Source: Acidimicrobiales bacterium (GTDB taxonomy: Bacteria > Actinomycetota > Acidimicrobiia > Acidimicrobiales > Aldehydirespiratoraceae). Taken from it: 64,000 nucleotides of DNA. Below are positions 1 to 64,000 of the stretch, in pieces. Positions within the stretch are counted from its first letter, which is position 1. Each line of letters begins with the position of its first letter. The DNA lies in contig JAJCXX010000084.1 of NCBI GenBank assembly GCA_029263195.1, positions 1-64,000 on the forward strand, in the 5' to 3' direction. The position numbers and the translations under genes were made by a program. Under the pieces are notes generated by a model. It made no database searches. It saw only the letters and a program-made list of their open reading frames with translations, and was not told the DNA's origin.

Positions 1-300
1 ACAGTTCGTTCCTTTCGAGAGTCCCAAGGGGGTCCGGGACCTCTCGATGATGAACGACACGAGGAGAAGATCAGTTCCCCAAGACTCCGAGAGAGTTCGT
101 GATGGCCTGTGCGTGCCCGAAACTCTGTCGTGAGCCTGTGATCAGGCCTTTCACCTCATGTGGCGGCCAGCACGGCGCGCCAGGCGGAGCATGTACTTTG
201 GGCTAAGGTCCTCCCTCCGACACAAGCGTCAGTACACCGTTGTCGACTCTGCTTCTTTGTGACTGTTGCGTTTGAGAGTCGATGTGCTACATTGAAGCAC

Positions 301-564
301 ATGTCTGAGGTCGGGATTCGTGCCCTGAAACAGAATGCGTCGGCGGTTGTGGCTGAGGCGGCCGCGGGCGAGACGGTGACCATTACTGATCGAGGGCGCC
401 CGGTTGCGCGGATGACCGCGATCCCGAAATCACGTCTACGTGCTCTGATCGATGAGGGTCATGCTCGGCCAGCCCGGCAACTACTTGGTGATTTGCCGGT
501 CCCTGAGCCCGGGCCCGAGCTGTCCCAAGTCCTGTTGGGGATGAGAGACGACGAGCGGTACTGA
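301..564 (+). CDS. type II antitoxin, Phd/YefM (VapB-like) family
   Basis: MSEVGIRALKQNASAVVAEAAAGETVTITDRGRPVARM..., typical Phd/YefM N-terminus; directly upstream of PIN toxin; internal ATG at 301 preferred over ORF-track start 160. Confidence 0.85.
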   Translation: MSEVGIRALKQNASAVVAEAAAGETVTITDRGRPVARMTAIPKSRLRALIDEGHARPARQLLGDLPVPEPGPELSQVLLGMRDDERY

Positions 565-565
565 G

Positions 566-958
566 GTGGCGTTCTACATCGACACCTCGGCATTGGTGAA
601 GCTGGTAGTCGGCGAGGCCGAGACCGTTGCGCTTCGTTCCTGGTTACAGGAGTCAGATCGAGATCTCGTTGCATGTGACTTGGCGCGGACCGAACTGATG
701 CGATCCGTTCGCAGGGTAGTTCCGGATCGGGCGCTGCAGGCTCGTTCGGTGTTGGACGCTGTCACTCTTGTCGATGTCACGGCGGCGGTGTTCGAGGTGG
801 CCGGCCGTCTTGACCCTGTTGGGATGCGGTCACTGGACGCGGTTCATCTCGCCGCCGCCCTCGATCTGGGCGATGACCTAGAGGGAATAGTCACCTATGA
901 CGATCGCCTGGCCGACGCCGCGTCAGCGAACGGAGTCCCAGTCGTTGCCCCGAAGTGA
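566..958 (+). CDS. vapC: PIN-domain toxin, VapC family
   Basis: MAFYIDTSALVKLVVGEAE...DLARTELMR...SLDAVHLAAAL...VTYDDRLADAA; PIN acidic residues present; GTG start 1 bp after antitoxin stop. Confidence 0.85.
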   Translation: MAFYIDTSALVKLVVGEAETVALRSWLQESDRDLVACDLARTELMRSVRRVVPDRALQARSVLDAVTLVDVTAAVFEVAGRLDPVGMRSLDAVHLAAALDLGDDLEGIVTYDDRLADAASANGVPVVAPK

Positions 959-999
959 TCTGCCGTAGCATTGTTCGGTCCCGAAGGTGGCTTTCTAAA

Positions 1000-1016
1000 C
1001 CAGGCCAGCGGCCTGG
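1000..1016 (+). terminator. perfect hairpin CCAGGCC-AGC-GGCCTGG downstream of vapC
   Basis: 7-bp perfect arms, 3-nt loop, 42 bp after vapC stop; no U-tract. Confidence 0.4.
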
Positions 1017-1121
1017 ACCCCCGACAGGGGTGTCGCGTTGCTAATGGTCTGCTAGTGGCATCTGGCGTCCTGGAGCGGTATCTGGCGGTGGGGAGCGGTT
1101 TTAGTGGTCGCTAGATGCCGC

Positions 1122-1370
1122 TCAGGGCCGCTGGCTACCGCAGGATGACGCTGGAGGCGCCTTGGGGGAGGTTTGCTCAAGTCCCCCCTCCGACACAGAG
1201 AAACCGGAGGTCATAGGCGCGCGGTTCTGTTGTTTGGGGACCTTCACTGCCGCGGCAGCTTGCATCCCGGCGGTCGTATGCGAATAGCTGTCCAGCATGA
1301 TGCTGATCGACCAACACCCAACGCCCGGCCCGACAAGGTCGGCGTCAACACGGCCGAACATCGGTCCCAA
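1122..1370 (-). pseudogene. C-terminal remnant of a tyrosine recombinase/phage integrase
   Basis: SISIMLDSYSHTTAGMQAAAAVKV resembles the integrase C-terminal 'S...TLDTYSHVLPGMQ..AA' block including the catalytic-Tyr region; no upstream catalytic domain. Confidence 0.6.
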
Positions 1371-1427
1371 CCCTCAGATCGGTGGATCGAGACTAGGGTC
1401 GCAGGCGTGGCATCGTTCAGCGGTCGG

Positions 1428-1877
1428 ATGATCAACCTCATGAGTCGGCGACTACCAGGCATGATGCACAGGGCAACTAGACGTCAGGTCGGGCAGTACC
1501 GCTCGACCAAGGGCGGCAAGGGCAATACCACCATGGGTAAGCCTGTGTTCCTGCTCGACGTGATCGGGCGCAAGAGCGGTGAGTCTCGACCGGTGATGTT
1601 GATGCTCGTACGCCAGGAGGACAGCCTCCTGGTCGTCGGGTCCTACGGAGGCAACCCGCGGACGCCGAACTGGTATGAGAACCTGATGGCGGCGGGCGAG
1701 GCCCATGTCGAGGTCGGAGCGGAGCGGTGGGCCGTCACCGCTCGCCAACTCGATGAGGGCCAGGAACACGAAGCGGCTTGGGATCTCTGTGTCGCCGCCT
1801 ACCCCGACTTCGCGTCGTATCAGGAACTCACCGACCGGAGGATCCCCGTCGCCGCGCTGAGCCGCAAGGACGACTGA
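1428..1877 (+). CDS. deazaflavin (F420)-dependent nitroreductase-family protein (DUF385/Ddn-like)
   Basis: VFLLDVIGRKSGESRPVMLMLVRQEDSLLVVGSYGGNPRTPNWYENLMA; start placed at internal ATG 1428. Confidence 0.8.
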   Translation: MINLMSRRLPGMMHRATRRQVGQYRSTKGGKGNTTMGKPVFLLDVIGRKSGESRPVMLMLVRQEDSLLVVGSYGGNPRTPNWYENLMAAGEAHVEVGAERWAVTARQLDEGQEHEAAWDLCVAAYPDFASYQELTDRRIPVAALSRKDD

Positions 1878-1971
1878 GGAGGCCTTCCGGCGTCGCTACC
1901 ATAGGGTGCGTCGCGTGGTGCGCCGCTTGCCACCCATGCTGACATCGAGGCTCGCCGGTAGGGTTCCGACT

Positions 1972-2208
1972 ATGCGCCTGCTTGTTCGGAATATGGCTCG
2001 GACGACCACTGAGACGGACTTGCGGGACCTGTTCGAGCCGTTCGGTTCGGTTCAGTCCTGTGTGATTGTGAATGATGCTGAGACTGGAAAGTCGAAGGGT
2101 TTCGGTTTTGTGGAGATGCCCAAGGTCGGCGATGCCAAGGCGGCAATTCGTCAACTGAATGGCCTCGAGTTAGACGGCGAGATCCTTCGGGTGAAGCGGT
2201 CCACCTAA
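1972..2208 (+). CDS. small RRM-domain RNA-binding protein
   Basis: RNP2-like LLVRNM and RNP1 KGFGFVEM in a 78-aa protein (MRLLVRNMARTTTETDLRDLFEPFG...). Confidence 0.85.
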   Translation: MRLLVRNMARTTTETDLRDLFEPFGSVQSCVIVNDAETGKSKGFGFVEMPKVGDAKAAIRQLNGLELDGEILRVKRST

Positions 2209-2243
2209 GAGCTTGGCCAACTCCACGATCGTCGCCCGGTCTG

Positions 2244-2315
2244 TCAGGTCCGGGGGTTTGTGACCGTGAGATTGGTGAAGCGGTCGAAGTCGCTGGTGTT
2301 GCTGGTGATCACGGT
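2244..2315 (-). pseudogene. C-terminal fragment of a VapC/PIN-domain toxin
   Basis: MTVITSNTSDFDRFTNLTVTNPRT* resembles PIN-toxin C-termini ('..vvTsNtsDFaRfpgLrV.NP'); the rest of that frame antisense to the flavodoxin is not PIN-like. Confidence 0.5.
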
Positions 2316-3109
2316 CATGTCGTGGTGAACGGCGGTGGGGCGATGGTGTTGTCGGTCCAATCGTTGATGGCGGCCCAGTCGCGGTAGTCGCCTTCGTTGG
2401 CGCCGATCACGGTGAAGAAGGGCCAGAGTCCGATGCGGGTGCGGAGGTTCATGCGGCTGTAGTCCAGGACCCCGGCGAATCGGCCGATGCTGAGTGGGGT
2501 GACTCGATCGGACACCGATGCGATCTTGTCGGCGTACTCGTCGCTCTTGGCGATTGCCTTGTCGGAGGAGTCGGCCAGTGTGCCGCAGGTGAAGAAGTAG
2601 GCGACCGGGATTCGGCTCAGCGTGTCTTCGTTGCCGGTGACGAAGTGGCGGGCTTCGGCCATCCAGTTGTCGTAGTGAATGGCCGCGCCGATGATGACGG
2701 CGTCGTAGTCGGCGAGATCCTGCACATCGCGGACACGCTTGGTGTCGGCGCTCATACCGGCAAGGCAGAATCGACCGGCCATTGCTTCGGCGATCTCGCC
2801 GGTGGTGCCGAACTGGCTGGCGTAGGCAACGAGGACGCGCTGGCCTTGGCTGTTGCCGCACGCCGAGTCTGGGAACACAACTGAACCGTTGGCTTGGGGG
2901 AACGCGAGTGCGGTGCCTACGGTTCCCGTGGTCGCCAACACGGCTACTCCTGCGACCTTGCCGCCGGTTCTCAAGAATGACCTCCTCGATCTTGTTGCTG
3001 TGGCTTCGGGCATCTCGTCAGGGGTATTGGCAGTGGGTGGGGTAGCGGTTGTGGTTGGCACTAGAGCGGTCATGTTTGGTCGAGGTTCCATGTGCCCTGG
3101 GCGGCGCAC
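2315..3109 (-). CDS. Tat-type exported flavodoxin-domain protein
   Basis: RRSFLRTGGKVAGVAVLATT Tat-like signal; VLVAYASQFGTTGEIAEAMA flavodoxin P-loop; exact start uncertain. Confidence 0.75.
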   Translation of the reverse strand: MRRPGHMEPRPNMTALVPTTTATPPTANTPDEMPEATATRSRRSFLRTGGKVAGVAVLATTGTVGTALAFPQANGSVVFPDSACGNSQGQRVLVAYASQFGTTGEIAEAMAGRFCLAGMSADTKRVRDVQDLADYDAVIIGAAIHYDNWMAEARHFVTGNEDTLSRIPVAYFFTCGTLADSSDKAIAKSDEYADKIASVSDRVTPLSIGRFAGVLDYSRMNLRTRIGLWPFFTVIGANEGDYRDWAAINDWTDNTIAPPPFTTT

Positions 3110-3933
3110 TCGATTGCCCAGTCGCTGAAGTCGCGGGCTGGGCGACCCAGTACCCGTTGGACGTCGTCGGTGAGGTGGGCGTTGCGGCCATCGAGTACCT
3201 CGGCGATGAGATTGGCGATTGGCGCGGCCTCCTCTTGGGGGACTCCTTGACTGGTGAGTTCGGCTGCGAATTCGTCGACGGTGAGAGACGTGTAGCGCAC
3301 GTCGCGTCCGATGGCAGCAGCGAGCTCGTCGGCGGCATCGGTCAGTGTGAGCAGGCGAGGTCCAGTGAGTTCGTAGAGGCGTCCGATGTGTTGGTCGTCG
3401 GTGAGCGCGGCGACCACGACCTCGGCGATGTCGTCGGCATCGAGGAACGGCTCAACGGTTTCGCCTCCGGGCATGGCGAGTGCCCCGTACCGGATCGCTT
3501 CGTCGAAGATCTCGCTGAAGTTCTGGTTGAAGAACGCGCACCGGACCAGTGTCCAGTCGGCGCCGGAGGCCCGCACTCGCTGTTCGGCTTGGCGGGCTCC
3601 CTCTTCACCTCGTCCTGACAGCAACACGAGTCGGCGCACATTGTTCGCCACTGCCAGATCCGCGAAGTCGCCGACGGTGTCAGCCGCGCCAGGGAACGCC
3701 AGGTCGGGGTAGTAGACGATGTAGACGGCGCCGACGCCGGCAAGGGCTGGCGCCCACGTCGTCTCATCCTCCCAATCGAAATGAGTCTCCCCGGATCGTG
3801 ATGCCGCTCGCACCGGAACTCCGGCTGCCGTCAATCGTTGGGTAACCCGACGGCCGGTCTTGCCAGATGCGCACAGCACCAAGACAGTGTTGGTGGTCTC
3901 GGTTGTGGTTGTCGTTGCATGGATGTTGGTCAT
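3070..3933 (-). CDS. NmrA/NAD(P)H-binding SDR-like protein
   Basis: VLVLCASGKTGRRVTQRLTAAGVPVRAASRS...; start set at ATG of MTNIHATTTT. Confidence 0.8.
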   Translation of the reverse strand: MTNIHATTTTTETTNTVLVLCASGKTGRRVTQRLTAAGVPVRAASRSGETHFDWEDETTWAPALAGVGAVYIVYYPDLAFPGAADTVGDFADLAVANNVRRLVLLSGRGEEGARQAEQRVRASGADWTLVRCAFFNQNFSEIFDEAIRYGALAMPGGETVEPFLDADDIAEVVVAALTDDQHIGRLYELTGPRLLTLTDAADELAAAIGRDVRYTSLTVDEFAAELTSQGVPQEEAAPIANLIAEVLDGRNAHLTDDVQRVLGRPARDFSDWAIECAAQGTWNLDQT

Positions 3934-4014
3934 AGGTTCAGCATCCGCCTGAATCCTGCGGCTATCCATAGCTGAGATACTCAGATTCATGTGTAATCGT
4001 CTACAATCGCCGCG

Positions 4015-4959
4015 GTGGATGCCCTTGCTGGACTGCTCGACGGACCCCGAGCTCGAGGGGCGTTCGTGTTGCGGGTCGTCATGGACCCGCCGTGGTCGTT
4101 GCGCATCCTTGACGAAGCGCCGCTCGCACTGGTCGCGGTAGCGACCGGTGAGGCGTGGATGGTGTCCGATGCCGGTGAGTCGGTGCGGCTTGGGCCCGGC
4201 GATGTTGCGATTGCCCGCGGTCCGGACCACTACCTGCTCGCCGACGACCCGGCAACACCTCCCGACATCATCATCTTGCCGGGCCAGGAGTGCACCAACA
4301 TCGAGGGTGAGAGCCTTGCCGAAACGCTGACCCACGGGGTCCGCACGTGGGGAAACAGCTCTGACGGTTCCACAGTGTTGCTAATTGGGGTCTACGAGTC
4401 GATGGGCGAAATCAGCGAGCGGATGCTACGGGCGCTTCCACCGCTGCTATCCCTGGCGAACGACGAGTGGGACTGCCCGCTCATTCAGCTGCTGAGTGAC
4501 GAGGCGGTAAAGGATGTCCCTGGACAGACAGCGGTGCTCGACCGGCTACTCGATCTGCTCCTGATAGCGGTGTTGCGGGCCTGGTTCGCCCGCCCGGAGG
4601 CCGACGCCCCCGCCTGGTACCGAGCCCAGGGAGACCCGATAATCGGCCGAGCCCTGCGCATCATGCACAGCAACCCATCCCATCGTTGGAGCGTGGCCAG
4701 CCTCGCCGCCGAGACGGGAGTGTCTCGGGCGGCATTGGCCCGAAGATTCAGCGAGCTCGTGGGCGAGCCCCCCATGACCTTTCTCACCGAATGGCGGCTT
4801 GCCCTTGCCGCTGACCTCGTGCTCGAACCAGACGCAACAGTCACCTCGGTCGCCAACAAAGTCGGCTATTCGAGCCCCTACGCGTTCAGCACCGCATTCA
4901 AACGCGTTCGGGGGATCAGCCCAACCGAACACCGGGTGAGGACGCTCGCCAACGCCTGA
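4015..4959 (+). CDS. AraC-family transcriptional regulator with AraC-type cupin
   Basis: C-terminal HTH ...WSVASLAAETGVSRAALARRFSELVGEPPMTFLTEWRLALAADLVLEPDATVTSVANKVGYSSPYAFSTAFKRVRGISPTEHR. Confidence 0.9.
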   Translation: MDALAGLLDGPRARGAFVLRVVMDPPWSLRILDEAPLALVAVATGEAWMVSDAGESVRLGPGDVAIARGPDHYLLADDPATPPDIIILPGQECTNIEGESLAETLTHGVRTWGNSSDGSTVLLIGVYESMGEISERMLRALPPLLSLANDEWDCPLIQLLSDEAVKDVPGQTAVLDRLLDLLLIAVLRAWFARPEADAPAWYRAQGDPIIGRALRIMHSNPSHRWSVASLAAETGVSRAALARRFSELVGEPPMTFLTEWRLALAADLVLEPDATVTSVANKVGYSSPYAFSTAFKRVRGISPTEHRVRTLANA

Positions 4960-5012
4960 CCGCGGGCACGGCCGAATATTCCACACCCACAAGCCTGCGC
5001 TGCCGCTCCGCG

Positions 5013-6263
5013 TCAGGCCGGTTCCACTCGCCAAATGCCTTGGGTGATGTCGACAACATAGAGCGTCTCGTCCGGCCCGATGACGAATCCGACCGGCGTC
5101 ACCGTGTCTCTTTCGAGTTCCTGGAGGACACCGGTCTCGGGATCAAAGGAGATGAGGGCCCGCCGGCAGAGGTCGCCGAACACGTATTTTCCGGCCAGAT
5201 CCGGTAAGGCATCGCCCCGGTACACGTGACCCCCGATAACAGCGCACAAGCTGGAGCGATGGCCATAGGAAAAGGTAGGTCCGGTATGCGATTCGATCGG
5301 CTGATCGATGAACGGCAGATTGCCCTCGAACGCGTTCCAACCCAAGTGCTCGCCACCGGCGCCACCTCCAGGCAGCATCGTGACCTCCTCAACACACTGC
5401 TGGCCCACATCGGCGATCCACAGATCATCTGTAGCGGAGTCGAAGGAAAAGCGGTATGGGTGGCGCAGGCCCCACACCCACACGTAGTCGCTGCCGGGAA
5501 CGCTGCCGATGAATGGATTGTCCGGCGCCGCGCTCAGCGCGGGCGTCGGATCGAACGTGATCGCAAAGCGGAGTAGCGATCCGAAGGCATGAGCCTCCTG
5601 GTGCCCGGTGACGAACGGGCCGCCCTGCGCACCCCCGTCGCCGACAGTGAGATAGAGGTGTCCATCGGGACCGAACGTGAGGTCTCCGCCGTTGTGTTCT
5701 CGAGAGGGCTGGTCGGCCCTCATCAGCTCAACCATGGCGCTCATCGCAGGTACTCCATCGATCAGCGGATACGCCTCGATGACCGTGTAGTCGTCGAGGT
5801 CTGTGCGGTTGACGAATAGGTAGCCGTTGGCGATTGTCAACCCGAGGAGTCCCTGATCGCGTTCGGTCGAGGTGAGCTCGGCGAGGTCGAGCACAATCTC
5901 GGGTTCGCCTCCCTCCACCCAGCTGAGGATCAAGCCGCCACGCGTGCCGACGAACGCGCTTCCATCTGGCGCAAAGGCGAGGGCCGATGCCTCGGGGATC
6001 TCCGCTACGTGAATCAGCGCGACGGCCGGTTCGTCCACTGGAGTGATGGTGTCCACCGGGAGATCGCCCGGGCATTTGATGTTGGCCCGAGCCCCCTCGG
6101 GTGTCTCGGCATACGGGATGTTGGTGCGTGTGGGACGCTCGAGCTGGATGGCCACGTCGCCGTCAGGGGCTAGCGCATCGTCGGGGGCGCACGCCGAAAT
6201 CATCAATGAGCCGACAATGAGCGCCGCCGCGATTCTGTGCATGCGTGGAGGATATGTAGTCAT
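5013..6263 (-). CDS. PQQ-dependent sugar dehydrogenase-like (glucose/sorbosone dehydrogenase) lipoprotein
   Basis: GGDLTFGPDGHLYLTVGDGG...WVWGLRHPYRFSFDSATDDLWIADVGQ; lipobox MISACAP. Confidence 0.85.
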   Translation of the reverse strand: MTTYPPRMHRIAAALIVGSLMISACAPDDALAPDGDVAIQLERPTRTNIPYAETPEGARANIKCPGDLPVDTITPVDEPAVALIHVAEIPEASALAFAPDGSAFVGTRGGLILSWVEGGEPEIVLDLAELTSTERDQGLLGLTIANGYLFVNRTDLDDYTVIEAYPLIDGVPAMSAMVELMRADQPSREHNGGDLTFGPDGHLYLTVGDGGAQGGPFVTGHQEAHAFGSLLRFAITFDPTPALSAAPDNPFIGSVPGSDYVWVWGLRHPYRFSFDSATDDLWIADVGQQCVEEVTMLPGGGAGGEHLGWNAFEGNLPFIDQPIESHTGPTFSYGHRSSLCAVIGGHVYRGDALPDLAGKYVFGDLCRRALISFDPETGVLQELERDTVTPVGFVIGPDETLYVVDITQGIWRVEPA

Positions 6264-6502
6264 GGCGAGGATGCAGTGTTGCCGTGGTTCGGTGTTGAAA
6301 TGGGCGGCATCTGGCTCTGTCTGAGCAGTGTGAACCAGTCAAACGTCCTCGAGAGCAAACCTGGCGTGGCGGGCTTGTCCCAGGGATTCGTAGATCGGGG
6401 CCGACCATATTCGTTCAGGACGCTGGGTCCGTTGGATTGGGCGTACGTCCGCTGGCAGCGAGTATCTGCAAGCGCTTCTTCAGCATCGACAAGACTGCAC
6501 GG

Positions 6503-6949
6503 ATGCCAGCAACACTTCTGGAACGAACGCACGGGACCTACCTGCTCAGCACCGACAGGGGCCGGCTCGATCGAGGACTCATCCATCGCTACCTCTCGAA
6601 CGAGTCGTACTGGGCCAAGGGGCGAGAGCGAGCGAAGGTTGATCGATCCATCGAGCACAGCTACCTGGTGATCGGCGCGTACGACGTCGATGGTGCTCAG
6701 GTCGCGTTCGCTCGAATGGTGACCGATCTCGCTACGTGGGCTTGGCTCTGTGACGTCTTCGTTCTCCCGCACCACCAGGGCACCGGCTTGGGCTCTGCGC
6801 TCGTTGAAACAATCGTTGAGCATCCCGATGTTGTGGACGTCGGCCGGCAGTTCTTGGCTACCGCTGATGCCCACGGGCTGTACGTCAAGTTCGGATTCCG
6901 AGTGCTCGACGACCCGTCTCGATGGATGCAGCGGCCGCAACCGGCATGA
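6503..6949 (+). CDS. GNAT-family N-acetyltransferase
   Basis: DVFVLPHHQGTGLGSALVETIVEHP acetyl-CoA motif and YVKFGFRVLDDPSRWMQR. Confidence 0.85.
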   Translation: MPATLLERTHGTYLLSTDRGRLDRGLIHRYLSNESYWAKGRERAKVDRSIEHSYLVIGAYDVDGAQVAFARMVTDLATWAWLCDVFVLPHHQGTGLGSALVETIVEHPDVVDVGRQFLATADAHGLYVKFGFRVLDDPSRWMQRPQPA

Positions 6950-7036
6950 CGAAGCGAACCCAACTCGAATCTGATCAGGACTTCAATGTAGACGGGCACG
7001 GCGTTCGAGCGAGATTGAGCTCAGACATAGGTGTTG

Positions 7037-7049
7037 ACTTATCATAAGT
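7037..7049. promoter_or_regulatory. perfect 13-bp palindrome ACTTAT-C-ATAAGT, candidate ArsR operator
   Basis: ends 8 bp before the ArsR ATG at 7058 and overlaps a TTGACT element. Confidence 0.5.
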
Positions 7050-7057
7050 AGGAACCG

Positions 7058-7378
7058 ATGATTGTGGTCATGGAGGTCGGCTCTCAACTCGTCGCTCTGG
7101 CCGATCCGACCCGACGGTCGATCTACGAGCTCATCCGCGAGGCCCCATCGTCGGTGCGCGAGTTGACAGACCATCTCCCGATCTCGCAGCCGGCGGTTTC
7201 CCAGCACCTCAAGGTGCTCAGCGCGGCCGGCCTTGTGACAGCGATTCCTGACGGAGCTCGACGGATCTACGGAATCGACCCCGCGGGCGTAGTGCAGCTG
7301 AGGGCGTGGATCGACGCGCTGTGGGACGACGTCCTCGACAAGTTCACGGAAGCAGCCAGAAAGGAACACGACCAATGA
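7058..7378 (+). CDS. ArsR-family transcriptional regulator
   Basis: LADPTRRSIYELIREAPSSVRELTDHLPISQPAVSQHLKVLSAAGLV. Confidence 0.9.
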   Translation: MIVVMEVGSQLVALADPTRRSIYELIREAPSSVRELTDHLPISQPAVSQHLKVLSAAGLVTAIPDGARRIYGIDPAGVVQLRAWIDALWDDVLDKFTEAARKEHDQ

Positions 7379-7866
7379 GACTGTCCGATAGCCCCATCAA
7401 GCCCGTGCGGAAGACGCGTGTGGTTCCGCTCAATCCGGACGAAGCATTCGATCTGTTCACCACCCGCATGGGAAGTTGGTGGCCCCTTGCGACGCACTCG
7501 ATCGCCGAACACAACGCCATCGGCATTCGATTCGAAGAGCGCATCGGCGGACGCGTGGTCGAGTTGACCGAAGACGGGAGCGAATACTCCTGGGCCGATG
7601 TCATAGCGTGGGACCCGCCTCATCGATTGGTGCTCGCGTGGCATCCCTCCGCCGAGCCCGAGGTGGCGACGATCCTGGAAGTTCGCTTCAGTCCCGCACC
7701 GGACGGTGGCACCCAGCTCGATCTCGAACACCGAGGCTGGGAAGAGCTCGGAGCCGAACAGGGCAATGGAGTACGAGCCGGCTATCAGAGCGGTTGGGAC
7801 CTCGCCCTTGAGCCGTTCGAGAAGACATCGGCGACGCTGACCGGCCCCTCCGGGCCGCCAGCATGA
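7375..7866 (+). CDS. SRPBCC/AHSA1-family protein
   Basis: ATGA overlap with ArsR; PLNPDEAFDLFTTRMGSWWPLATHSI...VIAWDPPHRLVLAW...LEHRGWEELG. Confidence 0.8.
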   Translation: MRLSDSPIKPVRKTRVVPLNPDEAFDLFTTRMGSWWPLATHSIAEHNAIGIRFEERIGGRVVELTEDGSEYSWADVIAWDPPHRLVLAWHPSAEPEVATILEVRFSPAPDGGTQLDLEHRGWEELGAEQGNGVRAGYQSGWDLALEPFEKTSATLTGPSGPPA

Positions 7867-8147
7867 CGCCGCGGACGCCGTCCCGAACTTGGGTGACTTA
7901 GCGTCTGCCGCGCGACAATCGACTGGGGTCCGGCCTGCCTAGTGGACCCCAAATATCTCCGGACCCTCTGTTTGCGATTGCATCGAAGGAAGGCCGCAGC
8001 TCAATGGTCCGGGGCACAGGGTGCTCTCTCGAGGCGCCGACCGGGATCGAATCGATGGCCGTGGTAGCGTCGCGACGCGATCTTCGGCTTCTGCTGAGAT
8101 CGATCGTGCAGCACCCATGAGCGCGCGGGCGGTCAGGGTTGTGATTT

Positions 8148-9431
8148 GTGATGGAGTACGGGCCCAGCACTCTGAGGCCGTCAAAGTACTCGCCACGCGA
8201 GGCGAAGAAGCGTCGCTTGCTGGCTCTACATCGGGTCGCGGGGATATCGCTCGCAGTAGGCCTGCTCGGGCTGTCGCTAACGAGCTGTGAGCTGAACAGA
8301 CGGCGTGTGCTGGTCTGGCACGACTGGCCAGACCCGCAAGCCGAAGTCCTTATCGAACTCCTCCAAGGCTATTCCGAGCTTGATCCAAGCCTTCGGCTGA
8401 TCATCGAGTACGTGCCCTCGGGCGAACTCGAAGCGCGGTTCATCGACGAGGTCCGGTCCGGGTTCGGCCCCGACGTGATGCTAGGGGTCGACGCCGACCG
8501 TCTCGCTGATCTAGTGGCGGCCGACGCAGTTCGTTCGATCTCCCCGGCACAGTCAGCCGACCATCGCTTCGACCAACTCGAGGCTCGGGCACTTCAGGTC
8601 ATGGCGATCGACGGTAGTCAGCAAGGGGTACCTCTCGCCGGTTTCACGGACGTGCTCTATTTCCGGGACGGGATCGAACCGCCTTCCACGCTCCACGCGG
8701 TCATCGACCTGGCCGAGGCCGGTTACACGACGGGGATACCCGTCGACTTCGTTGGCGCGTACTGGGGAGTCGACGCGTTCGGCGGCACAGTATTCGGAGA
8801 TGACAACACCCTCGCCCCCGATGACGGGTTCGTCGAGTGGATGGAGTGGATGCTCGAGGCCGGGCCTCAGCCAAACGTGATCCTCGGCGGCGACTACGAG
8901 TCTCTGCGCGACAGTTTTGCACGCGGCCGGATCGATCTCTTCGTGGGAAGCTCGGGCGAGCTGGCGCAACTCCGATCGGTGCTCAGTGAGCCGCCCTCCG
9001 ACGGCGGCGAGCCAAGATTTGGGCTCACGACGCTGCCAGGAGCGACCAACGAAGCCCCCGGTGGATTCCTTGAGATCGAGGGAATGGTCATCAACCGGCA
9101 CACGGACCACATGACCGAAGCTCTCGCCCTTCTCGAGTATCTGACGAATGTGCCGTCGCAGGGCCGTATCGCTCGTTCTGGGCTGGGCCGAATTCCGATT
9201 AACGAGTCGGTCGCTATCGACCCCACGATCAGCCCGGTCGAGGCCGCGCTGCTCCGACAGCAGCGACGCTCGGTTGTGCTGCCGCGCTCATTTGAGGAAA
9301 ACCTCGCTGACTTGACGGACCTGGGCAATGAGATCTACCTCCAGGTTGCCCGTGGGCTGTTGCCTCCCGCCGACGCAGGAGCGGTGTTGAGAGCCCGATA
9401 CGACGAGCTGACACGGGTGGAACATGACTGA
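8148..9431 (+). CDS. extracellular solute-binding protein-like lipoprotein
   Basis: lipobox LTSC; VLVWHDWPDPQAEVLIELLQGYSELDPSLRLIIEYVP...; GTG 8148 or ATG 8151 start. Confidence 0.75.
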   Translation: MMEYGPSTLRPSKYSPREAKKRRLLALHRVAGISLAVGLLGLSLTSCELNRRRVLVWHDWPDPQAEVLIELLQGYSELDPSLRLIIEYVPSGELEARFIDEVRSGFGPDVMLGVDADRLADLVAADAVRSISPAQSADHRFDQLEARALQVMAIDGSQQGVPLAGFTDVLYFRDGIEPPSTLHAVIDLAEAGYTTGIPVDFVGAYWGVDAFGGTVFGDDNTLAPDDGFVEWMEWMLEAGPQPNVILGGDYESLRDSFARGRIDLFVGSSGELAQLRSVLSEPPSDGGEPRFGLTTLPGATNEAPGGFLEIEGMVINRHTDHMTEALALLEYLTNVPSQGRIARSGLGRIPINESVAIDPTISPVEAALLRQQRRSVVLPRSFEENLADLTDLGNEIYLQVARGLLPPADAGAVLRARYDELTRVEHD

Positions 9432-10860
9432 TGAGAGCAGCGGCGAGCAGGTAACGGTGATCGTCGACCGCGCACTCGTCTTCCTCAGCCGGGGCGAGGT
9501 GGTCGAGCAACTCGTCGTATTGCTCCTCGTGTTGATCGTCAGCCGGATAATGAGTCGAGCTCTCTGGTGGACGATCGACCTTGGGCGGAAACGACTGCCT
9601 TCGTCGGCTCGGCTGGCGCGGCTCCTCGAGACAGGCGTGTCTTCTCGCTTGCTGGACCTGGTACGAGCGGGCAGCGCTCCGACAATCGGAATCGTCCTGG
9701 CCACGGTTACCAAGCGAGAGCTCGAAGCCGCGGGCCGGGTGACCGGTCTCCTCGAGGAGCTGATCGGGGTGTTCGTCGTGCTGTTGGCCGGTGAGATCGT
9801 GATGACCGGACTCACTGGCGGTCTGGAACCCGCCGAGGGTCGCCGCCATCGGCGCCGATTTTTCAAACCGTTGATTGCGATCATCGTGGGACTGATGATC
9901 CTCAACCATCTGGCCGATCTCGGCCGACTGGCCTCCGCGCCGGCGGTCGAGGCATTCGGTAGCCCTCTGAGTGTCGGAGCGCTTTTCGTCGCAACTCTCG
10001 GCATCTGGTTCTGGACCGACGCGATCAACCTGATGAATACCGTGGTCGTCGACTTCGTCTCCAAACACACCAGCTTCAACGATGGATCGGCCGAGGCCAC
10101 GCTGTTGCTGGTCCGGTATGGGCTCATTCTGATGGGGATTACGTACGGCGTGGGTCAACTGCAGCTCGACGCGTCAACCGTCGCCGCGATCACCGGTGGC
10201 CTGTCCGTGGGTATCGGGTTCGGGATGCGCGAGGTCCTCGGCAACTTCATCAGTGGCAGCTTTCTGTTGTTCGAGCGCTCGCTTAGGCCCGGCGACATCG
10301 TCGAGATGGATGAGCAGATCGGAACTGTGGAGCGTTTGACCGTACGGTCGACCACGGTTCGCACAATTGACAACGAAGAGATCGTGGTGCCGAACCAGCG
10401 ATTCTTCACCCAATCCTTCAAGACGTTCACAGGGACCGACGAGAAGGTTCGATTCAACGTGGTCGTGATGGCGAACTGCGACAACGACGTGGAGCATGTG
10501 CGAGGCGTTCTTCATCGGGTGGCCTCGTCACATCCCGAGATCTTGGATGATCCAAGACCGGACGCATGGGTAGAGGATGGATTCGGCAACAACATTGTTT
10601 CGTATCGACTCAATATGTGGTCGGCGTCTCCGCTCGCTATCCCGCGACTCCGCAGCGACGTCGTCCGGCTCGTATGGATCGCATTTCAGGACGCAGGAAT
10701 CGCGCTTGTATTCCCCGACATGAAGGTGCACTCCAACGCCAGCGCCGGAGAGCACCTGTGGTCGCCTTCCATCACGCCCCACTCGTCCACCGACGGTGCC
10801 AACGCGTCTGCACCCCAGTCGAACCCCCAGGATCTTCAAGTGTCGCGGGCAACAAGCTAA
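9424..10860 (+). CDS. MscS-family mechanosensitive channel-like protein
   Basis: VGIGFGMREVLGNFISGSFLLFERSLRPGDIVEM...GTVERLTVRSTTVRTIDNEEIVVPNQRFF; multiple N-terminal TMs; 8-bp overlap with upstream gene. Confidence 0.9.
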   Translation: MTDESSGEQVTVIVDRALVFLSRGEVVEQLVVLLLVLIVSRIMSRALWWTIDLGRKRLPSSARLARLLETGVSSRLLDLVRAGSAPTIGIVLATVTKRELEAAGRVTGLLEELIGVFVVLLAGEIVMTGLTGGLEPAEGRRHRRRFFKPLIAIIVGLMILNHLADLGRLASAPAVEAFGSPLSVGALFVATLGIWFWTDAINLMNTVVVDFVSKHTSFNDGSAEATLLLVRYGLILMGITYGVGQLQLDASTVAAITGGLSVGIGFGMREVLGNFISGSFLLFERSLRPGDIVEMDEQIGTVERLTVRSTTVRTIDNEEIVVPNQRFFTQSFKTFTGTDEKVRFNVVVMANCDNDVEHVRGVLHRVASSHPEILDDPRPDAWVEDGFGNNIVSYRLNMWSASPLAIPRLRSDVVRLVWIAFQDAGIALVFPDMKVHSNASAGEHLWSPSITPHSSTDGANASAPQSNPQDLQVSRATS

Positions 10861-10873
10861 AGGAGACGAAATC

Positions 10874-11167
10874 ATGAAGACCATCAGGACCGTCGCCAAG
10901 CCATCAGTAGGGATCGTGGCGGTCGTGCGCGAGAAGCTGCGTTCGGCCAGTAGGAATCGCCATCGCGAGTCGCTTCTGACCGAACTCGGGCTGCTCTGCT
11001 ACAAAGACCGATCGGGCGCGTCGACGGGCGACGCGGATGCCGACATCAACCGATTGGTGGCCAAGCTCCTGTTGCTCGATGAACCATGGGGCGACAGCGA
11101 CCAAACGGTGGTTGTTCCCGACGGAGATGGCGACCGGTCCCGGGATGTCGCCGGGCCGAAACCGTGA
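10874..11167 (+). CDS. hypothetical protein
   Basis: in operon with MscS gene, 13-bp spacing with AGGAGACG Shine-Dalgarno. Confidence 0.55.
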   Translation: MKTIRTVAKPSVGIVAVVREKLRSASRNRHRESLLTELGLLCYKDRSGASTGDADADINRLVAKLLLLDEPWGDSDQTVVVPDGDGDRSRDVAGPKP

Positions 11168-11478
11168 CGACCGAGACGGCTGTCTGGCTTGAGCCCCTGA
11201 CCTACTGGCTCCGCATCGAGGACATCGTGAGTGAGCCCCGGATCGGCGTCAGGTTGGTCAACCAGGCGACCGAAGGTCAGTTCCTGCTGGCCTCCGGCGA
11301 TGATCTCGCCGGGTGGATCGACGAGTCAGAAGCTTTGCTCCAATCTCTTCAATCCGAGCTTTGCCATGGGCCGGGGAGCGACTACCCCCAGCTGCTCGAC
11401 ATCGTCATGTCGATGCCACCGGTCGAGTCGCTGCGGTCCGTGCTCGCGGTCGCTTCTCGACAGGAGGCGGTGTCATAG
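11164..11478 (+). CDS. hypothetical protein
   Basis: GTGA overlap with preceding ORF (VTTETAVWLEPLTYWLRIEDIV...). Confidence 0.5.
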   Translation: MTTETAVWLEPLTYWLRIEDIVSEPRIGVRLVNQATEGQFLLASGDDLAGWIDESEALLQSLQSELCHGPGSDYPQLLDIVMSMPPVESLRSVLAVASRQEAVS

Positions 11479-11484
11479 CTCAGA

Positions 11485-11522
11485 GGCACTTTTGCATTGA
11501 GCCAACGCTTCACCGATCGCGG
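11485..11522 (+). repeat. copy 1 of a dispersed intergenic element GGCACTTTTGCATTGAGCCAACGCTTCACCGATCGCGG
   Basis: 34 of 38 positions match copy 2 at 48489-48526. Confidence 0.7.
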
Positions 11523-11525
11523 GCT

Positions 11526-12473
11526 TCAGCGGTCGTCGCAGCTGATTCGGAACGAACCGTCGAGGTCGAGGGGCAGGACCAGGGTGCGTAGCCGGAGTTC
11601 GAACGACGCCGCGCACATTGAATCGGGGTCGTCGACGAACTCGTCTGCGTACTCCGCGTTGAACACCGGTTTGCCGGCATCGATGAACGGCTCGTTCAGG
11701 TTGCACTCGTCGTGCTCATGGCACTGCTCGTTGACCGCGAAGTCGAAGGCGTCCACGAGATCAGGGATCTGGTCGAGGTCGTTCTTGAGTCCGACGAGCA
11801 GCCCCCGGTCGTGGGCCGCATCCGCCAACTGCCGGTTGAACGCCAGCTGGTGGTCGTACGTGAGATCGAACCCGGTGTCGTTCACGTAGCCGTCGACATT
11901 GTCGGGCTCCGCTCCGTCGCAGCCAAGCTCGACGGCACGGTCAAGCCGCCCCTCGTTCACCTCTCGAACCGACCCCGACCGGACGTCGAGCCACCGCTCG
12001 TCCTCGAAACCGTCGAGGGCTCGGCCCAGATCCGCGGCGGCATAGCCGTCGGCGTCGGGGCGCCAGCCCTCGTAGGAGCCTGCCGAGAAATAGCAGATCA
12101 CGATCCGGCTATCGGCATGGAGCTCATCGACCAGAGCCGCCGAGGTCTCGAACAGATCGACGTCGTAGACATCCACCTCGAACGAAGAGTCGAGGTCGCC
12201 CTGGAGCTGCCACTGCCAGGTCGAGTCGACCGACAGACTCGTCTCGCCCGCCAGAGCCGAGGTCGACTCGGAGCCGGGAGCGGATGTGGTGATGGTGAAC
12301 CGGTCGACCTCGTCGTCGTCCACGGTGACGAACGCCCCCTCGGCCCGAGGTGTGCTCTCGTCCTTGTCGGCCGCATCGTCGTCGCCGCATGCCGCTAGCA
12401 ACAGCGCGGCGACCGTCACAACGGTCCAACTGGCCAGGGGTGTGCCTCGTCGACCGGGTCCCATTCGTCCCAT
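11526..12473 (-). CDS. endo-alpha-1,4-polygalactosaminidase-like (GH114) lipoprotein
   Basis: VICYFSAGSYEGWRPDADGY...WLDVRS...CDGAEPDNVDGY...NRQLADAAHDRGLLVGLKND; lipobox LLAAC. Confidence 0.85.
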   Translation of the reverse strand: MGRMGPGRRGTPLASWTVVTVAALLLAACGDDDAADKDESTPRAEGAFVTVDDDEVDRFTITTSAPGSESTSALAGETSLSVDSTWQWQLQGDLDSSFEVDVYDVDLFETSAALVDELHADSRIVICYFSAGSYEGWRPDADGYAAADLGRALDGFEDERWLDVRSGSVREVNEGRLDRAVELGCDGAEPDNVDGYVNDTGFDLTYDHQLAFNRQLADAAHDRGLLVGLKNDLDQIPDLVDAFDFAVNEQCHEHDECNLNEPFIDAGKPVFNAEYADEFVDDPDSMCAASFELRLRTLVLPLDLDGSFRISCDDR

Positions 12474-12511
12474 GGGTCCATGATCGCGCCCCCCGCCCAG
12501 TCAAGAAGACA

Positions 12512-13123
12512 TCAGGCCTGGCGCAGCGACTGCTTGGTCGACTCGAGGTGAGAGCTGATCTCAGCGGCGGAGGCTCCGCCGCGAATCATCACGGCCAGCC
12601 CGAGCACGGTGGCGACGAGAACGTTGGCCATGGCATCGACCCGGTGAGCTTCGAACTCGCCGAGGTCGACGGCCCGCCCGAGTGCGGTGGTGAACCCCTC
12701 TCGCAGGAACGATCGATGCCGAGTCCCGTGCGCGATCAGTGCCGGATCGGCGGTTCCGAGCTCGGTCGACGTGTTGACCGCGAGGCAGCCCCGGTCCTCG
12801 CCAACATGATCGACTTGCTCCCAGATTCGGTCGAAGAACGCGTCGACGTCATCGAGGCCGTGGTTGCCACCCTGCAGCACGCTCGCGACCATTGTGCGGT
12901 GGTCGTCGAGGTACCGATCGAGTGCCGTCCGGTACAGCATCTCCTTCGATCCGAATGCGCCGTAGAGGCTCGACTTGCTCAGCCCGGTGCGCTCGACGAC
13001 GTCGCCTATCGAGGTCGCCGCGAATCCCTTCTCCCAGAACACATCGACGACGGCCCTAAGCACCGCGTCGCGGTCGAACTCACGGGGTCGCCCGATTTTC
13101 GGCGCGGTGTCGGTGGAGGTCAC
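12512..13123 (-). CDS. TetR-family transcriptional regulator
   Basis: GRPREFDRDAVLRAVVDVFWEKGFAATSIGDVVERTGLSKSSLYGAFGSKEMLY; GTG start at 13123 assumed. Confidence 0.85.
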   Translation of the reverse strand: MTSTDTAPKIGRPREFDRDAVLRAVVDVFWEKGFAATSIGDVVERTGLSKSSLYGAFGSKEMLYRTALDRYLDDHRTMVASVLQGGNHGLDDVDAFFDRIWEQVDHVGEDRGCLAVNTSTELGTADPALIAHGTRHRSFLREGFTTALGRAVDLGEFEAHRVDAMANVLVATVLGLAVMIRGGASAAEISSHLESTKQSLRQA

Positions 13124-13156
13124 GATGTGAAGAATACCGGAGTTCGACAAGCTTCT

Positions 13157-13170
13157 GGAACCAGAGTTCC
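13157..13170. promoter_or_regulatory. candidate TetR operator GGAAC-CAGA-GTTCC
   Basis: inverted repeat in the divergent TetR/SDR intergenic region. Confidence 0.4.
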
Positions 13171-13227
13171 GAAAGTCGATCATTGGCAGTACTATCGGAC
13201 CAATCATTCCAGAAGGAGAGAACCGAC

Positions 13228-14217
13228 GTGCCTGACTCTGATCATCAACAGCGCTCGGCCCTCGTCACGGGGGCCAACTCAGGACTGGGCCTCGAGGCGG
13301 CCCGCCAGCTCGCCGAGCTCGGCTACCGATCGATCGTGCTGGCCTGCCGCAGCCAGGCGAAGGCCGACAAGGCCCGGGCCGAGTTGGTCGAATCCACCGG
13401 CGTCGACCCGTTCTCGACACTCGAGGTCGACGTGGCCGAAATCCAGTCGTCGCGCGCTGCGGCCGCCGAGCTCATCAACCGCGGGGCCGGCTTCGACTCC
13501 GTACTCCTCAACGCCGGCATGGTGCCCAGCACCCTCGACCGAACCAACGATGGCATCGAGATGTGCTTCGCCGCGTCGCTCGTTGGCCACCACATCATCA
13601 CCGCCGCCCTGCTGGACGCAGGACTGATCAACGACGGCGCGGCGGTCGTGTTGGTCGGCTCGGAGGCGGCCAACGACGACCTCCCCAAGGCGATGGGCAT
13701 GAGCGTCTACGACTTCGTACGCGGTGAACCCTCCGACTTCGGCCCGACACCCGAGCAGGCCATGGTGCATTTCGCTCGCGCCGACAACGGACCGAAGTAC
13801 GACGGCAATCACCAATACTCCTCCACTAAGGCGTTCTCGGCCTGGTGGTCTGCGGCAATGGCCCGACGCCACCCCGGCAGCGTGAGCTTCTACACCGTCT
13901 CGCCCGGCGCGAACATGCGAACCAACGCCGCCCGCCACGCAACCGGCGCATTCAAGCTCATGGTCGGCTTCATGCGGCGGTTTGGGAGGCTCCTGCGCAT
14001 GGATCAGCCGATTGAGCAGGGCGCCGGCCGCTACATCGACGTGCTCCACGGCAACAACGGTCCGTTCCAGAACGGCGGCACCTACACGTCCCGACCAAAG
14101 AAGATGACCGGACCCCTCGTCGCATCCACCGCGCCGCACCTCCTCGTCACCGAACGCCAGGACACCGCGATTTCAGTACTCGACAAACTCACCCACCAGC
14201 AAAGTGAGGCCTCATGA
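13228..14217 (+). CDS. short-chain dehydrogenase/reductase
   Basis: ALVTGANSGLGLEAARQLAELGYR...LNAGMVP...YSSTKAFSAWW. Confidence 0.85.
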   Translation: MPDSDHQQRSALVTGANSGLGLEAARQLAELGYRSIVLACRSQAKADKARAELVESTGVDPFSTLEVDVAEIQSSRAAAAELINRGAGFDSVLLNAGMVPSTLDRTNDGIEMCFAASLVGHHIITAALLDAGLINDGAAVVLVGSEAANDDLPKAMGMSVYDFVRGEPSDFGPTPEQAMVHFARADNGPKYDGNHQYSSTKAFSAWWSAAMARRHPGSVSFYTVSPGANMRTNAARHATGAFKLMVGFMRRFGRLLRMDQPIEQGAGRYIDVLHGNNGPFQNGGTYTSRPKKMTGPLVASTAPHLLVTERQDTAISVLDKLTHQQSEAS

Positions 14218-14615
14218 CCACCGCCGAAGACGTCACCCTCGTCCAAAACGCGATCCACAACCCCGGAGAGCCGCGTCACTTCATGCGTATCGTTCCCGCG
14301 GGCGAACGGCGCTCGGCATCGGTCGGTGAAACCGCGATCGCCCAGTCGGCCGATGCAGTGGTCGTCAAGGAGATCGGGCTCGACCTCTACGACCACGTGA
14401 TCTACTTTCCCCGCGCCGACGTGAACATGGACGCGCTCGTCCACCTCGACAAGTCGACCCATTGCCCACTCAAGGGCGACGCGGAATACTTCGACCTCGT
14501 CGTCGACGGCGAAAGAATCGCCGAGGGCGCATGGTCCTATGTCAACACCATCGACGTCGCCGCCGAGCTACGCCACCTCGTCGCGTTCGACACCACAAAG
14601 GTCACCGTCAGCTAG
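14214..14615 (+). CDS. DUF427-domain protein
   Basis: STHCPLKGDAEYFDLVVDGERIAEGAWSY; ATGA overlap with SDR gene. Confidence 0.8.
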   Translation: MTTAEDVTLVQNAIHNPGEPRHFMRIVPAGERRSASVGETAIAQSADAVVVKEIGLDLYDHVIYFPRADVNMDALVHLDKSTHCPLKGDAEYFDLVVDGERIAEGAWSYVNTIDVAAELRHLVAFDTTKVTVS

Positions 14616-15486
14616 CACGTCGCCACATCTCCGTGGCGTGTACCTGGTTGAACGTGAAGACGTGGAGGCCGGTGACGTGGTTGTTTCGCAGGGTTGCGCT
14701 TAGTGGTATGAGAAGCTGGTTGGGGTTGTAGGCGCGGGCGGCGAGGAGCTTGGTGAGCGCGGTGCGGTTCTTCTTGAGGTAACTGAGCGAGTCACCGATG
14801 CCGAGGCGTGATCCCATGGCGAGGAGTCGGGCGCGGTCCACGACGCCAGGAAGGCCGAGGTGTATTGGCATGGTGAGTCCGCTGGCCCGGGTGGCGGTGG
14901 TCCAGTTGGCGATGGTGGTGGTGTTGAAGCACATCTGGGTGCTGCACCATGAGCGGATCCCAGCGCGGTGAATCACTTCCTGTTTCTGGAGGAGGGCTTC
15001 GTCTAGCTGGCCGCGTTCGAGGAACGGGTGGCCATCGGGGTATGCAGCGATGCCGATGGCGCCAAGGCTGTGATCGGTGTCGAGGAGCTCATCGAGGAAT
15101 TGAATTGACCCGGGATAGCGGCCCGGTGTTGGTGTGTCGCCGGCGACCACGAAGATCGACTCGATAGCGTCGTCGCGAAGCCATCTGCTGATCCGTTTGA
15201 CGTGGGAGCGGTCGCGGACTTGGCGGGCAGCGATGTGAGGGATCGGTCTGAACCCGCGACTCCTGAGTTCACCTGACACTCGCAGGGATTCGTCGATTCC
15301 CATGCGTGGAGAACATGTCACTGAGACTTCGGCACCTTCGGGCAGCGCGGCGATGGCGGCGGGTGCGGTCTTGAGGGGGAGTATCTCGAACGTGAGGTTT
15401 CGAATGAGTTCGATTCGGTAGGCACGTACGTCGGGTGTTTCTGTCTCCTTGGGTTGTCGGCCGAACAGTTTCATGGCTGGTCTCAT
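14608..15486 (-). CDS. methylenetetrahydrofolate reductase-family protein
   Basis: FEILPLKT...AEVSVTCSPRMGIDESLRVSGELRSRGFRPIPHIAARQV...IFVVAGDTPTPGRYPGSIQFL. Confidence 0.8.
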   Translation of the reverse strand: MRPAMKLFGRQPKETETPDVRAYRIELIRNLTFEILPLKTAPAAIAALPEGAEVSVTCSPRMGIDESLRVSGELRSRGFRPIPHIAARQVRDRSHVKRISRWLRDDAIESIFVVAGDTPTPGRYPGSIQFLDELLDTDHSLGAIGIAAYPDGHPFLERGQLDEALLQKQEVIHRAGIRSWCSTQMCFNTTTIANWTTATRASGLTMPIHLGLPGVVDRARLLAMGSRLGIGDSLSYLKKNRTALTKLLAARAYNPNQLLIPLSATLRNNHVTGLHVFTFNQVHATEMWRRAS

Positions 15487-15684
15487 CTCGTGAGGCTCGC
15501 ATGACCGTAGTGCCGGACCGACTGTCCGGTGACTCGGCAGAAAAGCGGCCCGAACCCTAGCGTTGGAGGTGGGTCTACGTCAGACTGCTCCGAATGTCGA
15601 AACTGTCCCGCATTGTGGATCCGCTTGTGTTCCGGCCCGGGCCGACCCTCTCGTCCGACTCGCTGAGTCGAGGGGCGCCATGAG

Positions 15685-17268
15685 ATGAACAATCGTGCCC
15701 CCGAGGCGAGTGCCGGCCTGCCCGAGAACCGCGGTCGGCGACGGCTGCGAGGCGGCGGGCGCAGAACTCGCACCCGCGACGTCGTGGCCGAGCAGCCACC
15801 GTTCGCCCAACCCTCCATGAGGTGGAAGCCCGTAGAGGCGGTGTCCACCGACGAGCTCGAGGCAATTCATCTTGCGTCACTCCGTGTTCTCAAAGAGACC
15901 GGGATGGACTTCCTTCATTCTGAGGCGAGACGCCTCCTCGCGTCCGCAGGCGCCGACGTCGACCCCGACAGCGAGCGGGTGCGATTCGATCCCGACCTCG
16001 TCATGGATTTGGTGGCCTCTGCGCCGTCGGAGTTCGTCCTTCACGGGCGCGAACCGCATCGCGATCTGCACATCGGCGGCGACAGCGTTGCGTTCTGTTC
16101 GGTAGCCGGTGCACCAAACATCGTCGATGCCCGCGGTGGGCGACGGCCGGGCAACCGCGCCGACTACCAGATGCTCCTGCGACTGGCGCAGACCGCGAAC
16201 TCGATCCATGCGTTGCCCGGCTATCCGGTGGAACCAGTCGACATTCACCCGTCGATCCGACATCTCGAAGCGATCTGGGATGCCCTGACCCTCACCGACA
16301 AGGTGTTCCACGTGTACAGCCTCGGCCGCCGTTGCAACCTCGACGCGATTGAGATGGTTCGGATCGCACGGGGGGTCACACCCGAGGAGCTCGACGCGCA
16401 GCCGAGCCTCACCAGCACCATAAACGCCAGTTCGCCACTGCGCTACGATCATCCCATGCTCGAGGGAATCCTCGAGATGTCGGCCCGGAACCAGGTGACC
16501 ATCATGACGCCATTCACCTTGGCCGGTGCGATGGCTCCGGTCACCCTGGCCGGCGCGCTCGTGCAGCAGAACGCCGAGGCACTGGCAGGGATCGCCATGA
16601 CCCAGGTCGTGCGCGCCGGCTCACCGGTGATCTACGGCGGCTTCACGTCGAACGTCGACATGCGGTCGGGCTCGCCGGCATTCGGGACACCCGAGTACGC
16701 AACTGCGTGCCTCGTCGGCGGTCAACTCGCCCGCCGCTATTCTCTGCCATACCGGTCGTCGAACGTGAATGCTTCCAACGCCGTCGACGCCCAGGCCGGC
16801 TACGAGAGCATGTGGGCGTTGTGGGGCGCGATCATGGGCGGCTCAAACTTCGTGATGCACGGTGCCGGCTGGATGGAGGGCGGCCTGCACGCCAGCCCCG
16901 AGAAGATGATCATCGACGTCGACCTACTGCACATGGTCGCCAAGTTCCTCGAACCCCTCGACCTGAGCGACGACGCGCTCGGCGTCGACGCGCTCGCCGA
17001 AGTCGGGCCCGGCGGCGACTTCTTTGTCAGCCCGCACACCCTGTCGCGCTACCAGACCGAATTTCATTCGCCGCTCGTCTCCGACTGGCGGAACTGGGAG
17101 ACATGGGAGGAAGCCGGAAGCCCCGACGCTCTCACCCGCGCCACCGGCGTGGTCGATCAGTTCCTCGCCGCGTACGAAGAACCCGCCATCGACGATGTCC
17201 GCCGCGACGAGTTACGCACCTTCGTCGACCGTCGCATCGCCGATGGCGGCGTCGAGACCGACTACTGA
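15685..17268 (+). CDS. trimethylamine methyltransferase (MttB)-superfamily protein, non-pyrrolysine type
   Basis: N-terminal RGRRRLRGGGRRTR then VSTDELEAIHLASLRVLKETGMDFLH...; continuous 527-aa frame without in-frame TAG. Confidence 0.85.
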   Translation: MNNRAPEASAGLPENRGRRRLRGGGRRTRTRDVVAEQPPFAQPSMRWKPVEAVSTDELEAIHLASLRVLKETGMDFLHSEARRLLASAGADVDPDSERVRFDPDLVMDLVASAPSEFVLHGREPHRDLHIGGDSVAFCSVAGAPNIVDARGGRRPGNRADYQMLLRLAQTANSIHALPGYPVEPVDIHPSIRHLEAIWDALTLTDKVFHVYSLGRRCNLDAIEMVRIARGVTPEELDAQPSLTSTINASSPLRYDHPMLEGILEMSARNQVTIMTPFTLAGAMAPVTLAGALVQQNAEALAGIAMTQVVRAGSPVIYGGFTSNVDMRSGSPAFGTPEYATACLVGGQLARRYSLPYRSSNVNASNAVDAQAGYESMWALWGAIMGGSNFVMHGAGWMEGGLHASPEKMIIDVDLLHMVAKFLEPLDLSDDALGVDALAEVGPGGDFFVSPHTLSRYQTEFHSPLVSDWRNWETWEEAGSPDALTRATGVVDQFLAAYEEPAIDDVRRDELRTFVDRRIADGGVETDY

Positions 17269-17326
17269 GCCGTGCCGTCCCATTGAGTCCAGCCCCACCC
17301 GTCACCATCAGAGGAGTCGCCTCGTC

Positions 17327-19777
17327 ATGAAGTCCAATGCTCGAGTGGTCGTGATCGGCGGCGGAGTCGTCGGCTGTAGCGTGCTCTACCACCTCACCCG
17401 TGCCGGCTGGACCGATGCCGTCCTTGTCGAACGCAAGGAGCTCACCGCCGGATCCACCTGGCATTCCGCTGGCGGAATGCACACGCTCAACGGCGATCCG
17501 AACGTGGCGGCGCTCCAGAAGTACACCATCGAGCTGTACAAGGAGATCGAGGAGATCTCGGGACAGGACTGTGGCATCCATCTCACGGGTGGGCTCATGC
17601 TCGCCGACACCGCGGAGCGGATGGACTGGCTGCGCCACGCCCACGCGCGGGGCCGCTACCTCGGCATGGACACCGAGATGCTGTCTGTGGCCGAGGCGAA
17701 GGAGATCCTGCCGTACATGGAGGAACACTATTTCGTCGGGGCGATGTACGACCCCCTCGAGGGTCACGTCGACCCGTCGGGAGTCACCCACGCCTACGCG
17801 AAGGCGGCCCGGATGGCCGGGGCCGAGGTGTACCGCAACACGTGGGCGCACGAGATCGTCCAACGGGCCGATGGCACCTGGGATGTCGTCACCGAGGCGG
17901 GCACCATCAATGCAGAGCACATCGTCAACGCTGGCGGACTCTGGGCCCGTGAGGTCGGCCGCATGTGCGGCATTGAGCTGCCCATCCTGGCCATGGAGCA
18001 CATGTACCTCCTCACCGAGGCCGTGCCCGGCCTGCGTGACTGGAACGAGTCGTCGGGGCGTGAGGGTATGCACTGCATGGACTTCGGGGGCGAGATCTAC
18101 ATGCGCCAGGAGGGAGACGGTCTGCTGCTCGGCACCTACGAGCGTGCCGGTGTTGCTTGGTCGGAGCTCGACACCCCCTGGGACTTCGGCTCCCAGTTGC
18201 TCCCGCCTGACGTCGACCGCATCGCGCCGTCGCTGGCCGTCGGGTTCTCCCACTTTCCCATCTTCAACGACCTCGGCATCAAACAGGTCATCAACGGACC
18301 GTTCACCTTCGCGCCCGACGGCAACCCGATCATCGGACCGATTCGCGGCCAGCGCGGTCACTGGGTCGCGTGCGGTGTGATGGCCGGACTCAGCCAGGGC
18401 GGAGGGGTGGGACTAGCGCTGGCCAACTGGATGGTCGACGGTGACCCCGGCTTCGATGTCTGGGGAATGGACGTCGCCCGGTTCGGCGACTGGGCCACCA
18501 CCCGCTACACGAACGCAAAGGTGCGCGAGAACTACAGCCGCCGGTTCCGTATCGCCTACCCGAACGAGGAACTGCCTGCCGGGCGACCGTTGCAGGTGTC
18601 GCCGATCCACGATCGCCTCGTCGACGCCAACGCGATTTGGGGCGCGAGCTACGGACTCGAGCATGCTCTCTGGTTCCAGCGGCCGGGCGGGGCAGCCGAG
18701 GAGAACGTCACCCTGCGGCGGTCGAACGCGTTCGACCTGGTCGGCGAAGAGTCGGCCGCGGTCCGGGCCGGCGTCGGCATGATCGAGACGACCAACTTCG
18801 CCAAGTACGAGGTGAGCGGACGCGGAGCGAGGGACTGGCTCGACTCCATCCTCGCCAACCGCCTCCCCGAGGAGGGCCGGCTCGCGCTGTCGCCGATGCT
18901 CAACCACCACGGGAAGCTGATCGGCGACTTCACGGTCGCCGCGCTGGGCGACGAGCGGTTCATGGTGTTCGGCTCGGGCATCGCCGAGCGTCACCACGAG
19001 CGCTGGTTCGACCAGCACCGGCCCGATGCCGGTTCCGTCACGGTCCGGTCGTTGCGGCGAAACCTTTGCGGCCTGTCCATCGCCGGACCCCGCTCGCGCG
19101 AACTGCTTGAATCGGTGACCGACGCCGACGTTTCCGCCGAGGGACTCCCGTTTCTCTCAATCCGGGAGATCGACGTCGAGATGGTCCCCGCGCTCGCCGG
19201 ACGGATCACCTTCACCGGCGATCTCGGCTACGAGCTCTGGGTGGAGGCCGCGTACCTACCCCGCCTCTTCGACGTTCTCACCGAGGCCGGCGAACCGTTG
19301 GGGCTTCGCCTATTCGGCAGCCGCGCCCTCGACTCGTTGCGCCTCGAGAAGAACTTCGGCACCTGGGCCAGGGAGTTCCGGCCGATCTACACCCCGTACG
19401 AGGCCGGTCTGGGATGGGCGGTGAAGCCGGACAAGGGTGACTTCATTGGTCGCGATGCCGCCGCGGTGCAGCGCGAGTCTCCTCCCGAGCGGCGGCTGGT
19501 GTTCTTTGCCGTCGACGTGGATGGTGGCGCCGAGGCCGGCGTTGCCGCTGACGTGATCGGTGACGAGCCGATCTGGCACCGCGACGAGGTGGTCGGCTGG
19601 GTGACCTCGGGCGGCTACGCTCACGTATCGGCAACCTCGGTGGCGATGGGTTACGTGAAGGGGCGATCGGCCGACGCGGTCGACGGCTTCGAGATCGAGA
19701 TACTCGGCGAGCGACGTCCTGCCCAGCGACTCCAACGGCCACAGTTCGACCCGACCGGTGCGCGCATGCGCGGGTGA
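17327..19777 (+). CDS. FAD-dependent dimethylglycine/sarcosine dehydrogenase-like protein with C-terminal GcvT (aminomethyltransferase) domain
   Basis: VVVIGGGVVGCSVLYHLTRAGWTDAVLVERKELTAGSTWHSAGG; C-terminal GcvT-like region ...TNFAKYEVSGRGARDWLDSILANRLP...SRALDSLRLEKNFGTWAREF. Confidence 0.9.
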   Translation: MKSNARVVVIGGGVVGCSVLYHLTRAGWTDAVLVERKELTAGSTWHSAGGMHTLNGDPNVAALQKYTIELYKEIEEISGQDCGIHLTGGLMLADTAERMDWLRHAHARGRYLGMDTEMLSVAEAKEILPYMEEHYFVGAMYDPLEGHVDPSGVTHAYAKAARMAGAEVYRNTWAHEIVQRADGTWDVVTEAGTINAEHIVNAGGLWAREVGRMCGIELPILAMEHMYLLTEAVPGLRDWNESSGREGMHCMDFGGEIYMRQEGDGLLLGTYERAGVAWSELDTPWDFGSQLLPPDVDRIAPSLAVGFSHFPIFNDLGIKQVINGPFTFAPDGNPIIGPIRGQRGHWVACGVMAGLSQGGGVGLALANWMVDGDPGFDVWGMDVARFGDWATTRYTNAKVRENYSRRFRIAYPNEELPAGRPLQVSPIHDRLVDANAIWGASYGLEHALWFQRPGGAAEENVTLRRSNAFDLVGEESAAVRAGVGMIETTNFAKYEVSGRGARDWLDSILANRLPEEGRLALSPMLNHHGKLIGDFTVAALGDERFMVFGSGIAERHHERWFDQHRPDAGSVTVRSLRRNLCGLSIAGPRSRELLESVTDADVSAEGLPFLSIREIDVEMVPALAGRITFTGDLGYELWVEAAYLPRLFDVLTEAGEPLGLRLFGSRALDSLRLEKNFGTWAREFRPIYTPYEAGLGWAVKPDKGDFIGRDAAAVQRESPPERRLVFFAVDVDGGAEAGVAADVIGDEPIWHRDEVVGWVTSGGYAHVSATSVAMGYVKGRSADAVDGFEIEILGERRPAQRLQRPQFDPTGARMRG

Positions 19778-19867
19778 TATCGATGCGACCGCCACCCTTG
19801 CGAAGCCCACGTGCGGGTCTTTGACGAGGAGATCCGCCGCCGCCGGGCCGCCTGAAGGCCGCCATTC

Positions 19868-19895
19868 TTGACAACGGACGATCATTCGCTATGGT
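19868..19895 (+). promoter_or_regulatory. candidate sigma70-type promoter TTGACA-N16-TATGGT upstream of ABC transporter
   Basis: consensus -35 and near-consensus -10, about 150 bp upstream of the permease start. Confidence 0.4.
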
Positions 19896-20044
19896 CGGGC
19901 GTCCAGTCCTCAACGCCAGTGGCCCAATTCTGCGTGGCGGAAGCGGCCCTCTTATTCCCAGTGCTCGTGGGGTGAAGCACAATCTCCAACACGGAAGTTT
20001 CGCTCGACAGCGATCCCATAGAAACGAGCCCAGGCGCCGGGTTC

Positions 20045-20872
20045 TTGGCACATCTGTCCCTGAAGACGCTGTTCGGGGTCGTCGTTGCCGGCGTCGTCGG
20101 TTGGTACCTCTTCATTGCCGACACCGCCGCCGACAACGACTTCATCGGCGGCATCGGCGACCTGCTGAGCGGCATCGCCGAGCTGCCTTCGTTGGTCTTC
20201 GACGGTTCTGCGTACACGAGCTTCTGGAGCTTCATGGCCGACGACGAAGGGTTCGGTGAGATTCTCCGGACCACCGTCGACCATGCCCAGTTGGTGCTGG
20301 CCTCGATGTTCTGGGCGGTGATCATCGCGATCGGTCTGGGCATTCTCGTCAACCGTGTTCGATCGTTGGCGGGTTTCGTCGTCGGTGTCTCGTCGATCCT
20401 GCTCACGATTCCGTCGCTGGCCGCGTTCGCAATATTGATCTCGGTGTCGTTCATCGGCATCGGCGACCGCGGCCCCATCATCGCCCTCACCGCCTACTCG
20501 ATCCTGCCGGTCCTGCGGAACACCGTCACTGGGCTCGAAGGGGTCGACCGAGCCGTGGTCGAATCGGCCAAGGGCATGGGACTCGCTCCCTTCCAACGAC
20601 TCGTACGGGTCGAGCTGCCTCTAGCGTGGCCGGTCATCCTCACCGGCATCCGCATCGCCACGCTACTCAACGTCGGCATCGCTGCCATCGCGGTACTGGT
20701 CGGCGGCAGCGGTCTTGGCCACTACATCAACGACGGGCTCACCCGTTACCCGAATCCCGGGTCGGTCGAACGTATGTGGGTCGGCGTCCTGTGGACGATC
20801 GCACTGGCGCTCGTGTTCGACCTGCTGTTCGGCATCATCCGCAAGCTGACGACTCCGAAAGGACTCCGGTGA
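20045..20872 (+). CDS. glycine betaine/proline-type ABC transporter permease (OpuC/ProW-like)
   Basis: LTIPSLAAFAILISVSFIGIG...YSILPVLRNTVTGLEGVDRAVVESAKGMGLAPFQRLVRVELPLAWPVILTGIR; TTG start. Confidence 0.88.
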   Translation: MAHLSLKTLFGVVVAGVVGWYLFIADTAADNDFIGGIGDLLSGIAELPSLVFDGSAYTSFWSFMADDEGFGEILRTTVDHAQLVLASMFWAVIIAIGLGILVNRVRSLAGFVVGVSSILLTIPSLAAFAILISVSFIGIGDRGPIIALTAYSILPVLRNTVTGLEGVDRAVVESAKGMGLAPFQRLVRVELPLAWPVILTGIRIATLLNVGIAAIAVLVGGSGLGHYINDGLTRYPNPGSVERMWVGVLWTIALALVFDLLFGIIRKLTTPKGLR

Positions 20873-22089
20873 CTCTCCAGACCGACGGAACGGCGGTGGA
20901 TCCCGCCGGCATCGAAGACGACGACATACCCAAGGCGATGATCACCCTCGATGGGGTTGGCAAGACCTACGAGGGGTCCGATGTCGCGGCGGTCGACAGC
21001 CTCGACCTGGAGATCCCGGAGGGCGAGATCCTCGTGCTGGTCGGTCCGTCCGGCTGCGGCAAGAGCACCACCCTACGGCTCATCAACCGCATGATCGAGC
21101 CGACGACGGGCCGCATCATCTTCGACGGTGAAGATGTCACCGACGTCAATGCTGATGAGCTCCGGCGGCGCATCGGCTACGTGATCCAGCAGATCGGTCT
21201 ATTCCCGCACCAGACCATCGCCCAGAACATCGCGACGGTGCCGAAGCTGCTCGGGTGGGACAAGAAGAAGATCGGCGACCGGGTCGACGAGCTGCTCGAT
21301 GTGATGGGGCTTCCGAACGACTTCCGCGACCGCTACCCGAAAGAGCTCTCCGGGGGTCAGGCCCAGCGCGTCGGTGTCGCCCGCGCACTCGGTTCGGACC
21401 CCGCAGTTCTGTTGATGGACGAGCCGTTCGGCGCCATCGACCCGATCACCCGCGATCGGCTCCAAAACGAGTTCCTCCGGCTCCAGGGCGAGCTGAAGAA
21501 GACCATCGTCTTTGTCACCCACGACATCGACGAGGCCATCAAGATGGGCGACCGCATCGCCATCCTCGGGGACAAATCGCACATCGCCCAGTTCGACACT
21601 CCTGAGCGCATCCTCGCCCATCCCATGGACGAGTTCGTCGCCGATTTCATCGGGTCGGGTGCCACGCTCAAGGGACTCAATTTCGAGCGGGTCCGCGACA
21701 TCGACATCTCGACGACCTTCCCCGTCGTCGGCCCGAGCACATCAGCGGCCGAGGGTGCCGTCGTGCTCGACGCGTCCATCGAACGCTGGCTCTTGGTGCT
21801 CGACGAGCAGCAGCGCCCGGCCCGCTGGCTCAATGACGCCAACCTCGCTGCCGGTCCCTCCAACCTGCTCGACGCTGGAGTCGAAGTGGTGGCGAACCTT
21901 CCGCTGCAGGCGACCCTCCACGACGCGCTCGAAGAGCTGCTGATGTCGAACTCCGGACAGGCGCCCGTCGTCGACGACAATGGGGCCTACCTGGGCATCG
22001 TCGACGTGGAAGTGCTCGCTGATGTCCTGAAACGGATGCGAGCTCAGGCCCGCAAACACTACGAAGACTTGGCGTCCGGTCATGGTTGA
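20869..22089 (+). CDS. glycine betaine/proline-type ABC transporter ATP-binding protein with C-terminal CBS domains
   Basis: Walker A GPSGCGKSTTLR, signature LSGGQAQRVGVARAL, Walker B AVLLMDEPFGAIDP; GTG start overlapping permease stop. Confidence 0.92.
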   Translation: MTLQTDGTAVDPAGIEDDDIPKAMITLDGVGKTYEGSDVAAVDSLDLEIPEGEILVLVGPSGCGKSTTLRLINRMIEPTTGRIIFDGEDVTDVNADELRRRIGYVIQQIGLFPHQTIAQNIATVPKLLGWDKKKIGDRVDELLDVMGLPNDFRDRYPKELSGGQAQRVGVARALGSDPAVLLMDEPFGAIDPITRDRLQNEFLRLQGELKKTIVFVTHDIDEAIKMGDRIAILGDKSHIAQFDTPERILAHPMDEFVADFIGSGATLKGLNFERVRDIDISTTFPVVGPSTSAAEGAVVLDASIERWLLVLDEQQRPARWLNDANLAAGPSNLLDAGVEVVANLPLQATLHDALEELLMSNSGQAPVVDDNGAYLGIVDVEVLADVLKRMRAQARKHYEDLASGHG

Positions 22090-22927
22090 CCTCGAGCGCC
22101 ATGCCGGGACGGTCGACGAGTCCGATCTTGAGTCCATCGAGACCGAGGCGGCGGCCAAAGACCCGGCCTCTTCCGATATATACGCCGCCGTCGCGAACAA
22201 CATCCGGCTGCTCGTCACCCCCGCAATCATCGTTGCGCTCTCGGTCATTCTCTACACCTACGTGACCACCTTTCTCGACAGCGACTCTGCGATCTTCCAG
22301 GACGAGCGCTCACTGGATTGGGAACGCAATCTCAAGCCGCAGCTCCAACAGCATCTCTCGCTGGCGATCTGGTCGACCGTCTTCGTGATTCTCCTCGCCG
22401 TACCTCTGGGAGTCTGGCTGACCCGCCCGAAATACAAGCGCTTCGGTGGGCCGGTCCTCGCGGTGGCCACTTCCGGCCAGGCGACCCCCGCCTTCGGCCT
22501 CCTGATCCTCGCTTTCGCCTGGCTCGGACGCGGACCATGGACCGTCGTGTGGGCGCTCACGCTGTTCAGCATCCTGCCTGTGCTCCGCAACACAATGGTG
22601 GGACTCGAACAGGTCAACCCGTCGGTCATCGAGGCCGGAAAGGGAATGGGCCTCACCGACCGCCAGGTGCTTCGCCAGGTCGAGATCCCGCTCGCGGTGC
22701 CGATCATTCTGGCGGGAGTGCGCACGGCACTGATCATCAACGTCGGCATGGCCACGCTGGCCTTCCTCATCGGCGGCGGCGGTCTCGGCGTCACCATCAG
22801 CTCCGGTCTGAAACTCGGCCGTGATGTCGTCGTCATCACCGGCGCGGGCCTGACCGCCATCATCGCCCTATCCGTCGACTGGATCGCCTCTGTCATTGAG
22901 CGGGCACTGCGTCCGCGCGGACTCTGA
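22082..22927 (+). CDS. glycine betaine/proline-type ABC transporter permease
   Basis: FSILPVLRNTMVGLEQVNPSVIEAGKGMGLTDRQVLRQVEIPLAVPIILAGVRTALIINVGMATLAFLIGGGGLG. Confidence 0.9.
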   Translation: MVDLERHAGTVDESDLESIETEAAAKDPASSDIYAAVANNIRLLVTPAIIVALSVILYTYVTTFLDSDSAIFQDERSLDWERNLKPQLQQHLSLAIWSTVFVILLAVPLGVWLTRPKYKRFGGPVLAVATSGQATPAFGLLILAFAWLGRGPWTVVWALTLFSILPVLRNTMVGLEQVNPSVIEAGKGMGLTDRQVLRQVEIPLAVPIILAGVRTALIINVGMATLAFLIGGGGLGVTISSGLKLGRDVVVITGAGLTAIIALSVDWIASVIERALRPRGL

Positions 22928-22997
22928 CGACCATCCGGGCCGGCTCGACGCCCCCCCCCGACCAAGTGTCAACCCGTAATCCAACTGGAGGAACCCA

Positions 22998-24002
22998 ATG
23001 AAACACACACGACTCTGGCGATTTTTGGCAATCGCCTTCGCCTTCACCCTCATCGCGGCCGCGTGCGGCGACGACGGCGGTGAAGAAGCCGCTGACCCCG
23101 GGACGGACGGAAGCGCATCAGGTGAGTGCGAGACGCTAGCCCCCTCGGGTGATGCAGCCGCAGCCGACTTCAGCGGTGTTGAGGTCAACGTCGGGTCGAA
23201 GGACTTCACCGAGCAGATCGTGCTCGGCGAGATTCTCGTCCAGGCCCTCGAGGCCAGGGGTGCGACCGTCACGAACAACACAAACCTCGGCGGTACGGTC
23301 GTGAACCGCGACGCCCTCCTCGCTGGTGAAATCGACACGTATTGGGAGTACAACGGCACAGGATGGACCGTGCACCTCGGCCGTGAGGATCCGAGCTTCG
23401 ACTCGACCGAGCTGACGACCAACGTGTGTGTGACCGACCTAGACGAGAACAGCATTCGTTGGGTCGGTGTCTCTCCGTTCAACGACACCTACGGGTTCGC
23501 CACTGCCCCTGAGTTCCTCGACGGCGGCTCGTCGTTCTCGCTGCAGAGCATGGCCGACTACATCGGTGAGAACCCCGACGCCAGCGTGTGTCTCGAGAGC
23601 GAGTTCCCGAATCGGCCCGACGGCATGGTTCTGTTCGAGGACGCCACCGGATTCGTGATTCCGCCAGAGCAGATCGAGATCCTCGAGACCGGCGTGATCT
23701 ACGAGGAGATCTCCAACGGCAATTGCAGTTTCGGTGAGGTCTTCACGACCGACGGACGCATTCCCGGTCTCGGCCTGAATCTGGTGGACGACCCGGGTGT
23801 GTTCATCATCTACAACGTCTCGCTGACGTTGCCCGATGACCTCTACTCGCAGGCTCCCGATGCATGGGATGCCGTGGTATCGAGCATCCTCGCACCGCTC
23901 GACAACGACACGATGGCTGAATTGAACCAACGCGTGTCGATCGACGGCGAAGATGCCGCCGATGTGGCCAAGGACTTCCTCACCTCGAACGGCATCATCT
24001 GA
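22998..24002 (+). CDS. glycine betaine-type ABC transporter substrate-binding lipoprotein (OpuAC/OsmX family)
   Basis: lipobox IAAACGD; VNVGSKDFTEQIVLGEILVQALEARGATVTNNTNLGGTVVNRDALLAGEIDTYWEYNGTGW. Confidence 0.9.
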   Translation: MKHTRLWRFLAIAFAFTLIAAACGDDGGEEAADPGTDGSASGECETLAPSGDAAAADFSGVEVNVGSKDFTEQIVLGEILVQALEARGATVTNNTNLGGTVVNRDALLAGEIDTYWEYNGTGWTVHLGREDPSFDSTELTTNVCVTDLDENSIRWVGVSPFNDTYGFATAPEFLDGGSSFSLQSMADYIGENPDASVCLESEFPNRPDGMVLFEDATGFVIPPEQIEILETGVIYEEISNGNCSFGEVFTTDGRIPGLGLNLVDDPGVFIIYNVSLTLPDDLYSQAPDAWDAVVSSILAPLDNDTMAELNQRVSIDGEDAADVAKDFLTSNGII

Positions 24003-24024
24003 TCTGTTCCTTGTGAAACGGAAA

Positions 24025-24055
24025 GCCACCCGGTCTGCCCTGCAGGCCGGGTGGC
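24025..24055 (+). terminator. hairpin GCCACCCGG-N13-CCGGGTGGC downstream of the transporter operon
   Basis: 9-bp perfect stem starting 23 bp after the substrate-binding gene stop; no U-tract. Confidence 0.65.
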
Positions 24056-24083
24056 GCCCGCGCTCGGACGAACCGCCGCTCGT

Positions 24084-24416
24084 TCAGCGTTGGGTAGTAA
24101 AGGTCAATGTCGTCGTCTCGAGAACGGTGACCGTTTCGAGCGATGCAACGAGAGCGTTTCGATCGATGGCGAGGCTGTTCGCGACGGGCAGGTCTGAAGG
24201 TGTTTCGCTCCACGCGAGCGGGATGGACGCCTCGATGTCGTTCTCCTTGCGTTCGCACTGGTACTCCGCCAGCAGTGCGCCATCCACGACAGTGGGGTCG
24301 ATGGTGGGCTCGTCCGGCCTATTGGTGGCAGTCGCGTCTGTGCCTGATCCGCAGGCGGCGAACAGCACGCTCACCGCAATTACCCCGAGGAGCGATCGAC
24401 TGTTGAAGTTAGCGAC
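24084..24416 (-). CDS. hypothetical lipoprotein
   Basis: SLLGVIAVSVLFAACGSGTDATATN lipobox; start codon not resolved (5' boundary approximate). Confidence 0.4.
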   Translation of the reverse strand, partial: VANFNSRSLLGVIAVSVLFAACGSGTDATATNRPDEPTIDPTVVDGALLAEYQCERKENDIEASIPLAWSETPSDLPVANSLAIDRNALVASLETVTVLETTTLTFTTQR

Positions 24417-24579
24417 GATGTCATCGAAGCGGGCGATCCTGTGAGTGGTCTGTGACTCGTCCTGGGATGTTCTGCGGCGCGGCAGCGGACAGCCCCGGTG
24501 GTGTCCGTGCGTCCGACAGTGCCCTCCTCGCAGCGGGAGGCTTAATGTCGGATTCACGACTATCGAGAGGCAAGCTTCA

Positions 24580-25386
24580 ATGACCTTCACCATCACCAAG
24601 ATCAAGCTCGCGATCGCGGTCGCGGTCGTGGCACTACTCGTACCGGCCACCGCCCTCGCGACTCACACCTTTGGCGACGTCCCAACCGCGAAGTACTACC
24701 ACGACGCCGTTGCATGGGCCTTCTCCAACGGCATCACCACCGGCACATCGGCAACGACGTTCTCCCCTGAAGACCCCGTCACCCGCGGCCAGAACGTCAC
24801 CTTCGCCCATCGCTACGACACCAATATCGTCCAACCAGCGCTGGCAACTCTTACTGGCACGGCCGCAGCCAACTCTGCCGCGATCGTCGGCAACGACACC
24901 GACATCGCCGCCAACGCCGCCGGAGTCGCCGGAACCTACACCAAGGCCCAAGTCGACGCGGCCGTGCTGGCGGCCATGCTCGGCACCGCGACAATTCCCT
25001 CGGGCACGACCGTCACCGGAGAAGCTCGGTGGGATCACGCTTCGGTATCCGACAACGAGGACCTGCAGTTCATCGTCGAGCTGCCGGGTCGAGCTCCAAC
25101 GGCGCTCACCAGCGACCTCAACGTCAACTTCGCCCCGGCCGCGGGCTCGCTCACCTTCGACACAGACGCCACGTGTACCGGCACTTCCGGCGCTCCGACC
25201 GCTCCCGCGGGGAAGGTGTGCCTCTATATCTCTACGTCGAACCTGGTGGACGGGCTCAGAGGAAAGTCCACCGTTGAGACGAGCTTCCAGGATCGATACT
25301 TCCGGATCGATGCCAGAACCAACGATGGCACTGCCCCCGGCAACGACATGTACCTCGACATCACCTGGGCCTACACGGCCCCCTGA
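24580..25386 (+). CDS. exported protein with SLH-like domain
   Basis: signal peptide then HTFGDVPTAKYYHDAVAWAFSNGITTGTSATTFSPEDPVTRGQNVTFAHRY. Confidence 0.75.
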   Translation: MTFTITKIKLAIAVAVVALLVPATALATHTFGDVPTAKYYHDAVAWAFSNGITTGTSATTFSPEDPVTRGQNVTFAHRYDTNIVQPALATLTGTAAANSAAIVGNDTDIAANAAGVAGTYTKAQVDAAVLAAMLGTATIPSGTTVTGEARWDHASVSDNEDLQFIVELPGRAPTALTSDLNVNFAPAAGSLTFDTDATCTGTSGAPTAPAGKVCLYISTSNLVDGLRGKSTVETSFQDRYFRIDARTNDGTAPGNDMYLDITWAYTAP

Positions 25387-25517
25387 CCCACTCCCCGAAC
25401 GAGTAGCGGTATTTGCCGAGATCGGGCCGTGATCGCTGGAAAGTGAGTTCAAGACAATTTCTTCGCGACCGCAATCGCGATAGTCGGGCATCCATAGGAT
25501 GACGTGCGACAAGGTAG

Positions 25518-26150
25518 ATGGAAAAGGAGCATGAGTTGGTCGACCGGAGTGGTTGGGACGAGCTGACATCGAAGAATCCGAATCACTCGCGGTGGTATAT
25601 CGAACGTTTCAGGTCTATGGCCTCGGCAGGCGATGATCTGGCCGGTGAAGCCCGTTTCGTCGATGCGATGGTGCCTCGGAGTGCACGCATACTGGATGCC
25701 GGCTGTGGATCCGGTCGGGTGGGTGGGTTCCTGGCCGACGCCGGTCACACGGTCGTCGGGGTCGACGGTGATCCGGTCCTCATCGTCGCTGCTGATGAAG
25801 ATCATCCGGGTCCGACGTGGCTGGTCGGTGATCTCGCCGAGCTCGACCTTCCATCGAAGGGAATCGAGGAAGGATTCGACGCGATCGTGTGCGCGGGCAA
25901 CGTGATGTCGTTCCTCGCACCAAGCACACGTCGGGAGGTGCTAACCCGATTGGGCCGCCACCTGCGCCTCCACGGGCGAATCGTTGTGGGGTTCGGATCG
26001 GGACGTGGCTATGAATTCGACCATTTCCGAGAGGATGTCAAGGCAGGGGAGTTGGTCTCGGAACTGGAACTGGGGTCATGGGATCTGCGCCCGCTCACCG
26101 ACGATTCCGACTTCATTGTGGCCGTCCTGGGCTGTCGACCACGAACCTGA
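25518..26150 (+). CDS. class I SAM-dependent methyltransferase
   Basis: ARILDAGCGSGRVGGFLADAGHTVVGVDGDP. Confidence 0.85.
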   Translation: MEKEHELVDRSGWDELTSKNPNHSRWYIERFRSMASAGDDLAGEARFVDAMVPRSARILDAGCGSGRVGGFLADAGHTVVGVDGDPVLIVAADEDHPGPTWLVGDLAELDLPSKGIEEGFDAIVCAGNVMSFLAPSTRREVLTRLGRHLRLHGRIVVGFGSGRGYEFDHFREDVKAGELVSELELGSWDLRPLTDDSDFIVAVLGCRPRT

Positions 26151-26353
26151 CCCCTGTGGGCGCCCAGAACTCTGTCGTACCCCTCTGACCGGGGAGAATT
26201 CGGCCGGCCGCGCCGCGAGTGAGAGTGGAATCCGCGCACTTGCAGGGTTTTCGCTCCGGATCGTGCCAGATGCAACGGTGCGGTAGGCGAGTCGGGCTGC
26301 GCCACCGATCATCATGGCAAGGCCGATGTGGGTGATGGCGAAGACTGCGGCGA

Positions 26354-26512
26354 TCAGCCACCAGATCGAGGTTCGGGTAGGAGCCAGAGGGCCAGGGCCC
26401 CGGTTGTGAACAGCGCTGCGCCTCCGGCGAGGAGGTGTGTTCGCAAGCCGGTGGTGAGCGGGGTGTGGTCTGGGCGACGATTTGAGATCGGGCCCTCGCG
26501 TGTGGTCGTCAT
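26354..26512 (-). CDS. putative single-TM microprotein (52 aa)
   Basis: MTTTREGPISNRRPDHTPLTTGLRTHLLAGGAALFTTGALALWLLPEPRSGG*; start overlaps the stop of the upstream 33-aa ORF; below ORF-track size cutoff. Confidence 0.45.
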   Translation of the reverse strand: MTTTREGPISNRRPDHTPLTTGLRTHLLAGGAALFTTGALALWLLPEPRSGG

Positions 26513-26610
26513 CCGTGCATGGATGCTGCGACGAGGATCACGAGGCCGACGATGATGAGTACGGCGAGAAGGCCAAGGCCTGTCCGGAGCTGTTGGGATC
26601 GGGTGGTCAT
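26509..26610 (-). CDS. putative single-TM microprotein (33 aa)
   Basis: MTTRSQQLRTGLGLLAVLIIVGLVILVAASMHG*; preceded by AAGAAAAGG Shine-Dalgarno-like sequence, 30 bp after ABC permease stop; below ORF-track size cutoff. Confidence 0.5.
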   Translation of the reverse strand: MTTRSQQLRTGLGLLAVLIIVGLVILVAASMHG

Positions 26611-26640
26611 GTTTTGGTTACCTTTTCTTGGTTGGCTGAT

Positions 26641-28995
26641 CTACTCATGGACCAGCGCTTGGTTTACGGGTGTCTCGGCAATTTCGAGGGCGGGGATAGC
26701 GCTGGCGATGGCGGCTAGAACGATGACGATCGCGAGCCAGACGCCGGTTCCGGCAGGGGAGAAGCTGATCGGGAGGGGGGCCTGAAGGAAGAGGTTCCCG
26801 GTGATGTTTTCCACGGCCACGGTGGCGGGCACCGATATGGCGAGGGCGGCCAGCCAGCTGATGCCGGCGATGAGGACGCCTTCGACGACTACGACCTGCA
26901 GCACCTTGGCGGTGCTCGCTCCGACGGCACGCATGACTCCGAGTTCTCGGCGTCTCTCGAGCACACTGATGCTCATCGCTTCGATCAGTCCGAGTCCGCC
27001 AACTATCGAAATGAGGATGGCCATGGTCATGAGGAGGCCGACGATGATCAGCAGGTGGTCATCGAGGGCCTCGCGGCCGTCGGCGGCGGTGGCAATGTTG
27101 ATGACGTCGATCCCGTTCTCGGCGAGGCGTTTTTCGAGTGCGTTCATGGCCGACTGTGCTTCGTCACCGGCGATGCGGATCTGATTGGCGGATCCTTCTG
27201 CGCCGACTCCGGCGGGGAGGTTACTGGCGTATGCCACTCCGGTCCGACCGCCGCTGAGTTGGCGGACTTTCCCGACGACGGCCCAGGAGTTGTCGATGCC
27301 TTCGACCTCGATGGAGACGGTGTCGCCAACGGCGGGTGCCGGGTCATCGAGCGTCTGGGCTATGACAACTGCGTCGGTCTCTCCGGGCTCAAACCAGCGG
27401 CCTTCGGTGACGGGGTAGTCGATCATGTCGGTGTCGGGGGGTGCGATGAGCAGTCCGAAGTTGTCGCCTGCGCCACCTTGCGGAAGCCGGATTGCGACGC
27501 GGTACTGGTTCCACATCTCGACTGCATCGATTCGGGGAACATCGGAGATGATCTGCTCGAGTTGTTGGTTCGGGTAGGGCTGGTCAAGATCGACTTCGAG
27601 CGTGTACTCGCGAGCGTCGAACTCGGCGTCGACGGCTCTGTCCCAGGCCACCCCGGTGTTGAGGGCCACCATGAACGCTGCTCCACCGAGAGCAATGGCG
27701 AGAACGGTGAGCGCGGTGCGGGATCGGGTGCGGAACGAGTTTCGTATTCCGAGGGCGGTGACGCGTCCGAGTCGGCTGCTGAGCCGCGGGCCAGCCGATG
27801 TGGGGCAGGTGGCTCGAGAGGAGGCTCCCTGATCACTCATCAGCTCGCGAACCGGCATTCGGCTGTTTCGGGTCACCGGGATCATCACGGCAAGAAGAGG
27901 AATGCCGAGTGCCGAGGCGACCTGTAGCGGTATCACCCAGGCATCGAGGCGGTAACTCTCTACCTCGAAGTTGAGGAGTCCGAACGTGAAGCCGATGAAG
28001 CCGCGACCGCCGAGAATCCCGAGCGGTATTCCGATGGCGAGAGCAACGACGCTCAGAATCGCCACGGTGCCCAGGTAGAGCCCGGCTATCTGTCCGGTTT
28101 GGGCGCCGATCGCTTTCATGATCGCGATCTCGCGGCTTTGCTGTTTGAGCTGAGCAGTGATGAGCGTGGCGACGAGAGCCCCGCTGGTTACCAGTGCGAT
28201 TACACCGAAGGCCTGGAGCAGGAACAGCATGGTCGTCATCACGCCGGTCGATGGGTGTTCGCCGGGAAGGGGTACATCGAGCCGCTGGACGTCGATGCCG
28301 CCGGCTTCGAGATCGGCGACCAGGGCATCGGCGATCCTGCGGTTGTCGGCTCGATCCTTGTTGTCGACGGTGACGATCTGAAGCTCGTTGAGTGTGGGTT
28401 CGATCCCCATACCGGCGAGACCGTCTGGGGTGACATAGCCGACCACGACGCCGATCATCCACGCAGGCGTCCGGCCCGGGTCATGCGCCAGACCAGCCAC
28501 CGACAGCGACCGCGGGGACCCCCCCGGGGCAGTGACGATGATGTCGTCGCCGACACCCATGTCGACCTCGGTGAGCGATGATCGTTCGATCAAGATCTCG
28601 TCACTCTTCGGGACCCGTGCCCCTTCTTCGGGGTAGAAGCGGCCCACGGTCACGTCATCGAAGTCGTCGACCACTACCAAATGCAGAGTCAGCCACTCAT
28701 CGGGGCCTTGCTCAAGCCGGGCGAGTATCTCGCGTCGGGCCTCCGCGTCTGCGATCTCAGGGCGGGCCTTGACTGTCGCCACGAGGTCGTCGTCAACAGA
28801 GTCGATGCGCAGGGTGGCCGATGGCGGGTTCGTGTCGCCGTAGTTGCGGTCCATCTCCCTGGTGATCACCGAGTAGGCAGTGAGAATCGATCCAGCCGCA
28901 ATCACCCCGACTGCGATAGCCGCGGTCACCAGCGCGGTGCGCCCCTTGTTCAGGGTTAGGTCTCGCAGGACCTTTCGCCACCTCGGGTTAACCAT
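26641..28995 (-). CDS. MacB/FtsX-type ABC transporter permease
   Basis: two FtsX-like halves, e.g. AIMKAIGAQTGQIAGLYLGTVAILS and SVLERRRELGVMRAVGASTAKVLQVVVVEG; start at ATG overlapping upstream ATPase stop. Confidence 0.9.
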   Translation of the reverse strand: MVNPRWRKVLRDLTLNKGRTALVTAAIAVGVIAAGSILTAYSVITREMDRNYGDTNPPSATLRIDSVDDDLVATVKARPEIADAEARREILARLEQGPDEWLTLHLVVVDDFDDVTVGRFYPEEGARVPKSDEILIERSSLTEVDMGVGDDIIVTAPGGSPRSLSVAGLAHDPGRTPAWMIGVVVGYVTPDGLAGMGIEPTLNELQIVTVDNKDRADNRRIADALVADLEAGGIDVQRLDVPLPGEHPSTGVMTTMLFLLQAFGVIALVTSGALVATLITAQLKQQSREIAIMKAIGAQTGQIAGLYLGTVAILSVVALAIGIPLGILGGRGFIGFTFGLLNFEVESYRLDAWVIPLQVASALGIPLLAVMIPVTRNSRMPVRELMSDQGASSRATCPTSAGPRLSSRLGRVTALGIRNSFRTRSRTALTVLAIALGGAAFMVALNTGVAWDRAVDAEFDAREYTLEVDLDQPYPNQQLEQIISDVPRIDAVEMWNQYRVAIRLPQGGAGDNFGLLIAPPDTDMIDYPVTEGRWFEPGETDAVVIAQTLDDPAPAVGDTVSIEVEGIDNSWAVVGKVRQLSGGRTGVAYASNLPAGVGAEGSANQIRIAGDEAQSAMNALEKRLAENGIDVINIATAADGREALDDHLLIIVGLLMTMAILISIVGGLGLIEAMSISVLERRRELGVMRAVGASTAKVLQVVVVEGVLIAGISWLAALAISVPATVAVENITGNLFLQAPLPISFSPAGTGVWLAIVIVLAAIASAIPALEIAETPVNQALVHE

Positions 28996-29788
28996 GAGAA
29001 ACAGCCGCTGACACCTGGGCAGCGTTCGGAGCGGGCGTGTTGCCGCCGAGAACATGTCCATCGGCGACGGTCACCACCCGATCCACGCTGGTAGCAATGT
29101 CTCGTTCGTGGGTCACCATCACGATCGTCTTGCCTCCAGCCGCGAGTTCGCGAAATAGCTCGAGCACTGACTCAGCGGTTCGCGAGTCGAGATTGCCGGT
29201 CGGCTCGTCGGCCGCGATCACCGGAGGGTCGTTGGCGAGCGCCCGAGCAATGGCCCCGCGCTGCTGCTGGCCAGCCGACAGGGCGGAGGGGAACTTGCCG
29301 GCCTGGTCGGAGATGCCAACCAACTCAAGCATCGACATCGCCTTTGGCGCCCGCTCGCGTGTCGGGATCGACCCTGCGAAGTCCATCGGCATCATCACGT
29401 TCTCGAGGATCGTGAGAGTTGGCATCAGCTGCTGGAACTGGAATACCAGTCCGAGGTTGGAGCCCCGCCATTTGGCGAGTTCGTTCTCGCTGAGGTCGTT
29501 GAGGACAGTTCCGTTGATTTCGACCAGGCCTGAGGTTGGTCGGTCGATGCCCGACAACATGTTGAGCAGAGTCGACTTGCCACTGCCCGATTTGCCGACG
29601 ATGGCGACGAACTGGCCGGAGTCGATGCTGAGATCGGCGCTCGACAACGCCGAGAAGTCGCCCGCCCCGGTGTCGTAGGTCTTGGTGACCCCTTCGAGGG
29701 TGATGACCCGTCGACGTGTAGCTGAGGTGAGGGATTCGCTCTTGCGCACCTCGCCCCGATTCCGTACTCTTCGTCTTATAGCGAACAT
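28988..29788 (-). CDS. MacB/LolD-type ABC transporter ATP-binding protein
   Basis: GKSGSGKSTLLNMLSGIDRPTSG, LSAGQQQRGAIARAL, VIAADEPTGNLD; start placed at MFAIRRRV. Confidence 0.9.
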   Translation of the reverse strand: MFAIRRRVRNRGEVRKSESLTSATRRRVITLEGVTKTYDTGAGDFSALSSADLSIDSGQFVAIVGKSGSGKSTLLNMLSGIDRPTSGLVEINGTVLNDLSENELAKWRGSNLGLVFQFQQLMPTLTILENVMMPMDFAGSIPTRERAPKAMSMLELVGISDQAGKFPSALSAGQQQRGAIARALANDPPVIAADEPTGNLDSRTAESVLELFRELAAGGKTIVMVTHERDIATSVDRVVTVADGHVLGGNTPAPNAAQVSAAVSHG

Positions 29789-29795
29789 GATGTTC
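29783..29795. promoter_or_regulatory. palindrome GAACAT-G-ATGTTC overlapping the ABC ATPase start
   Basis: perfect 6-bp arms. Confidence 0.45.
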
Positions 29796-29851
29796 AGTAT
29801 CAGAGTCGCCAACATTGAGGTCAAGAATCAATCCGGCCGGAGTGTCTCCTA

Positions 29852-29877
29852 CTGAACACCGGCGCCAGATTGTTCAG
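29852..29877. promoter_or_regulatory. inverted repeat CTGAACA-N12-TGTTCAG upstream of TetR gene
   Basis: perfect 7-bp arms sharing the TGTTCA half-site with 29783-29795. Confidence 0.5.
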
Positions 29878-29908
29878 AACAGAGACCTCTCAGAACGGAG
29901 CGAGGTCC

Positions 29909-30457
29909 ATGGACACCGAAGACCGCAGAGTGCGTCGCACCAAGGAACGACTCCACGATGCCCTCATGTCGCTCATCGAAGAGAGGGGGTACGACAAGAT
30001 CACCGTGCAAGACCTCATCGACCGCGCCGACGTCGGCCGGTCCACGTTCTACTCGCACTACGAAACCAAAGACGACCTGCTGATCAGTGGCCTCCACCGC
30101 CTCAGCGACGACATCGAATTGCACATGACGGACGACCCGTCCGCCAACGACATCCTCCCCAGCCTCGGCGTGTTCCGCCACGTCGCCGACCACCACGAGC
30201 TCTTCAAGGCGATGATCGGCAGCCGAGGAATCGACCTCGTTATGCATGCAGCCCGCGACGCACTAACCGAAAGAGCGAAATCAAACATCGACCGACGGAG
30301 CTCCACCAGCAGGAACGCAGCGATACCAGCCGACGCAAGGGCCGCTTTCATAGCCGGCTCACTCATGGCCTTTCTCACCTGGTGGCTCGACAACGACAGA
30401 CCCCACCCACCCGACCAGATGGCCGAAATGTTCCAACAGCTCACCACAAGCGCCTGA
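29909..30457 (+). CDS. TetR/AcrR-family transcriptional regulator
   Basis: RRVRRTKERLHDALMSLIEERGYDKITVQDLIDRADVGRSTFYSHYETKDDLL. Confidence 0.9.
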   Translation: MDTEDRRVRRTKERLHDALMSLIEERGYDKITVQDLIDRADVGRSTFYSHYETKDDLLISGLHRLSDDIELHMTDDPSANDILPSLGVFRHVADHHELFKAMIGSRGIDLVMHAARDALTERAKSNIDRRSSTSRNAAIPADARAAFIAGSLMAFLTWWLDNDRPHPPDQMAEMFQQLTTSA

Positions 30458-30535
30458 GACGGCTCTGTTGCAATGGGTCGACGAGTCACGTTGGTCAGCG
30501 CGAGTATGGCCCCAGTGGTGTCGCACACTGGCGTG

Positions 30536-30964
30536 TCAATCGGTGATGTCGTGTACCGCTGTCACCCGAGATGGAGTGAACTCGATCGTTACCTGGCCAG
30601 GTCCGCCATTACGCAGGCCGTATTGCTCCGCCAACTCGTCACCCATGTACCGGCGTCCGATGTCGGTGGCTACGCGCAGCGTCAAGTCGGCGTCTTCAAC
30701 GATGTCTGCGGTGGCATCGATCTTCACGAACGCGTAGGGGGCCTCCTCAAGGTCCACCACGAGGCAGGCCCGTGGATCTGTAGCCAGTGCCCGCGCCTTG
30801 GGCGCATCGGCTGCAGTTTCGATTCGAACCTTTCCGTCGGCCTCGAACAGGAACCAGATCGGAGTCACTGTCGGTCGACCGCTGGGCAGGTTGATCGACA
30901 GCTTGGCCGTCCTTGTTCCGTGACGGAGGAACGCGGCCCATTCAACTTCGTTCATCTGGCGCAT
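30536..30964 (-). CDS. PPOX-class (F420-dependent-like) oxidoreductase
   Basis: GTRTAKLSINLPSGRPTVTPIWFLFEADGKVRIETAADAPKARALATDPRACLVVD. Confidence 0.8.
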   Translation of the reverse strand: MRQMNEVEWAAFLRHGTRTAKLSINLPSGRPTVTPIWFLFEADGKVRIETAADAPKARALATDPRACLVVDLEEAPYAFVKIDATADIVEDADLTLRVATDIGRRYMGDELAEQYGLRNGGPGQVTIEFTPSRVTAVHDITD

Positions 30965-31031
30965 TTCACAACTCCTGGTTGCTGGTCTGTGGCGGTGGGA
31001 TCATGATCGGCCCTCGTGGCTCCGTGGTCGG

Positions 31032-31667
31032 CTACAACTCAACCGTTGTGGCTTGATACGTCTGCACGTCGTTGATCGCCATGAATTCGCCGTACTCGGG
31101 TAGAGCAAACACCGTTTCGGCGGCCTTGTCGAACGCCTCGGCCGACTCCCAGACGATGATCACTGCACGCGTGGTCTCGTCTCCCACTACAACGAACTCT
31201 CGATCGAAGCGGTAGCCGTCGTAGGTGGCCAGTCTGTCGAACAAGGCTGTCCGTCTTGCGACGAACTCATCACCTTGGCCTGGCTTGATCGCCCGGACCG
31301 CGAATTCGACAATCTGGTCGGGCCCCGATAGCAAACGGAGGTCGAGGTCGCCCCCATCTTCTGGTTGGATCTGTAGATAGGCGAGAATGTCGAAGGTTGC
31401 GAAATACTGTGCCGCTGCTTCAAGCGGCAGAAGACGATCGGCGGCTTCGCCGAACGCCTCCATCGAGGCCCACTCGGTAATGCCAACGAGGACGTCCTCC
31501 GGGTTCACGCCCTCATCGACGGTGAAGAAGGAACGCCACTTCCCGTCACCGGTCACGGTCGGTTCCTCCTGGAGAACCTTTACGAACCTGGCCCTGGTTG
31601 CTGAGAACTCCTTGGCCATTCCGGCCTTCTGTCTGTTGATGGCCAGCTCAAGAATTGTCATGGTCAT
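31032..31667 (-). CDS. hypothetical protein with dimeric alpha-beta-barrel (ABM-like) halves
   Basis: repeated pattern ILELAIN...GITEWASMEAFGEAADRL / FAVRAIKPGQGDEFVARRTALFDRL...VIIVWESAEAFDKAA. Confidence 0.55.
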   Translation of the reverse strand: MTMTILELAINRQKAGMAKEFSATRARFVKVLQEEPTVTGDGKWRSFFTVDEGVNPEDVLVGITEWASMEAFGEAADRLLPLEAAAQYFATFDILAYLQIQPEDGGDLDLRLLSGPDQIVEFAVRAIKPGQGDEFVARRTALFDRLATYDGYRFDREFVVVGDETTRAVIIVWESAEAFDKAAETVFALPEYGEFMAINDVQTYQATTVEL

Positions 31668-31756
31668 GCCTTCTTTCGGGTGTGATTGAGCATTACTACA
31701 AAGTTCAATGAGATGTATAATTGGACAATACGTGAACTGTCAAGTAGTTTCTGAGG

Positions 31757-32254
31757 ATGAACACGGAGCCACTGAACGATGCGGAGACGCTGGCCTGGCG
31801 TTCTCTGGTGGTACTCACGCGTCAGGGTCTGCCTCGACTAGAGCGAACGTTTCGTCAACATGGACTGATCGAACTCGAGTATGGGCTGATGGCCATCATC
31901 GACGAACAACCCGACGGCACGATGTGTGCTGGTGATCTCGCCGAGCTGGCCGGTGTCACGCCCAGTCGGCTCAGCCATCGACTCAAGAAACTCGAAGACC
32001 GCGGCGACATCACGCGGGCGGCAATGGCCACCGACGCTCGCATGATCCAGGTCTCCCTCACCGATCAGGGACGGGACCGAATCGCCGGCGTTGTCGGCCA
32101 ACACCGAGCCGATATCCGACGCCTCATATTCGAGCCGCTCGAGGGGGAGGAGCAGGCGGCCGCATTGGCCGACGCCCTTGCTGCAATCGCCGCGAATCTG
32201 AGCGACCATCCGTTCCTCACCGATTACATGCGGTCCGTGGACAGGCCAGCCTGA
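31757..32254 (+). CDS. MarR-family transcriptional regulator
   Basis: CAGDLAELAGVTPSRLSHRLKKLEDRGDITRAAMATDARMIQVSLTDQGRDRI. Confidence 0.9.
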   Translation: MNTEPLNDAETLAWRSLVVLTRQGLPRLERTFRQHGLIELEYGLMAIIDEQPDGTMCAGDLAELAGVTPSRLSHRLKKLEDRGDITRAAMATDARMIQVSLTDQGRDRIAGVVGQHRADIRRLIFEPLEGEEQAAALADALAAIAANLSDHPFLTDYMRSVDRPA

Positions 32255-32628
32255 CCGCGAACGATCCGTGTCGAGTTCGCGGAGCGCGTTGGCGCTGATG
32301 GCGCCGGAAACTCGGTCGTGGCGTATTGACCAGGGGAGATGCTCGCGGCTCATGACTCGAGCATCGCAGCCTGCCGACTGGCACTCTGCGGTGGGGGCTT
32401 GCGATGGGCTCCAGGCCGCCTGCCCCGACCTCCTCCGGTTCACACGGTGAAGAAACTCTGCGTCCATTGGGGTTCGGTTCCGTCATATGGGGTGAACAAC
32501 AACAACGACCAGCGAGGACCACCATCACGACAATCACCGATACCACACTGGCCGCCGCCGGTGTCGCCCTCACGTTGACCAAGACACTGTTGGAAACGTT
32601 GGTCCAGGCAGCTGGGTATCGGCTGATG

Positions 32629-32856
32629 AGTTCATCCACCATCCGAATCGACGGCGGCGACAGCAACGATTGTCGGGTCTGGCTATACCGAGACGAGGCG
32701 TCGGGATTTCTGGAGATGTGTGGGCGGCTTGAGGCGCTCGGAGTTGAGCATGAGACGGTGGAGTCGCCTCAGTTCGATCTGATGCAGATCTATGTGGTGG
32801 ATCCCAACCAGATCCGGGTCGAGATCAACACCTGTGGCGAGGCCGGGGCCGATTGA
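32629..32856 (+). pseudogene. truncated VOC (glyoxalase-like) domain protein
   Basis: CGRLEALGVEHETVESPQFDLMQIYVVDPNQIRVEIN resembles a VOC C-terminal half; N-terminal half not found. Confidence 0.4.
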
Positions 32857-32925
32857 CACCCATCGAATACGAAACCATCATGATCCCAACCGTCGCCCAG
32901 GCGACGCAACCACGGAAGACTGACA

Positions 32926-33420
32926 GTGAAAAGGATCTCTAGCGACGACCCACGAGCCAAGCGAATGTCGTCCAACGCCACCGTGGACCTCGCCGGTCTC
33001 ATCGAGTTTGTGAACGGCAAGAACCGTTGGGTGCTCTCTACTACGAGAACGGATGGCCGACCGCAGATGAGCATGGTCACCGGCACTATCACCCCTCCCG
33101 GCGACCTGCTGATCTCCAGTTACCCATCACGAGTCAAAGTCCGAAATGCAAAGCGGAATCCTCTCGTATCGGTTGCGGTCATGGGCGACGAGTTCAACGC
33201 GGCCTGGGTCCAGATCGACGGTGATGCCAATGTCAGCGACATGCCCGAAGCCCTCGATGGCCTGATCGAGTACTACCGGTGCATCAGCGGCGAGCACCCA
33301 GACTGGGACGACTACCGCCAAGCCATGGCCGACCAGAACAAGTCCGTCATCCGCATCACCCCCACCCGCTGGAGCCCGGTCAGCAAAGGCGGCTTTCCGC
33401 CAGAACTCTTCGAAACCTGA
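32926..33420 (+). CDS. PPOX-class (F420-dependent-like) oxidoreductase
   Basis: KNRWVLSTTRTDGRPQMSMVTGTITPPGDLLISSYPSRVKVRNAKRNPLVSVAVMGD. Confidence 0.8.
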   Translation: MKRISSDDPRAKRMSSNATVDLAGLIEFVNGKNRWVLSTTRTDGRPQMSMVTGTITPPGDLLISSYPSRVKVRNAKRNPLVSVAVMGDEFNAAWVQIDGDANVSDMPEALDGLIEYYRCISGEHPDWDDYRQAMADQNKSVIRITPTRWSPVSKGGFPPELFET

Positions 33421-33631
33421 CGAAGCCGCCATTCAACGGGACGCTGTTGCGTTGTTGGATCACGACCAGGCTGTCCGGTCAGTATTGAGTCCGCGCATTG
33501 CTCTGAGCCTTGAGCAAGGAGTGCTCTGCTGGAGAGCGGTCTTGCGGCTCGCAGGTCCGTCTGTCTGATCTTTGGATCCTGGCGGGGGTAAGTTCGAGTC
33601 ATCGAGATTCAACTAGGGAAGGCGAGGCGCT

Positions 33632-33979
33632 ATGGGTGCACGTGAGCTGTTCGATAGACGCATGGAGTTGCTGTCCGCGGGCGACGTCGCCGGCGTCCTT
33701 GAGCAATACGCCGATGACGCCGAGGTCATCCGTTTCGTGGGCGTCGCCCGGGGCAAAACAGAGATCAGCGCGTTCCTGACCGGTTACCTGGCTGCCCACG
33801 GCCGATTCGACCTGGTCACGCTCGACCAGTTCTTCGAGACCGAGGACGCGGTCATGTGGGAGGCGACAGTGGAGACCGCGAACGGCGTGGCCCAGGTCTT
33901 CGACGCGATGTTGCTGGATGAGAGCGGCCGGATCCGCCGCGAGTTTCCCGGTGTGCACGGCTACTGGGGCCGGACCTGA
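33632..33979 (+). CDS. NTF2/SnoaL-like family protein
   Basis: RELFDRRMELLSAGDVAGVLEQYADDAEVIRFVGVARGKTEISAFL. Confidence 0.75.
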   Translation: MGARELFDRRMELLSAGDVAGVLEQYADDAEVIRFVGVARGKTEISAFLTGYLAAHGRFDLVTLDQFFETEDAVMWEATVETANGVAQVFDAMLLDESGRIRREFPGVHGYWGRT

Positions 33980-34076
33980 ACAGTTAGCGCCGCCCCGTTC
34001 ATCCCCTTGGGTTCCGGAATCTCGTCTGACCCTTGTTCTTGGCAGATTCGCAGCCTGCTGGAAGCATCGACCTGGA

Positions 34077-35045
34077 TTACTTGGCCGTGGCCATGAGCGC
34101 GATTTCGCCGAGAAGACCGATGCGGTCGGTGTTGTGGCCGTTGAACGGAAGATTGATGGTCATGCCGTCGATGCCGGTGTCCATGCAGGCTTGGAGCTGC
34201 TCGCCAACGGTGTCGGAGTCACCGTAGATGAAGATCGTTTTGACCATTTCGATCACCTCGTCGTTCCATCCCTTCGCTGCCGCAACCTCATTCAGATCGG
34301 CTTCGGCTTCCTCCATCGTCGGGGCGACCAGCACCATCTGCAGCTTGGTGACCTTGATCTCCGAGCGATCACGGCCCAGCCGTTCGCAGTGGGCAGCGAG
34401 GACGTCGAGTTTTCGGGGTATTTCTTCGATCGATCCGCTGGAAAGATTCGACTCATCTGCGTATTGGGCAACCATTCGAAGAGTCTTCTTCTCACCGGTG
34501 CCACCGATCATGATCGGGATGCGGGACACAGGAGCGGGGGAGTTGATGGCGTCGGCGACCTGGTAGTGCTTGCCGTTCAGCGTCACGGGCTCGCCCCGGA
34601 GCATCGGGATGACGATCTGCAGCGACTCCTCAAGCTTCTCGAACCGGTCGGTGAACGTTCCGAACTCGTAACCGAGCGAGTCGTGCTCCAATTCGAACCA
34701 GCCGGCGCCGATACCGAGGGTGGCGCGGCCGCCTGATACGTGATCGAGGGCGGTGATCGTCTTGGCCAGCAAGGTCGGGTGACGATATGTGTTGCCGGTG
34801 ACCAGTGCCGAGAGGCGGACCTTCTTTGTGTGTTGAGCAAGGGCGGACAGGATGCTGTAGCACTCGAACATCGGCTCGTCCGGTGCTCCTATCCCGGGTA
34901 GTTGGTAGAAGTGATCCATCACGAGCAACCGGTCGAACCCGGCTGCCTCGGCTGCTTTGGCCTGGGCCGTCACGCTGGCGAAGATGTCGGAGTTGCCGAC
35001 GCCCGGATAGGTGAAGTTTGGGATCTGATAGCCGAGTCGGGTCAT
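34077..35045 (-). CDS. LLM-class F420-dependent-like oxidoreductase
   Basis: MTRLGYQIPNFTYPGVGNSDIFASVTAQAKAAEAAGFDRLLVMDHFYQLPG...LGIGAGWFELEHDSLGYEFG. Confidence 0.9.
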   Translation of the reverse strand: MTRLGYQIPNFTYPGVGNSDIFASVTAQAKAAEAAGFDRLLVMDHFYQLPGIGAPDEPMFECYSILSALAQHTKKVRLSALVTGNTYRHPTLLAKTITALDHVSGGRATLGIGAGWFELEHDSLGYEFGTFTDRFEKLEESLQIVIPMLRGEPVTLNGKHYQVADAINSPAPVSRIPIMIGGTGEKKTLRMVAQYADESNLSSGSIEEIPRKLDVLAAHCERLGRDRSEIKVTKLQMVLVAPTMEEAEADLNEVAAAKGWNDEVIEMVKTIFIYGDSDTVGEQLQACMDTGIDGMTINLPFNGHNTDRIGLLGEIALMATAK

Positions 35046-35190
35046 CGTGATACTCCTGAGGGTGCGAAATTCTGACGCTTGGGCTGCAAGCGTGTCAGAT
35101 TCAGAAGCTGACATAGTGGCGCGAATGCGTCAAGGCCGCGCCATGGAGCTCGAGATCTGCACGTCGCCGCGAGCCCGATCGTGAGCCGGG

Positions 35191-35748
35191 TCAGGATGAA
35201 GGATTCCTGCCGGTGTAACCGAGGAGTCTGTCGAGGGGCGCGGCATTGGCGGCGACTATGACTGCTGCCTTGAAGCCATCGCCGGTGCGCCCCTCGGCCG
35301 GCACCACGGGCATCCACGTCTGTAGGCCGAAATCGGCCAGTTCGTCGGAGATACCGTGCTTGATGCCTGTTGCCTGTCCGAGGTCCCATGCGTGAGTGAG
35401 GATGTCGGCAGTGATCACGGCAACTGCCATCTCACCGGGCACTTTGCCGAACGGCATCTCGTGAGTGGTCGCAAGAGCCTCGGGCGTGGCGGCTGCCTCG
35501 AGCGCGGCGCGTGCGGCGGTCCATCCAGCGAGCGGCCCGTCGGCGAGAAAGTCGGGCGCATCCGCGGCCGGAGCCTGACCCTGGAGGCCGCCGGCCATCT
35601 TCTGCACCCCACCACACATGTGTCCGAGAAGATCATGCACGGTCCACTGATCGCACGGCGTCGCCATCTCTCGGTGCTCGGGTGTGAGCGAGGCGATCAT
35701 GGTCGTCACGAGAGTGTTGGTCTGATTCATGGCGGTTGTTGCGTCCAC
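35191..35748 (-). CDS. TIGR03086-type DinB/maleylpyruvate-isomerase-like protein
   Basis: ATPCDQWTVHDLLGHMCGGVQKMAGGL...ADILTHAWDLGQATG. Confidence 0.8.
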   Translation of the reverse strand: MDATTAMNQTNTLVTTMIASLTPEHREMATPCDQWTVHDLLGHMCGGVQKMAGGLQGQAPAADAPDFLADGPLAGWTAARAALEAAATPEALATTHEMPFGKVPGEMAVAVITADILTHAWDLGQATGIKHGISDELADFGLQTWMPVVPAEGRTGDGFKAAVIVAANAAPLDRLLGYTGRNPSS

Positions 35749-35779
35749 GGCGGACTCCTTTGAAGGTTAGTACGTGCTT

Positions 35780-35799
35780 ACGTTAGCAGTGGCTAACGT
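35780..35799. promoter_or_regulatory. inverted repeat ACGTTAGC-AGTG-GCTAACGT, candidate ArsR operator
   Basis: perfect 8-bp arms in the divergent promoter, 20 bp before the ArsR start. Confidence 0.6.
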
Positions 35800-35819
35800 T
35801 ATCGTCTACACTGTCAGGT

Positions 35820-36167
35820 ATGGACGCAGCAGCACGCGCCGTCGCTGAGCCGACTCGTCGAGAAATCCTACGACTCGTACATGACCAAGAACGAACGGTC
35901 ACTGACATCGCCGATCACTTCGACGTGTCGCGGCCAGCGATCAGTCAGCACCTGCGAGTGCTCTCCGACGCAGAGTTGGTCACTGTGCGCATCGAAGGAA
36001 CCCGCCGCTACTACCAAGCGAGACCAGAGGGCCTGGCCGAGCTCACCGAATGGATGCAGGGCTTCTGGGGCTCCTCTCTGTCGAGGCTCAAGATCGAGGC
36101 GGAGCGCGAGCACTGGAACCAGAAGAAGCTCAGCAACAAACAGAGACGCAAGAAGGACATCAACTGA
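35820..36167 (+). CDS. ArsR-family transcriptional regulator
   Basis: AEPTRREILRLVHDQERTVTDIADHFDVSRPAISQHLRVLSDAELV. Confidence 0.9.
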   Translation: MDAAARAVAEPTRREILRLVHDQERTVTDIADHFDVSRPAISQHLRVLSDAELVTVRIEGTRRYYQARPEGLAELTEWMQGFWGSSLSRLKIEAEREHWNQKKLSNKQRRKKDIN

Positions 36168-36168
36168 C

Positions 36169-36624
36169 ATGACCGACCAGCAGACTGACGCAGCCGAGGC
36201 GCTTCACCTCACCGAACGAATCGCTGCACCGCGAGAGACTGTCTTCGACTTCCTCGTCGAGCCCGAAATGATGCTCCGGTGGATGGGAACCGAGGTCGAT
36301 CTCGAGCCCGAACCGGGAGGCAAGTTCTGGCTCAATGCGACCGGCACCGACATCGCCTCGGGCACCTACGTCAAAGTCGATCGGCCGAACTGTGTCGTGT
36401 TCACCTGGGGCTGGGAGGGCAGCTCCGAGGTGCCGCCGGGGTCGAGCACGGTGAGCATCATGTTGACCACTGATGGCGACGACACCATCGTCGACCTCTT
36501 CCACGCGGGACTGCCGGGCGGCTCCAATGACGAGCATTCGAAGGGCTGGACCTACTTCCTCGGACGTTTGGTGATTGTGTCGACCGGTGGCGAGATCGAC
36601 GCCTCCGACCCCCTTCCTGCCTGA
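36169..36624 (+). CDS. SRPBCC/AHSA1-family protein
   Basis: HLTERIAAPRETVFDFLVEPEMMLRWMGTEVDLEPEPGGKFWLNATG. Confidence 0.85.
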   Translation: MTDQQTDAAEALHLTERIAAPRETVFDFLVEPEMMLRWMGTEVDLEPEPGGKFWLNATGTDIASGTYVKVDRPNCVVFTWGWEGSSEVPPGSSTVSIMLTTDGDDTIVDLFHAGLPGGSNDEHSKGWTYFLGRLVIVSTGGEIDASDPLPA

Positions 36625-36639
36625 GGCCTAGAGTCGACA

Positions 36640-37356
36640 ATGCCTTCCAACACCACACCCGACATCGTCGACCACGGAACTTGGCGGGCCGCTCGCCTCG
36701 CCCACCTTGACGCGGAGAAGGCCTTCACCCGCGAACGCGACGAGCTGTCCCGTCAGCGCCGCGAACTTCCCTGGTTCGAGCTCACCGAGGAGTATTCCTT
36801 CGACGGACCCGCCGGGCCACGGACGATGGCGGAGCTCTTCGAAGGGCGCAGCCAACTTGCGGTGTATCACTTCATGTTCGGGCCGGGCTGGGTGGAAGGT
36901 TGTCCGTCCTGCTCGTTCTGGGCCGACAATTACGACGGCCTCGGCGTGCATCTCGCGGCCCGCGACACGACCCTCATCACCATCGCACGAGCCCCGCAGC
37001 CCGAGCTGGCGGCCTATCAGGGGCGGATGGGCTGGAATTTCCCGTGGTACTCGTCAGCCGGCAACACCTTCAACTTCGACATGGGCGTGAGCTTCACCCC
37101 CGAAGACATCGCCGCCGGCACCGCCAACTACAACCACGGCACTCAGCTCCCGATGGGCGAAGAGACACCCGGGCTCAGCATCTTCAACCGCATCGACGAC
37201 GATCGAGTGTTCCTCAGCTATCAGACTTTCTCCCGGGGCCTCGACATGATGAACACGGCGTACCACATCCTCGATCTCACTCCGAAGGGACGAGACGAAG
37301 ACAACCTGCCGTGGTCCATGGCCTGGCTCCACCGCCACGACGCCTATCCGTCCTGA
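36640..37356 (+). CDS. DUF899 thioredoxin-like family protein
   Basis: YHFMFGPGWVEGCPSCSFWADNYDGLGVHLAARDTTLITIARAP...WNFPWYSSAGNTFNFDMGVSF. Confidence 0.88.
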   Translation: MPSNTTPDIVDHGTWRAARLAHLDAEKAFTRERDELSRQRRELPWFELTEEYSFDGPAGPRTMAELFEGRSQLAVYHFMFGPGWVEGCPSCSFWADNYDGLGVHLAARDTTLITIARAPQPELAAYQGRMGWNFPWYSSAGNTFNFDMGVSFTPEDIAAGTANYNHGTQLPMGEETPGLSIFNRIDDDRVFLSYQTFSRGLDMMNTAYHILDLTPKGRDEDNLPWSMAWLHRHDAYPS

Positions 37357-37401
37357 ACGGCCAGTCAGGGACGGGAATCTGAGAGTGACCGCTGAACAAG
37401 T

Positions 37402-38673
37402 TCAGCCGACGGTGACCGACCCGACCGGCGCGAGTTCGACCCAAGTCTGACCTGGCAACAAGGCCACTGGTACTCCGTCGGCCGTTGTCCAAGTTGCGAC
37501 TGAATCCAGGGATGGCTTGGTCCATGTCACCTCAATGACGTGACCGTCGGTCACAACCCAGCCGCGTCCGGTGCCCAGGAACTGCTCTTCGTAGACGGCC
37601 GTGCCAGCGGTGTCGAAACTACCCGTCCGGACGTGGTCGACCTCCGCCACCAGAACGTTGGAAGCGACGATCCGCTCTCCGTCAGCGTCCATATGAGATT
37701 CGCCATCTTGGGTCCGAGCCCAGCCAGCGGCTTCGTCGTCGAACTCCCATAGCGACGTGGCCGATGGGTAGTCGATGGTGATCGAGCGTGCGGGACGAGC
37801 GGACTGCGGAAGGCCGATCGATTCATCTCGGTACTCGAAGTGAGGCAACGGGCCCCCCCCGGTCTCTCTAGACGCTGCGATCGACCAGAGATCGCTCGGG
37901 AGAGTCATGAGGTCGTAAGTGCCCGGCCTATCGGGGGCTCGGTGGTACTCCGACCTGGTCCCAGCGCCGAGATCGATCATTTCGAACCGGCGAATAACCG
38001 CATGGTGGAGAAGGTTGGCTCCCGAGTAGGCGAAGATCGGGTTGTTGAGCGACGAGAACAGCGCAATGTCGGAGGTTCGGCCCGATCGAACCGGGCCGAG
38101 GATCTCGGGCTCGATGGAATGGAAGACCGCAGCGAGCCTGGTCACGCCGTTCTCGACCATCAAGACATAGACGAGGTCAGCCTGACTAAGTGCCTCTTGG
38201 GGCCGGCCCTTCTTGGTGTTGTCGACCTTCACGATCATCGCGGGCCGGTCAGCATCGGCCGCTGTCATCGGTAGGCCAGTAAGAGGCGCGATTCCTGAGG
38301 CCTGGGGTGCGGGCGGAAGAGCAACCGGTGCAACGACGTTTCGGCTCACATCAATCTGACCGAACACGCCGGTGTAGAGCGGTTCGCCGTTGAGAATTCG
38401 AACACCACCGAACGTGCCGAGCGGATCGACCTCGACCTTCGGGGCCGGACCTCGGGTTGTTGGCGGAGAGATCAGAATGGTGGTGGAGGGTGCCACGCCG
38501 CTGGTTGTTGGAGTTGCGGCGGTGTCCTGGATACCGGTGATGTCGTTGTCGGACGGGGTCGATTCGGTGTCGCCATCGCCGCCGCCGCAGGCACTAGCCA
38601 AGATGGTGAGAGCGGCCAACGGGGCAAGCATGTGCATACGCATGAGGCGACACGCTAGAGGCTTGGGCGCCAA
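37402..38673 (-). CDS. DUF3048-domain (YerB-like) lipoprotein
   Basis: APLTGLPMTAADADRPAMIVKVDNTKKGRPQEALSQADLVYVLMVENGVTRLAAVFHS; lipobox ILASACGGG. Confidence 0.85.
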   Translation of the reverse strand: MAPKPLACRLMRMHMLAPLAALTILASACGGGDGDTESTPSDNDITGIQDTAATPTTSGVAPSTTILISPPTTRGPAPKVEVDPLGTFGGVRILNGEPLYTGVFGQIDVSRNVVAPVALPPAPQASGIAPLTGLPMTAADADRPAMIVKVDNTKKGRPQEALSQADLVYVLMVENGVTRLAAVFHSIEPEILGPVRSGRTSDIALFSSLNNPIFAYSGANLLHHAVIRRFEMIDLGAGTRSEYHRAPDRPGTYDLMTLPSDLWSIAASRETGGGPLPHFEYRDESIGLPQSARPARSITIDYPSATSLWEFDDEAAGWARTQDGESHMDADGERIVASNVLVAEVDHVRTGSFDTAGTAVYEEQFLGTGRGWVVTDGHVIEVTWTKPSLDSVATWTTADGVPVALLPGQTWVELAPVGSVTVG

Positions 38674-38721
38674 GTTCGACCCTACGCTTGAGGATCAGGG
38701 TGTCGGCGGTAACGTGTTGAC

Positions 38722-39465
38722 GTGTCTGCCGAACTCGACAACTTGCCCGCTCGGGTCGCAGCGCTTCCTTGGTACCACCGAATGGACCTCGGCGGCGGGG
38801 TCGTGACGCCCGGCGTAGTGGAGAGCAGCCGCGTCCTTCCCAGGCTCAAACTGCCCGAGTCGTTGGCCGGGCGTTCGGTGCTCGATATCGGGGCGTGGGA
38901 CGGTTTCTACTCGTTCGAGGCAGCGCGCCGAGGCGCCGATCGAGTCCTCGCCACTGACTCATACAGCTGGGACGGCCGCGGGTGGGGCTCCAAGGACTCA
39001 TTTGAACTCGCTCGATCAGTGCTCGGGTTCGAGCAGCGTGTGGATGATCTGACGATAGATGGCATGGACATCTCGAGCTCGATGCTGGGAGGCACGTTTG
39101 ACGTGGTTCTCCATCTCGGTGTCCTCTATCACCTACGGGACCCGATCAGTGCCCTCGAGCGGGCTGCGGCTGTGTGCGACGACCTGCTCGTGCTCGAAAC
39201 CGAGACCGCGCTGAATCTCCTGCCGTACGAGGCGGCTCGCTTCTATTCCGGGTCCGATCTCAACGGCGACGGTTCCAACTGGTACCAGTACAACCTTCGC
39301 GCCCTTCGAGGGATGCTCCGCGAGTTCGGATTCTCCTCGATCGACGTCGTCTACCGCCATCCTCGATCAAGGCGGCTCGCTCGGGCGGCTCTGGAAAAGA
39401 AGGCTGGCAGATCCTTCCGGGTGGCGATGCGTTCGGCGCGTGTAGTAATCCACGCGAGGCGCTGA
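38722..39465 (+). CDS. CmoB/DUF1698-like SAM-dependent methyltransferase
   Basis: LPWYHRMDLGGGVVTPGV...LAGRSVLDIGAWDGFYSFEAARRGADRVLATDSYSWDG...VLYHLRDPISALE. Confidence 0.8.
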   Translation: MSAELDNLPARVAALPWYHRMDLGGGVVTPGVVESSRVLPRLKLPESLAGRSVLDIGAWDGFYSFEAARRGADRVLATDSYSWDGRGWGSKDSFELARSVLGFEQRVDDLTIDGMDISSSMLGGTFDVVLHLGVLYHLRDPISALERAAAVCDDLLVLETETALNLLPYEAARFYSGSDLNGDGSNWYQYNLRALRGMLREFGFSSIDVVYRHPRSRRLARAALEKKAGRSFRVAMRSARVVIHARR

Positions 39466-39550
39466 AGGACCCCCAACCAACGTGAAACCTGCCTAGCCAT
39501 GGGTCCGAGCAGGCTTGACCACGTCGCAGGAATCCCTGGCCGCGGCAATC

Positions 39551-40189
39551 TCAGCTCTGAAGGGTGATCTCGTAGGCGCAGGTATGCGCGCCGGCTGTCT
39601 TGTGGGTAGCGCGTTCTACTGTTGCGTCGGGGATGAGGTCGCGGATGAAATCGAGTTCGGCGGTACAGGCTTGTTGATAGTGGGTGGCGACGGCCCAGAT
39701 GGCACAGCTGTGGAGGTTGATCCGGTAGTGGGTGTCGCCGAGCTTCTCGGAGTCGGCGAGGTAACCCTGGGCGTCGAGGAGTTCGGTCAAGAGCGTGACC
39801 TGCTCATGGATTGGCTTCCCCGCCAGTTTGTGTTTCGCTCCTTCGACGAGTCGGCGGCGCCGCCGTTCGAAGACTCGACTGACGAGTTCGGGGTCTTCTT
39901 CTTCGATGAGTTGGAGTAGCTCGATCGAGAGGCTGCTGTCCGCCGTGTCGAATAGAGGTTCGGTGAGGTTGGTGGCGTGGTAACGGTCGGCCGGCCGGCC
40001 GGGCTGACCTCGCTCTTGGCGGGCGCTGATGAAGCCGGCGGACCGGAGTGCGGTGAGGTGTTGTCGAACCGCGCTGGAGGAGATGTCGAGGGAGGTGGCT
40101 AGTTCGTCAGCGGTCGCCTCACCGAGTCGCTTCAGGGCGACGAGAACGCGGCGTTGAGTTGCTGAGGGCGCGACGCTCACGGTGGCCAT
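39551..40189 (-). CDS. sufR: SufR-like HTH repressor
   Basis: N-terminal wHTH DELATSLDISSSAVRQHLTALRSAGFI; C-terminal Cys residues in LHSCAIWAVATHYQQACTAELDFIRDL...HTCAYEI; divergent from suf genes. Confidence 0.75.
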   Translation of the reverse strand: MATVSVAPSATQRRVLVALKRLGEATADELATSLDISSSAVRQHLTALRSAGFISARQERGQPGRPADRYHATNLTEPLFDTADSSLSIELLQLIEEEDPELVSRVFERRRRRLVEGAKHKLAGKPIHEQVTLLTELLDAQGYLADSEKLGDTHYRINLHSCAIWAVATHYQQACTAELDFIRDLIPDATVERATHKTAGAHTCAYEITLQS

Positions 40190-40228
40190 TGCTCGATTGT
40201 AGCGTCTGTGTGCAATGTTCTCGTAGTT

Positions 40229-40247
40229 TCACAACTTGTAACTGTGA
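40229..40247. promoter_or_regulatory. inverted repeat TCACA-N9-TGTGA, candidate SufR operator
   Basis: in the sufR/ferredoxin-suf divergent intergenic region; contains nested ACAA-C-TTGT. Confidence 0.5.
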
Positions 40248-40321
40248 TAATCCTGATAACCTCGTAGTGCTGCGGCGTCTCGTCCGCCCCGAAACCGAGA
40301 GCACAGCCGAGAAGGAGCAAG

Positions 40322-40561
40322 ATGAAGGTTTGGATCGATCAGGACTTGTGCACCGGAGACGGACTCTGCGAAGAGATCGCTCCGGACGTATTCACCCTTC
40401 TCGACGACGGGTTGGCCTATGTCAAGGACGGCGACAAGGTGCTTTCCGACCCGGGTGGGCCCGAGGGCCTGGCTCCGGTGCCCGACGGGCAGGACGAAGC
40501 CACAATCGAGTCGGCCGAGGAATGTCCCGGCGAGTGCATCTTCATCGAAGTGGACGGGTAG
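40322..40561 (+). CDS. small ferredoxin (single-cluster, 3Fe-4S/4Fe-4S type)
   Basis: VWIDQDLCTGDGLCEEIAPDVFTL...EECPGECIFIE. Confidence 0.85.
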   Translation: MKVWIDQDLCTGDGLCEEIAPDVFTLLDDGLAYVKDGDKVLSDPGGPEGLAPVPDGQDEATIESAEECPGECIFIEVDG

Positions 40562-40614
40562 ACCCGATCGGCGAAACGAGTTTCGTGGAGCGTCGGTGAA
40601 GAAGGGGTGACTTG

Positions 40615-42057
40615 ATGAGCGAGACAGCTCGAGAGATTGAAGAGCTCGCTGCGGCGAGTTATGAGTATGGGTTCAGCACGGATCTCGATACCGACATCGC
40701 GCCTCCTGGCCTGACTGAGGACACGGTCCGGCTGATCTCCGGCAAGAAGAACGAACCCGAGTGGCTGCTCGACTGGCGGCTGAGCGCCTTCGAAGCTTGG
40801 CAATCCATGAAGGAGCCTGACTGGGCCAAGCTCGAGATTGCCCCCATCGACTACCAGGGGCTGAGCTACTGGGCCGCACCGAAGCAGAAGCCTGTGCTCG
40901 AAAGCATGGACGATGTCGATCCCGAGATTCGCGACATGTTCGACAAGCTCGGTATTCCGCTACATGAGCAGAAGATGTTCAGCAACGTCGCTATCGACGC
41001 CATCGTCGACTCCGTGTCGGTAACAACGACGTTCAAGGCGACCCTGGCTGAGGCCGGCGTTATCTTCTGTTCCTTCTCCGAGGCGGTCCGAGACCACCCC
41101 GAGTTGGTGCGCGAGCACCTCGGCTCGGTGGTTCCGGTTCGCGACAACTTCTTCGCCGCACTCAACTCGGCGGTCTTCTCCGACGGTTCCTTTTGCTACA
41201 TCCCCGCCGGGGTTCGTTGCCCGATGGAGCTGTCCACGTACTTCAGGATCAACTCGCAGAACACGGGGCAGTTTGAGCGCACGCTCATCGTCGCAGAGGA
41301 CGACTCTCACGTCTCCTACCTCGAGGGCTGCACCGCCCCTCAGCGCGACGAGAACCAGCTGCACGCGGCGGTGGTCGAGTTGGTCGCCAAGGACCGGGCG
41401 GAGATCAAGTACTCCACCGTGCAGAACTGGTACCCAGGCGACGAGAACGGGGTCGGCGGTATCTACAACTTCGTGACCAAGCGAGGCCGGGCCCACACCG
41501 ATGCCAAGATCTCCTGGACCCAGGTCGAGACTGGCTCCGCGATCACCTGGAAGTACCCCAGCGTGATCCTGCAAGGCGATCGAGCGGTGGGGGAGTTCTA
41601 TTCGGTTGCGTTGTCGAGCAAGCGCCAGCAGGCCGACACGGGCACCAAGATGATCCACATAGGAGCCGACACCACCAGCAGCATCATCTCCAAGGGCATC
41701 TCCGCGGGTCGCGGGCAGAACACCTACCGGGGCCTGGTGAAGGTGCTGCGGTCGGCCGAGAACGCCCGCAACTACACCCAGTGCGACTCGCTGCTGCTCG
41801 GCTCGGACTGTGGAGCGCACACCATCCCCTACATCGAGGTGAAGAACCCCTCCGCACAGGTCGAGCACGAAGCCTCGACATCGACGGTCGGCGAAGACCA
41901 GCTGTACTACTGCCGCCAGCGCGGCATGACCGAGGAGGACGCGATGTCAATGATCGTCAACGGTTTCTGTCGTGAGGTGTTCGACGAACTGCCGATGGAG
42001 TTCGCTGTCGAAGCTCAGCGTCTGCTGAGCGTGAGCCTGGAAGGAAGTGTCGGCTGA
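40615..42057 (+). CDS. sufB: Fe-S cluster assembly scaffold SufB
   Basis: [16 protein letters not shown]...[20 protein letters not shown]-like block ([20 protein letters not shown]), [25 protein letters not shown]. Confidence 0.95.
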
Positions 42058-42839
42058 TGTTGCACGTCGCGAATCTCACCGCATCAATCGGAGGGACGCC
42101 GATCCTCAGGGGGCTCGACCTCGACGTCGGTGCCGGCGAAGTCCACGCCATCATGGGCCCCAACGGTTCGGGCAAGAGCACCTTTGCCCACGCCCTCGCC
42201 GGACGCGACGGCTACGAGATTGATGGCGCGGCCACCCTCGACGGGGTGGATTTGCTGGACATGGAGCCCGAAGCGCGTGCCGCCGCCGGCGTGTTCGTGG
42301 GGTTCCAGTACCCGGTCGAGATTCCCGGGGTCAACAACATGTACTTCTTGCGCACCGCGCTCAACTCGGTGCGTCGCGCTCGCGGCGAGACCGAGATTGG
42401 GGCGCGGGACTTCCTGGCGGTCGCCCAGGAAGCGATGGATCTTGTGGAGATGAAGAAGGACTTCCTGCATCGCGCCGTCAATGCCGGTTTCAGTGGTGGA
42501 GAGAAGAAGCGAAACGAGATCCTCCAGATGGCTGTCATGCAGCCGCGCCTTGCCGTGCTCGACGAGACCGATTCAGGTCTCGACATCGATGCCCTGCGCA
42601 TCGTTGCGTCCGGCGTCAACGCGTTGCGCAGCCCGGAGCGGTCCATGATCGTGATCACCCATTACCAACGGCTGCTCGAATACATCAAGCCCGACTTCGT
42701 GCATGTGCTCGTCGACGGCCGCATTGTGAATTCGGGTGACCACACGCTGGCATTGCATCTCGAGGACCACGGCTACGCCGACTTCGTCAACCACGAACTC
42801 GATGCCCCCGAGCGGCCACTTTCGGGCGCTGCGACATGA
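42057..42839 (+). CDS. sufC: Fe-S cluster assembly ATPase SufC
   Basis: MGPNGSGKSTFAHALAG; FSGGEKKRNEILQMAVMQPRLAVLDETDSGLDIDAL. Confidence 0.95.
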   Translation: MLHVANLTASIGGTPILRGLDLDVGAGEVHAIMGPNGSGKSTFAHALAGRDGYEIDGAATLDGVDLLDMEPEARAAAGVFVGFQYPVEIPGVNNMYFLRTALNSVRRARGETEIGARDFLAVAQEAMDLVEMKKDFLHRAVNAGFSGGEKKRNEILQMAVMQPRLAVLDETDSGLDIDALRIVASGVNALRSPERSMIVITHYQRLLEYIKPDFVHVLVDGRIVNSGDHTLALHLEDHGYADFVNHELDAPERPLSGAAT

Positions 42840-44044
42840 CAACAGTCGCCCCCACCTCGCCTATCGAGTATCCGACCAGGCACGACGAACGGTGGCGCTA
42901 CGCGCCTCACGACTTGCTTGGTCGCTTGTCGTTCGGCCCTCCATCAGCGTCTGCCGACAAGATTCCCGGTCCGATCGGAGCGCAGATCCCTGCGCTCGAT
43001 GGTCCGCTGATCGTGATCGTGAACGGCGTTGTCGACGAGCGGTGGTCGAATTTGACCGCCATTCCCGACGGCTTGCGTCTCTCGACCCTGGCCGATGCCT
43101 CGGCCGACCCCGCGGTACCGGTGGTGGCGCACTTCAACCCCGATGTCGACGGCGCAGCGGACGTGTTCATGGCGCTCAACACGACGTTCGGCGTCGACGG
43201 GGCATTTGTCGACGTTGCCGAAGGCCAAAAGCTTGACGCTCCCATCCACATCGTCGATGTAGCGATCCCAGACGAGACATCGAACACGTCGTGCACAGGT
43301 GTCGTGATCCACCTCGGCGCAGACAGCTCGGCGACAATCGTCGAAACCCGGCTTGGCGGGAGCGAGGCGTTCGGTGGTTCGAACACACGCACGACGATCA
43401 CGCTCGACGACCACTCGACCCTCGAGCACATCGTGCTCCAGGACATGCCCTCGACGCAGGTCCACCTCGGCCGGGTCGAAGTGACCCAGCATGCAGGGAG
43501 TGCGTTGCGGGCACGTTCGTTCAACCTCGGCGCCATCTACGGTCGTCTCGCCTACGACGTGCACCTCGCTGGGGCCGGAGCGCACACCGACCTGTCCGGT
43601 CTGTACTACGGCGCGGGCGAACAGACCCTCGATCAGCAGATCACCGTCATCCACACAGCGAAGGACTGCACGAGTCGCCAGTCCTACCGAGGCGTCCTCG
43701 ACGACGAGAGTGCGGGCGTCTTCAACGGCGGAATCGACGTGCGGCCCGGAGCCGACGGCACCGACGCTGAGCAACACAACGACAACCTGCTTCTCTCGAA
43801 CCGCGCCGAGGCCAACACCCAACCCCGTCTCGAGATTCTCGCTGATGACGTGGCTTGCAAGCATGGCGCAACCGTCGGACAGCTCGACGCCAACGCGATG
43901 TACTACCTGCGTACTCGCGGCATCCCCGCCGCGGACGCACGCCGACTCCTCGTCAACGCGTTCGCCGACCAGGCCGTCGACGACATCGGTATCGACGCCG
44001 TGCGCACGTGGGTCAGAGACCGACTCGGAACACCCGATGCGTGA
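42836..44044 (+). CDS. sufD: Fe-S cluster assembly protein SufD
   Basis: SYRGVLDDESAGVFNGGIDVRPGADGTDAEQHNDNLLLSNRAEANTQPRLEILADDVACKHGATVGQLD. Confidence 0.93.
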   Translation: MTTVAPTSPIEYPTRHDERWRYAPHDLLGRLSFGPPSASADKIPGPIGAQIPALDGPLIVIVNGVVDERWSNLTAIPDGLRLSTLADASADPAVPVVAHFNPDVDGAADVFMALNTTFGVDGAFVDVAEGQKLDAPIHIVDVAIPDETSNTSCTGVVIHLGADSSATIVETRLGGSEAFGGSNTRTTITLDDHSTLEHIVLQDMPSTQVHLGRVEVTQHAGSALRARSFNLGAIYGRLAYDVHLAGAGAHTDLSGLYYGAGEQTLDQQITVIHTAKDCTSRQSYRGVLDDESAGVFNGGIDVRPGADGTDAEQHNDNLLLSNRAEANTQPRLEILADDVACKHGATVGQLDANAMYYLRTRGIPAADARRLLVNAFADQAVDDIGIDAVRTWVRDRLGTPDA

Positions 44045-44603
44045 ACAACCCGTCGACATCGGCTCGACACGACTCTTCACGCTGCCGCGGGACTGTGTGG
44101 TCACGATCGTTCCGGCCGGGCATCGGATCAGGCTTGGCGAGGGCGCGCGGGTGACGTTGCTCCAAGCGCTCGGTGGGACTGCCACCGTCACGACGAGTGA
44201 TGGTGAGATGGCGCGGCTCAGCCCTACCGACTCGATCGATTTCGGCTTTGTCCAGGCACCTACGAAGCCCGCCGGCTCGAACGGTTCGCCGTTCGCCGTC
44301 GAGGCCGTGTGGGAGGCCGCCGCCACGGTCTATGACCCCGAGATCCCGGTCGACATCGTCGAGCTCGGTCTGGTGTATCGCGTCGACGCCGATGAGCTTG
44401 CGAGCGGCGATTGGCGGGTCGATATCGACATGTCGGTCACTGCCCCCTTCTGCGGAATGGGCGACATCCTTCGCCAAGACCTCCACGATGCCGTCGCCGC
44501 GCTTCCCGGTGTCGAAGCGGTCGAGGTCTCACTGGTCTTCGACCCGCCGTGGGACGCCTCGCGCCTGTCCGACGTGGCTCGACTCGAGCTGGGAATGATG
44601 TGA
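44037..44603 (+). CDS. sufT: SufT/MIP18-family (DUF59) Fe-S assembly protein
   Basis: VYDPEIPVDIVELGLVYRVD...MSVTAPFCGMGDILRQDL; overlaps sufD stop. Confidence 0.85.
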   Translation: MREQPVDIGSTRLFTLPRDCVVTIVPAGHRIRLGEGARVTLLQALGGTATVTTSDGEMARLSPTDSIDFGFVQAPTKPAGSNGSPFAVEAVWEAAATVYDPEIPVDIVELGLVYRVDADELASGDWRVDIDMSVTAPFCGMGDILRQDLHDAVAALPGVEAVEVSLVFDPPWDASRLSDVARLELGMM

Positions 44604-45838
44604 CCGACCCGACCCCGAACGTGGTGGATCCCACCGTGGAGGGAGACGACGTTGATACGGCCGCGATCGTGAACGCGTTGCGCGGGGTCATCGATCCCGA
44701 ACTCGGAGACAACGTCGTCGATCTCGGCATGGTCAAGCGGCTCGAACGCAGTGCCGATCGTGCCATGCACGTCACGATCGCCTTGACTACCGCCGGGTGC
44801 CCGTTGCGAGCCCAGCTCATGCGCGACGCCAAGGCCCGAGTCGGGTCGCTACCCGACATTGATGTTGTCAAGATCCATTTCGGCGAGATGACCGCCGACG
44901 AACGAAGCGACGTCATGGCTCGTGCCCGCTGGACAGCGCGTGACAATGCACTCAAAACCGACATCCCGCCGACCTGTCGCATCCTTGCCATCTCCTCGGG
45001 CAAGGGAGGCGTCGGCAAGTCCACAGTCACGGCCAATCTCGCTGTCCTGCTCGCCGACCGTGGTTACACCGTCGGTGTGCTGGATGCAGATGTGGGCGGG
45101 TTCTCGATGCCCCAGCTTCTCGGTATCGACAGCGAGATCGAAGGCCAACGTGCCAGCGAAGGCAAGGCGGTCATGAAGCCGGTATCCAAACCGATCGGCG
45201 ATGGAGCGCTACGCGTCGTATCCATGGGGTCGATCGCCGGCACGAACGAGACCGAAGCGATCATGTGGCGCGGTTTGATGCTCAACCGCGCGGTGCAGCA
45301 CTTCCTCGAAGACGTGAAGTGGGGCGAGCTCGACTATCTGCTCATCGACATGCCGCCGGGCACGTCCGACATCCAGATGGGCCTCGCTCGAATGCTGCCC
45401 AGGACGGACGTGGTGATCGTGACGACCCCGGCCAAAGCAGCCCAGCAGGTGGCCGCTCGGGCCGCCGACATGGCCCGCAAGGGCTATCTCCGAGTGGCCG
45501 GCGTCATCGAGAATATGGGGCCCTCGGCCAACCCCGACGGCACGGTCACCGCAATGTTCGGGTCCGGTGGCGGGCAGAGGCTCGCGGGAAGCATCGGCGT
45601 GCCACTCCTCGCATCCATCCCCCTCGACACAACCGTGGCTGCCGCCGGCGACGCCGGCACTCCGGTCGTGATGGAGAATCCCGATTCGGCAGCCAGCGCG
45701 GCGTACCGAGATCTGGCCGACATTGTCATAACCGACGTTGCACCCCCGATCGAGATCGCCGAGTGCAGCCTCCGAGGAACCCTGATACGAGCGGGCGCCG
45801 ACCTCGACGGTGCCCGAGCCCGCGCCGAAGAGCGATAG
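44600..45838 (+). CDS. mrp: Mrp/ApbC-family Fe-S carrier ATPase with N-terminal DUF59 domain
   Basis: VIDPELGDNVVDLGMVK; AISSGKGGVGKSTVTANLAVLLADRGYTVGVLDADVGGFSMPQLLG; GTGA overlap with sufT. Confidence 0.92.
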   Translation: MTDPTPNVVDPTVEGDDVDTAAIVNALRGVIDPELGDNVVDLGMVKRLERSADRAMHVTIALTTAGCPLRAQLMRDAKARVGSLPDIDVVKIHFGEMTADERSDVMARARWTARDNALKTDIPPTCRILAISSGKGGVGKSTVTANLAVLLADRGYTVGVLDADVGGFSMPQLLGIDSEIEGQRASEGKAVMKPVSKPIGDGALRVVSMGSIAGTNETEAIMWRGLMLNRAVQHFLEDVKWGELDYLLIDMPPGTSDIQMGLARMLPRTDVVIVTTPAKAAQQVAARAADMARKGYLRVAGVIENMGPSANPDGTVTAMFGSGGGQRLAGSIGVPLLASIPLDTTVAAAGDAGTPVVMENPDSAASAAYRDLADIVITDVAPPIEIAECSLRGTLIRAGADLDGARARAEER

Positions 45839-45847
45839 ATTCGCGAT

Positions 45848-46993
45848 GTGTCCGACACCGTGATGGCTGCCACGTTGGTGGCGCCCTTCGATCTGCAGGT
45901 CCGGCAGTACCCGATGCCCACCGATCTCGAATCGGGCGCCGTCCTGGTCAGGATGCTGGCCTCGGGGATCTGTGGGACCGACAAGCACACGTATCGGGGC
46001 GAGACCGAGCAGTACGCCGGGACCGACCATGCAAGCTCGACTCCGTTCCCGATCATCCAGGGGCACGAGAACGTCGGTGTGGTCGAGGCGATCGGTGCGG
46101 GTGGCGCGACGGCGTTCGACGGTTCGACGTTGGCGGTCGGTGATCGGATCGTGCCGGCCCCCAATCGGGCTTGCGGGACGTGCCGCTTCTGCCGAGAGGA
46201 CTTCCCGTACTACTTCTGTCGGAACCTGGAGAACTACGGGAACTCGTTGTCGTGTGCGAACCCGCCGCACCTGTTCGGCGGGTTCGCCGAGTACCTGTAC
46301 TTGCTGCCCGACACGCCAGTCTTCAAGGTGCCCGAAGGTCTCCCTGACGACGTGGCGGTATTGACCGAATTGTTCGCCGTGACCCACAGTCTCGATCTGG
46401 CCGCACAGATGCCACGCCCGGCCGGGTTCCGTCCGGGCGACTCGGTGGCGGTGGTGGGCGCCGGCCCGGTCGGCCTGGTGCATGCGGCCAAGGCGGCCCT
46501 GCTCGGCGCCGGTCGGGTGATCGCGATCGACCGGTTCTCGGCCCGACTCGACATCACGGCCGACTTGGGAGCGACCGACTGCCTGATCGCCGCCGAGGAC
46601 GAGGACCCGGCCGAGACGATCGCGGAGGTACTCGACTTGGTGCCCGGGGGGGTCGACGTGGTCGTGAACGCGACCGGCCATCCCGACAGCTTCGGTCCCG
46701 CGATGAGCCTGCTGCGTGACGGCGGGACGCTGCTCGAGGTGGGGGCGTTTGTCGACCTCGGCCCAGTCGATCTCAATCCGGCCGACCTGCTTGGCCGCAA
46801 CCTCACTCTCGTCGGTGTCGCCGGAGAGGACGCTCGGTGCTACGACACAACACTCCAGATGCTGGCCGATCACCACGAATCGATCCCGTTCCATCGTGCG
46901 GTGACGCACCGTTTCGCCATCGCGGACGCGATCGAGGCCATGCACACTGCCCTTGGCGCCGACGGCGCCATGAAGGTCGTCATCGCGACCTGA
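45848..46993 (+). CDS. zinc-dependent alcohol/threonine dehydrogenase-like protein
   Basis: ASGICGTDKHTYRG...GHENVGVVEAIG...CGTCRFCREDFPYYFCRNLENYG...AVVGAGPVGLVHAAKAALLGA. Confidence 0.88.
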   Translation: MSDTVMAATLVAPFDLQVRQYPMPTDLESGAVLVRMLASGICGTDKHTYRGETEQYAGTDHASSTPFPIIQGHENVGVVEAIGAGGATAFDGSTLAVGDRIVPAPNRACGTCRFCREDFPYYFCRNLENYGNSLSCANPPHLFGGFAEYLYLLPDTPVFKVPEGLPDDVAVLTELFAVTHSLDLAAQMPRPAGFRPGDSVAVVGAGPVGLVHAAKAALLGAGRVIAIDRFSARLDITADLGATDCLIAAEDEDPAETIAEVLDLVPGGVDVVVNATGHPDSFGPAMSLLRDGGTLLEVGAFVDLGPVDLNPADLLGRNLTLVGVAGEDARCYDTTLQMLADHHESIPFHRAVTHRFAIADAIEAMHTALGADGAMKVVIAT

Positions 46994-47006
46994 AGCGAGC
47001 GGGTGT

Positions 47007-47297
47007 GTGGAGTTTCGCTCGTTTTCCCTGGTGGTCGTAGACGATGGAGAGCTGGGCTGTTCGCGAGATGTCGATATGTATCGTACGGTCGAAGCCATGG
47101 AAACTCTCGATGGTGGCCACTTGTTGTCTTCGACGTTGAGCGACCCTCACTCGAGCGAACTGGCAAGGGTTCTGAAGGCCCTCGCCGATTCGGTTCGTTT
47201 GAAACTGGTGAACGTGATCGCCACTTCCGGTGAACCGTGGGCCTGGTTCCGCGTCAAGGTCGACCGTCTGGCCGAGATTTGCGCGGTGATCCGTTGA
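47007..47297 (+). pseudogene. truncated ArsR-family regulator
   Basis: LSDPHSSELARVLKALADSVRLKLVNVIATSGE is an ArsR N-terminus but no recognition helix follows; frame ends after PWAWFRVKVDRLAEICAVIR; likely true start ATG 47098. Confidence 0.5.
47072..47083. promoter_or_regulatory. CGATA-TG-TATCG palindrome upstream of ArsR remnant
   Basis: perfect 5-bp arms, 14 bp before ATG 47098. Confidence 0.35.
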
Positions 47298-47320
47298 ACC
47301 GGCAACCACCACAAGAAGCC

Positions 47321-48466
47321 GTGACTGCGAACGCTCAGGCCAGCGATCCGCCGAGCTTGGACCGCCATTTCGGTGGAGGTGACGGGCTGTTGCCGTTGTG
47401 GATCGCTGAACCGTACATCGATGTTGCGCCTGAAATTGCGGCTGCTATTGAGGCCAGAGCCAGGGTTGGTTGGTATGGCTATGAGACTCGGCCCGAGGTC
47501 CTCGCCGACAGCTTCTGGGCGTGGATGGCCCAACGTCACGGCTGGGGAGGCACCGACCTACGGACTCTGGTGAGTCCCAGTGTCGGCACGTCGATCGGGG
47601 TGCTCATCGAGCAGTTCACCCAACCCGGCGATGGCGTCATCTTGCAGCCGCCGGTGTTCACCGACTTCAAACCGCTGGTGACATCAGCGGAGAGAACCGT
47701 TGTCCGAAACTCGCTGGTGTTCTCCGACAAAGGCTACTGCCTCGACCTGGCCGACCTCGAGAGCAAGGCAGCCGAACCAACAACGACCGCGCTGATCCTC
47801 TGCAATCCTCACAACCCGGTCGGGCGCGTTTGGAGTGCGACCGAGCTGTCCGATGTGGCGGCCATCTGTGGACGCCACGGGGTGTTCGTCGTCGCCGACG
47901 AAATCCACGCCGATTTGACGCTCCGCCATCACGAGTTCACGCCGTTCGCGACCGTTGCCAGCGGCGCTGGCGTCCGATGGGCGGCGCTTCATGGCCCCAT
48001 CAAGACATTTGGCCTGGCCGGCGTCTGCGACACCCTTGTCATCACTGACAACGATGAGGTCACCGAGTCGTTCGAGGCCGAGAGCTCGAGACTCCACCTC
48101 ACCCGCAACAACGTGTTCGGTCTCGCTGCCTTCGAGGCTGCCTACGCGACAGGCGGTCCGTGGGTCGACGGTCTCCTGACGCTGGTGGAAACCAATGCCG
48201 GACTGTTGCGAGACCACCTCCCGGAGCCAGTCGAACTTGTCGATCTTCAAGGCACCTACTTGGCTTGGTTGGATTTCCGTGAACTCCAATTCGGCGTACG
48301 CGAACTAGCCGACTGGCTCGCCGGCACAGCTCGGCTCGGCCTCAGCCCCGGCCACTGGTTTGGCCGGGAGGGTGCCGGATTCGCTCGAATCACCATCGCC
48401 GCGCCTACTGGACAAATCGAAGACGCCATCGCTCGGCTCGTCTACGCCGTCGACAGCATCACATGA
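47321..48466 (+). CDS. MalY/PatB-type PLP-dependent C-S lyase/aminotransferase
   Basis: GLLPLWIAEPYIDVAPEIAAAIEAR...LILCNPHNPVGRVWSATEL...VVADEIHADLTL...HGPIKTFGLAGVCDTLVI. Confidence 0.85.
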   Translation: MTANAQASDPPSLDRHFGGGDGLLPLWIAEPYIDVAPEIAAAIEARARVGWYGYETRPEVLADSFWAWMAQRHGWGGTDLRTLVSPSVGTSIGVLIEQFTQPGDGVILQPPVFTDFKPLVTSAERTVVRNSLVFSDKGYCLDLADLESKAAEPTTTALILCNPHNPVGRVWSATELSDVAAICGRHGVFVVADEIHADLTLRHHEFTPFATVASGAGVRWAALHGPIKTFGLAGVCDTLVITDNDEVTESFEAESSRLHLTRNNVFGLAAFEAAYATGGPWVDGLLTLVETNAGLLRDHLPEPVELVDLQGTYLAWLDFRELQFGVRELADWLAGTARLGLSPGHWFGREGAGFARITIAAPTGQIEDAIARLVYAVDSIT

Positions 48467-48488
48467 TGGACACCGAGGTAGTCGAACT

Positions 48489-48526
48489 GGCACTGTTGCA
48501 TTGAGCCAACTCTTCAATGATCGCGG
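48489..48526 (+). repeat. copy 2 of a dispersed intergenic element GGCACTGTTGCATTGAGCCAACTCTTCAATGATCGCGG
   Basis: matches 11485-11522 at 34/38 positions. Confidence 0.7.
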
Positions 48527-48558
48527 TCTCCGACGGACAGGTATTGCCGTCTGAGACC
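48525..48558. promoter_or_regulatory. long inverted repeat GGTCTCCGACGG-N10-CCGTCTGAGACC upstream of the hydrogenase operon
   Basis: 12-bp arms with one mismatch, ends 25 bp before the first hydrogenase ATG. Confidence 0.6.
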
Positions 48559-48583
48559 TACTCGATGACCTAGAGTCGGCTTC

Positions 48584-49714
48584 ATGGCATTTCTGGTCGG
48601 TGCGGATTGCCTTGACGAGATGATCGCGTCTCTCCGATCGAACGGCCGAACGGTCATTGGCCCGGCGGTGCGAGACGGTGTGATCACCCACGACCAGATC
48701 GAATCGGCGTCCGAACTTCCCCTCGGCTGGACAGAGGATCAGGACGGCGGTCGTTATCGGCTCGTGCCGACAGGCACCGATGAGCGGTTCGCCTTCTCGA
48801 GCCCGTCGACATCGTGGAAGCGATTCCTGATTCCTGAACGAACACTTCTGCTTCGAGCCCGACGTAGCAACGGCACGGTCGCGGTTGTTGAACCAGAACC
48901 CGAGGCCCCGTCGGTTGCGTTCTTCGGCATCCGGTCGTGTGACTTGGTCGCTCTCGGGATTCTCGATCGTGTGTTCCTCGACTCCGATGCCACCGATCCC
49001 ACGTACGCGGCCCGCCGACCCGACGTCTTCATTGTCGCTGTTGGATGCAACCGGCCTGGGAACACGTGCTTCTGCGCGTCGATGAATACCGGGCCGACCC
49101 CGACATCGGGCTACGACCTCGTAGTGCGTGAACTCCACAGCGAAGAGGGCACCGAGTACCTGGTTGATGTTGGCAGCGAACGTGGAGCCGATCTGCTCGC
49201 TGGGCTCGCGAGCAGGCCCGCCCATGAGGGCGATCTGCAGCGGGCCGACCGGGCGCACGAGACCGCGGTCGCGTCCATGGGCCGCGAGCTCCGTCAGGAC
49301 TACGTACCGCTCGCCGCGCTCGATCCCGATCACCCGCGGTGGGACGATGTGGCCGAGCGTTGTCTGGCCTGTGGCAACTGCACCATGGTCTGCCCCACGT
49401 GTTTTTGCAGTACCACCGAGGAGTCGACCGATCTCAGCGGAACTGAGGCCGAACGGTGGCGGGTTTGGGACTCGTGTTTCAGCCTCGACTTCACTCATCT
49501 GCACGGAGGATCGGTCCGGACCTCGACGAAATCGCGTTACCGGCAGTGGTTGCTGCACAAGCTTGTCACCTGGCAGGACCAGTTCGACACGTCGGGGTGT
49601 GTGGGGTGCGGACGTTGCATTACCTGGTGCCCGGTCGGGATCGACCTCACCGCAGAAATCGCCGCGCTGGCCGTTCCAGCGGCGGCAACAGACCTAGGAG
49701 GTCGCGACGTATGA
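48584..49714 (+). CDS. hydB: [NiFe]-hydrogenase/sulfhydrogenase beta subunit, 4Fe-4S dicluster protein
   Basis: [16 protein letters not shown] and [16 protein letters not shown] motifs; [17 protein letters not shown]. Confidence 0.88.
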
Positions 49715-50175
49715 AATCGATCGAGGACTTGTTGAGCGAGCATCCGTTCTTTGCCGGCCTTCCAGCACCCATGTTGGAGCTCATCGCCGGCTGTGGGGTC
49801 AACGTGCATTTCGACGAGGACGAGTGCATCATTTCGGAGAACGCGCCGGCTGATCTGTTCTTCGTGCTGCGATCCGGCAAGGTTGCAATCGAAGTCGACA
49901 CGCCACGCCAGGGGCCACAAACAATCGAGACGATCAGCTCGGGCCAGCTACTCGGCGTGTCGTGGCTGGTCCCGCCCTATCGGTGGACATTCGGAGCTCG
50001 GGCCATCGATTCAACGAGCGCCATCGCGGTCGATGCCGCATGCCTCCGCGGCAAGTGCGACGACGATCCCGAGCTCGGCTATGAGATGCTCAAGCGGTTT
50101 GCGGTTCTCGTTCGCGACCGTCTACAGAGCACGCGGCTGCAACTCCTCGACCTGTATGGCACCCATGCGTCTTGA
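49711..50175 (+). CDS. cyclic-nucleotide-binding-domain protein without HTH
   Basis: [18 protein letters not shown]...[29 protein letters not shown]...[23 protein letters not shown]; protein ends about 155 aa. Confidence 0.85.
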
Positions 50176-51010
50176 GACCGCAGACGCGCCGAGTCTCGGC
50201 CCGATGGTTCCGCACATGTATCGGGTGCTGTCTCGCCGCCAGGACCTCGCCGACACTGTCACCCTGGCTCTTGCACCGATCGACGGCCAGATCGCGACGC
50301 CGTCGATCGGGCAGTTCAACATGTTGTGGGCATTCGGAATCGGTGAAGCACCGATCTCACTTGCCGGTGTCGACGACGACGTGGTCACGCACACAATCCG
50401 GGGAGTCGGCGCAGTGACGAACGCCCTTTGTGCGGCCTCCGAAGGCGACCAAATCGGTGTTCGAGGCCCGTACGGGACGGGCTGGGATCTCGACGGGGCA
50501 ATGGGACGCGATATTCTCGTCGTGGCGGGAGGCCTCGGCCTGGCGCCCGTACGCCCGATCGTCACCCGGCTGTTTGCTCGCCGCGCCGACTACGGACGGG
50601 CCGCGCTGCTGATGGGCGCTCGCGACCCGGAGTCGTTGTTGTATCGCGACGAGCTCGAGGCATGGCGTAGCAGGCTCGACATCGAGGTGGAGGTCACCGT
50701 CGACTCGGCGCAGCGGTCGTGGCGTGGCGACGTCGGTGTGGTGACGAGGCTCATTGATCGAGCACCCGTGGAAGCCGCGAACACCCGTGCATTCGTCTGT
50801 GGCCCCGAGGTGATGATGCGGTTCTGCGCCCAAGCCCTGGTCGACCTCGGCGTACCGCCAGCCGAGGTTTTCGTATCGCTCGAGCGCAATATGCATTGTG
50901 CGGTCGGGCACTGCGGGCACTGCCAGCTCGGTTCGAGTTTCGTGTGCAAGGACGGTCCGGTGCTGTCGTGGGCCGAAGCCGAGCCTTTGTTGCGGATCCG
51001 GGAACGATGA
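50165..51010 (+). CDS. hydG: [NiFe]-hydrogenase gamma subunit, FAD/NAD(P)-binding with 2Fe-2S
   Basis: [34 protein letters not shown]-terminal [27 protein letters not shown]. Confidence 0.9.
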
Positions 51011-51804
51011 GCACCGTGTCGAAGCCATCTCTGGCAGTGTGGAAGTTCGCCAGCTGCGACGGCTGCCAACTCACTTTGCTCGACTGCGAGGACGAACTGC
51101 TCGCCGTCACCGACCGTCTCGACATCGCCTATTTCCTCGAGGCGTCGAGCGCGACGGTTGCCGGGCCCTACGACCTGTCGCTTGTCGAAGGCTCGATCAC
51201 CACTCCCGACGATGTGGAGCGGATTCTGGAGGTTCGGCGCCAGTCGCGGTTCCTTGTCACGATCGGCGCCTGCGCAACAGCCGGCGGCATCCAGGCGCTA
51301 CGCAACTTCACCGACGTCGAAGAGCTCTTGCGAATCGTCTATGCCACGCCGGCGTTCTTGTCGACGCTTGGCACCTCGACGGCGATCTCCGAGCATGTCG
51401 ACGTCGACTTCGAGCTCCGTGGCTGCCCCATCGATCGCAGCCAGCTCCTCGAGGTGATCGGCGCTTACCTAGCCGGTCGAGACCCTGAGATCCCATCACA
51501 CAGCGTATGTGTTGAATGCAAACAGAAGACCAACGTCTGCGTGATGGTCGCCCACGGCACCCCGTGCCTCGGGCCCATCACCCACGCAGGATGTGGAGCC
51601 TTGTGCCCCACGTTCAACCGAGGCTGCTACGGCTGCTTCGGGCCGGTCGAATCGCCGAACACCGACGCGATGGCGGGTGCGCTGGCGGTGACCGGACTGT
51701 CCGCGGGTGCCATCGACCGGCTCTTCCACACGTTCAACGCATGGTCCGAACCGTTTCGCGATATGTCGGTATCGGTCCCGGCGCCGACGAGGAGGCAGCC
51801 ATGA
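51007..51804 (+). CDS. hydD: [NiFe]-hydrogenase small (delta) subunit
   Basis: [49 protein letters not shown]. Confidence 0.92.
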
Positions 51805-53105
51805 CCCACCGTGCGACCGGCAACAGGGCGCTCAGTACCGGCGCCTTAGCCCGGGTTGAGGGCGAGGGTGCAATGCGAATCGAGATCACCGACGGCCGGT
51901 TGGTCGACGTGAAGCTCAACATCTACGAGCCGCCCCGGTTCTTTGAGGGATTTCTTCGGGGTCGCGGCTATGGCGAGCCGGCTGATATTACGGCCCGCAT
52001 CTGCGGAATCTGCCCGGTCGCATACCAGATGAGCGCGTGTACGGCGATCGAGGACGCGCTCGGTGTCACCGTCGATGGCCAGCTGCGGGCGCTTCGACAT
52101 CTGCTGTATTGCGGTGAGTGGATCGAGAGCCACACGCTGCACATTCACTTTCTGCACGCGCCTGACTTCCTCGGCTATGACAGCGCGGTCGAGATGGCGG
52201 CTGCACATCGTGGCGTGGTTGAGCGCGGTCTAGAGGTGAAGAAGATCGGGAACGAGATCCTCGAGACGATTGGGGGTCGGGCCATCCATCCGGTGAACGT
52301 GAAGGTCGGCGGCTTCTACCGAGTTCCGGCGCGCCGAGAGCTGCAACCGCTCCGGGATCGACTCGAGCGAGGACATGCGCTCGCCCTCGAAGTGGTCGAC
52401 TTCGTGGCCGGGCTCGACTTCCCCGACCAGGAGATGGGCTATGAGTTCGTAGCCGTGGCTCATCCGAACGAGTATCCGATGCTCGGCAATCGTGTCGTCT
52501 CGGATCGTGGTCTTGATATCGACGCATCGACGTTCCTCGAGCACGTCCAGGAGGATCATGTCGAGCACTCGACGGCTCTACACGCACGTCTGATCGAGCG
52601 AGGCGAGTACTTGGTTGGTCCGCTGGCCCGCTACAGCCTTCACGCTGCGAAGCTGGCGCCCACCGCCGTCGCTGCGGCCAACGGTGCTGGGTTGGGCACG
52701 ACGTGCCATAACCCGTTCAGGAGCATCGTGGTGCGAGCGGTCGAAGTCGTGCACGCCTTCGAGACAGCCCTGGCAATCATCGACGGGTACGAACAACCCG
52801 ATCGTCCCGATGTACCCATCGAAGCCCGGCGCGGCATCGGCCATGGCGTGACCGAAGCCCCTCGGGGGTTGCTGTATCACCGCTACGAAATCGACGACGA
52901 CGGACTCATCGCCGACGCTGTGATCATCCCGCCTACGTCTCAGAACCAGGCGACCATCGAACACGACCTGTTCCACTTCGTCGAACGCCATCTAGAACTC
53001 GAGGACGACGAGCTGCGGCGACAAGCTGAGGTCACGATTCGTAATCACGACCCGTGCATAAGCTGTGCGACACATTTCCTCGACCTCACCGTTGTGCGAT
53101 CGTGA
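51801..53105 (+). CDS. hydA: [NiFe]-hydrogenase large (alpha) subunit, group 3b-like
   Basis: L1 [14 protein letters not shown] and L2 [18 protein letters not shown]. Confidence 0.93.
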
Positions 53106-53581
53106 AATCGACTGGCGTGGCCTCGCTCGTGGTCATCGGTGTGGGCAATCCCATGCGCCGCGATGACGGTGTCGGTGCCGCAGCAATTGCTCTGCTTGAG
53201 CAGGCCGAGTTCGGTCGGAACAGCGATGCTGTGGAGCTGGTGCTACTCGACGGCGAGCCGACTCGGTTGATCGAAGCCTGGCGGGGCCGACGCCGAGCGA
53301 TCGTCATCGATGCCACAAGGGCGGGTGTCGATGCGGGCGCGATACACCGTGTCGACGTGGCGGTTGAGCCGCTGCCCGATTGGACCACAACCGGCAGCTC
53401 CCATTCGGCGGGAATCGCAGAGGCAGTCGCCTTGGCAAAGGCACTCGACTCGTTGCCCGACGAACTGGTCGTTTTCGGCATCGAGCCCGCCGATCTTTCG
53501 ATGGGTGAGGGCCTGTCGCCGGCGGTCGAGGCCGCGCTGCCTGCGTTGGTCGAGTTGGTGATCGACGAGGCCCGGGCATGA
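53102..53581 (+). CDS. hydrogenase maturation protease (HycI/HyaD family)
   Basis: VVIGVGNPMRRDDGVGAAAIALLE...VVFGIEPADLSMGEGLSPAVEAAL; GTGA overlap with large subunit. Confidence 0.9.
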   Translation: MKSTGVASLVVIGVGNPMRRDDGVGAAAIALLEQAEFGRNSDAVELVLLDGEPTRLIEAWRGRRRAIVIDATRAGVDAGAIHRVDVAVEPLPDWTTTGSSHSAGIAEAVALAKALDSLPDELVVFGIEPADLSMGEGLSPAVEAALPALVELVIDEARA

Positions 53582-55938
53582 CCGACGTCCACCGGCGCCG
53601 GTTTGTTGTCCGTGGTGTGGTGCAGGGCGTCGGCTTCCGGCCGTACGTGTATCGACTTGCACAGGAGTGCGAGCTTTCCGGCTTCGTACGCAACGACGCA
53701 TCCCATGTTCACATCGAGGTCGAAGGCCGATCGAGTGACATCGAGCGCTTCAGCACACGACTCGAATCCGAGGTGCCACCTCTCGGCCGGATCGCCTCCG
53801 TCGAGACCACGCGGATGCCGAGCGTCTTCGAGCCGGAGTTTTGCATCGCGCCGAGTGGACCGACAGGGCACGATCGAGAACCATCGCTCATTCCTCCCGA
53901 CACAGCGGTCTGCGACGACTGTGTTCGTGAGCTGTTCGATCCTGCCGACCGTCGCTACCGGCACCCCTTCATCACCTGCACGAACTGCGGTCCTCGATTC
54001 ACGATCATCAACGCCCTTCCCTACGACCGTCCCAACACGACCATGGGATTCTTCGATCTCTGTGCGGTGTGTCGGAAGGAGTACGCCGACCCCAACGACC
54101 GTCGCTACCACGCCCAGCCGCTGGCCTGCCCGAGGTGTGGCCCGACGCTTCGCCACGAGCGGGATGGCCAGGTGACCATCGGGACCGACGTCGCGATCGC
54201 CAGTGTGCAAGCCGATCTGGCCGAAGGACTGATCGTCGCGATCAAGGGTCTCGGCGGCTACCACCTCGCCGTCGATGCAACCAACGACGCCGCCGTGAAC
54301 GAACTGCGCCGACGGAAGGCACGGGCCGACAAGCCGTTCGCGGTCATGGTGCCCGATCTGAACGCAGCCCGCCGGGTGGCACGAGTGGGCTCGGCGGAAG
54401 CCTCGGCCCTGCAATCACCTGCCCATCCGATCGTCTTGCTGCGTGCCCGCACAGGTTCATGTTTGGCCGATGGGGTTGCGCCGGGTAACCCACTCGTGGG
54501 AGTTCTGCTCAGCTACACACCGTTGCACCATCTGCTTTTCGCTCGAGGACCAGACGCCCCTGCACGCGTCCCGACTGCTCTGGTGATGACGAGCGGCAAC
54601 GTTGCCGAGGAACCGATCTGTTTCGACGACGTCGATGCCCACAATCGGCTCGACCACATCGCCGACAGCTTCTGCACCCACAACCGTCCGATTCACACAC
54701 CGTGCGACGACTCGGTCATCCGGCTGCTCAACGACGTCGAATTGCCGATTCGGCGCAGTCGGGGATATGCGCCTCTGCCCGTGCAGCTCCCCATGTCCGT
54801 GCCGCCCACACTGGCCGTAGGCGGGGAGATGAAGAACACGTTCGCAATCGCGACTGACCGGACCGCATGGCTGAGCCAGCATCTCGGCGACATGGGAAAT
54901 CTCGAGACGCTCAACGCATTTGAGGCGTCGGTCGCACGTTTCATCCAGTTCTACGGAGTGAATTGTGCTGTGATCGCGGTTGATGCGCATCCCGGCTACC
55001 AGACCCGCCGGTGGGCGATGCAGCACAAAGCCGACCTCGGTGTCGTCAAGGTGCAACATCATCACGCCCATCTGGCCTCGCTCATGGTGGAGCACTCACA
55101 CGATGGCACGGAACCGGTCATCGGCTTCGTGTTCGACGGAACCGGATACGGCAACGACGGCACACTGTGGGGTGGTGAGATCCTCCTCGGTGACTACGCC
55201 GGATTCGAGCGCTGGGGACACCTGCGCGAAGTGCTGATACCCGGCGGCGATAGCGCGGCGAACAACCCCTGTCGCACAGCGCTGGCCCACCTGCACGCAG
55301 CAGGAGTCGAGTGGGCGGACGAACTTCCACCGGTCATCGTCTGCGATGAAGCCGAGCGTCGGGTCCTCGCCCAACAGCTCGCCGCCTCCACGAACTGTGT
55401 GGCGAGCTCGAGCATGGGCCGTCTCTTCGACGCCACGGCATCGCTTCTGGGCCTGCGGCATCGCATCACGTACGAGGCGCAAGCCGCGATCGAGTTGGAA
55501 GTGCTCGCTGGAAAGGCCGACCGGTCATTCCCGCTCGCCTTCTCGATCAACGAGGACGGCTCCATCGACCCCACCCCGGTGGTGCGAGGCGTTGTCGATG
55601 CTGTTCGAGCGGGTGTCGACACCGCCGCCGTCGCCCTCGGCTTCCATGATGCAGTGGTGGAGGCGATGGTGGCCTGCGCCGCGTCGATTCGCGAGGAGAG
55701 ACTACTCAGCGTCGTCGGCCTCACGGGTGGAGTATTTCAGAATGTACTTCTGACTCAGCTCGCCACAGCGCGGTTGCGCGAATACGGTTTCGACGTGTTG
55801 ACCCATCGGCTCGTTCCACCCAACGACGGGGGCCTGGCCCTCGGCCAGGCGATGGTGGCAGCGCACCGACGTGGCCGCGTTCCGACGAACGAAGCCGCGA
55901 CCGAGCGGCTGGATGGACGGTGGTCGCCGTGTGTCTAG
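53578..55938 (+). CDS. hypF: carbamoyltransferase HypF
   Basis: acylphosphatase domain RRFVVRGVVQGVGFRPYVYRLA; zinc fingers CDDC...CTNCGPRF and CAVCRKEY...CPRCGP; VQHHHAHLASLM. Confidence 0.95.
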   Translation: MTDVHRRRFVVRGVVQGVGFRPYVYRLAQECELSGFVRNDASHVHIEVEGRSSDIERFSTRLESEVPPLGRIASVETTRMPSVFEPEFCIAPSGPTGHDREPSLIPPDTAVCDDCVRELFDPADRRYRHPFITCTNCGPRFTIINALPYDRPNTTMGFFDLCAVCRKEYADPNDRRYHAQPLACPRCGPTLRHERDGQVTIGTDVAIASVQADLAEGLIVAIKGLGGYHLAVDATNDAAVNELRRRKARADKPFAVMVPDLNAARRVARVGSAEASALQSPAHPIVLLRARTGSCLADGVAPGNPLVGVLLSYTPLHHLLFARGPDAPARVPTALVMTSGNVAEEPICFDDVDAHNRLDHIADSFCTHNRPIHTPCDDSVIRLLNDVELPIRRSRGYAPLPVQLPMSVPPTLAVGGEMKNTFAIATDRTAWLSQHLGDMGNLETLNAFEASVARFIQFYGVNCAVIAVDAHPGYQTRRWAMQHKADLGVVKVQHHHAHLASLMVEHSHDGTEPVIGFVFDGTGYGNDGTLWGGEILLGDYAGFERWGHLREVLIPGGDSAANNPCRTALAHLHAAGVEWADELPPVIVCDEAERRVLAQQLAASTNCVASSSMGRLFDATASLLGLRHRITYEAQAAIELEVLAGKADRSFPLAFSINEDGSIDPTPVVRGVVDAVRAGVDTAAVALGFHDAVVEAMVACAASIREERLLSVVGLTGGVFQNVLLTQLATARLREYGFDVLTHRLVPPNDGGLALGQAMVAAHRRGRVPTNEAATERLDGRWSPCV

Positions 55939-56189
55939 GAGTGCCAGGTCGCATCATCGACACCCACACCGACCGAGGCACGCCCATGGCCACCGTCGAC
56001 TTCGGAGGCGTGACCAAAGACGTGTGTCTCGCTTTCGCACCGGAAGCCGACGTGGGCCAGTACGTCATCATCCACGCCGGGTTCGCAATCACGGTGCTCG
56101 ATGAGGAGGCGGCGCACGCGTCGCTCGATCTCTTCGAGGAGATCGGCATCGTCGAAGCGATTGGTCAATCCGGGGTGGAAGAGGCGTGA
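55929..56189 (+). CDS. hypC: hydrogenase maturation chaperone HypC/HybG
   Basis: GTG start immediately before essential Cys (V/M)CLGVPGRI; overlaps hypF stop. Confidence 0.92.
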
Positions 56190-57295
56190 AGTACCTGAGC
56201 GAGTTCGCCGACCCCGATCTGGCCCGCAAGCTGCTCGACGAGATCGCCGCAACGGTGACGCGACATTGGGCGATCATGGAAGTGTGCGGAGGCCAGACGC
56301 ATTCGATCATCCGCCATGGCATTGATCAGTTGCTGCCCGAAGAGGTCGAACTGATTCATGGACCAGGCTGCCCGGTGTGCGTCACGCCCGCCGAGAGCAT
56401 CGATCGTGGTGTGCAGATCGCCAGTAAACCCAACGTGATCTTCTGCTCGTTCGGCGACATGTTGCGGGTGCCGGGCACCTCGCGTGACCTGTTCTCGGTG
56501 CGAGCGGCAGGGAGTGACGTGCGCGTTGTGTATTCCCCGCTCGATGCGGTCACGATCGCTGAGGACAATCCCGACAAGGACGTGGTGTTCTTCGCCGTTG
56601 GGTTCGAGACGACCGCTCCGGCGAACGCAATGGCCGTTCACCAGGCGCGAGAGCGCGGCATAACGAATTTCTCGGCGCTCGTGAGCCATGTGCTCGTGCC
56701 GCCGGCGATAGAGGCCATCGTGACCAGTCCCGACTCTCGGGTCGATGCGTTCCTGGCTGCGGGTCATGTGTGCAGCGTGATGGGCACTCGCCAATACGAG
56801 CCGATCGCAGAGAAGTACCGAGTGCCGATCGTGGTGACTGGCTTCGAACCACTCGACGTGCTCGACGGCATCAGGAGAGCGGTTGCTCAACTCGAAGCGG
56901 GCCAGGCCACGGTCGAGAACGCCTACGAACGCGCGGTGCAGACCGACGGCAACGAGATGGCCCAGCGCATGCTCGACGATGTGTTCGACATCACCGACCG
57001 GCAGTGGCGTGGCATCGGTGAGATCCCGGCCAGCGGATGGCGCCTCACCGAGAAATTCCGTGACTTTGACGCCGAGCGTCGCTTCGATGTGCTCGACCTG
57101 GAGGTCGCGGAGAGCACAACCTGCCGTTCCGGTGAGGTGCTCCAGGGTCTGATCAAACCCAGTGAGTGTCCAGAGTTCGGTGTGACTTGCACGCCTCGGC
57201 ATCCGCTCGGGGCAACCATGGTGTCGGGTGAGGGTGCCTGCGCCGCGTACTACCGGTATCGCCGTTCCGGCGATGTGGCGGCGACCGGTGGCTGA
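56186..57295 (+). CDS. hypD: hydrogenase maturation factor HypD
   Basis: [42 protein letters not shown]-terminal [22 protein letters not shown]. Confidence 0.95.
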
Positions 57296-58340
57296 CATCC
57301 AGGGCGCCAACTGCCCCATACCGTTCCGCGACAGCGACAGGGTGACGATTGCCCACGGGGGCGGCGGGCAGCTCACCCAGGAACTGATTCGCGAGCTGTT
57401 TCTGCCGGCTTTCGGTGAAGCCGCGGCGGCGGCTACGCCCACGGACTCGGCCGTTGTCCGTATCGGCGACGAACGCGTGGCATTCACCACCGACAGCTAC
57501 GTCGTGCGCCCGCTCTTCTTTCCCGGCGGCGACATCGGCAAGCTCGCGGTGCATGGCACCGTGAACGACCTAGCAGTGGCCGGTGCCCGACCACTGGCGC
57601 TGTCTACGGCGTTCATCCTGGAGGAAGGTCTCGAGATGGAGGTCCTCAATCGGGTGGCCGCGTCGATGGGCGAAGCCGCCATCGAAGCCTGTGTTCAGCT
57701 GATCACGGGCGATACGAAGGTCGTCGATGCAGGCCTTGCCGACGGCATGTACGTCACCACCGCGGGAATCGGCGTGGTGCCGGCTGGCGTCGACATCCGC
57801 CCCAACCGGGTCGTGCCGGGCGACAAGGTCGTCCTGAGCGGTCCGATCGGCCTGCACGGTACGGCAGTGCTCAGCGTGCGCGAGGGCCTCGAGTTCGGCA
57901 CCGATCTGCAGTCGGACTGCGCCCCGCTGAACGGGCTCGTCAGCTCGATGCTCGACACCTGCCCGGATGTGCACATGATGCGCGACCTCACCCGAGGCGG
58001 CCTGGCTGCCGGGCTCTGCGAAATCGCTGAAACGGCATCGGTGGGGATTCACTACGAGGAATCGGCGGTTCCCGTTCCGCCCGAGGTCGACGCTGCGTGC
58101 GGGTTCCTCGGCCTCGATCCAGTCCACGTTGCCAACGAAGGCCGGCTCGTCGCATTCGTGTCGTCAACCGACGCCGACGCAGTTCTCGACACAATGAGGT
58201 CCCACGAGCTCGGAGCTGAGGCGGTCATCATCGGCGAAGTGACGGCCGATGATCGTGCGATCGTGGTCGCAAAGACGAGCCTCGGTGCGCACCGAATTGT
58301 CGACCTGCCTCTCGGCGAGCAATTGCCCCGCATCTGCTAG
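57288..58340 (+). CDS. hypE: hydrogenase maturation factor HypE
   Basis: [23 protein letters not shown]...[21 protein letters not shown]-terminal LPRIC. Confidence 0.95.
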
Positions 58341-58465
58341 CCACTGTCTGCCGAAAACTCTGTCGTGGCTGGTCAGGAGGCAGGATCCCGGTCCAGGTGA
58401 CCGTGGAACGCAGCGGCGCGGTCACCATCCATGGTCGAAACAGATCGGCAACGTAGCGTTGTCTC

Positions 58466-60115
58466 ATGGTCAGTCTGACTGGCGTCAACGCTGCGGCCGC
58501 GGCCGAGGCAGCTGCTGATCCAATCGTCGCGGTCGACCTCGACGGTTCGATCGTCTACGCCAATCCGGCCACCCGAGAATCCTTCGAGCGCAGTTCACTG
58601 ATCGACATCCGCCTCGAGTCCATACTGACGGTCCAGGGCGGCCATACGCTGCTGAGTGTGTTGGGGCCGACGCCTCAGCGAGTTCTGGTCGAGATCGCGC
58701 CCGATGCCGGCGAGCCATTCGAGGCCGAGATGTCTGTCAACCCCTCCGACGCGCCCGAGGGTCGATACTGGGTGCTGGTCATGCACCCGCTTCCCCGCCA
58801 GGAGCTGTCGATCCGCGAGTTGCTGCGGCGGGCTACCCACGATGACTTGACGTCACTGGCAAATCGCAGTTACCTGCTCGAACACATTGATACGACGTTT
58901 CGTGACCCTCGTACCGCCGATGTTCCACACTGCCTGGTGTTGTTCGATCTCGACGGGTTCAAGCGCATCAACGACAACTGGGGACACGACGCAGGCGACG
59001 CGGTGCTCGTGGCCATAGGGTCACGCCTACTGGGCTTGTGCCGACCAGGCGATGTGGTGGCCCGCCTCGGCGGCGACGAGTTTGCAGCGTGGTGTCACAA
59101 CATCGACGACAGACACGTACCGGACCTGGCCCGGCGGCTGGGGTCGGTGTTTGCTGACCCGGTCGAGTTCGACGAGCTCCGACTGGAAGTGAGGGGTTCG
59201 CTAGGCGCCACCACCACCTCGTTCGCCCACGACCCCAACGAACTTCTGCGTCAAGCCGACACCGCGATGTATCGGGCCAAGGCCAGTGGCCGGGACAGTC
59301 ACGTAATTTTCGATGCAGCGATGGCCGCCGAGTTACGTGAACGAGGAGTACGCGAGCGCGAGCTCCGCCGGGCCCTGAGCACCGAGCAGTTCGTGTTGCA
59401 CTTCCAGCCCGTCGTCAACCTCGCCACCAAAGTAGTCATCGGCATGGAGGCGCTGGCTCGCTGGGATCATCCTCGGCTCGGCCAACTCCAACCGCACGAC
59501 TTCATTCCGCTTGTCGAGTCGACGCTTCTACTCGACGAGTTCAATACCGCCATGATCGAACAGGCCTGCAACCAGCTCGCGGCCTGGCAGGAACAGCTCA
59601 GTAGGCCGCTGTCGGTGTGGATCAACGTCTCGCCCAACCATCTGAGCGAGGCTTTCGTCGACAGGTTCTCGACCCTGATCCGTGATCTGGATCTCGTTCC
59701 TGGACGGTTGGTCATTGAGCTGACCGAGGATGCCACGATCGCGACACCGGAGAGGGTCGCCGTCCTCGAATCGCTCCGTGCCCTGGGTGTCCGGATCGCG
59801 GTCGACGACTTTGACACCGGCCACTCCCACCTCGCTTGTCTCGCCGACCTGCCCATCGATCTGGTCAAGCTCGACAAGTCCCTCGTCCAGGGCATCGCTG
59901 GTCGGCCCGAGAGACTGTCGCTCGCGTCCTCGGTGATCGACCTGGCCCACGCATTGAACACGGAGGTCGTGGCCGAAGGCGTCGAATGCCGCGAAGACCT
60001 CGAGGTGCTTGAGCGACTCGGATGCGACCACGCGCAGGGATTCCTCCTGGCTATGCCCAGCCCGGCTGAGGACGTGCCCGGGCTGGACGTTGGAGACGTG
60101 ATCGATCTGCGCTGA
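58466..60115 (+). CDS. PAS-GGDEF-EAL cyclic-di-GMP turnover protein
   Basis: RLGGDEFAAWC (GGDEF intact), IGMEALARW (EAL intact), DDFDTGHSHLACLADLPIDLVKLDKSLV. Confidence 0.92.
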   Translation: MVSLTGVNAAAAAEAAADPIVAVDLDGSIVYANPATRESFERSSLIDIRLESILTVQGGHTLLSVLGPTPQRVLVEIAPDAGEPFEAEMSVNPSDAPEGRYWVLVMHPLPRQELSIRELLRRATHDDLTSLANRSYLLEHIDTTFRDPRTADVPHCLVLFDLDGFKRINDNWGHDAGDAVLVAIGSRLLGLCRPGDVVARLGGDEFAAWCHNIDDRHVPDLARRLGSVFADPVEFDELRLEVRGSLGATTTSFAHDPNELLRQADTAMYRAKASGRDSHVIFDAAMAAELRERGVRERELRRALSTEQFVLHFQPVVNLATKVVIGMEALARWDHPRLGQLQPHDFIPLVESTLLLDEFNTAMIEQACNQLAAWQEQLSRPLSVWINVSPNHLSEAFVDRFSTLIRDLDLVPGRLVIELTEDATIATPERVAVLESLRALGVRIAVDDFDTGHSHLACLADLPIDLVKLDKSLVQGIAGRPERLSLASSVIDLAHALNTEVVAEGVECREDLEVLERLGCDHAQGFLLAMPSPAEDVPGLDVGDVIDLR

Positions 60116-60183
60116 TCAGTCCGCTTGGAAGGTCGCGATGGCAGAGGCAACCATGAGTGGGTCGAGTCCGTAGCATTGGCGAG

Positions 60184-61071
60184 ATGCGGATCTTCTTCAC
60201 CGGTGGTAGTGGCAAGGCGGGGCGGCATGCGATCCCGTATCTGGTCGAGAAGGGGCACCGGGTGGTCAATGGTGATCTCGTGCCCCTCGGTCACCCCGGG
60301 GTCTCCGACCTGCGCATCGATCTCACCGACGCCGGGCAGGTCTTCAATGCCCTCTCGGCATATGCCGGGTTCGATGAGCTCGAGCCCGGGACCGGTGTGC
60401 CGTCTTACGACGCCGTCGTCCATTTCGCGGCGATCCCTGCGATCCTCGTCCGGCCTGACAATGAGACGTTTCGCGTCAACGCACTCAGCACCTACAACGT
60501 CATCGACGCTGCGGTGAAGCTTGGGATCAGCAAGGTCATCTTCGCGAGCTCGGAGACGACCTACGGGATCTGCTTCGCCGACGGCGAAGCTATTCCCGAG
60601 TACGTGCCGATTGACGAGGAGCACCCGACAGTTCCCCACGACAGTTATGCGATGTCGAAGGTTGTCAACGAAGCGACCGCGCGCTCATTCCAAGCGCGGA
60701 CCGGCATCGACATCTACGGGTTGCGCATCAACAACGTGATCGAGCCGCACGAATACGGGACCAAGTTTCCAGCGTTCGTCGCAGACCCCGAACTGCGACG
60801 TCGCAATATCTTCGCCTACATCGATGCTCGCGACCTCGGCCACATGGTCGATTGCTGCCTTCACACCGATGGCCTCGGCTACGAAGTCTTCAATGTCTCC
60901 AACAACGACACGTCGGTGGGGATCACAAGCGAAGAAGTGTGCGAGCGCTTCTACCCCGGCGTGGAACGCCGGCGCGAGTTCGGTGAGTACGAGACGTTCT
61001 ACTCGAACGACAAGGCCAAGCGGCTCGTGGGATTCGCCCCGCGCCACTCGTGGCGCCACGAACCCGGCTGA
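60184..61071 (+). CDS. NAD-dependent epimerase/dehydratase
   Basis: RIFFTGGSGKAGRHAIPYLVEKGHRVVNGDL...DSYAMSKVVNEATARSFQARTGIDIYGLRINNVI. Confidence 0.85.
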   Translation: MRIFFTGGSGKAGRHAIPYLVEKGHRVVNGDLVPLGHPGVSDLRIDLTDAGQVFNALSAYAGFDELEPGTGVPSYDAVVHFAAIPAILVRPDNETFRVNALSTYNVIDAAVKLGISKVIFASSETTYGICFADGEAIPEYVPIDEEHPTVPHDSYAMSKVVNEATARSFQARTGIDIYGLRINNVIEPHEYGTKFPAFVADPELRRRNIFAYIDARDLGHMVDCCLHTDGLGYEVFNVSNNDTSVGITSEEVCERFYPGVERRREFGEYETFYSNDKAKRLVGFAPRHSWRHEPG

Positions 61072-61131
61072 CCCGCCGGTGGCCCCAGGTCCGGGCCTCG
61101 TCGTCGGTGGCCGGACAATTTGTGTTCGTCT

Positions 61132-61515
61132 CTACTGGCCTGCGATCGACTCGATGGCAGCGACGAGATTCTTCACTGATAGCAACCCATAGTCGAACTC
61201 GAACTCCTCGCCGTTGGTCATGGTGACCACCGCTCGTTTCATGAGCCGGCTCTTGGTGGCCTTCACACCGGCGATCTCGCTCGCCGGGAGCTCGACTGTC
61301 GCGGTCTCATCGTTGGAGTAGCGGTAGACGGTATGGCCACCAGCCGCGGTGAAGCTGGCGACATCGAGGAAGATCGCCTTGACGATGGTCTTGTTGCTCG
61401 ACTCATAGAGCGACTCGAAACGCACTCCGTCATCGCTGACGGCCAACTCACCGGTGTGTCGGCCCCCCTCCGTCGGGAGATAGTTGATTTTCCAGGTGTC
61501 AGCGTCAGTGCTCAC
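61132..61515 (-). CDS. hypothetical protein
   Basis: 128-aa ORF with coding-like composition; PH/GRAM-like beta-rich pattern only suggestive. Confidence 0.6.
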   Translation of the reverse strand: MSTDADTWKINYLPTEGGRHTGELAVSDDGVRFESLYESSNKTIVKAIFLDVASFTAAGGHTVYRYSNDETATVELPASEIAGVKATKSRLMKRAVVTMTNGEEFEFDYGLLSVKNLVAAIESIAGQ

Positions 61516-61731
61516 GAGAGCCTCCGGTGGGTCAGGCGGGAACCACCGGAGGCGGATCCCGCTATACGATTACTACACACGGATTCTGCCACCTGTGGGC
61601 CCAAATATCGCGTCGTGGCTGGTCAGGCGCAGCCTCGGGAGCCTGAGCCCTAGGCACATCATCGTGCCGGCCTCAGTTAGCCCGGCTCGACCCAGTACGG
61701 TGCATCCAGGCATCACATCTGCCAGGAGCCG

Positions 61732-63186
61732 ATGATGCGCTTCCGGACCAAGAGCGAAGCAGAAGAACCCGAACCGGAGTGGATCGACGTCGAAGGCCGC
61801 GGCCCGCCAGCCGCGGCCACCGACCACCAGGTCGAGATCTCACCGCCCGTCGCCGGGCTAGTGATCGCAATGCTGGCAATCGGCGTCCTTGTTTGGGCGT
61901 TGACCTACGGAAGTGACTCAGACGTCGTTGAACGGTCGACGCCGCCGACCAGTCCCGAGGGTGAGGAGATCACTCAGGTTCGGTCTAGCTCGCTCGAACG
62001 GGCACTGACGATCGCAAGGATTCCTCGGTCGCTGCTGGCGGCAGAGCTATTCCATGTGTCACCGAGTTTCGAGACGGTGAAAGGACTGTTCGATTCCATC
62101 GGTCGGATCGAGGGAGTTGCCGTCGGCTCGGCGGAAGGAAACTTCGACCTTGTGACGTTCAACCCTCTCGATGACAACCAGCTTCTCGCCTCGGCGCGAT
62201 CAAGTTATGGGTTCGCCGAAAACCAACTGGTCAACGAGCTGTGGACTGTGACCGATGGCGGCGTCCTCCAACAACTCAACGCGGCCGAGCTTCCCCACGA
62301 CTACGCGCACTTCAACCCAGACGGCACCACGACCTATTGGATTCGCGGCGAACCGACGATGAACTTCACATCGCGAATCCCGATGATCTTCGACGGGCCT
62401 GGCTCGGCTGATTCCAGGAGCCCGGTTTTCGCGGGACGAGCCGTCGTCGTCGATGGCACTCTCTTTGCCCTCACTGACAGTCCGGTCTACGGATCGAACC
62501 TCCGCGAGTACGATGAACTCGTCGCGGACGATGGATTCGACGTCGCTCTCCTCGGTTCCGGCGCGGCGTGGGCGTGGCTGGATAGCCCTGCACCGGGAAT
62601 CGTCGCCGCGTACCCGACGTCAGCAGATGGCGGTATCGCACTGTGGGATGTAGCCAGCCTTGAGCACATTGATGAGCATCCGTTGGCTCGGCTGTCCTAT
62701 CAACGAGCGGCGATAAGCGGTGACGGCAAGATAGCTCTAGCCATCCGCTTCAACGGACAGGTCGACCGCATCGATCTTGATACGGGAAAGATCACGCTGT
62801 CGTTCGGATCGGTCGATCCCGAAGGCATCGCTGTACCAATCTCGCTCAATCACGACGGCACAATCGCGGTGACGGTCGACCGCCGAGGCGCCGTCTCGAT
62901 GTGGTGGGTCGACAACGGCAAGCCGATATTTGTTGTCGATGGTGACAGTGGCCCGGCGCGAGTCCTTGCGGAGAAGCGTGCCGCAAGAGTCGCTTCAGTC
63001 GTCGCTGCTGACGCAAGTCGGGTGGCTTTGCGGTTTCAGAACACCCCGGTCACGTGGACCGTGGTCGAAACAAGTCCTGACCGGTGGGTCGCCCACGCTT
63101 GCGAGCTCGCAGGCCGCGGACTCACCGAAACCGAGGCTGTGGCAATCGGAATACCGACCACTTCTTCCGCCTGCTCCACGAGCTAA
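61732..63186 (+). CDS. single-TM anchored beta-propeller (WD40-like) protein
   Basis: TM PPVAGLVIAMLAIGVLVWALTYG; recurring GDGKIALAIRFNGQVDRIDLDTGKITLSFG / NHDGTIAVTVDRRGAVSMWWVDNGKPIF blades. Confidence 0.6.
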   Translation: MMRFRTKSEAEEPEPEWIDVEGRGPPAAATDHQVEISPPVAGLVIAMLAIGVLVWALTYGSDSDVVERSTPPTSPEGEEITQVRSSSLERALTIARIPRSLLAAELFHVSPSFETVKGLFDSIGRIEGVAVGSAEGNFDLVTFNPLDDNQLLASARSSYGFAENQLVNELWTVTDGGVLQQLNAAELPHDYAHFNPDGTTTYWIRGEPTMNFTSRIPMIFDGPGSADSRSPVFAGRAVVVDGTLFALTDSPVYGSNLREYDELVADDGFDVALLGSGAAWAWLDSPAPGIVAAYPTSADGGIALWDVASLEHIDEHPLARLSYQRAAISGDGKIALAIRFNGQVDRIDLDTGKITLSFGSVDPEGIAVPISLNHDGTIAVTVDRRGAVSMWWVDNGKPIFVVDGDSGPARVLAEKRAARVASVVAADASRVALRFQNTPVTWTVVETSPDRWVAHACELAGRGLTETEAVAIGIPTTSSACSTS

Positions 63187-63440
63187 CCGGTCAGCGATCG
63201 GGATGGTGAGCACGAGAGTTGCGCCGCCGCGACCGTTGCGAGTGCGACTGGATTCGGCTCGGAAGAAATGGCTGGGGCTCTCGGAACACGTAGCCGTCGA
63301 TGGCAGGGAGCATGACGTCCAGCACGATCAGTCGATACGCGTTGTTGCTGGCGAGTTTCGAGCCCGGTCGAGCTATCGCCGGTCTGGGTGACCGCGTGTC
63401 CCTGATACCGCAGCGCAGTCGACACCGTGAACCTGTGAGA
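63183..63440 (-). pseudogene. fossil two-component system: frameshifted response-regulator receiver fragment joined to histidine-kinase C-terminal fragment
   Basis: frame A VSTALRYQGHAVTQTGDSSTGLE, frame B LASNNAYRLIVLDVMLPAIDGYVFRE, frame C HFFRAESSRTRNGRGGATLVLTIPIADR. Confidence 0.5.
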
Positions 63441-63495
63441 ACACTGTGCACGTTCTCACAGCGTATTCACAGAATTGAGGTCCAAGGTTGCGTTC

Positions 63496-64000
63496 ATGAG
63501 ATCACTGACCCGTGCCGTTTCCCCTTCAGCCCTGTTCGTCGCGCTGCTCCTTCTCACCGCAGCGTGCGGATCATCTGCAGACGAAGAGACGACTGCAACC
63601 GCTTCGAGCGAGACGTCAGACGTCGCGGACGTCGATCTCGATACCGATGAATCTTCATCGGAAGGCGATGAACCTGCTGCTGCTGCTGCCGCCGCCGGCG
63701 GTTCCGACACGCCCGACGGAAGCTCGACGTTTCTGGTCGAGGTGTGGGCGGACAACTGGATGGCCGTCTACATCGATGGCGTCTTGATCGGCGAGGACTC
63801 GGTCTCGATCACCACGGAGCGTTCCTTCAACGAAGAGAGCTTCACATTCGACGCTTCCTACCCCTTCACGGTGGCCATCGAGGCCAAGGACTTCAAGGAG
63901 ACCGACTCCGGCCTCGAGTACATCGGTGAGAACAATCAACAGATGGGCGACGGTGGACTGATCGCTCAGGTCACCGATATCGGCACCGGCGAAGTAGTCG
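63496..64000 (+). CDS. lipoprotein, 3' truncated by window end
   Basis: MRSLTRAVSPSALFVALLLLTAACGSSADEETT; open to window end. Confidence 0.75.
   Translation, partial: MRSLTRAVSPSALFVALLLLTAACGSSADEETTATASSETSDVADVDLDTDESSSEGDEPAAAAAAAGGSDTPDGSSTFLVEVWADNWMAVYIDGVLIGEDSVSITTERSFNEESFTFDASYPFTVAIEAKDFKETDSGLEYIGENNQQMGDGGLIAQVTDIGTGEVV

Follow-up and report, generated by a model that had tools for sequence, protein, structure and literature searches.

A conserved 33-residue single-TM microprotein gene behind a Type VII ABC permease, next to an apparently frame-broken two-helix gene

Do the short ORFs that follow an exporter permease gene in this Acidimicrobiales genome encode small membrane proteins, and might such proteins belong to the exporter? 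In the window, by which we mean the whole 64,000-nt stretch of DNA that was analysed, a sequence-only reading had proposed two unannotated, overlapping single-TM microprotein genes and a third frame just downstream of them. The layout that it described was recovered in full: on the minus strand, an ABC ATPase gene (29824-28988) is followed by the permease gene (29061-26641), ORF33 (26610-26509), ORF52 (26512-26354), whose ATG overlaps the TGA of ORF33 as ATGA, and a start-less third frame.

ORF33 (26509-26610, minus strand; MTTRSQQLRTGLGLLAVLIIVGLVILVAASMHG) is a real gene: it is coding and conserved, and its position in the operon is fixed. Its ATG lies 30 nt beyond the permease stop and is preceded by a ribosome-binding-site region (26611-26629, minus strand; AAGAAAAGGTAACCAAAAC) with an AAAGG-type motif, AAAAGG, in agreement with the Shine-Dalgarno-like sequence that had been noted there. 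In a codon model trained on the long ORFs of the window, ORF33 scored +13.3 bits, compared with a median of 10.2 bits for real genes and with 95th and 99th percentiles of 10.3 and 16.1 bits for wrong frames; the other two frames of ORF33 gave negative scores, far below its own. An HMM picked ORF33, part of ORF52 and the third frame all as coding. Hydropathy predicts one strong TM helix (KD 3.02) between a basic N-terminus and a C-terminal [LM]H[GA]. Given this N-terminus and the positive-inside rule, the protein is predicted to be N-in, and the [LM]H[GA] end would then face outside. No leader or cleavage motif was seen in the 33 aa, and ORF33 matched no small-protein family of Pfam or NCBIfam.

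The strongest comparison comes from L050 (genome G308), a locus found in a class-wide search and the sole close relative of the exporter found, whose permease is 67% identical to that of the window. The corresponding place in L050 holds an ORF that is likewise 33 codons long (MSNRSKQLKSVLGILTVVIFVGVVLLVAVSLHA); it aligns with ORF33 without gaps at 55% identity and 82% similarity (E = 2e-12). Between the two, replacement sites change significantly less than synonymous sites (dN 0.26, dS 0.98, dN/dS ~0.27; Fisher p 0.002-0.003), a constraint like that on the permease (dN 0.24, dS 1.02, dN/dS about 0.24), and this substitution pattern indicates that ORF33 is under purifying selection. With fewer than 60 aa, one TM helix and this constraint, ORF33 has the features of small membrane-protein subunits of the AcrZ/KdpF/CydX/CcmD kind. 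The L050 ortholog and the two-TM protein described below gave weak Pfam and NCBIfam matches, far below the cut-offs. Stops or frameshifts in close relatives had been named as evidence that would count against the two proposed microprotein genes, and the comparison with L050 separates them: ORF33, with its conserved length, its purifying selection and its counterparts at the same place in related operons, survives, whereas ORF52 falls as a separate gene.

The 33-aa ORF of L050 is joined by the same ATGA overlap to its downstream neighbour, an intact ORF of 84 aa that encodes two TM segments. The first part of ORF52 is 40% identical to this ORF over 47 codons, and the third frame, which reads SIWWLIAAVFAITHIGLAMMIGGAARLAY, is 52% identical to its second helix over 25 residues (E = 4e-7); both matches scored above all 5000 shuffles. 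A codon HMM blind to L050 followed the ORF52 frame up to 26371 and the third frame from 26370. The third frame is open from 26537 to 26076 and, as the sequence-only reading had suspected, contains no start codon before an ATG at 26315; among the ~60 coding segments of the window, it is the only start-less one unexplained by two genes run together. Since both halves match the intact ORF of L050, the HMM switches frame and the second piece is start-less, we read them as a single gene whose frame has shifted by a net one base. Its N-terminal half (TM1) occupies 26372-26512 on the minus strand (codon-model frame -1, 26371-26512), and its C-terminal half (TM2, ...WWLIAAVFAITHIGLAMMIGGAA...) occupies 26260-26370 on the same strand in the other frame, with no start codon of its own. 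By these matches, ORF52 is not a microprotein gene: it covers the front half of a two-helix protein gene whose frame is broken, and consists of the TM1 half plus an out-of-frame tail to 26354. The hydropathy of ORF52 (1.84) is weaker than that of ORF33, and that of the third frame is 2.03. Used as queries against relatives, ORF52, the 84-aa protein of L050 and the joined protein gave, outside their own genomes, chance-level matches only, and the Pfam match of the two-TM protein to CcmD_alt (E = 8) amounts to none. The case of ORF52 illustrates that a microprotein-looking short ORF can be half of a frame-broken gene.

In this assembly, the two-TM gene would be either a pseudogene or the result of an assembly error. 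Beyond TM2, the window frame lacks the stop of L050 and coding character in the codon model is lost, and the comparison with L050 gave no significant sign of strong selection on the gene (N-vs-S Fisher p = 0.16), observations that lean a little towards a decaying gene rather than a single assembly error. The coding look of both frames on either side of the switch would also fit a programmed -1 frameshift yielding two products, a short one of 52 aa and a longer one with both TM helices. However, the sequence at the switch, CTC CTA CCC GAA CCT, contains no slippery heptamer, the L050 protein is encoded in a single frame, and the window frame runs on past the position of its relative's stop as coding character fades. 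Because the slippery site is absent and L050 uses one frame, programmed frameshifting was rejected as highly unlikely.

The gene ahead of ORF33 encodes a duplicated FtsX/MacB-type (Type VII) ABC permease of 806 aa (26641-29061, minus strand). It matches Pfam FtsX (PF02687) in two stretches and MacB_PCD (PF12704), and hydropathy gives eight TM helices, arranged as 4+4, with two extracytoplasmic domains; the FtsX domain and a MacB-like outer domain between TM1 and TM2 place it in the Type VII (MacB/FtsX/LolC) superfamily. The best full-length match to its AlphaFold model, which is of moderate quality (mean pLDDT 62, six sequences), was E. coli YbbP (9ge6, TM-score 0.68), followed by MacB, LolE, BceB and others. 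By the NCBIfam models and, for YbbP, the number of helices, the permease is neither YbbP (ABC_perm_YbbP, 8.9 bits against a cut-off of 999; eight helices against ten) nor MacB (equivalog model, 34.8 bits against 966). The ATPase gene (28988-29824, minus strand; Pfam ABC_tran) is of the LolD/FtsE/MacB exporter type, its best NCBIfam match being LolD_lipo_ex, under the cut-off of that model. A TetR-family regulator gene (29870-30457, plus strand; Pfam TetR_N and TetR_C_8) diverges from it, and no MacA/HlyD adaptor gene was present among the neighbouring genes scanned. On the other side of the short ORFs, positions 24445-25386 (plus strand) encode a protein that looks secreted and carries one S-layer homology domain.

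The operon is rare. One close ortholog of the exporter operon was recovered in ~1,850 genome searches. Some genomes were searched repeatedly, and since no more than 2-5 candidates per genome were scored in the large searches, the counts are lower bounds. No permease orthologs were found in the 60 nearest genomes, and nothing related to the permease was found on plasmids and viral contigs. Given this very patchy distribution, the exporter operon (26641-30457) was probably acquired horizontally.

More distant permeases also carry microORFs at this place. In L051, from the same order, and L029, from a MAG filed as Phenylobacterium, the permeases are 36-37% identical to that of the window, and an SD-led single-TM ORF begins 49-50 nt after the permease stop (MTRNGKRLTVLAVIAGIVGLGFFAGPLVLDAFLELHGL in L051, MRRGIVIGLVVVAAVVGLLYTAHAMDLVGLLLRMHAPPVH in L029); the AAAGG-type motif ahead of the microORF is common to L050, L051 and L029. 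We scored 207 distinct 300-nt stretches behind ORFs of at least 300 aa, taken from all loci gathered by then, for a TM microORF that has 28-60 aa and whose start lies in the first 150 nt. Four qualified, namely those of the window, L050, L051 and L029, and none of the 203 others did. The neighbourhood with the large subunit is thus conserved for all four permeases at 36% identity or above. All four microORFs have a basic N-terminus and an [LM]H[GA] end, a motif noticed in these same sequences. TetR homologs that diverge from the ABC gene are present in all three loci with a visible upstream region (33% identity and E = 1e-35 in L029, 32% and 2e-28 in L051); the L050 contig ends too early. In the permease tree, the four fall into one group (97/99) with L058 and L061. 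Since the microORF is absent downstream of L058 and L061, it is not obligatory in the group, and it is absent behind eight more distant permeases as well. By sequence, ORF33 does not significantly resemble the microproteins of L051 and L029 (scores as high were reached by 404 and 336 of 5000 shuffles, respectively); what the four loci have in common is therefore place, topology and C-terminus, with common descent not demonstrated.

Other arrangements were seen in the loci gathered. A different pair, conserved between two families, comes after the permeases of L052 (5269-5954, plus strand) and L053 (minus strand), which show 32-33% identity: one ORF has 97 aa and ends in RKRKKPRRRTIEMPF, and the other encodes 130 aa and is basic. 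In L066 (5443-6966, plus strand), a gene for a TM segment plus an alpha/beta-hydrolase (Abhydrolase_1) directly follows a distant permease of the same superfamily, a layout that recalls the YbbAP-TesA pairing of transporter and hydrolase. The L029 cassette, seen also as L068 (the same place), lies amid a gene for an AcrB-family RND pump and one for a hybrid histidine kinase, which suggests an efflux island in that MAG.

We favor, with moderate confidence, the interpretation that the ORF33 product is a small accessory subunit in the membrane, serving a YbbP-like Type VII ABC exporter that is under TetR control and lacks an adaptor; its binding and function are putative, and the regulatory-subunit role suggested earlier is plausible by analogy. 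ORF33 would be made together with the permease, would pack as a lateral helix against the eight-helix protein, and might influence how the exporter assembles, hydrolyses ATP or handles substrate, much as AcrZ acts on AcrB. By an alternative analogy, it could act like the N-terminal helix of MacA on MacB. Its conserved outward His may contact substrate, lipid or the outer domains of the permease.

Alternatively, ORF33 could be a real gene that is only transcribed along with the exporter genes and whose product works outside the export mechanism: it might serve as a small peptide substrate, help in assembly, or signal to some other membrane partner. Some microproteins in transporter operons work elsewhere, operon position suggests co-expression only, and the microORF is not universal in its permease group, but the same topology and place recur behind permeases of two phyla and the 33 aa show nothing resembling a leader or cleavage motif, such that we regard separate action as possible, though rather unlikely. 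Short ORFs are common, and the similarity to the L029 and L051 microproteins does not exceed chance; the microORFs might thus be nonfunctional, shared by the window and L050 through recent descent and arising as chance ORFs in the GC-rich DNA of L029 and L051. This explanation is very unlikely in view of the dN/dS of 0.27 despite about one synonymous change per site, the negative scores in the wrong frames and the empty control regions. A wider proposal, which we consider speculative and quite doubtful, is that, in an eight-helix, adaptor-less Type VII exporter clade spanning two or more phyla, detached single-helix microproteins (with a two-helix protein in one subclade), each with a conserved outward C-terminal His, take over from the additional helices that YbbP has or from MacA's TM helix, and so couple ATP hydrolysis to work at the outer face.

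The accessory-subunit interpretation makes ORF33 a probable member of the small membrane-protein partners of transporters, with its partner role putative. In the literature searched, which covered few subscription papers, we came across no description of a Type VII ABC system (MacB/LolCDE/FtsEX/YbbAP) with a small-protein subunit, nor of a microprotein for YbbAP. Should ORF33 indeed bind its permease, Type VII ABC machines would gain a partner of a new kind, and the pair would offer a compact setting in which to study how a mechanotransmitting ABC protein is tuned by one isolated helix.

Among known systems, AcrZ, a 49-aa protein that binds AcrB (PMC7267776, PMC10903887), is like ORF33 a single-TM small protein accompanying an export pump, but its pump is of the RND kind, no sequence relationship to ORF33 was found, and binding by ORF33 is putative. 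CcmD, a component of CcmABC (PMC10903887), likewise is a small membrane protein in an ABC transporter complex, although that complex is a haem-delivery ABC of another type. MacAB-TolC, in which the TM helix of MacA is required to stimulate the MacB ATPase (PMC5985334), shares the FtsX/MacB_PCD domains, whereas the window cassette has no MacA/HlyD adaptor gene, encodes ATPase and permease as separate proteins and has a duplicated permease. YbbAP-TesA (Type VII ABC; PMC12646458, PDB 9ge6) differs in that YbbP has 10 TM helices, the extra pair linking its halves (PMC12646458), compared with eight in the window permease, which has no TesA-like hydrolase adjacent to it. YbbAP is nevertheless the best fold match, with a separate ATPase, a single-chain duplicated permease and two MacB-like outer domains, as in the window.
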